Virus record (IMG/VR): IMGVR_UViG_3300028829_005657
Coordinates: 1-24,547 of that record
Direction: 5' to 3' (one strand)
DNA length: 24,547 bases
DNA from: a virus
The notes beneath the pieces were generated by a model. That model saw only the letters and a program-made list of their open reading frames with translations, made no database searches and was not told where the DNA came from. A program made the position numbers and the translations under genes. Below, one piece after another: positions 1 to 24,547 of the stretch; within the stretch, counting starts at the first letter, position 1, and every line of letters begins with the position of its first letter.

Positions 1-48
1 TCTCCAATGGTGGTTGGTTTTTAAATAAAGGGATTATTCCCACCACAT

Positions 49-60
49 GTGCGAAGCACT
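49..60 (-). repeat. Leader hairpin repeat GTGCGNAGCACT, copy 1
   Basis: A 4 bp stem GTGC/GCAC around a GAA triplet. It is the same 12-mer, apart from one variable base, as the copies at 3394, 4173, 4587 and 5569. In the other four copies the hairpin lies 33-46 bases upstream of a minus-strand start codon. By analogy this copy would belong to the leader of a leftward gene starting just outside the window. The 125 bases between the left edge and the terminator hold no credible gene. They also contain a TAATCA/TGATTA inverted repeat at 61-86. Confidence 0.6.
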
Positions 61-124
61 TAATCAGCGCGCGCAGAAGATGATTAGCGGAGGTGATACA
101 GTTCTCGTGTGTTTTATTTGGCTT

Positions 125-150
125 AAAAAAATAAAACACCCCGAAGGGTG
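125..150 (-). terminator. Rho-independent terminator of the leftward gene block
   Basis: Read on the minus strand, a perfect 5 bp stem CACCC/GGGTG closes on the stable TTCG tetraloop and is followed at once by TTTTATTTTTTT. It begins directly after the stop codon of the DUF4326 gene at 152-154. This is a textbook intrinsic terminator and most likely ends the leftward early operon. The U-tract segment is also half of an 11 bp inverted repeat, 109-119 with 129-139. Confidence 0.85.
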
Positions 151-151
151 C

Positions 152-508
152 TTAAAATTCTACTTCATGAAGCTCAAGATAATGAATTAACTTATCTCTT
201 ATAACCTCACCGTGGCACTGTAACGGCGTACAATGGCACTGTAGGTTAACTACGTGACCATCACATACCAAATCAAAGATATGCTCGAACAGTTCCAATA
301 GAGGCTGATTCTCTTGCTTATCAAGCTCATGGTCTAAGAAGTGTTTGTAAGATTCACATACACCCTCTCTGTCCTCTGGACGGTACAGCACATAAGGATT
401 ACCCAATGCTGTAGCTCTATCAATTCTGATATTCTTAAAGCCAGTAAGTTCTTTACCGACTTTACCTATCAGAATACGTTGGTTCCAATTATTCACTTTC
501 AATATCAT
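152..508 (-). CDS. DUF4326 family protein
   Basis: A 118-residue protein matching the DUF4326 family. It has the N-terminal signature IDRATALGNPY (about residues 29-39) and the C-terminal signature LQCHCTPLQCHGEVI (about 89-103), with the paired Cys and His residues that define the family. The length is normal for the family, whose members occur widely in phages and bacteria and whose biochemical role is unknown to me. The Cys/His-rich end suggests metal or ligand binding, but that is inference. It is the last gene of the leftward block: its start lies inside the preceding small gene (20 bp overlap) and its stop abuts the terminator. No ideally spaced ribosome binding site is seen, so translation may be coupled to the upstream gene. 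Confidence 0.8.
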   Translation of the reverse strand: MILKVNNWNQRILIGKVGKELTGFKNIRIDRATALGNPYVLYRPEDREGVCESYKHFLDHELDKQENQPLLELFEHIFDLVCDGHVVNLQCHCTPLQCHGEVIRDKLIHYLELHEVEF

Positions 509-659
509 CCTTATCTACAATCTCAGTGTAGTATTCCTCATGGTTTAAATTAATGTTCACACCATTCTCGGTACGTTGAAGACCACGTTGTGTTGCTGAA
601 CTACCGATTGTTTTAAGTACTGAACCATCACTATGTTTTTTAATTGCTATCGTATACAT
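489..659 (-). CDS. Small hypothetical protein (56 aa)
   Basis: This ORF of 57 codons is short but well supported. Its ATG follows the stop codon of the upstream gene in the arrangement TAATATG, and a GGGAG ribosome binding site lies inside the end of that gene at normal spacing. It begins MYTIAIKKHSDGSV and ends in an acidic DKDDIESE tail. It has no membrane segment and no motif I recognise. It sits between a one-helix membrane protein and the DUF4326 gene, overlapping the latter by 20 bp, so it is almost certainly translated from the same leftward message. Function unknown. Confidence 0.65.
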   Translation of the reverse strand: MYTIAIKKHSDGSVLKTIGSSATQRGLQRTENGVNINLNHEEYYTEIVDKDDIESE

Positions 660-660
660 A

Positions 661-864
661 TTACTCTGCTCCCAAGTAGCATTTGCCTTTCAATGTCATG
701 ATGTTATTACGAGGAACACCATCACTAATTAACTTTTGTACGCACTCATCCGCTGCTTCAGCATACTCATTTTGTTGCTGAACTGTCTGCACAACAGCAC
801 CTAACAATATAACCATTAGTGCACCTACAATCATGCCTAGACATATATCTGATTTTATTCTCAT
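661..864 (-). CDS. Small single-pass membrane protein (67 aa)
   Basis: Residues 8-26 (CLGMIVGALMVILLGAVVQ) form one strongly hydrophobic segment after a short basic N terminus. A soluble tail of about 40 residues with two cysteines follows. The layout fits an N-in membrane protein with a periplasmic tail, or an uncleaved signal anchor. Translation is coupled to the preceding gene: stop and start overlap as TAATG, and AGGAAG lies upstream at good spacing. No family recognised. It is one of a cluster of very small membrane proteins in this block, a common trait of early phage genes that modify the host envelope. That role is inference. Confidence 0.65.
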   Translation of the reverse strand: MRIKSDICLGMIVGALMVILLGAVVQTVQQQNEYAEAADECVQKLISDGVPRNNIMTLKGKCYLGAE

Positions 865-1073
865 TACTTACTTCCTGTTGATTTTTTAAGTTGAATATAT
901 GAGTGCCAAATCATCCATATGACGATTGCCATCAATATATTTAATGGAATATACACAGGTATAATTTCACCTGTATAAATCATTGCTACTGTACTGCCTA
1001 GCGCGAAGAACCCTAAAACTAGGGTTATTAGCACTGGTACTAGTAAGCCACATACTGTTTTGAGTTTATTCAT
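864..1073 (-). CDS. Small two-helix membrane protein (69 aa)
   Basis: Two hydrophobic segments, about residues 7-33 and 40-58, are separated by a short polar turn. They are flanked by a basic N terminus (MNKLK) and a basic C terminus (KKSTGSK), so both ends probably face the cytoplasm. No recognised family. An AGGAACC ribosome binding site precedes the ATG, and a hairpin at 1098-1123 lies 25 bases upstream. The gene overlaps the next membrane-protein gene by one base (TAATG), so the two are co-translated. A holin-like role is possible on topology alone, but location in an early-type block and lack of a neighbouring endolysin argue against it. Confidence 0.65.
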   Translation of the reverse strand: MNKLKTVCGLLVPVLITLVLGFFALGSTVAMIYTGEIIPVYIPLNILMAIVIWMIWHSYIQLKKSTGSK

Positions 1074-1097
1074 TTCGGTTCCTGCTTATTGCTGGCG

Positions 1098-1123
1098 CTG
1101 CACTGCGTTTGCTTGCAATGCAG
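1098..1123 (-). other. Intercistronic hairpin
   Basis: CTGCACTGC pairs with GCAATGCAG (eight of nine positions) around an 8-base loop. It lies 25 bases upstream of the start of the 69-residue membrane protein. There is no U-tract on the minus strand, so it is not a terminator. Its position matches the other leader hairpins of this block, though its sequence differs. Confidence 0.5.
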
Positions 1124-1137
1124 TCACCTCATGATGA

Positions 1138-1422
1138 TTAGATGCTTGTCATATCCATGACTAGTTCAGACACGGCTTTAGTTAACCAAATACGAGACTT
1201 GGTAGCGTAGTGAACTACGTGATGCCCACGTAAAGTAGCTGCTACTAATAAGTCTTTAATAGTCACATCTGGGTTATCTTTAACAAACTCATCATGCTCA
1301 ATATCTATAAATATATGTTCTTTAAAATGAGTATCTAAAGTTCTCATCAGGTCACCTAATTTATTAGTGCCATACTCACCAACTGTTCTGCTGCGCAGAA
1401 TATTCTTTATTGCTTGGGTCAT
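1138..1422 (-). CDS. Hypothetical protein (94 aa)
   Basis: A soluble 94-residue protein without recognised motifs, mixed in charge, with a predicted alpha/beta character. An ideal ribosome binding site (GAGGTG, about nine bases from the ATG) supports the start. A bulged hairpin at 1456-1497 lies 34 bases upstream in the leader. It is separated by 64 bases from the two-helix membrane protein gene downstream. I do not recognise the family. Real coding status rests on the ribosome binding site, operon position and lack of any competing ORF on the plus strand. Confidence 0.6.
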   Translation of the reverse strand: MTQAIKNILRSRTVGEYGTNKLGDLMRTLDTHFKEHIFIDIEHDEFVKDNPDVTIKDLLVAATLRGHHVVHYATKSRIWLTKAVSELVMDMTSI

Positions 1423-1455
1423 TTACTTAGTCACCTCAAATTGCTTGTGTAAGGG

Positions 1456-1497
1456 ATGCTGTAAGCATAACTATGTAAAGTCATGGCATTACAGCAT
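1456..1497 (-). other. Bulged intercistronic hairpin
   Basis: ATGCTGTAAGCAT (1456-1468) pairs with ATGGCATTACAGCAT (1483-1497) with two single-base bulges, enclosing a 14-base loop. It occupies the gap between the genes at 1505-1711 and 1138-1422, 34 bases upstream of the start of the latter. No U-tract follows. Like the hairpin repeats elsewhere in this block it is likely part of a 5' leader, perhaps a processing or stability element. Confidence 0.5.
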
Positions 1498-1504
1498 TAA
1501 AGGA

Positions 1505-1711
1505 TTAGCGTCGCTTACGTTTGTTCTTACGCTTCTTTTTAGCACGCTTTTGTGTAGCCGCAGAAGTACCTGCTTTAGTAGGTTTTAGTGCATCACTATG
1601 ATTACGAGCAGCTTTAACGTTTATCGCAGCATAGGGTTCTACAAATGTAGGTGGTGAGCTTACTGAGCGCAGGCTTAATGATAATGCTGATAGTAGTAAC
1701 GAATATCTCAT
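1505..1711 (-). CDS. Small protein with hydrophobic N terminus and very basic tail (68 aa)
   Basis: The N terminus MRYSLLLSALSLSL is a short hydrophobic stretch that could be a weak signal or anchor. The last 15 residues (QKRAKKKRKNKRKRR) are almost all lysine and arginine. Such a tail suggests binding to nucleic acid, lipid head groups or lipopolysaccharide. Which one cannot be decided from sequence. The start is one base after the TGA of the preceding gene (TGATATG), so the two genes are translationally coupled. No family recognised. The lysine-rich end could partly reflect low-complexity drift, but the reading frame and coupling are clean. Confidence 0.55.
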   Translation of the reverse strand: MRYSLLLSALSLSLRSVSSPPTFVEPYAAINVKAARNHSDALKPTKAGTSAATQKRAKKKRKNKRKRR

Positions 1712-1712
1712 A

Positions 1713-1976
1713 TCAATGCACCACGATTAGTAGTTCATAAGCAAGCTTACGGTTAGCTTCATACTCACGGTATGCCCAAGGGTCATTAACTTCAATGACT
1801 TCATCAAATGGTTTAAGGTAAGCAATACATTTCTTGTGCACAGCCATAGGGATAACACCCTGAATATACATGTAATGAACAAGATTCTTAATATTACGAT
1901 TCTGTGCATATACCGGTAAATCTTGCTTCTTTGCTTGGTTATGTAGGCTAACCAATAGTGCTATAAACTGTTCCAT
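1713..1976 (-). CDS. Hypothetical protein (87 aa)
   Basis: A soluble 87-residue protein, probably mostly helical, with the segment NDPWAYREYEANRKLAYELL near the C terminus. No recognised domain. AGGGAT seven bases before the ATG is a good ribosome binding site. Its TGA stop is one base from the start of the basic-tailed protein downstream, and it begins eight bases after the preceding gene, so it is embedded in the leftward operon. A second-frame ORF inside it (1727-1909) is a shadow. Function unknown. Confidence 0.6.
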   Translation of the reverse strand: MEQFIALLVSLHNQAKKQDLPVYAQNRNIKNLVHYMYIQGVIPMAVHKKCIAYLKPFDEVIEVNDPWAYREYEANRKLAYELLIVVH

Positions 1977-1984
1977 AAATATCC

Positions 1985-2392
1985 CTAAATTAAATATGAG
2001 ATTACTGTGGCTACCACAATTGCGGTTAGTCCTAATACAATACGTTTTCTGAATTTTCTTGCTTCATAATCAACAGAGGTAACAAGTAAATCTGTAATGA
2101 ATTTATTAAGTATAATATTACGACTAATACCATAGCTATCTTCATTACTATACATACCTTCTTCCTTACATAGTGTTGTATAAAACGCTACCCTGTGTTC
2201 ACCATCAGGTGAAGCAACTGGATATACATAATCACCTGAGAAGTGTGGTTTACCTACAAGCTGAGCTGAAAGTTTAAATCTATTGTGTAACTCAACATCA
2301 CTAGTATGTTTATGGATATTTTGACAAATACCTACTTTATTATCTAAGTTATTTGCTAGATGGTTTGCTAGTGCTTCGTATTTATTTTTCAT
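1985..2392 (-). CDS. Tail-anchored member of a four-member early paralogue family (135 aa)
   Basis: It begins MKNKYEALANHL, exactly like the neighbouring 136-residue protein (MKNKYERMAYEL). Family features: GICQNI at residues 21-26, a SPDGEH block at 61-66, and DSYGISRNIILNKF at 86-99, the local form of the YGRRR motif. Residues 118-134 form a C-terminal membrane helix after a basic stretch (RKFRKR), so this is probably a tail-anchored membrane protein with its body in the cytoplasm. AAGGAA precedes the start. The first 50 bases of the gene are also clearly alike at nucleotide level to the upstream paralogue, indicating local duplication. The family layout (GIC motif, then YG..R near the C terminus) is seen in phage proteins of unknown function. 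Confidence 0.7.
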   Translation of the reverse strand: MKNKYEALANHLANNLDNKVGICQNIHKHTSDVELHNRFKLSAQLVGKPHFSGDYVYPVASPDGEHRVAFYTTLCKEEGMYSNEDSYGISRNIILNKFITDLLVTSVDYEARKFRKRIVLGLTAIVVATVISYLI

Positions 2393-2401
2393 TGGTGTTC
2401 C

Positions 2402-2812
2402 TTAAATTACAAATATTGCTGTTATCATTAACAGACCAACTAAACCGACTGTTTTGATGGTTGAGATAGTACGCACATACTCATCTGACTTCTTATACAA
2501 AGTAAGTATTAAAGACTGCGTAACCTTATGTCTATTCCTGCATGACTCTAAAGACAAGTCATAGAAATCACGTGCCTTATACGACTTCATAAATGCATCT
2601 GCAGGATGCTCACCGGGTGACTTGATAAAGAATAATGAATCAAGTGAGAGCAGTAATAACTTACCTGCTTCCTCTTTTGCTAAGTCTGTAAACACTGCTT
2701 TATCACCTAAGTTATACTGGTTGCAAATCTTAGACATGTTAGAACACAACGAATTACGAGTATCTAAGTTGTGTTCTAATTCATACGCCATGCGCTCATA
2801 TTTATTTTTCAT
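2402..2812 (-). CDS. Tail-anchored member of the same paralogue family (136 aa)
   Basis: I choose the ATG at 2812 (MKNKYERMAYEL) over a TTG at 2830. AAAAGG lies nine bases upstream of the ATG and the paralogue starts at the same residue. Shared features are the N-terminal block, SLCSNM in place of GICQNI, SPGEHPADAF, and LESCRNRHKVTQSL in place of the YG..R motif. Residues about 118-135 (GLVGLLMITAIFVI) form a C-terminal membrane helix. It overlaps the upstream two-helix membrane protein gene by 11 bp. Divergence from the family consensus (loss of YG, loss of GI) suggests it has drifted in function. No activity can be assigned. Confidence 0.7.
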   Translation of the reverse strand: MKNKYERMAYELEHNLDTRNSLCSNMSKICNQYNLGDKAVFTDLAKEEAGKLLLLSLDSLFFIKSPGEHPADAFMKSYKARDFYDLSLESCRNRHKVTQSLILTLYKKSDEYVRTISTIKTVGLVGLLMITAIFVI

Positions 2813-2999
2813 GAGGTGTAACCTTTTCAATGAACACAGCTATCATGTAATAGACTGTTGTAATTGAGTAAGCAACCAAGAAGTATTTAGCTAACTTGAT
2901 TGGCTGACTACTATATAATTCTAGTGGTGTAACACTAAGAATGAGGAGCAGCACTATCGTTGTAGATAGTGCCGTAATTAATGAACTTACCTTACTCAT
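2802..2999 (-). CDS. Small two-helix membrane protein (65 aa)
   Basis: Two hydrophobic segments, about residues 7-24 (LITALSTTIVLLLILSV) and 37-56 (AKYFLVAYSITTVYYMIAVF), with a basic N terminus. I chose the ATG at 2999, which overlaps the stop of the previous gene as TAATG, a layout used repeatedly in this operon. A TTG 15 bases further up is possible but less likely. It ends 11 bp inside the next gene. No family recognised. It lies immediately before the two tail-anchored paralogues, so a joint membrane function is conceivable but only inferred from position. Confidence 0.6.
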   Translation of the reverse strand: MSKVSSLITALSTTIVLLLILSVTPLELYSSQPIKLAKYFLVAYSITTVYYMIAVFIEKVTPHEK

Positions 3000-3361
3000 T
3001 AATGAAACACACAAGGTTCATCGAATGTGTAAGCACCACTACATACATCACAAGGATGCCAAGTGGAATACACATCTACGATGACATCTACATTGCTGTT
3101 ATGCCAACGAGATGCTTCATCACTTTCCATTACTAAATCCTGTAGTAATAAGAAATCATCATCACTAAGGTCACGAATAGCATCAACCTCAGTAAGCAGA
3201 TTGGTTTGCTCAAGAGTGAGTAAAACCGATGCTTTGGTTTGTTCAGTCAAGTCATAAATCTTACTGACTATTGCTACCTGTGCATTGCCTAAAGCAGCAA
3301 CACCATTTTCGATAGTGTTACAGTTAGATTTATACAGGTTTAACAATTCTTGAATCTTCAT
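2999..3361 (-). CDS. Hypothetical protein with Cys/His-rich C terminus (120 aa)
   Basis: The first 85 residues look helical and acidic (for example DAIRDLSDDDFLLLQDLV). The C terminus carries HPCDVCSGAYTFDEPCVFH, where a CxxC pair, a further Cys and flanking His residues could bind one zinc ion. AAGGAAAT precedes the ATG, and the leader-hairpin repeat at 3394-3404 lies 33 bases upstream. The stop overlaps the next start as TAATG. No family recognised. The putative zinc site is at the extreme C terminus, which is unusual for a classical zinc ribbon, so binding is a guess. Confidence 0.6.
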   Translation of the reverse strand: MKIQELLNLYKSNCNTIENGVAALGNAQVAIVSKIYDLTEQTKASVLLTLEQTNLLTEVDAIRDLSDDDFLLLQDLVMESDEASRWHNSNVDVIVDVYSTWHPCDVCSGAYTFDEPCVFH

Positions 3362-3393
3362 AAATATTTCCTTAAAGTTAAATACTATAACCC

Positions 3394-3405
3394 GTGCGAA
3401 GCACT
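3394..3405 (-). repeat. Leader hairpin repeat GTGCGNAGCACT, copy 2
   Basis: GTGC GAA GCAC, one base after the stop codon of the 3407-3769 gene and 33 bases upstream of the start of the 2999-3361 gene. The 12-mer is identical to copies 1 and 4. No U-tract follows on the minus strand, so it does not look like a terminator. Confidence 0.6.
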
Positions 3406-3406
3406 G

Positions 3407-3769
3407 CTAAGACTGGCTCACGTCTTCACGTAAGTTATCTAACATAATGTTATACACGGCATGTCTTCTACGCCCATATTCAGTAGTACGGTTCCATAAA
3501 TTGTTACTATTAACAGCGGTGATATAGGCTGTATGCCCATCATCACCACCAGCACCATCCCAAGGTTTAATGGGGAATGTATCGCATGATGGTTCATCGT
3601 ATCCGTAACCTGATTGCTTAATGGCATTGCGTAAATGAGTATGCAAATACACGTACTCATCATCGTCCTGATGTACTTCACCTATATGGTGACAAATACC
3701 ACAATCTTTATTTAAAGGTACATCTACAAACCGTTCGGCTATATCTGCTTTTATTTCTTTACTCAGCAT
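3407..3769 (-). CDS. Soluble member of the early paralogue family (120 aa)
   Basis: Family motifs: CGICHHIGEVH at residues 23-33, then SNNLWNRTTEYGRRRHAVYN at 88-107. The same pieces occur in the 113-residue protein at 4208-4549 (GICAVL, then DNLWNINTPYGRRRILVY). There is no membrane helix, unlike the two paralogues downstream. A GGAG ribosome binding site is seven bases from the ATG. The start overlaps the end of a frameshifted remnant at 3759-3862, which itself resembles the C terminus of this family. Proteins of this layout are common in phages and lack a known function. An out-of-frame ORF at 3439-3681 is a shadow. Confidence 0.7.
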   Translation of the reverse strand: MLSKEIKADIAERFVDVPLNKDCGICHHIGEVHQDDDEYVYLHTHLRNAIKQSGYGYDEPSCDTFPIKPWDGAGGDDGHTAYITAVNSNNLWNRTTEYGRRRHAVYNIMLDNLREDVSQS

Positions 3770-3862
3770 TACGTAACTCCATTAAATAATCATTAAGATG
3801 CTCATAGACTTCACAACGTAAGTTGCCATTGCTTGCTTATATAAATCACTATTAAATTCCAT
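3759..3862 (-). pseudogene. Frameshifted small gene, possible remnant of the paralogue family
   Basis: A good ribosome binding site (AAAGGGAAAG) precedes an ATG at 3862 that opens a 26-codon ORF, MEFNSDLYKQAMATY..., ending at 3782. A second frame, open to 3759, reads LRCEVYEHLNDYLMELRNAE before a stop that overlaps the next gene's start. That segment resembles the C terminus of the 4208-4549 protein (VYKELCEYLEQLNAG). One inserted base near codons 13-15 would join both into a 34-residue protein. It could be a decayed paralogue, a sequencing error, a programmed frameshift, or two unrelated frames. The evidence is short. Confidence 0.4.
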
Positions 3863-3872
3863 AACTTTCCCT

Positions 3873-4127
3873 TTAAGCTAATGCATCAACTTCACTGTAT
3901 AAAAACAAGTATTCATAGCTAACAGCTATGTACCCTTCACCCTCTAAATACTTACCATTTGTACCTTCTTGTAAAAGAATACAAGGCACACTCTCTTTAG
4001 TAATTGGGTCATAATTAGTAACTTTACTTACTAGACGATACACAGTTCCATTAGCATCACTAACTTCTATAATTACAGGTCTGTTAGTAATAACTTTAAT
4101 CATCTGATTAAGTGAATTTATATTCAT
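3873..4127 (-). CDS. Hypothetical protein (84 aa)
   Basis: A soluble, probably beta-rich 84-residue protein: alternating hydrophobic residues in RPVIIEVSDANGTVYRLV and a C-terminal YIAVSYEYLFLY. This suggests a small barrel or sandwich fold, but no family is recognised. AAGGAAT sits about eight bases before the ATG. The leader holds copy 3 of the hairpin repeat, 46 bases upstream, within a longer inverted repeat. It belongs to the leftward operon between two members of the paralogue family. Function unknown. Confidence 0.6.
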   Translation of the reverse strand: MNINSLNQMIKVITNRPVIIEVSDANGTVYRLVSKVTNYDPITKESVPCILLQEGTNGKYLEGEGYIAVSYEYLFLYSEVDALA

Positions 4128-4152
4128 GGTTTATTCCTTAATAAAAATAGTG

Positions 4153-4190
4153 TCAAACAAATACCACGCTAAGTGCGCAGCACTGTTTGA
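4153..4190 (-). repeat. Leader hairpin repeat, copy 3, inside a longer inverted repeat
   Basis: The core at 4173-4184 is GTGC GCA GCACT, differing from copies 1, 2 and 4 only at the central base. Around it TCAAACA (4153-4159) pairs with TGTTTGA (4184-4190). The outer stem shares one base with the inner one, so the two structures compete or stack. It lies between the stop of the 4208-4549 gene and the start of the 3873-4127 gene. Confidence 0.55.
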
Positions 4191-4207
4191 TTACACAAAG
4201 GGTTGGA

Positions 4208-4549
4208 TTAGATACCTGCATTTAGTTGTTCAAGGTATTCACAAAGTTCTTTATAAACAAGAATTCTTCTACGACCATATGGAGTGTTTATATTCCATAA
4301 GTTATCGTTGCTATGGAATGCATGTAAGGCACTTAAACCGCTACTAGGCACATCAGATATAGGATACAAAGGTAGTCCTGAGTACCAACCTTTATCTATT
4401 AAGAAGCTATACATTCTGGCTTTTAATAAAGACTCAGTATTTGATGATATGTCACCTTTAAGATATGCATCCTGTAACACAGCACATATACCTAAACACA
4501 CACTTTTATGAGTAAAGGCGATAACTAAAGTCTCTGGTACAACTGTCAT
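4208..4549 (-). CDS. Soluble member of the early paralogue family (113 aa)
   Basis: I place the start at ATG 4549 (MTVVPETL), which has AAGGAA at ideal spacing. A GTG at 4597 would run through the leader hairpin and is unlikely. Family motifs are CLGICAVLQDA at residues 18-28, WYSGLPLYPISDVPSS at 55-70, and NLWNINTPYGRRRILVYKEL at 83-102. The WYSG..YPI segment matches the FSGDYVYPV segment of the 135-residue paralogue, tying the soluble and tail-anchored members together. No catalytic signature is apparent. The family is recognisable in other phages but has no function I know. Confidence 0.7.
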   Translation of the reverse strand: MTVVPETLVIAFTHKSVCLGICAVLQDAYLKGDISSNTESLLKARMYSFLIDKGWYSGLPLYPISDVPSSGLSALHAFHSNDNLWNINTPYGRRRILVYKELCEYLEQLNAGI

Positions 4550-4586
4550 ATTTGTATTCCTTTTAATTAAATGAATTTCACCTCTT

Positions 4587-4598
4587 GTGCGAAGCACT
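4587..4598 (-). repeat. Leader hairpin repeat GTGCGNAGCACT, copy 4
   Basis: GTGC GAA GCAC, 38 bases upstream of the start of the 4208-4549 gene. It is identical to copies 1 and 2 over 12 bases. It marks the left edge of a 340-base stretch without a gene. Confidence 0.6.
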
Positions 4599-4939
4599 CT
4601 TAAAGTTAACTATTTCTTACCAATTAAAATCCCTGTATTTATTTGTTGGTTTATAGGGTAGATATAGTTTAATGGAGTGAGTAGATATTGGGATGGAGTG
4701 GAGACTATTATTACTACCCTAGTCAATCCTCAGAGCATTTCTCCCCTATAGGAATACAATGGCATGGCTTAATTCTATGTGTGCTTAGGATGGCTTAGAG
4801 GAGCTTGTGATGGAACTATTTAGATATTAATATTAGGAGGAATTTCCCTATCTCCCTATCTCTAATGGTGTTGTGTTGTGTGGGCTAAGTGGCTTAGGTT
4901 TTAATCCCTAATCACTATTACTAGTGACTAGGGAATTTG
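4599..4939. other. Gene-free stretch inside the early block
   Basis: No ORF here has a credible start and ribosome binding site on either strand. The stretch has a repetitive G/T-rich plus strand with the word GGCTTA recurring in ATGGCTTA, GGATGGCTTA and GTGGCTTA, and GATGGAGTGGAG echoing an earlier ATGGAGTGAG. On the minus strand CCTATAGGGGAGA (near 4740-4752) looks like the initiation half of promoters used by T7-type RNA polymerases, and TTGACT occurs at 4721-4726. Either could start transcription of the genes to the left. Alternatively the stretch encodes an untranslated RNA. None of this is proven by sequence. Confidence 0.4.
4906..4933 (-). terminator. Strong hairpin after the 83-residue protein gene
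   Basis: CCCTAATCACTA pairs with TAGTGACTAGGG around a 4-base loop. On the minus-strand RNA the single mismatch becomes a G-U pair, so all 12 positions pair. It lies just after the stop at 4940. The following ATTAAAACC is not a real U-tract, so it may be a weak terminator, an RNA-processing site or a 3'-end stabiliser. Confidence 0.5.
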
Positions 4940-5191
4940 TTACGACAGATTAGCTATACGATAATCTATACGATGAAGTTGGTTTGTCTTGTTGCTTGAT
5001 GCTGGTGCACCACGTTGTACTTGAGTACGTAGGTAACGTAGCTCTTCTACACCTAACTGGTCTAGTGGTCTAGTTTCACGCTTGAGGTAAGCTATGGCTA
5101 CCTCTGTTTGGATTGCTGTGATGGCTTCTTTATTCTGTTTGGTTAAAGAGATAAAGAGTAGTTTGAATGTTAGTTTGATTAGAGTAAACAT
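4940..5191 (-). CDS. Hypothetical protein (83 aa)
   Basis: The N terminus MFTLIKLTFKLLFISLTKQ is amphipathic to hydrophobic and could touch the membrane. The rest is charged and probably helical, with EELRYLRTQVQRGAP in the middle and a basic, His-containing end. No recognised family. AAGGACA precedes the ATG at good spacing. The leader contains a UUCG-capped hairpin at 5219-5236, 28 bases upstream. A 12-position hairpin follows the stop codon, so this gene may be its own transcription or RNA-processing unit. Confidence 0.55.
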   Translation of the reverse strand: MFTLIKLTFKLLFISLTKQNKEAITAIQTEVAIAYLKRETRPLDQLGVEELRYLRTQVQRGAPASSNKTNQLHRIDYRIANLS

Positions 5192-5218
5192 GGTTATGTC
5201 CTTATTGATAATGAGGGT

Positions 5219-5236
5219 TGCTAGTCCGAAGACTAG
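5219..5236 (-). other. UUCG-capped leader hairpin
   Basis: On the minus strand GCTAGTC TTCG GACTAGC is a perfect 7 bp stem closed by the very stable C(UUCG)G tetraloop. It lies between the 93- and 83-residue genes, 28 bases upstream of the start of the latter. No U-tract follows, so it is more likely a leader or processing element than a terminator. Confidence 0.6.
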
Positions 5237-5244
5237 CGTTGATG

Positions 5245-5526
5245 TTATGCCTTACCTTTAGACTTGGCTTTAGGTTTAGGCTCTTTGGTTTGAGCCTTTG
5301 CCTTAGGTTTGATAGTAGTGCTGAACTCACTAATATCTATGCCTTGGTCTGCCATATCCTGCATGATTAGTTGGTTAGCTTTATGAGCATCTAACTGTTG
5401 TTCTAGTAGCATAGAACCACTTACTGATTCAGTATAACTAAATACATTCTCTACAGTTTTACAGCCTTTTACTGCTGCTGATGTCATTGCGTCTACTACT
5501 GTACCGATAGCTTTAAAGATTTTCAT
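5245..5526 (-). CDS. Hypothetical protein with Lys/Ala/Pro-rich tail (93 aa)
   Basis: The start chosen is ATG 5526 (MKIFKAIG), seven bases after AGGA. An ATG two codons upstream would sit too close to that site. Residues 1-60 look helical, and the last 24 residues are low complexity and basic (KPKAKAQTKEPKPKAKSKGKA is the general pattern), resembling DNA- or histone-like tails. No recognised family. It is the first gene of the leftward block, so it would be among the first expressed from the divergent control region. Copy 5 of the leader hairpin lies 43 bases upstream. Confidence 0.6.
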   Translation of the reverse strand: MKIFKAIGTVVDAMTSAAVKGCKTVENVFSYTESVSGSMLLEQQLDAHKANQLIMQDMADQGIDISEFSTTIKPKAKAQTKEPKPKAKSKGKA

Positions 5527-5532
5527 TGTCAT

Positions 5533-6002
5533 ATCCTATGATTGATTGAACGGTATTGTTCATCACTGGTGCGTAGCACTGCTGAGAATATGTATGAGGT
5601 CAACATGCCTGAGGAGTTGAGAGTATGAGCGTGGTGATAGTAGAAGCAAGAAGGTGGGTAGGTAGTCTGCGAACCACAGAAGTAATTAGGTAGGGGGGGT
5701 AGTCTCAGCTTTTGGAGTAAATACACACAGTACTACCTTGATACCCAGATTAGAAAATTCCCCCCAACTTTTCTCACAAAAAATTTTTGAAAAATCCCGC
5801 TACTATCTTTAAAGTTTGCGGAGCCATTCAGAGAGAGAGCGAAGCGAACGAACGTATTCTTGTATAGTACCCCCAAATAAAGATACCTTGTACGCTACCC
5901 AATAAAAGATACCCACTGTATAAATTAACAGTAGTTGGTTATATTGATTGATTATGTCAATACTGCTAGTGTGTAGAACCAATTAAGTCAGAAGAGATTG
6001 TT
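5533..6002. promoter_or_regulatory. Divergent control region between leftward and rightward genes
   Basis: A 470-base stretch without a credible gene between the two divergent blocks. It holds a G7 run (5693-5700) and a C6 run (5760-5765), an A/T-rich segment around 5778-5795, and a GAGAGAGAGCGAAGCGAACG segment. A near-repeat AATAAAGATACC / AATAAAAGATACC occurs at 5876-5887 and 5901-5913, period 25. Possible -10 elements are TATAAA at 5920 on the plus strand, and TACTATACAA on the minus strand (5869 to 5860). The same 10-mer recurs upstream of the portal gene at 19655. Convincing -35 partners are not visible, so exact promoters cannot be fixed. Confidence 0.5.
5569..5580 (-). repeat. Leader hairpin repeat GTGCGNAGCACT, copy 5
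   Basis: GTGC GTA GCAC, 43 bases upstream of the first gene of the leftward block. It differs from copies 1, 2 and 4 only at the variable central base. Confidence 0.6.
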
Positions 6003-6233
6003 ATGTGTTTAACTAGAGAAGCTAAGGCTAAAGAAGCTTACTTGTCAGCCATATCTAAATCACCCGCTAAAGAAGTTTATGAAAAGGTAGGGCATGTAGT
6101 TTCAGATACTGGTGTTGCTTATCCTCGTAGAGAAGACCCTTATGGTGAGGAAGAAACTACGTTTGTTGAAGCTTATGTAGAATTGGTTTACATGGTTGGG
6201 CATCATGCTATCAAGGCAGGAGTTACTTTGTGA
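6003..6233 (+). CDS. Hypothetical protein (76 aa)
   Basis: First gene of the rightward block. The 76-residue product is soluble and acidic in its second half, with a basic N-terminal third (TREAKAKEAYLSAISKSPAKE). No family recognised. AGAGAT precedes the ATG. Its stop overlaps the GTG start of the next gene by four bases, and that gene's AGGAG ribosome binding site lies inside this reading frame, so the two are translationally coupled. Being first after the control region and paired with a winged-helix protein, a regulatory role is possible, but this is inference from position only. Confidence 0.6.
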   Translation: MCLTREAKAKEAYLSAISKSPAKEVYEKVGHVVSDTGVAYPRREDPYGEEETTFVEAYVELVYMVGHHAIKAGVTL

Positions 6234-6595
6234 TAGTTAGGCATATATTCCCTAAAGAGAATTGGGTAAAGATGGACAAGTCTTTAGCTATTGATAGTTC
6301 TTTAAGTGATGGCGCTTATAGGCTTTATGGTTACTTGTCGGGGCTACGTAATGGTGCTGACTTTAATGATAGTTATATTATGCTTGGTTTAGGTATTACC
6401 AAAAATACTTTAGCTAAACGTAAGCGTGAACTTACTAAGTTAGGTTTGATATTAGTTGATCAATTAAGACCTAGACAGTATGTAATTTATATCGGTCATA
6501 GTAGTTGTAAGGCTGATAAAGTTAAAGAGATGTGGGAAGCAGAATCAACCCATAGATTTATAGATGGTAGAATTTTTAATGTTGAGGGAAAGTAA
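6230..6595 (+). CDS. Winged-helix DNA-binding protein (121 aa)
   Basis: Residues about 20-78 match the helix-turn-helix type found in phage replication and regulatory proteins (HTH_36-like). The pieces are LSDGAYRLYGYLSGL, then IMLGLGITKNTLAKRKRELT as the recognition helix region, then LGLILVDQLRPRQYVIYI as the wing. The GTG start is supported by AGGAG seven bases upstream and by the GTGA overlap with the preceding gene. An in-frame ATG at 6272 would remove the first 14 residues but leave the domain intact. It may regulate phage transcription or help start replication. No replication-domain partner is seen. The stop overlaps the next start as TAATG. Confidence 0.65.
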   Translation: MIVRHIFPKENWVKMDKSLAIDSSLSDGAYRLYGYLSGLRNGADFNDSYIMLGLGITKNTLAKRKRELTKLGLILVDQLRPRQYVIYIGHSSCKADKVKEMWEAESTHRFIDGRIFNVEGK

Positions 6596-7134
6596 TGACT
6601 GACGATAAAGATATGTGTAAAGACTTTGAAGACAATGGTGCAATATTTCCTAAAGTATTGCCTGAATATATAGCTGAGCTGATGGAGCAAGTGATTTATA
6701 AACCATCACTTGTAGAAGGTACGACTACTACTCTTGTTGTGGGCGTGTTACCAATGGGAGCTGTTGACTTCACATTAGCTGTTTCTGAGATGGCTTGTGT
6801 AGATAAACGTAATTTCAATGCTGAGCTTGGTGTTAAATACTGTACTGAAAAGTGCGTAAAAGAATCACGCGAAAAGTTATGGGAGCTTGAAGGCTACCAC
6901 CTAGCTAAGACTTTAGCAGCCCCAAAAGTTGAGACTACTTTTATTGAGCGCATGCGTATTGAACTAGCTGAGTTGTCTGTGAAAGTTAAAGCATTAGGTG
7001 ATTTCTTTTATACACCTATGTTCAAGGGTTTAACTTTAGAATCACAAAATGATTTAAGTAACCAGTTTGACATAATGAAAGACTACGAAAGTATTCTAAC
7101 TACTCGCATTAAAAAAATAGAAGAAGGGGAATAG
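6595..7134 (+). CDS. Phage gp49/gp66 family protein with C-terminal helical domain (179 aa)
   Basis: Residues about 30-108 match the phage N4 gp49 / Sf6 gene 66 family (Phage_gp49_66): a beta segment VDFTLAVSEMACVD, then NFNAELGVKYCTEK, ending in KLWELEGYHLAKTL. Family members are widespread in tailed phages and their role is unknown. The C-terminal 65 residues (starting ETTFIERMRIELAEL and ending in ILTTRIKKI) form a separate helical unit. That unit, with its RM..E...L pattern, is also common at the ends of phage early proteins. GAGGG precedes the ATG, which overlaps the previous stop as TAATG. The next gene follows after four bases. Confidence 0.8.
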   Translation: MTDDKDMCKDFEDNGAIFPKVLPEYIAELMEQVIYKPSLVEGTTTTLVVGVLPMGAVDFTLAVSEMACVDKRNFNAELGVKYCTEKCVKESREKLWELEGYHLAKTLAAPKVETTFIERMRIELAELSVKVKALGDFFYTPMFKGLTLESQNDLSNQFDIMKDYESILTTRIKKIEEGE

Positions 7135-7138
7135 TCAC

Positions 7139-7627
7139 ATGAATAATGAGCTGTGTATTGGAACCAAACAAGTACTATGTACTGCAATGACTCGCCAACA
7201 ATATAATGATTATCGTGGTTGGGTTATGCCAGAAGATGAGACTGATGATGCAGGTTACTTAGTTGAGTATGTTGATGGCGGTGAAAGTAATCACCCAAAC
7301 CATAAAGGTTATATCTCATGGTCGCCTAGTGAAGTGTTCCATAATGCGTATCGTGGTGTTGAGTATGGCGTTTCTATGGGTGATGCTATTGTGTTGCTTA
7401 AAGAAGGTCACAAGGTTGCTCGTAAGGGCTGGAATGGTAAAGGTATGTTTCTGTACTACGTACCTGAAAATATTTACCCTGCACAAACAGAAGTGGCTAA
7501 AGCTGCGTTTGGACCATATGTTTCTTATCGTGCCTACATAGCAATAAAATCTGTGGATGGTGATGTTGTACCTTGGGTCGCGTCACAGTCAGATTTACTA
7601 GCAGAGGATTGGGTACTGGTTAAGTAG
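7139..7627 (+). CDS. DUF2829 (Tad2-type) protein with fused N-terminal domain (162 aa)
   Basis: Residues 77-162 carry the DUF2829 signature: YGVSMGDAIVLLKEGHKVAR, then KGWNGKGMFLYYVP, and the closing AEDWVLV. DUF2829 includes Tad2, phage proteins that bind the glycocyclic ADP-ribose signal of Thoeris defence and so block it. The first 72 residues form another conserved module (AMTRQQYNDYRGW, then GYLVEYVDGG, then GYISWSPSEVFHNAYR), which I recall as a frequent partner of DUF2829. A sponge function here is inferred from family. Not all DUF2829 proteins have been shown to bind signals. It is the last gene before a terminator and shares a message with the gp49/66 gene. Confidence 0.8.
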   Translation: MNNELCIGTKQVLCTAMTRQQYNDYRGWVMPEDETDDAGYLVEYVDGGESNHPNHKGYISWSPSEVFHNAYRGVEYGVSMGDAIVLLKEGHKVARKGWNGKGMFLYYVPENIYPAQTEVAKAAFGPYVSYRAYIAIKSVDGDVVPWVASQSDLLAEDWVLVK

Positions 7628-7636
7628 TTCTACCTT

Positions 7637-7675
7637 GTTAAAAACAGGTCTGTTAATATCAGTCCTGTTTTTAAC
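7637..7675 (+). terminator. Probable bidirectional Rho-independent terminator
   Basis: GTTAAAAACAGG (7637-7648) pairs perfectly with CCTGTTTTTAAC (7664-7675). The inner CTG/CAG extends the stem past a T-T mismatch. The right arm ends in a T5 run and the left arm carries A5, so it could work in both directions. It follows the DUF2829 gene by nine bases and separates the early-type genes from the receptor/packaging genes. Confidence 0.7.
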
Positions 7676-7689
7676 CATTAGGATAGACA

Positions 7690-7950
7690 ATGAAAAAAGT
7701 AATCACCGGTACTACTAACACTGTAGTAGCGAACCACAATCAAACCACTACAGTATTCGTATTCTCTGGCGACTTGGGTGCGGGTTCTGCAAAGTTAGCT
7801 TTCTCAGACTCTAACGGTCAATATGTTGATATTCCCGAAGGTGCTATAACAGTACCTAGTACGTTATCTTTAGTGCATGGGCAAGGCAACTTCCCTGTGT
7901 TAGTTGCTACTAATGTTACCAATCTAATAGTGCAAAGCTACGGCGGTTAA
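7690..7950 (+). CDS. Small beta-rich protein, probably structural (86 aa)
   Basis: A soluble, Gly/Thr/Val-rich 86-residue protein with alternating hydrophobic residues (TTVFVFSGDLGAGSAKLAF, then SLVHGQGNFPVLVATNV), consistent with a small beta sandwich such as a decoration or fibre-associated protein. No catalytic motif. AGGAT precedes the ATG and the gene starts just after a terminator, so it opens a new unit with the 54-residue ORF and the SGNH protein. The structural role is inferred from composition and from lying next to a fibre-type gene. No family recognised. Confidence 0.6.
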   Translation: MKKVITGTTNTVVANHNQTTTVFVFSGDLGAGSAKLAFSDSNGQYVDIPEGAITVPSTLSLVHGQGNFPVLVATNVTNLIVQSYGG

Positions 7951-7951
7951 T

Positions 7952-8116
7952 ATGATTTCTCGTAATTTAATTAGTAAACCCATTAAGGTAAACTTACTGG
8001 CATCACTAATTGTAAATAAAACTACAGAATTTAAGTGGTACGATTCTGTCACAAAACTAGTTAGCTGTAGTGATAAATTAATACAGTGCAACGAGGACTT
8101 AATACTATGTATCTAG
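7952..8116 (+). CDS. Small hypothetical protein (54 aa)
   Basis: This 55-codon ORF fills the space between the beta-rich protein and the SGNH protein. The ATG is one base after the preceding stop (TAATATG) and the ORF overlaps the next gene by 10 bp. Upstream GGCGG is only a weak ribosome binding site, so expression probably relies on coupling. The product begins MISRNLISKPIKVNLL and has four cysteines in its last third. No motif recognised. Without a strong start signal it could be a chance ORF, but the tight junctions on both sides favour a real gene. Confidence 0.45.
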   Translation: MISRNLISKPIKVNLLASLIVNKTTEFKWYDSVTKLVSCSDKLIQCNEDLILCI

Positions 8117-9354
8117 TAAATATGGTTTGTGGTGTGAACTACACTACCGAACTTATTAAAGAGAATATCAATGCGCTTATTGCGCAAGATAACACGCCAA
8201 TCAAACAACGCTTTACTGAAGCTTTAGCTGCCGATGAAAAGTACACTTACATCGTTACAGGAGATAGTACTCGTAGTAGTGGTGAGCTAGATTCAACTAT
8301 CTACTACGAACCACAATTAGCGAAGATAAACTTTGAACCATATAACAATGCTAGCGGCGGACAAACAGCTTTATGGTGGGCAAGTAATACTGGTAACTCT
8401 ACAGTACAAGAAGCTATAGATAATACCCCAGGCACAGGAAGTACAACTATTCTTGAAATGTCTTTAGGTATTAATAAATCTAGTAGAACAGTTGCAGAAG
8501 TTAAGGCTGATATTATTGCAGGACTTACGACATACTTAACAGCAAAGCCAGACACACTAATAATCTTTGTATCACCTAATGAGACTGGTACAGATATTAA
8601 TGATGAAATGGATGCTATGTATAAAACGCTTCCTGCTGAGTTTGCTGATTCTGTATACGTCAGTGGTAAGTATGCTACTACAGATGTGCACCTTAATGAT
8701 GACTTCTACCTTGACTTTACGCACCCAAATTTTAATGGTTTGCGTCGTTTAGTTAATTACATTTTTAGTCAAGTGTTGCCTTTAAAAGCAGCCATGACTA
8801 TGACTATGGAAGATCAACCTATTTTGTTACCTACGGGTTCTTTACCTTTTACAGTACAAAATGGTAACTGGTATAAGGGCGGTACTACAGAAACTCCTAT
8901 ACTGCGCTTTGACTCAAGCAAGGCTGATAGACGAGCCACAACGCTAATTGATGTTGAGCCAAATTTTGTGATCAAGTTAGATACTGGCGGGGATAACTCA
9001 AGTTATTACTTTGCTGATGACGATAACAATTTTATCTCTTCTGGTTTTGCTTCGTATCATGACGGCGCTGATGGGGCTTTTAGATCTGTAACCGTTCCAT
9101 TAGGTGCAACTAAGATGGGTTACTCATTTTCAAATACTGGTGATGATTGGGACGCTAGTGGCAAAGTACCTGTTATAGAGTACTTAGTAACGCCTTTGGT
9201 TTACAAAACACAAGTACAAGTAAATGAAGGTTTACCTGTATCTTTACCTTATGCAATGACACCTTTATCTATTGATGCACAAGGAAACGTACCAAAAGAA
9301 GGTGAGATACAAATAGGGCAAAGTGACGGCACTTGGTTGTGGGGTACTTTGTAA
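8107..9354 (+). CDS. Stand-alone SGNH/GDSL-type esterase with C-terminal beta domains (415 aa)
   Basis: ATG 8107 is chosen because GAGGA lies nine bases upstream. A GTG at 8086 is less likely. Residues about 45-212 have the SGNH hydrolase blocks: GDS at 52-54 (nucleophile Ser54), SGGQ at 83-86, SLGIN at 119-123, and DFTHPN with Asp203 and His206 completing the triad. The C-terminal half holds beta-type segments including IKLDTGGDNSSYYFADD and ends GQSDGTWLWGTL. From about residue 30 onward it is closely related to the C-terminal 380 residues of the fibre protein at 12545-14572. It lacks that protein's N-terminal attachment region. It probably removes acetyl or similar esters from surface polysaccharide. 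How it joins the particle is unclear. Confidence 0.75.
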   Translation: MYLVNMVCGVNYTTELIKENINALIAQDNTPIKQRFTEALAADEKYTYIVTGDSTRSSGELDSTIYYEPQLAKINFEPYNNASGGQTALWWASNTGNSTVQEAIDNTPGTGSTTILEMSLGINKSSRTVAEVKADIIAGLTTYLTAKPDTLIIFVSPNETGTDINDEMDAMYKTLPAEFADSVYVSGKYATTDVHLNDDFYLDFTHPNFNGLRRLVNYIFSQVLPLKAAMTMTMEDQPILLPTGSLPFTVQNGNWYKGGTTETPILRFDSSKADRRATTLIDVEPNFVIKLDTGGDNSSYYFADDDNNFISSGFASYHDGADGAFRSVTVPLGATKMGYSFSNTGDDWDASGKVPVIEYLVTPLVYKTQVQVNEGLPVSLPYAMTPLSIDAQGNVPKEGEIQIGQSDGTWLWGTL

Positions 9355-9372
9355 AATAGAAAAACCCTCAAA

Positions 9373-9424
9373 CAAACAATGCTACAAACCGAAGTCGCAG
9401 ACGAGAGGTTTGTAACATTGTTTG
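9373..9424 (+). repeat. 18-position inverted repeat upstream of the small terminase gene
   Basis: CAAACAATG-C-TACAAACC pairs with GGTTTGTA-A-CATTGTTTG with a single C/A mismatch, around a 16-base loop. It starts 18 bases after the SGNH gene. There is no T-run after it, so a classical terminator is doubtful. An RNase III-type processing site or a protein-binding site next to the terminase genes are alternatives. Confidence 0.6.
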
Positions 9425-9445
9425 CTTATACCTACCAAGCACCTA

Positions 9446-9465
9446 TATACTAAATCATTATTTAA
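9446..9465 (+). promoter_or_regulatory. Candidate promoter upstream of the terminase genes
   Basis: TATACTAAATCATTATTTAA contains a good -10-like hexamer TATACT, 35 bases before the ATG of the small terminase gene. The same TATACTAAA with similar downstream bases lies at nearly the same distance (36) from the start of the 11841 gene. A -35 element is weak (TTGCTT at 9422-9427, spacing 18). Confidence 0.4.
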
Positions 9466-9480
9466 CTTCGAGCATTCACA

Positions 9481-10182
9481 ATGAGTAATGGTTTAACACT
9501 AGATACATTCAAGGCTGTCCTGCCTAAACATATAAAAGAACGAGCAACACAAAGTTTAGTTGATACCGTTAATTCACTATTTGATGACCCTTATGAGCGC
9601 GAAGTTTATCGCGATAATTTATTGGGTTTTACTAGTGTACTTAACGATGGTCGCTTTAAAATGGATAGCTATATTGATGCTGTTCGTTACATGGGTTTCA
9701 AGGTGCGCGGTGATACTAATAAATCTGCTTACATAAAAACTTTTCCTGATCGCTACCAAACACATTTAGATAATGGCGTAACTGATAAAGATATTAGTAG
9801 CCATGTAGCTGCATATAACAAAAGTATTTTGGTTAATAAAATTAGAGAACAAACTCTAATTCCATCGTACATACTTAACTCGGATAAATTTCAGGATGCT
9901 ATTAACGTACAGCACAGTATAGCTACCAATCTTGATGTAAGTCCTAAAGTCCGATCGGATGCTGCAAACAGTCTTATGACCCATCTTAAACAGCCTGAAG
10001 TGTCTAAAATGGAATTAGAAATAACGCACAAAGAAGATAGTGCAATAGACGCTCTACGCACAGCTATGAACGAGTTTGCTGAGAAACAGGTGAATAGTAT
10101 CAAGCAAGGTAACAACAACGCTCATGAGGTGGCTCAGTCTTCTCTATTCCATAAACCAATACAGGACATAGAAGATGTATGA
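9481..10182 (+). CDS. Probable terminase small subunit (233 aa)
   Basis: A 233-residue protein whose stop lies eight bases inside the large terminase gene. Residues 60-100 contain a helix-turn-helix-like stretch (YIDAVRYMGFKVRGDTNKSA). Residues 130-180 carry the pattern found in small terminase-type proteins of this phage group: KFQDAINVQHSIATNL, then KVRSDAANSLMTHLKQPE. The last third is charged and helical (DALRTAMNEFAEKQVNSI), suitable for oligomer contacts. The role, recognising phage DNA and activating the motor, is assigned mainly from position and these patterns. Start at ATG 9481; no strong ribosome binding site is seen (weak GAGC). Confidence 0.65.
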   Translation: MSNGLTLDTFKAVLPKHIKERATQSLVDTVNSLFDDPYEREVYRDNLLGFTSVLNDGRFKMDSYIDAVRYMGFKVRGDTNKSAYIKTFPDRYQTHLDNGVTDKDISSHVAAYNKSILVNKIREQTLIPSYILNSDKFQDAINVQHSIATNLDVSPKVRSDAANSLMTHLKQPEVSKMELEITHKEDSAIDALRTAMNEFAEKQVNSIKQGNNNAHEVAQSSLFHKPIQDIEDV

Positions 10183-11791
10183 TTTTGATGAGGAAGTGCC
10201 TTTAGAGGAACCAACAGAAAAGACAGTAGAAGCTTGGATTAATGAAGTAAATTATTCAATAGATGATTGCTATGTACCAAGTACTTTTGCCGTTGAATTT
10301 GTGACATTCATTAAGATGGTTAATGGTCATGAGGGTGAGGAGAATAAAACACCTGTAGTTCATTTACGTATGCTTGATCAAATAAGTGGTAAGCGCCAAA
10401 ACACAATCAACCTATGTCACCGTGGCATAGCGAAAACAACATTGTTAGGTGAGTACTTATTTTTATACATTGCTGTTTATGGTTCAATTCCTGGCTTTGG
10501 TAGAGTGCCTTTGGCTATCTATGTTTCTGATAGTATAGAGAATGGTGTAAAAAATATGCGTAAAAACTTGGAGTTCCGTTGGGAGAACTCTGAATTTTTA
10601 CAAGAATATGTGCCTGTGGCTAAGTTTACTGATATACGTTGGGAATTTAGAAACACTGACGGCAATCGTTTTATTATAAAAGGTTATGGTGCTAAGACCG
10701 GCGTACGTGGAGCCAAGGAGATGGGTAAGCGTCCTGTGCTTGCTGTGCTGGACGATTTAATATCTGATGAAGATGCACGCTCAGAAACGGTTATAGCGAG
10801 CGTAGAGGACACAGTGTATAAAGCTGTGGATTACGCTCTGCATCCTACTAAGTCTAAAATCATATGGTCAGGTACACCCTTTAACGCCCGTGACCCATTG
10901 TACAAAGCGGTTGAGTCTGGTGCATGGTACGTAAACGTTTACCCTGTATGTGAAAAATTTCCATGCAAGCGTAGTGAGTTTAAAGGCTCATGGCCTGATA
11001 GATTTACTTATGATTATGTACTTAAACAGTACACCAAAGCTTTCAAAGCGGGTAAGGTGGATTCATTCAATCAGGAGCTAATGCTACGAATTATGTCAGA
11101 AGAAGATAGATTAATTAAAGACAGCGAAATTAACTGGTATTCACGAAACACATTACTTAAACATAAAGATGGTTATAACTTTTATATCACTACGGATTTT
11201 GCAACTTCTGAAAAGGAAGCTAGTGATTTCAGTGTTATTTCTGTGTGGGCATTAAGTTCTGATGGTACTTGGTTTTGGGTAGACGGTGTTTGTAAGCAGC
11301 AAGATATGGCTGTGACTGTCGATGACTTATTTAGACTGGTTCAAATTTATAAACCACTAGAAGTAGGTATTGAAATAAGCGGACAACAGAAAGGTTTTGT
11401 TTCTTGGGTTAGAAGAGAGATGGGTACTAAGCGTTGTTACTTTAATCTAACTTCTGAGAACAATGAAGGTAATCCAGGCATTAGACCTAGCACTGATAAA
11501 ATTACGCGATTTAATGTAGTGGTTCCGTTATTCAAGAACCATAAAATATTGTTTCCTGAGGAACTTAATAAGTCACCAGAGATGCTAGAAATGCAGGAAG
11601 AAATGCAACTAGTATCACGTAAAGGCTTTAAATCTAAGCATGATGACTTTGCGGATACAATATCAATGTTGCCGCTGATCAACTCATTTATGCCTAGTGA
11701 AGAAACCCCTCTTTCTTTTAATGAAGATTCACAAATTTGGGAAGAAGAGGAAGAACCAGAGGTTGGTGCTTACGATAGTTATGCTGTGTAA
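10175..11791 (+). CDS. terL: Terminase large subunit (538 aa)
   Basis: The packaging ATPase/nuclease. The ATPase domain has a P-loop at residues 82-89, HRGIAKTT, with Ala where many relatives have Gly. Walker B is VLAVLDD at 188-194, and the coupling motif SGTP is at 232-235. The C-terminal RNase H-like nuclease has YITTDFATS (Asp341), VGIE (Glu400) and KHDDFAD (Asp491 and Asp494 region), the acidic residues that hold the metal ions. The length is typical. AGGA eight bases before ATG 10175 sets the start, inside the small-subunit gene. It uses ATP to drive DNA into the prohead and cuts concatemers. The last 30 residues are very acidic. Confidence 0.93.
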   Translation: MYDFDEEVPLEEPTEKTVEAWINEVNYSIDDCYVPSTFAVEFVTFIKMVNGHEGEENKTPVVHLRMLDQISGKRQNTINLCHRGIAKTTLLGEYLFLYIAVYGSIPGFGRVPLAIYVSDSIENGVKNMRKNLEFRWENSEFLQEYVPVAKFTDIRWEFRNTDGNRFIIKGYGAKTGVRGAKEMGKRPVLAVLDDLISDEDARSETVIASVEDTVYKAVDYALHPTKSKIIWSGTPFNARDPLYKAVESGAWYVNVYPVCEKFPCKRSEFKGSWPDRFTYDYVLKQYTKAFKAGKVDSFNQELMLRIMSEEDRLIKDSEINWYSRNTLLKHKDGYNFYITTDFATSEKEASDFSVISVWALSSDGTWFWVDGVCKQQDMAVTVDDLFRLVQIYKPLEVGIEISGQQKGFVSWVRREMGTKRCYFNLTSENNEGNPGIRPSTDKITRFNVVVPLFKNHKILFPEELNKSPEMLEMQEEMQLVSRKGFKSKHDDFADTISMLPLINSFMPSEETPLSFNEDSQIWEEEEEPEVGAYDSYAV

Positions 11792-11804
11792 CAAGCCATT
11801 AAGT

Positions 11805-11825
11805 TATACTAAAGATTATTAATAA
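11805..11825 (+). promoter_or_regulatory. Candidate promoter upstream of the adaptor gene
   Basis: TATACTAAAGATTATTAATAA, with -10-like TATACT, lies 36 bases before the ATG at 11841 and closely resembles the element at 9446. No clear -35 box, so it might depend on a phage or modified host factor. AT-rich chance similarity cannot be excluded. Confidence 0.4.
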
Positions 11826-11840
11826 AACAAGGTAATTAAA

Positions 11841-12545
11841 ATGTTAGTTAGTGACATATTAGAACACTTGGCTTATGGGGAGTTAGCGCACTTATCTATA
11901 GGTGGTGATGACACCCAAACAGTTACTCAGCCAGACCAGTACGTACAAGTTATACCTGCTATTAATGCAGCCTTAGATGCTTTGCATGCACGCTTTGAAT
12001 TGCGATTTAGTAATGTGCTATTAAAGCAGGTATCAGGTGTTACCACTTACCACTTAAAAAGTGATTATGCTTTAAGTACTATAAGTACTAAACCAAATAA
12101 GTACATTATAGATTCTTCAAGCGCACCTTTTACCGATGACATTATTCGTATAGATAGAGTGGTGGACGCGTGTAATAAACCAGTATTCATTAATAACGAA
12201 TCATTTTGTTCGTCAGTAATGTTACCAAGCTTCAATACTATTGAGATTCCTGAGACTATTCAGGACACAATGTACAATGTAATTTATCAGGCTAAACACC
12301 CGAAAATTAGACTTGAAGGTGATGACATTGAAGGGCAAGAAATAAATTTACCTATACAATTCACGGAAGCTTTATTGGCTTACATAGGTCATCGTATTTA
12401 CAAGAATCGTAAATCATTGGCTGGGGAATCCCAGAGTAATAATTACTACTCTATATACCAAAATGAATGCGCTAGATTAGAAAGTAAAGATACTATTAAT
12501 CTAATATCTAAAGAAATGAAAAATACTGATGAGGGTTGGTGCTAA
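11841..12545 (+). CDS. Probable head-tail adaptor / tail tube-type connector protein (234 aa)
   Basis: Features typical of phage adaptor proteins that dock on the portal. There is an N-terminal helical part with VIPAINAALDALHARFELRF at residues 37-56, a beta part with GVTTYHLKSDYAL, and a late helical LPIQFTEALLAYIGHRIYKN around 180-200. The last is the familiar pattern in which an adaptor ends with a helix hairpin. AAGGTAA precedes the start. Its stop overlaps the fibre-gene start as TAATG, consistent with sequential production of adaptor and fibre. The exact role (adaptor, stopper, or other connector) cannot be settled by sequence reading. Confidence 0.55.
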   Translation: MLVSDILEHLAYGELAHLSIGGDDTQTVTQPDQYVQVIPAINAALDALHARFELRFSNVLLKQVSGVTTYHLKSDYALSTISTKPNKYIIDSSSAPFTDDIIRIDRVVDACNKPVFINNESFCSSVMLPSFNTIEIPETIQDTMYNVIYQAKHPKIRLEGDDIEGQEINLPIQFTEALLAYIGHRIYKNRKSLAGESQSNNYYSIYQNECARLESKDTINLISKEMKNTDEGWC

Positions 12546-14572
12546 TGGGTATTATTGCAATTAGTTGTGATGACGACAAAGAGTGTGGTAGTAAGATAGC
12601 GGAATCACTTGAAAGAATGAATAGTGATTTCATTGGCGGTTTCGTTACAGAAACAGAAGGCAGCCGAGTACTGCGACCAAAAAAGGGAACTACAGAAGAA
12701 AATAAAAATTTTATAGGTATGGAAGGGGAACTTACTCTTGATGTTGAAAAGTGGGAGATCCACTTACATGATGGAGTGACACCCGGAGGTGTTGTTATTG
12801 GTGGTTCGGGTGGTAGTGTTTTAGTGCCTACTTATGCGGACTTCTTACTTATGGACGAAGAAGCTTTAAAAGATATTAGTGTGGTTACGCTAGGTAATTT
12901 TAAAGACGATGATGGTCTTGCTAATGTGCTTATAAAGTATGGTTCAGAGTGGTTGTTTGCTGCTGGTGAATTGCATATCAGGGAAGAAGACGTAGGCGAG
13001 TGTGTATTAAAAGTACCTTCTTATATTATTTATACAATAAATAATAGTAAAGAACGTTGGACTATGATTTCAGAGAACATGGAAGGTCAGGAGGGTTTAG
13101 GTGCTTTTGATGCTGAAGGTGAGTATGACCTCGATGTTCGTTACAACAAAAATGGTGATGAGTATGTTAAAGATAAGTACCTTACTTACTCTGACTACCC
13201 AGAACCAACAGAAGCTGATTTTTACACTGGTTTAGAAAATGAAGTTATACCAGTTAGAAGCACACCTATTCATGCACCATTGTACGAAGGTGAGCGACTA
13301 ATTAACCCTAACACTGGTGAGTACTTTGTTGCCCTGGGTACTTCTACAGCAAAAGACTGGAAAGTAATAAGCGGTGCTGTAGATGACGGTGATGTTGGTG
13401 GCGGTACAGAAATAGTAACCACTGCTATCAAACAACGTTTCCTTGATGCCTTAAAGTCTGAGACACCTTACACCTATGTAGTTACTGGTGACAGTACACG
13501 ATTAAGTGGTGAGGTTGATTCCTTAGATTACTATGAACCACAGTTAGCTAAGATAAACTTTCAAGCTTTAGAAAATTCTAGTGGTGGTCAAACAGCAGGT
13601 AATTGGAGAAGTAATACCGGTAACTCTACCCTGACTGAAGCAATAACACGTACCCCCGGAACAGGCAGTACAACGATATTAGAAATGTCGTTAGGTATTA
13701 ACCACAGCGGACAGACGGTAGATGAAGTGAAACAGGATATTGTAAATGGACTCAATACCTATCTAGCTTCAAGACCTAATACTTTAATTGTATTTGTATC
13801 ACCTAACGAAACAGGTGCATCGGACAATGATGAGCTTGATGCTATGTACAAAACATTACCTTTAGAATTTGAAGATAGTGTTTATGTTAGTGGCAAGGCA
13901 GCAACCAAAGCCGTACATTTAATGGACGAGTATTACTTGGATTTCACGCATCCAAATTATAATGGTTTACGAAGATTAGTTAATTATATTTTTAGTAATG
14001 TGTTACCTGAAGAATCTCGTATGCTTATGACTATGGAAGACGAAGCTAAGCTTTATGCGCCATCACCTTTAACTTTTAGTGTGCAAGCAGGTTCTTGGTA
14101 TAACGGAGGTGCAGCTAGTAATATATTGCGCCTGAGTACTACGACACCAGAACGTAGAACCACTACTATTATCACAGGGCTAGAAGCTGGTTATACTATT
14201 AAGCTAGACACCGGTGGTGATAATAGCAGTTATTGGTTTGCTGACGACAATGACATCATTGTAGCTAAGGGTAGCGCTAGCTATCACGATGGCGTTAATG
14301 GTGCATACCGTTCTGTAGTAGTGCCTGAAGGTGCGACTAAATTTGCATTTGATTTTGCCGTAGATGGTGTTGCTTGGGATGCATCAGGTAAACTACCAAT
14401 TATAGATTACTTGATTGTAGACACTGATTATTTAAACCAGAAAGACATTAATAAAGGTAACTTCATTGCGCTCCCTTATGAAGTAAGTACAGTTATTGAT
14501 GCTAATGGTTCATTACCAAAAGTTGGTGAGTCACCTGTAGGTCAAGGCGACGGTACTTGGTTATGGGCTTAA
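12545..14572 (+). CDS. Tail fibre with SGNH/GDSL-type esterase domain (675 aa)
   Basis: ATG 12545 overlaps the previous stop (TAATG) with GAGGG upstream. Residues 60-85 contain GELTLDVEKWEIHLHDGVTP, the HDG.TPGG signature common near the start of tail fibres. Residues 90-285 include linker and beta modules (for example EYFVALGTSTAKDW at 259-272). The esterase domain has GDS at 315-317 (Ser317), SGGQ at 346-349, SLGIN at 382-386, and DFTHP at 466-470 (Asp466, His469). The C-terminal beta domains end GQGDGTWLWA. From residue 295 on it is strongly alike to the 415-residue protein at 8107. It probably binds and de-esterifies host polysaccharide during adsorption. Confidence 0.8.
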   Translation: MGIIAISCDDDKECGSKIAESLERMNSDFIGGFVTETEGSRVLRPKKGTTEENKNFIGMEGELTLDVEKWEIHLHDGVTPGGVVIGGSGGSVLVPTYADFLLMDEEALKDISVVTLGNFKDDDGLANVLIKYGSEWLFAAGELHIREEDVGECVLKVPSYIIYTINNSKERWTMISENMEGQEGLGAFDAEGEYDLDVRYNKNGDEYVKDKYLTYSDYPEPTEADFYTGLENEVIPVRSTPIHAPLYEGERLINPNTGEYFVALGTSTAKDWKVISGAVDDGDVGGGTEIVTTAIKQRFLDALKSETPYTYVVTGDSTRLSGEVDSLDYYEPQLAKINFQALENSSGGQTAGNWRSNTGNSTLTEAITRTPGTGSTTILEMSLGINHSGQTVDEVKQDIVNGLNTYLASRPNTLIVFVSPNETGASDNDELDAMYKTLPLEFEDSVYVSGKAATKAVHLMDEYYLDFTHPNYNGLRRLVNYIFSNVLPEESRMLMTMEDEAKLYAPSPLTFSVQAGSWYNGGAASNILRLSTTTPERRTTTIITGLEAGYTIKLDTGGDNSSYWFADDNDIIVAKGSASYHDGVNGAYRSVVVPEGATKFAFDFAVDGVAWDASGKLPIIDYLIVDTDYLNQKDINKGNFIALPYEVSTVIDANGSLPKVGESPVGQGDGTWLWA

Positions 14573-14594
14573 GTAGTTATTAAAATAAATAAAC

Positions 14595-14620
14595 CAGCCA
14601 GTGAGTAGTATTACTGGCTG
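14595..14620 (+). terminator. Hairpin between fibre and tailspike genes
   Basis: CAGCCAGT (14595-14602) pairs with ACTGGCTG (14613-14620) around a 10-base loop and is followed by TAATT. The stem is good but the T-tract is weak, so it may only attenuate read-through into the tailspike gene. Confidence 0.45.
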
Positions 14621-14636
14621 TAATTGAGGTAATAAA

Positions 14637-15935
14637 ATGGGTATATACAGAGCAAGTCCTAGTGGTTCAAACACTGGTGGTTCTTGGGCTAACTCAATGG
14701 GATTGGCTGAAATTAAATCTAAAATTTTAGACAGCACCGACAAGTTAGGTAAAGATGATGTTTTGCTTATAAGTAAAATAAAAGGCGAAAAAAGTAACAT
14801 AGATATAGATGACAGTATTCATACATATCAAGCCAATAGCGGAAGCAGCGAAGGTAAGTTACGTATTATAGGTGGTAGCGCCCCTTCACGTAATGCGGTA
14901 CTACCTACGAGAGATACGGCTCCTTACTTTTTAGGGGTTACACAGTATCCTTGGGAAAATACAGATAGTGATGGTGCTTTGGCTTTTTTTGTTGAATCTA
15001 AGCATACCGATATAACGTGCATGACTTTCTTTCACTTTAACAGCGCACTGTATATGCACTCTAATTCAGGCAGTAATAGACTTTCTGATATTAAAGTGTT
15101 TAACGCATCTACCGGTATATATATAGCTTCTACTAATGGTCCTGTAGTTGTGGATAATTTTAGAGCGAAGTACTTGAAGAAAGCTGGTATTCGTCTATAC
15201 GACAATGTTAAGGACGTTACAATTACTGATGCTAAGATTGATATGGCTTCGGTGCAAGGCGCGGCGTACCCTAATGCAATCACTTGTAACATTGCAGATA
15301 ACTTATACATAAGAAGTCTGTATGTTAAAAACTGTGGTTTCACTCAAAATAATACAGGGGAGATTATCGACAGTTATATTCAAGGTGATGGTATTACTAT
15401 TAATGCGGGTACTAAGCAGCGTATCTATGATAGTCACTTTCTAAATTGTGGCGACCGAGGTATTGATTGTAAAGGTGGGGATATGCGCGTAGTAGACTCT
15501 ACAATGAACACCTGTAAATACGGTGTTGGTGTATGGTCATACTCGTTAACCAATAAGCTGATTGGTTGTACTATTAAAAATACAAGAGCTTTTCGTGATG
15601 AAGGTGCTTGTGTGCAATCACAGGGCTATGTAAAAGTAATTGGTTGTAACATATATGGTGACGCGCAATCGTTTGATGAGCTTAGCTTGGATAGAGGTTC
15701 AGTGCTACGAACCAACATAGCTTACTCTTCTGATAATTCACGTATTGATGTTATCGGCGGTAAGATTTTGCTGGATGATGCTAGTATTACGCCTATTATG
15801 CGTTTTTATGCTACAGGCGACATTATCACTTTGAAGAACGTTATGATAAACAACAAGCTATATAATAAGGAAATAGTATTTGATAGAGCTGTTATGTCTG
15901 ATCGTATTTACTTAGAAGAATTGGATGCTATGTAG
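14637..15935 (+). CDS. Tailspike-like right-handed beta-helix protein (432 aa)
   Basis: The start YRASPSGSNTGGSWANSM resembles secreted and phage beta-helix proteins. From about residue 110 to 400 short repeats of roughly 20-25 residues occur: IKVFNASTGIYIA, FRAKYLKKAGIRLYDN, SHFLNCGDRGIDCKGG, STMNTCKYGVGVW, CTIKNTRAFRDEG. These G-I/V-x-V and N-C ladders are typical of a parallel beta-helix of the pectate-lyase type. No catalytic acid pair can be fixed by eye. It likely degrades or binds host polysaccharide. The N terminus lacks a recognised head-binding domain, so it may attach through the fibre before it. TGAGGTAAT precedes the ATG. Confidence 0.7.
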   Translation: MGIYRASPSGSNTGGSWANSMGLAEIKSKILDSTDKLGKDDVLLISKIKGEKSNIDIDDSIHTYQANSGSSEGKLRIIGGSAPSRNAVLPTRDTAPYFLGVTQYPWENTDSDGALAFFVESKHTDITCMTFFHFNSALYMHSNSGSNRLSDIKVFNASTGIYIASTNGPVVVDNFRAKYLKKAGIRLYDNVKDVTITDAKIDMASVQGAAYPNAITCNIADNLYIRSLYVKNCGFTQNNTGEIIDSYIQGDGITINAGTKQRIYDSHFLNCGDRGIDCKGGDMRVVDSTMNTCKYGVGVWSYSLTNKLIGCTIKNTRAFRDEGACVQSQGYVKVIGCNIYGDAQSFDELSLDRGSVLRTNIAYSSDNSRIDVIGGKILLDDASITPIMRFYATGDIITLKNVMINNKLYNKEIVFDRAVMSDRIYLEELDAM

Positions 15936-15950
15936 AAAGCTTCTGTAATC

Positions 15951-15981
15951 ACCCTGACTGTATGATTAAGTACAGTCGGGT
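15951..15981 (+). terminator. Probable terminator after the tailspike gene
   Basis: ACCCTGACTGTA pairs with TACAGTCGGGT with one bulged T, around an 8-base loop, followed by ATTCCTATATTTATAT. The stem is strong and the tract after it is U-rich but broken. The rest of the gap up to 16076 holds a small palindrome CACCTCAGAGGTG at 16019-16031 and no gene. Confidence 0.55.
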
Positions 15982-16076
15982 ATTCCTATATTTATATCTA
16001 ATACTTGCGTAACATAGCACCTCAGAGGTGTATTTCTCTGATCTGATAGAGGCAGGTAATCAAAATAGAGGTAAGT

Positions 16077-16379
16077 ATGGATTTGAATTTAATGTCTTTC
16101 ATTTGGGCAATTTTAATAGTACCTATTGGTGCATTAGCTAATGCTTGGAGTAAGCAGAAAGAAAAGATTGAAGCTCTTGCATTGGATAATGCCAACTTAA
16201 AAAAAGATGTTGAAATCATTCAGGCAAAGTTAACCGACATAGATGGTAAACTGGTTCCGCTTGGGGTTGACCTTCGAAAACTTAACGACACGATTTTGCG
16301 GGCTGAACTGGATTTAGAAAAAAGATTGCACAGCATGACTTTAACTAATCTTCAGCAGCATAATCACAACAAGGAATAA
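16077..16379 (+). CDS. Single-pass membrane protein with coiled coil (100 aa)
   Basis: Residues 4-23 (NLMSFIWAILIVPIGALANA) form one membrane helix. Residues 27-60 are a clear heptad-like coiled coil (KQKEKIEALALDNANLKKDV), followed by a second helical part. This N-terminal anchor plus coiled-coil layout is that of inner-membrane spanins, and some small holin-associated proteins also look this way. A lysis role is plausible because the lysis genes start 0.5 kb further on, but those are on the other strand. An alternative is a membrane partner of the receiver-domain protein, whose gene follows after only three bases on the same message. GAGGTAAGT gives a strong start. Confidence 0.5.
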   Translation: MDLNLMSFIWAILIVPIGALANAWSKQKEKIEALALDNANLKKDVEIIQAKLTDIDGKLVPLGVDLRKLNDTILRAELDLEKRLHSMTLTNLQQHNHNKE

Positions 16380-16382
16380 AAT

Positions 16383-16829
16383 ATGTGTAATGCGACTGTA
16401 CTTATTATTGATGATAGTCCTTTAGATAGGCGTGTATTCCTAGAAGCTTTTGAGCGTGCGGGAGTTAAAGCAATTGCTTTGGCTGATCCCACAAAAGCAG
16501 TGGAATATGCCCTAGAACATAAACCTTCATTTGTAGTATTGGATTTAGTTATGCCAGGCATGGATGGCTTTCAGGTTTGCACAGCCTTGAAGTCTAATGA
16601 AGTAACTAAGGACATTCCTGTTATATTCGTTTCTGGTAGTGATGACCCTGATAATCTAAGCCAATCGATACATTTAGGTGTTGTAGACTATATGCCTAAA
16701 CCAGTATCTTTAGATTATTTGGTTTCTCAGGTAATTAAACATGACATAGTTAGTGGCATTACACAGTTGATGCAACCTATGAAAGATGAAATGCGATCAT
16801 TCACTGAAAAATATAAGGACGGCATTTAA
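16383..16829 (+). CDS. CheY-like response-regulator receiver domain protein (148 aa)
   Basis: A complete receiver domain at residues about 4-120. The acidic pair is in LIIDDSP (Asp10, Asp11), and the phospho-acceptor Asp54 is in VVLDLVMPGMDG. The switch Ser84 is in IFVSGSD, and the conserved lysine Lys106 is in YMPKPVS. Every residue needed for Mg2+ binding and phosphorylation is present. The remaining 28 residues form a short helical tail with no output domain, so it should act by protein contact, as CheY or Spo0F do. No histidine kinase lies in the window, so phosphate would come from a host kinase or a phage kinase elsewhere. AAGGAATAA precedes the ATG. It is followed by a terminator. Receiver domains are rare in phages. 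Confidence 0.9.
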   Translation: MCNATVLIIDDSPLDRRVFLEAFERAGVKAIALADPTKAVEYALEHKPSFVVLDLVMPGMDGFQVCTALKSNEVTKDIPVIFVSGSDDPDNLSQSIHLGVVDYMPKPVSLDYLVSQVIKHDIVSGITQLMQPMKDEMRSFTEKYKDGI

Positions 16830-16835
16830 TTCCAA

Positions 16836-16862
16836 ATAAAAAAGCCATCCCGAAGGATGGCT
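16836..16862. terminator. Bidirectional terminator between convergent genes
   Basis: AGCCATCC / GGATGGCT, an 8 bp perfect stem, is closed on the minus strand by the stable TTCG loop. The minus strand then continues TTTTTTATTT, an excellent intrinsic terminator for the leftward lysis operon. On the plus strand AATAAAAAA precedes and TAATTTT follows, enough to end the receiver-gene message too. Confidence 0.85.
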
Positions 16863-16866
16863 AATT

Positions 16867-17424
16867 TTACAATTGTTTTACCCACGAACGAACAACAGGC
16901 AAACATATATCCATATTTCTATACTCAAAAAAAGCACTATGCCCATCTAAGTAATCACTGAAATCAAAGTTTTTAACTCGCTTATCTTCTGCACCATAGT
17001 TTCCCATGGCTCCCCATGCGTTAGGTACAATCAACTGAATAAACGGTACGTAATCCAAGAAACGAGCTACCTTAGTTGGTACGTCATGTTTAGTATGAAC
17101 CACACCTACATTAGTAATCGTATCTGGGAATACATAATCAGTCTTCAGCGCAGGGTTAATACAAACCAATGTTTTAATCTTGGCTCCCAACTCAGCAGCT
17201 AATACAGCAATAGCACAACCATTCGAATGTGCATAAACAGTACTTTCAGGATGCTGGTCTAAAAGCTCTTTAAGTTTTATGGCTTCACGTTTGTTGTATA
17301 GCAGTACAGAGGTCAAACCAAACCAACCATATACAAATAGATAGGTATTAGATAAACGCTTCTGTAAACGCCCTACAGTAGTCATTGGGTCACGTACATT
17401 GTAACCATGGATTAATATATTCAT
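16867..17424 (-). CDS. Alpha/beta hydrolase (185 aa)
   Basis: A compact alpha/beta hydrolase. The oxyanion loop is ILIHGYN at residues 3-9, and the nucleophile elbow is YAHSNGCA with Ser67 (A-H-S-N-G, a variant of GxSxG). Asp114 is in VHTKHDVPT and His162 in LDGHSAFFE. The full triad is present. No signal peptide. It starts inside the endolysin stop (ATGA) with GAGGTG upstream, so it is co-expressed with the endolysin as the last gene of that operon. Position suggests an esterase or lipase assisting lysis, in the way LysB does for mycobacteriophages. In a Gram-negative host the substrate would differ and is unknown. Confidence 0.75.
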   Translation of the reverse strand: MNILIHGYNVRDPMTTVGRLQKRLSNTYLFVYGWFGLTSVLLYNKREAIKLKELLDQHPESTVYAHSNGCAIAVLAAELGAKIKTLVCINPALKTDYVFPDTITNVGVVHTKHDVPTKVARFLDYVPFIQLIVPNAWGAMGNYGAEDKRVKNFDFSDYLDGHSAFFEYRNMDICLPVVRSWVKQL

Positions 17425-17891
17425 AGCTTCACCTCGAAATGAGGTGCATCCGTTAGGCTATTCCAGTTACCACCCCAAACTAGATGCACACCTAGTTCAC
17501 AAGCAGCAGCAAATAAGCATGTAGCAACAGCAGCTAAATTATCAAAGTCGTAATTAGTTTGACCATCAACATAGCAATAAATATCAATAGCTAAACCAGT
17601 TTGATGAGCTGACTTCTTAGCGTAACCATCCGCATTAGTAATAACTTTAAATGGGTCAACTACAGCGTACTCACTTGAACCTTTATCTTTGATAACCATT
17701 GAACGACCTTTACGGTACATATTGAATTGTTCATCAGTGGTTCGTTTACCTGAACTAACACCCCAATCAGGGCAGTGTAATTTACGAGTATTAGCAATTT
17801 CCATAGCGCGCGCTACTACTGATTTAATAATAGGAGCGCACGTATCTACCTTTGCTTGACTGTTTTTACTGAGGGAATATTCGCGATTCAT
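17421..17891 (-). CDS. Endolysin, M15-type L-alanyl-D-glutamate peptidase (156 aa)
   Basis: A Peptidase_M15_4-type peptidase. The substrate-binding SGKRTTDEQ is at residues 47-55. The zinc site is His96 and Asp103 in SAHQTGLAIDI with His151 in DAPHFEV. The probable catalytic acid is Asp148 just before it. The length is that of single-domain enzymes such as T5 Lys. It cleaves the stem peptide of peptidoglycan at lysis. There is no signal peptide, so it needs a holin to reach the wall. The start lies 26 bp inside the dNMP kinase gene, with only a weak AGAAG before the ATG, suggesting translational coupling. The stop overlaps the hydrolase start. Confidence 0.88.
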   Translation of the reverse strand: MNREYSLSKNSQAKVDTCAPIIKSVVARAMEIANTRKLHCPDWGVSSGKRTTDEQFNMYRKGRSMVIKDKGSSEYAVVDPFKVITNADGYAKKSAHQTGLAIDIYCYVDGQTNYDFDNLAAVATCLFAAACELGVHLVWGGNWNSLTDAPHFEVKL

Positions 17892-18573
17892 CTTCTGGAA
17901 AACTCTTTGGTAAGTAATAAAGAGGTTTCAGTATAAGGAGTTTATCTACGATGTCATCAATAGAGCCATCATTTTCTATATCGAAATCAATGAACATGGT
18001 AGAGATACCTTGCTCACTTTCTTCTTCAGTAGGTACAGGTTTACGAGGGTCACGTATACGGATAATGAAACCATCATTAGACTTAGCCCAAGCAGCTTCA
18101 TTATTAAAACGTATATCAGTAATGATTACGTCTTCTGGTTTACGGCCAAGAGTTTCCATATCCTCCTCTAATAAGTTAATCCAGTAACGTGGTAAACCAA
18201 GTGAGTTACGCATAAAGTCAGTACCGAACTTAGTCATAGCTGTACGAGGACTAATACCATATATAGGGCAAACAGCTTCTTTAAGTTCGCGCGTATAAAA
18301 GTGTGCTGAAGTCCACTTAGGAAATACTTTTTGTAGTATTACTTTAGGTGCATCCCCAAAAGCCATCTCTTTACGTTTGGTAGTTACTAAATGACTCTGG
18401 ATTAGACCAGCTAAAGTATTCTTGCCATGGTTCAAAGTACCTGTAATACCAATCATAGCTTCAGCTACTGGTTTAAGTTGATCATTACGAACACTTGCCG
18501 ACTCACGCCAATCGCCTTTAGCGAAGTAAAGTGCGTAACCATTGGTACCTTGTTTGTATACATTAAAGCTCAT
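17866..18573 (-). CDS. Deoxynucleoside monophosphate kinase (235 aa)
   Basis: Resembles phage dNMP kinases of the T4 gene 1 type. The P-loop is GITGTLNHGKNT at residues 42-53, with GK followed by Asn-Thr. Other conserved pieces are TKFGTDFMRNSLG at 114-126 and IITDIRFNNEAAW at 150-162, where Asp153, Arg155 and Glu159 fit the nucleotide-binding signature. About 40 residues precede the kinase core, which is longer than usual. It converts dNMPs to dNDPs, feeding phage DNA synthesis, and pairs naturally with the MazG-like gene in the same operon. AGGAATT sits eight bases from the ATG. It overlaps the endolysin gene by 26 bp. Confidence 0.85.
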   Translation of the reverse strand: MSFNVYKQGTNGYALYFAKGDWRESASVRNDQLKPVAEAMIGITGTLNHGKNTLAGLIQSHLVTTKRKEMAFGDAPKVILQKVFPKWTSAHFYTRELKEAVCPIYGISPRTAMTKFGTDFMRNSLGLPRYWINLLEEDMETLGRKPEDVIITDIRFNNEAAWAKSNDGFIIRIRDPRKPVPTEEESEQGISTMFIDFDIENDGSIDDIVDKLLILKPLYYLPKSFPEDESRIFPQ

Positions 18574-18595
18574 TACTTAATTCCTAAATGTTTCA

Positions 18596-19030
18596 TTATT
18601 TTACGGATACTTGCGGTATGCGGATTTTGCGCTTAGCGCCACTAGCAAAAAGTAGTTCAACGTAGGCTTCTCTATCACCAGCCATCGTACCATTCATATC
18701 ATAGCCAGTAGAGTACCAACCTTCACTAGTCTCGTCTTTACTGCGCTTATCTCGCAGCTTAATTACTTCTTTAGTAAGTTTGTCTACTTTTGCCGACAAG
18801 GTAACTAAAATTTTTAACAGCTCTTGGTTAGATTCATTAGGTGCGGTAGGGGTAACTGCCACAGTAGGCGGTTTATTGTTAAGCGATTGTTTATGTAACT
18901 TAATATCGGTAGCGTACTTGCGTCTGAGTTGATGTACGGACATATCGCACATACCACTAATTTTTTCAGCAGTGCATTGCTTAGGGTCAGTGATATTTGA
19001 AATTATATCCAAGACGCTACTAGAACTCAT
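18596..19030 (-). CDS. Helix-turn-helix-like protein with coiled coil (144 aa)
   Basis: I place the start at ATG 19030 (MSSSSVLDII), which has GAGG upstream inside the preceding gene. An open frame to 19129 lacks a good start and overlaps that gene fully. Residues 20-42 (AEKISGMCDMSVHQLRRKYA) look like a helix-turn-helix. A Pro/Thr-rich linker follows, and residues about 70-98 are a coiled coil (LKILVTLSAKVDKLTKEVIK). The C-terminal 40 residues look beta-type and basic. No family recognised. It could be a DNA-binding regulator. The overlap of 11 bp with the MazG-like gene and 22 bases to the kinase show it is in that operon. Confidence 0.55.
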   Translation of the reverse strand: MSSSSVLDIISNITDPKQCTAEKISGMCDMSVHQLRRKYATDIKLHKQSLNNKPPTVAVTPTAPNESNQELLKILVTLSAKVDKLTKEVIKLRDKRSKDETSEGWYSTGYDMNGTMAGDREAYVELLFASGAKRKIRIPQVSVK

Positions 19031-19604
19031 CTGAAAGAACCTCTTCAAATTTTGGAATGAATGACATCTTATCAAAGCCTTCTGGTTTATCAATTTTACC
19101 GTTAGGTAACTTACGTAGTTTACCGTCAATACACTTACTCATATTATGCTTGTGTACAATATCCCACAGTTTACCCGCAGCAGTAACACCAACGGACTGA
19201 TTCAAGTATTGAGCAGCAGTGTAAATAATATCAATACACTCCTTTAAGTCATTCAAGTTACCAGTTCTTAAGTAGTGTGATTCCTCACCCCACTCTTCAT
19301 ACTCATCTACAAGAAGTTCAGCCGACTGCATTGGAGTCATTTCATCTTGGTCAGTAAGAGGGAATGGTACATCCCCGGCAGTAAGAAACTCTGCCTGGTC
19401 GGAAAACACTGTTGGGTAATCTGGTTTAAACTGGTTAATGACATTAAGGCAACTTACACAAGCATGCTGAGTAGTTGATACTTGCGTAGTACAACCTTCT
19501 GGAACCATACTAGAACATAAATCACATTGTTCTGGTTCACCTACATAATAAGGAGACTGTGTATTGTCACAACCTTTGTTATAATCTACCGGTTCATTAT
19601 TCAT
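19020..19604 (-). CDS. MazG-like nucleotide pyrophosphohydrolase with N-terminal Cys pairs (194 aa)
   Basis: Residues about 87-178 match phage phosphoribosyl-ATP pyrophosphohydrolase/MazG-like proteins. Metal-binding acidic residues are in AELLVDEYEEWGEE (Glu101, Glu104 region) and LKECIDIIYTAAQYL (Glu122, Asp125). The closing motif is VHKHNMSKC followed by NGKIDKPEGF. Such enzymes hydrolyse nucleoside triphosphates to monophosphates. The N terminus adds CDLC (Cys27, Cys30) and CVSC (Cys49, Cys52), a probable zinc site not present in the plain family. I chose ATG 19604. A longer frame to 19664 would run through the divergent promoter region. First gene of the leftward lysis/nucleotide operon. 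Confidence 0.75.
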   Translation of the reverse strand: MNNEPVDYNKGCDNTQSPYYVGEPEQCDLCSSMVPEGCTTQVSTTQHACVSCLNVINQFKPDYPTVFSDQAEFLTAGDVPFPLTDQDEMTPMQSAELLVDEYEEWGEESHYLRTGNLNDLKECIDIIYTAAQYLNQSVGVTAAGKLWDIVHKHNMSKCIDGKLRKLPNGKIDKPEGFDKMSFIPKFEEVLSDEF

Positions 19605-19630
19605 TATATATTTCTCTACGGATTTATTGA

Positions 19631-19663
19631 TTGATTCGGGAGCAGTAGCGCAGCTACTATACA
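19631..19663 (+). promoter_or_regulatory. Candidate promoter for the portal gene with embedded hairpin
   Basis: TTGATT (19631-19636) and TACTAT (19655-19660) are 18 bases apart, a plausible sigma-70-type pair. AGTAGC GCA GCTACT (19644-19658) is a 6 bp hairpin much like the early leader repeat AGTGC GCA GCACT and overlaps the -10. TATACA at 19658 is 36 bases from the portal ATG, like the TATACT elements at 9446 and 11805. TACTATACAA here also occurs on the minus strand at 5869-5860. Confidence 0.45.
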
Positions 19664-19693
19664 AACAAATATAAACACTTTTAAGGCATATAA

Positions 19694-21844
19694 ATGTTAG
19701 AAGCAGAAGATGACTACAACGAGGAAGATACTAGTGCACCTAGTAATTTACCTGAATGGACTAGTGTACCTTCAATATCTGATTTGGAAAAAGACTTAAC
19801 AAGTGCCAAATCAGATCATAGTACTCAAGTAGCGAAGATAGACCGATACCTAGATAACTTGCATGTACGTGGTTCAGCGGCAGTTAAAAAACGTCCTAAT
19901 CGTTCATCTGTGCAGACTAAGCTTATACGTAAACAGGCAGAATGGCGGTACGCCGCATTGTCAGAAGCTTTTCTAAGTACTGAGAATATGTTCAGTATAC
20001 GTCCTACAACGCATGCAGATAAGCTAGCAGCACGCCAAAATAACCTTATTATAAACAATCAGTTTAATACACAAATTGAGAAGGTGGCTTTCATTGATGA
20101 GTATGTACGTACTGCTGTAGATGAAGGTACTATTATTGTACGTATTGGTTGGGAAGAAGAGATTGCTGTAGTTACTCGTACAGTACAAAACTATTCTTAT
20201 GCACCAACTAATGACCCTACAGTAGCGAAGCGCTTACAGAAGCTTATAGAGCTTTCTCAGTCAGAAGAGTATGACTTTGACTCGGTGCCTGAGCATAACA
20301 AAATAGCACTACAATACACGCAAGCTACTGGTATTCCTCACGTTGCTATACTAGAAGATGAGGAAGAAGTTAGCGAAGAACGTACTGTTAAAAACCAACC
20401 TACTTTAGAAATTTGTCACTATAAAAATGTGGTAGTTGATCCATCTTGTGAAGGTAAAATAGAAGATGCTAGATTTGTTGGGTATAACTTCACAAGTTCT
20501 TTATCTGGTTTAAAAGCACAAGGTATTTACTTTGATTTAGATAAAATTAGACCAGGCAGCAATGAAGCTTTGGCTCACCCTGATTACGAAGATGCTGATG
20601 AAAAGAGTTTTGAATTTAGCGACAAAGCACGTAAAGAATTAGTAGTTACAGAATATTGGGGTGATTGGGATATTCACGATGATGGTACTACTGTACCAAT
20701 TGTTGCTGCATGGGTTGGTAATATACTTATACGTATGGAAGAAAATCCATTCCCTGATAGAAAACCACCTTTTGAAATAGTTCAATATTTGCCAGTACGT
20801 AAAGCAATTTATGGTGAGCCAGATGGTGTACTTTTAGAAGACAACCAAAAAATTGCAGGTGCACTAACTCGCGCTATGATTGATATTGTGGCTCGTTCTG
20901 CAAATGGTCAACGTGGCGTACGTAACGATGCTCTTAATATTACTAACCGCCGTAAGTTTAAAGACGGTGATGATTTTGAGTTCCAAGGGCAAACTGATCC
21001 TAGCAAATTATTCTACATGAATAAGATGGAAGAAATTCCACAATCAGCACCCTTGATGTTACAGATGCAAAACCAAGAAGCTGAATCACTAACAGGTGTT
21101 CGTGCATTTGCCGGTGGCATTAGTGGTGATGGTTTAGGTGATGTAGCTACTGGTATCCGTGGCGCTTTAGATGCTGCAAGTAAACGTGAGCTTGGTATCC
21201 TACGAAGAATGTCAGACGGTCTTAAACGTGTGGCTCGTAGAATAATTGCAATGAATGGTGTTTATCTTTCTGAGCAAGAATACGTGCGTGTTACTGACGA
21301 TGTATTTGCTGACATTAGACGAGATGACTTAGCAGGTAATTTTGACCTAGTAGTTGATATTAGTTCTGCTGAAGTTGATAACGCTAAAGCGCAAGAGTTG
21401 GCTTTCATGCTACAGACTATGGGTAACAATATGATGCCTGAACTGTCGCAGAAGATTTTAGCTAACATTGCTCGTCTACGTAAAATGCCTGCATTGGCTA
21501 AAGAGTTAGAAGAGTTCAAACCGACTCCTGACCCATTAGCACAACGTGAACAAGAATTACGTATTGCTGTTCTTGAAGCTGAGTTACAGAAGAAAACTAT
21601 CGAACCTATGTCAGAACAAGCTAAGGCTGTACTGGATAGAGCTAAAGCAGTAACCGAAGCTAGTAAGGCTCGTAAGTTGGATTCGGAAGCTGATATAAAC
21701 TCTCTGGATTTCGTAGAGAAAGAGTCTGGTACAACTCAAGAGCGTGACTTGCAGAAACAAAAAGCCCAAGCCCAAGGAAACATGGAACTTGAGATTATAA
21801 AGAAACAACTTGAAAATTCGGGAGATAAGTCCCAGAATAACTAA
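19694..21844 (+). CDS. Portal protein (716 aa)
   Basis: Length and motifs fit the large portal proteins of N4/phiEco32-type podoviruses. An acidic N terminus is followed by RPNRSSVQTKLIRKQAEWRY at about residues 67-86, then AFLSTENMFSIRPTTHADKL at about 91-110. A central beta-rich part has NVVVDPSCEGKIEDARFVGY, and a helical part carries GVRAFAGGISGDGLGDVATG at about 475-494. The last 130 residues are coiled coil and charged. Twelve copies would form the DNA entry ring, dock the terminase and join the adaptor. AAGGCATATAA precedes the ATG. Transcribed divergently from the MazG-like gene. Confidence 0.85.
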   Translation: MLEAEDDYNEEDTSAPSNLPEWTSVPSISDLEKDLTSAKSDHSTQVAKIDRYLDNLHVRGSAAVKKRPNRSSVQTKLIRKQAEWRYAALSEAFLSTENMFSIRPTTHADKLAARQNNLIINNQFNTQIEKVAFIDEYVRTAVDEGTIIVRIGWEEEIAVVTRTVQNYSYAPTNDPTVAKRLQKLIELSQSEEYDFDSVPEHNKIALQYTQATGIPHVAILEDEEEVSEERTVKNQPTLEICHYKNVVVDPSCEGKIEDARFVGYNFTSSLSGLKAQGIYFDLDKIRPGSNEALAHPDYEDADEKSFEFSDKARKELVVTEYWGDWDIHDDGTTVPIVAAWVGNILIRMEENPFPDRKPPFEIVQYLPVRKAIYGEPDGVLLEDNQKIAGALTRAMIDIVARSANGQRGVRNDALNITNRRKFKDGDDFEFQGQTDPSKLFYMNKMEEIPQSAPLMLQMQNQEAESLTGVRAFAGGISGDGLGDVATGIRGALDAASKRELGILRRMSDGLKRVARRIIAMNGVYLSEQEYVRVTDDVFADIRRDDLAGNFDLVVDISSAEVDNAKAQELAFMLQTMGNNMMPELSQKILANIARLRKMPALAKELEEFKPTPDPLAQREQELRIAVLEAELQKKTIEPMSEQAKAVLDRAKAVTEASKARKLDSEADINSLDFVEKESGTTQERDLQKQKAQAQGNMELEIIKKQLENSGDKSQNN

Positions 21845-21865
21845 GTTCCTGATATGAAAACCCTA

Positions 21866-21888
21866 AAGCCATAGTACATCTATGGCTT
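21866..21888 (+). terminator. Hairpin after the portal gene
   Basis: AAGCCATAG pairs with CTATGGCTT around a 5-base loop. Outer ATGAAA/TTTCAT can pair further. It is followed by ACTTTCATGTTT, too broken a U-tract for a strong terminator. It may set the ratio of portal to capsid message or act as a processing site. Confidence 0.5.
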
Positions 21889-21949
21889 ACTTTCATGTTT
21901 AATAAGCAATCTCGCCAATGAGGTGAGGACACAAAAAAAGGTAATACAA

Positions 21950-22279
21950 ATGTCAAATGCACATCTTACGTTAGAAGCCGCGAATAAACTGATCAGCAAA
22001 AAACAAGCACTAGGTCGCTTACTACAAAACCCAGATTTCAAAGCAGTGGTTCTTGATGGTTATTTTAAAGATGAATGTGTTCGTCTTGTTATGGCTAAAG
22101 GCACTCCTTCTATGGATTCACCTGAAGCTCAAGCTGCTGTAATCCGTGACATTGATTCTATTAGCTCATTCAAAGGTTACTTACAAGTAATCGAACACGA
22201 AGCAAACCTAGCTGAAAAAGCTATTGAAGACCACAATGAAGATGTTTCTGATGGTCCTGCTGACTCAGACGAAGAATAA
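21950..22279 (+). CDS. Small helical protein between portal and scaffold (109 aa)
   Basis: ATG 21950 has AAAGGTAAT upstream. An earlier GTG at 21923 lies in the leader and is unlikely. The protein is mostly helical, with RLLQNPDFKAVVLDGYFKDE at residues 23-42, then CVRLVMAKGTPSMDSPEAQA, and a very acidic end. This N.dFk.v...Yf.dE.vRL pattern occurs in small proteins at this position in many podoviruses. Its role in head assembly is presumed, not known. It lies 17 bases before the scaffold gene, so the two are made together. Confidence 0.6.
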   Translation: MSNAHLTLEAANKLISKKQALGRLLQNPDFKAVVLDGYFKDECVRLVMAKGTPSMDSPEAQAAVIRDIDSISSFKGYLQVIEHEANLAEKAIEDHNEDVSDGPADSDEE

Positions 22280-22295
22280 TTAAAGGAGCTATGTG

Positions 22296-23363
22296 ATGAG
22301 TGATCCAAGTTTCGATGATATTGAAAATATGTCTGATGAAGATTTCATGAATATGGAACTACCAGACTATGATGTTTCAAGCGAAGCTGCGGAATCAGTT
22401 GAAGACGAAGACGAGGAAGGTGCTTTAGCACCTGAATCGGATGAAGTCGAAACGGATGAACTTGATGAACAAGAAGAAACCGATGAAACTGATGATGCGG
22501 AAGAAGATGATGCTACGGAAGAAGAAGAAGAAACTGCAGAAAATCCTGCGGAAGAATCGGAAGCCGAAGATCCACTAGCAGAGCTATATAAACCATTCAA
22601 AGCTAACAAGCGTGAAATGGCAGTTACTTCTATTGAAGAAGCTCGTACCCTAATGAAGATGGGTGCTAACTACAGTAAGAAGATGGCTGCTATTAAACCT
22701 CTTACCCGTGTAGGTCATATGCTTGAGAAGCATGGCTTAATGGATGAAGAGAAGCTTAGTTACTTAATCGACTTACACAACAAAAATCCACAAGCTATTA
22801 ATAAAATGATTGCAGATAGTGGTATAGACCCACTTGACGTAAACACTGAAGATAGCGCAGAATACAAACCAAAGTCTTATGCACCTAGTGATAGTGAGAT
22901 GGTTTTAGATGATGTCATCCGTGAAATTGAAGGCACTGACTCATTCACCAAAACTATTGATACAGTAACTAAATCATGGGACAAAGCATCAAGTGCATCA
23001 ATTGTAGCTGCCCCACAAGAACTCATTCACTTGAATGAGCAAATGGGTAACGGCGTATTTGATTTAATCTCTGGTGAAGTAGACCGCCAACGTACCTTTA
23101 ATGGTTTAGTTGGTTTAAGTGATTTTGAGGCATACAAGAAAGTCGGTGCAGAATTATTAGAACGTGCCAATGCTGGTCAACAGCAAGCCGCTCCTAAATC
23201 TGAGAGTACTCAATCTAAGTCTAAGCCTGTAAATAAAAAACGTGTAGCTATCCCTAAAAAGAGAACCACTACACACACATCAAATGACCTCTTAGAACTA
23301 GATGCTTTAAGCAACTTGTCTGATGAAGAATTTGATAAACAATTTGATAAAAAGTTTAGATAA
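22296..23363 (+). CDS. Capsid scaffolding protein (355 aa)
   Basis: AGGAG seven bases before ATG 22296 sets the start. A GTG one codon earlier is less likely. Residues 6-95 are extremely acidic (runs of Glu/Asp/Thr). Residues 100-190 hold the core seen in phiEco32/N4-type scaffolds: ARTLMKMGANYSKKM, then GHMLEKHGLMDEEKLSYLID and NPQAINKMIADSGIDPLDV. The C terminus is basic and then ends LSDEEFDKQFDKKFR, suited to contact the capsid protein. It guides capsid assembly and leaves before DNA packaging. The neighbours, portal before and capsid protein after, support this. The antisense Ser-rich frame is a shadow of the acidic run. Confidence 0.8.
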   Translation: MSDPSFDDIENMSDEDFMNMELPDYDVSSEAAESVEDEDEEGALAPESDEVETDELDEQEETDETDDAEEDDATEEEEETAENPAEESEAEDPLAELYKPFKANKREMAVTSIEEARTLMKMGANYSKKMAAIKPLTRVGHMLEKHGLMDEEKLSYLIDLHNKNPQAINKMIADSGIDPLDVNTEDSAEYKPKSYAPSDSEMVLDDVIREIEGTDSFTKTIDTVTKSWDKASSASIVAAPQELIHLNEQMGNGVFDLISGEVDRQRTFNGLVGLSDFEAYKKVGAELLERANAGQQQAAPKSESTQSKSKPVNKKRVAIPKKRTTTHTSNDLLELDALSNLSDEEFDKQFDKKFR

Positions 23364-23383
23364 CTTAATTAGGAAGTACTCTT

Positions 23384-24547
23384 ATGACTATGCAATATAA
23401 TAATCCGGCGGGTGGCGTAGACTCTACGATCGGCGGCGAACAAATGAATACGTTTCTGTACCAACGTAAAGCGTTAACAGAAACTCGTAAAAAGCAAGTG
23501 TTCACACAGCTATCAGATACTTTTGGTATGCCTAAGCACATGGGTAAAGAAATTAAGCGTTACGTTTACTTACCTTTACTTGATGACGCGAATATCAATG
23601 ACCAGGGTATTGATGCAAATGGCGCGACAGTAACTCAAGAAGTTACTATTGAATTACTACCACCTGAAAATACTTCTACTGGTAATGGTTACGTTACTTT
23701 GTATGCTGTAGGTGAAGGTAGCTCTGCTGCTAATGCATTGGCTGCTGCTAAAACACGTGCGCTTGATTACTTCAAAGAGTACGGTATTTTTGACACCGAC
23801 TACAATACGTCTAAAGCTGCTGCTGTAACTGCTGGTTGGACTATTGTTGATACACTAGGCGCAGTTGCTGCATCTGGTAATCTTTATGGTTCAAGTAAAG
23901 ATATGGGTAAGATGGTTTCTAAGATGCCATTGTTATCTGAAAACGGTGGTCGTGTTAACCGCGTTGGCTTCAAGCGTGTGCAAATCAAAGGCTCTATTGA
24001 AAAAATGGGTTTCTTTGACGAATACACTAAAGAGTCTATGGATTTCGATTCTGATTCTGAAAAGCAAATGCACATTAACCGTGAAATGCTTAACGGTGCT
24101 TTAGAAATTACCGAAGATGCTATCCAAATTGATTTGATCAATGGTGCTGGCGTTGTGCGTTTCGGTGGTGAAGCAATGGCAACTAACGAAGTAACTGGTG
24201 AAGTTGGTGGTTTAGCTTCTGAGATCACTTATGAAGACCTTATGCGTCTTGGTATCGACTTAGACAACAACCGTTGTCCTAAGAATACTAAGCTTATTAC
24301 TGGTACTCGTATGGTTGATACTCGCGTTATTAATGGCGCTCGTTACCTATACATCGGTTCAGAACTTAAACCAATGTTTAAGCGTATGGCTGATACATTC
24401 GGCAACCAAGCTTTCATCTCAGTAGAAAAATATGCTGCTGGTGCTGGTTCAATTGCAGAAGGTGAAATCGGTTCTGTTGATGAGTTCCGTATCATCGTTG
24501 TTCCTGAGATGGCTCATTGGGCTGGCGAAGGTGCACCTGTTACTGAT
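23384..24547 (+). CDS. Major capsid protein, N4 gp56 family (partial, 388 codons)
   Basis: Open from ATG 23384, with AGGAAG upstream, to the end of the window, so the C terminus is missing. It has the N4 gp56-type capsid features: an N-terminal KALTETRKKQVFTQLSDTFG segment, then FKRVQIKGSIEKMGFFDEYT, a helical INREMLNGALEITEDAIQID, and the late TGTRMVDTRVINGARYLYIG at about codons 305-325. Codon use is richer in common host codons than in the early genes, as expected of a highly expressed gene. It forms the capsid shell with the scaffold encoded just upstream. The antisense ORF at 23884-24228 is a shadow. Confidence 0.88.
   Translation, partial: MTMQYNNPAGGVDSTIGGEQMNTFLYQRKALTETRKKQVFTQLSDTFGMPKHMGKEIKRYVYLPLLDDANINDQGIDANGATVTQEVTIELLPPENTSTGNGYVTLYAVGEGSSAANALAAAKTRALDYFKEYGIFDTDYNTSKAAAVTAGWTIVDTLGAVAASGNLYGSSKDMGKMVSKMPLLSENGGRVNRVGFKRVQIKGSIEKMGFFDEYTKESMDFDSDSEKQMHINREMLNGALEITEDAIQIDLINGAGVVRFGGEAMATNEVTGEVGGLASEITYEDLMRLGIDLDNNRCPKNTKLITGTRMVDTRVINGARYLYIGSELKPMFKRMADTFGNQAFISVEKYAAGAGSIAEGEIGSVDEFRIIVVPEMAHWAGEGAPVTD

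Follow-up and report, generated by a model that had tools for sequence, protein, structure and literature searches.

Results

A receiver gene and its neighbour in the late region of an N4-like phage

The stretch of viral DNA analysed here (24,547 nucleotides, IMG/VR record IMGVR_UViG_3300028829_005657; hereafter the window) belongs to an N4-like phage of the Schitoviridae type, probably a virus of marine bacteria. It encodes a terminase, an SU10/N4-type portal and a major head protein, which bears out the phage setting given in a preliminary description of the sequence. The gene at positions 16383–16829 (plus strand) encodes a stand-alone CheY-like receiver of 148 amino acids, identified by Pfam, alignment, AlphaFold2 and Foldseek. 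As that description had also stated, it directly follows a gene for a membrane/coiled-coil protein (16077–16379, plus strand; 100 amino acids), hereafter the partner. The partner stop codon and the receiver start codon are separated by three nucleotides (16380–16382, plus strand), both genes lie in the same frame, and the AGGA-type ribosome site of the receiver sits within the end of the partner gene. Partner and receiver are identical in L001, an independent 74.7-kb IMG/VR contig with 99.98–100% identity to the window over 18.2 kb. At position 18624 of the window, about 120 bases of L001 are missing inside a minus-strand open reading frame, reflecting either a natural indel or an assembly difference.

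A beta-helix tail protein (14637–15935, plus strand; PF13229, 7.6e-9) is encoded just upstream of the two genes. On the other side, the receiver gene converges on a minus-strand gene (16867–17424) for a 185-amino-acid protein that was recognised as alpha/beta hydrolase-like by inspection of its sequence (AHSNG elbow), that has no Pfam or PHROG match, and for which a role in lysis is possible. A terminator-like hairpin (AGCCATCC-loop-GGATGGCT, 16843–16862) lies between these convergent genes and a weak one (16017–16031, plus strand) 5’ of the partner gene, each identified by a consensus match only. An endolysin of the M15 peptidase type (17421–17891, minus strand; PF13539, 3e-11; phrog_465 endolysin, 1.6e-31) lies two genes beyond the receiver. 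The window yielded no separate recognisable holin between terminase and portal.

Three further features of the window were recorded. The protein encoded at 7139–7627 carries a C-terminal Tad2-like (anti-Thoeris) domain (PF11195, 4.1e-25). The tail-region proteins encoded at 8086–9354 and 12536–14572 share a block of about 384 amino acids at 62% identity, an internal duplication of a domain that resembles the SGNH/GDSL type. Finally, the putative early region on the minus strand (1985–4597) contains diverged small paralogues at 1985, 2402, 3407 and 4208, with pairwise E-values of 1e-3 to 1e-8.

The receiver is complete and lacks an output domain

Response_reg (PF00072) is the single Pfam domain of the receiver, covering residues 6–117 with an E-value of 4.7e-23 and 81.9 bits against a curated cut-off of 30.2. 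Pfam finds no output domain in the 148 residues, as in single-domain response regulators, and the protein is a complete CheY-like receiver, as originally proposed. Alignment likewise confirms that the phosphorylation residues Asp10, Asp11, Asp54, Ser84 and Lys106 are all present. The AlphaFold2 model (pLDDT 86) adopts the receiver fold of five beta/alpha units with an added C-terminal helix (131–143), and Foldseek matches it to many experimentally solved receivers, RR468, VicR and DivK among them, with TM-scores on the target of about 0.9. The tail beyond residue 117 is kept in phage homologues and is thus not featureless. A DNA-binding regulator of the PhoB or OmpR type was considered and rejected, because Pfam finds no C-terminal DNA-binding domain; the NCBIfam PhoB model reaches 62.8 bits against a cut-off of 296, matching the receiver part only.

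The partner is a constant companion of the receiver

The window partner consists of an N-terminal transmembrane (TM) helix followed by a long coiled coil and a C-terminal RLxxM motif. With no lysine or arginine before the TM helix and three after it, it is predicted to lie N-out/C-in, with the coiled coil on the cytoplasmic side. The positive-inside rule gives this same orientation for all partners and the opposite one for the Rz-like spanins of phages V22 and A5. Across loci, proteins of 83–125 amino acids with a single N-terminal TM helix and a coiled coil are encoded directly before the receiver, at a spacing of -11 to +4 nucleotides in the 12 pairs measured. An automatic rule, fixed after the positives had been seen, found such a gene at all 19 loci with the module, which represent about ten phage backgrounds, and, among 83 other receivers tested in the same way, at one. 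Judged by gene order, the partner gene is part of the receiver system, a point that the preliminary description had overlooked.

Core partners are related to one another (window against L010: 34% identity, E 9e-20; profile comparison: probability 89.7%, E 1.8e-6), while the V22 and A5 partners showed no match to them. Apart from one short match in a faecal record (E 0.6), partner homologues were found only adjoining receivers. An IMG/VR search with the partner returned the identical contig only, and its profile gave just two weak matches, in frames of about 490 amino acids, among 296 genomes of the host order. Matches to holins and spanins were weak (phrog_19508 holin, 2.3e-4; phiadh holin, E 0.004).

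Two assignments for the partner were rejected. It is not an Hpt protein, having no PF01627 match and, in the window and L010 sequences, no histidine in the aligned motif. Nor is it an Rz-type i-spanin: its topology is opposite by the positive-inside rule, V22 and A5 have separate spanins, and hhalign comparison with their Rz-like proteins gave probabilities under 4. As an aid to folding the two neighbouring genes together, a read-through fusion (TAA read as Q) was modelled; confidence was low at the TM helix and the junction, no usable interface emerged, and VIA-align matches of the fusion cover the receiver part only.

The two-gene unit recurs in phages of different morphology

Other phages carry the receiver as well, and its position recurs among them. 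Receiver and partner together were found in about ten phage backgrounds, which cover podo-, sipho- and myophages and include R8W/H4-4, R9Y, V22, A5, V19/R22Y and several IMG/VR contigs; every isolate that bears the unit is an Alteromonas phage. Among annotated phages, tblastn gave full-length matches of about 41–42% identity, tail included, in two very dissimilar groups, the siphophages R9Y1-3 and the podophages R8W and H4/4 (Foturvirus). Scans of IMG/VR and of genomes added L010 (55%), L127 (46%), L016, L041 and more R9Y-like contigs. More divergent relatives are those of the myophage V22, the schitophage A5, the IMG/VR contigs L141 and L142 and the schitophages V19 and R22Y; the V22 and A5 receivers share about 19–25% identity with that of the window. 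A scan of IMG/VR for the V19 type found nothing. These figures leave out many tblastn ‘phage’ matches in faecal or very large records that resemble bacterial DNA.

The eight core receivers group in a single clade (support 100/99). In one tree the phage receivers fall into three groups, and in a tree without the long rows the rest are joined with a support of 91; a shared origin of the V22/A5, V19/R22Y and core receivers would hinge on long branches. Phage receivers group apart from 55 bacterial receivers. Given that receivers are abundant in hosts, the gene might be a recent accidental acquisition or a decaying pseudogene, in which case absence from related phages and near identity to a host gene would be expected. 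This is not what we found, and we reject this origin as extremely improbable: the closest relatives are encoded by phages (55%, 46% and about 40% identity), the G+C content of the gene resembles that of its neighbours, and 395 genomes of one gammaproteobacterial order, searched without a positive control, contained no comparable match at E<=1e-33.

Lysis genes commonly lie beside the unit

In 6 of about 10 backgrounds, a recognised endolysin, holin or spanin is encoded no more than two genes from the unit. The lysozyme gene of R9Y overlaps the receiver gene, R8W/H4-4 (Foturvirus) has, two genes upstream, a gene annotated as a class II holin, and the L010 receiver directly adjoins a homologue of the A5 endolysin (E 2e-27). 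V22 presents the order papain-like amidase, partner, receiver, Rz-like spanin, lipobox o-spanin candidate and two-TM protein. The cassette of L141 is of this type, and in A5 partner and receiver precede the same Rz-like, lipobox and two-TM genes and then an annotated endolysin. V19, R22Y and L041, which stand for two more backgrounds, have a holin-like two-TM gene without a curated family match adjoining the unit, while L016 and L127 have no recognised lysis gene beside it. The preliminary description had suggested that the receiver could time lysis; a link to lysis genes is supported by neighbouring endolysin, holin and spanin genes across backgrounds.

Two sets of neighbouring genes merit separate mention. 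V22 gp31/gp32 and A5 gp12/gp13 (L132:5410-6281 and L133:7410-8305), published as hypothetical, look from their sequences like an Rz-type spanin overlapped by an Rz1-type lipoprotein, accompanied by a two-TM holin. DUF5675-type proteins are encoded within a few genes of the unit at L016:6398-6787, L131:7027-7422, L134:7045-7440 and L141:7315-7713, assigned by a Pfam match in L016 and L131 and by sequence likeness only in L134 and L141.

Tail genes precede the unit in most other phages. The receiver might accordingly be an accessory of a tail-fibre or host-recognition module that has moved along with receptor-binding genes: tail-fibre or chaperone genes lie before it in most backgrounds, and the A5 CheY-like gene has been placed, among hypothetical neighbours, in a host-recognition block common to A5, V22 and P24 (PMC10579305). 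We regard this as very improbable, because the genes downstream of it in V22 and A5 are Rz-like, Rz1-type and two-TM, and because the unit is present, too, in phages whose tail genes differ (Foturvirus, R9Y and the window). The interval between tail-fibre and lysis genes may nevertheless be a mere collecting place for accessory genes.

Catalytic residues are conserved in most, though not all, receivers

Of 13 receivers aligned, 11 retain all five catalytic positions, even where identity with the window receiver falls to 19–25%, which makes selection on phosphorylation likely. The dN/dS ratio is about 0.10–0.16 for close and moderately close pairs, a rough estimate with dS near saturation in several of them. 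Alignment shows that the V19 and R22Y receivers have lost the phosphoacceptor Asp and the Lys. As these two schitophages keep the protein, under purifying selection (dN/dS about 0.11), phosphorylation is not universal. The preliminary description had read the intact residues as a sign of selection on phosphorylation, and selection on a functional receiver is supported.

No histidine kinase domain (HATPase, PF02518) above cut-off and no Hpt domain (PF01627) was found in 11 phage records, some of them fragments, each of which contains exactly one receiver; one sub-threshold HATPase match in A5 was disregarded. A hybrid histidine kinase is thereby rejected, and the host must supply whatever phosphate the receiver takes up. 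The pattern fits a receiver that works with phosphate donors of the host in most phages and has become phosphate-independent in one lineage.

The V19 and R22Y proteins also bear on a different account, in which the receiver fold caps the membrane partner or serves it as an adaptor, independently of phosphorylation, as the soluble part of a co-holin or antiholin, and the catalytic residues are partly inherited. Both proteins are conserved without Asp54 and Lys106, and both retain the partner and the two-TM holin-like neighbour. We consider this account unlikely, given the retention of the catalytic positions in so many receivers of such low identity.

Discussion

The receiver at this locus is a real and conserved phage protein, and there is more to it than the preliminary description saw. 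Because the pair recurs mostly beside lysis genes in unrelated viruses, it may couple the timing of lysis to the condition of the host. We tentatively propose, at somewhat less than even confidence, that partner and receiver form a two-gene lysis-control module in which a membrane-tethered receiver tunes lysis to the phosphorylation state of the host. An inner-membrane anchor would hold the partner so that its coiled coil projects into the cytoplasm, as the charge rule predicts, and the receiver would be a soluble switch docking on this cytoplasmic part. The phosphate would come from histidine kinases of the host or from a small donor, for example acetyl phosphate. Phosphorylation would then alter the surface through which the receiver contacts the partner, or else the holin or the endolysin, and the altered binding would, via the partner, advance or delay holin triggering according to the energy or stress state of the host. 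Set against this proposal, the endolysin of the window lies two genes away on the opposite strand and no separate holin was recognised there between terminase and portal, L127 and L016 show no recognised lysis gene beside the unit, the receiver-like proteins of V19 and R22Y have neither phosphoacceptor Asp nor Lys, and the read-through model shows no interface.

The same residues and the same lack of a phage kinase would also suit an auxiliary gene that soaks up phosphate from host kinases or mimics a regulator of the CheY or PhoB type, altering chemotaxis, stress or phosphate responses. Published interpretations run in this direction: the CheY-like proteins A5 gp11 and V22 gp30 have been described as class II AMGs (PMC10579305, PMC7289586), and R8W g48 and H4-4 gp44, annotated ‘putative DNA-binding response regulator’, have been interpreted as PhoB (PMC8228385). 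A decoy, however, needs neither a membrane partner nor a constant lysis-gene setting, the receiver sits among late genes, the missing DNA-binding domain speaks against PhoB, and the pseudo-receivers of V19 and R22Y are unable to take phosphate at the usual site. The constant partner and the lysis-gene setting thus favour a dedicated membrane target over a decoy, which we judge improbable.

More broadly, phages of different families may share a device that feeds two-component signalling of the host into the timing of lysis, with a kinase-less receiver reading host kinases or acetyl phosphate and setting holin firing through its partner, independently of phosphate in some lineages. We advance this wider generalisation with considerable doubt. 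To our knowledge, lysis timing is well understood only in a few model phages. Direct input from host two-component signalling into phage lysis was not found in the literature searched. In the open-access literature, a scope outside which many journals fall, we found no publication that connects a phage receiver with lysis genes or with such a partner, and term searches of the R9Y and R22Y papers returned no mention of the receiver. Recognition of a recurrent receiver and membrane partner near lysis genes corrects annotations of single members as PhoB, hybrid kinase and host-recognition AMG. Since the module recurs in culturable Alteromonas phages, the question is testable with existing phage-host pairs.

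Comparison with known systems places the pair among several partial parallels. A5 gp11 and V22 gp30 share the architecture seen in the window, partner then receiver in the late region, and differ in interpretation: their neighbours, published as hypothetical, are read here as candidate spanins and a holin-like protein. R8W g48 and H4-4 gp44 share about 41% identity with the window receiver along its whole length, tail included, and have a partner upstream; by length and alignment they contain no DNA-binding domain, and their identification as PhoB is rejected.

Phage N4 delays lysis through its lysis cassette (gp60-63), in which gp62 and gp63 are small membrane regulators (PMC12642591), and so offers one precedent for the proposed module. 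The likeness lies in an N4-like phage whose small membrane proteins regulate lysis and lysis inhibition. The N4 lysis genes as described include no receiver, unlike the window, and the pinholin gp63 is anchored C-terminally whereas the window partner is anchored N-terminally. LytSR of Staphylococcus aureus (PMC4830213) also joins two-component signalling, an acetyl-phosphate route and a link to membrane potential; it includes a kinase, and its response regulator carries an output domain, whereas the window phage has no kinase and its receiver no output domain. Among bacterial single-domain regulators, CheY, Spo0F, DivK and EpsW have the same fold and catalytic residues as the window receiver and likewise no output domain, and EpsW, which acts directly on a membrane-bound enzyme, EpsZ, is a second precedent (PMC12802240). 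The window receiver differs from all four in being phage-borne without a cognate phage kinase, in its C-terminal helix, in its dedicated membrane coiled-coil partner and in its location near lysis genes.
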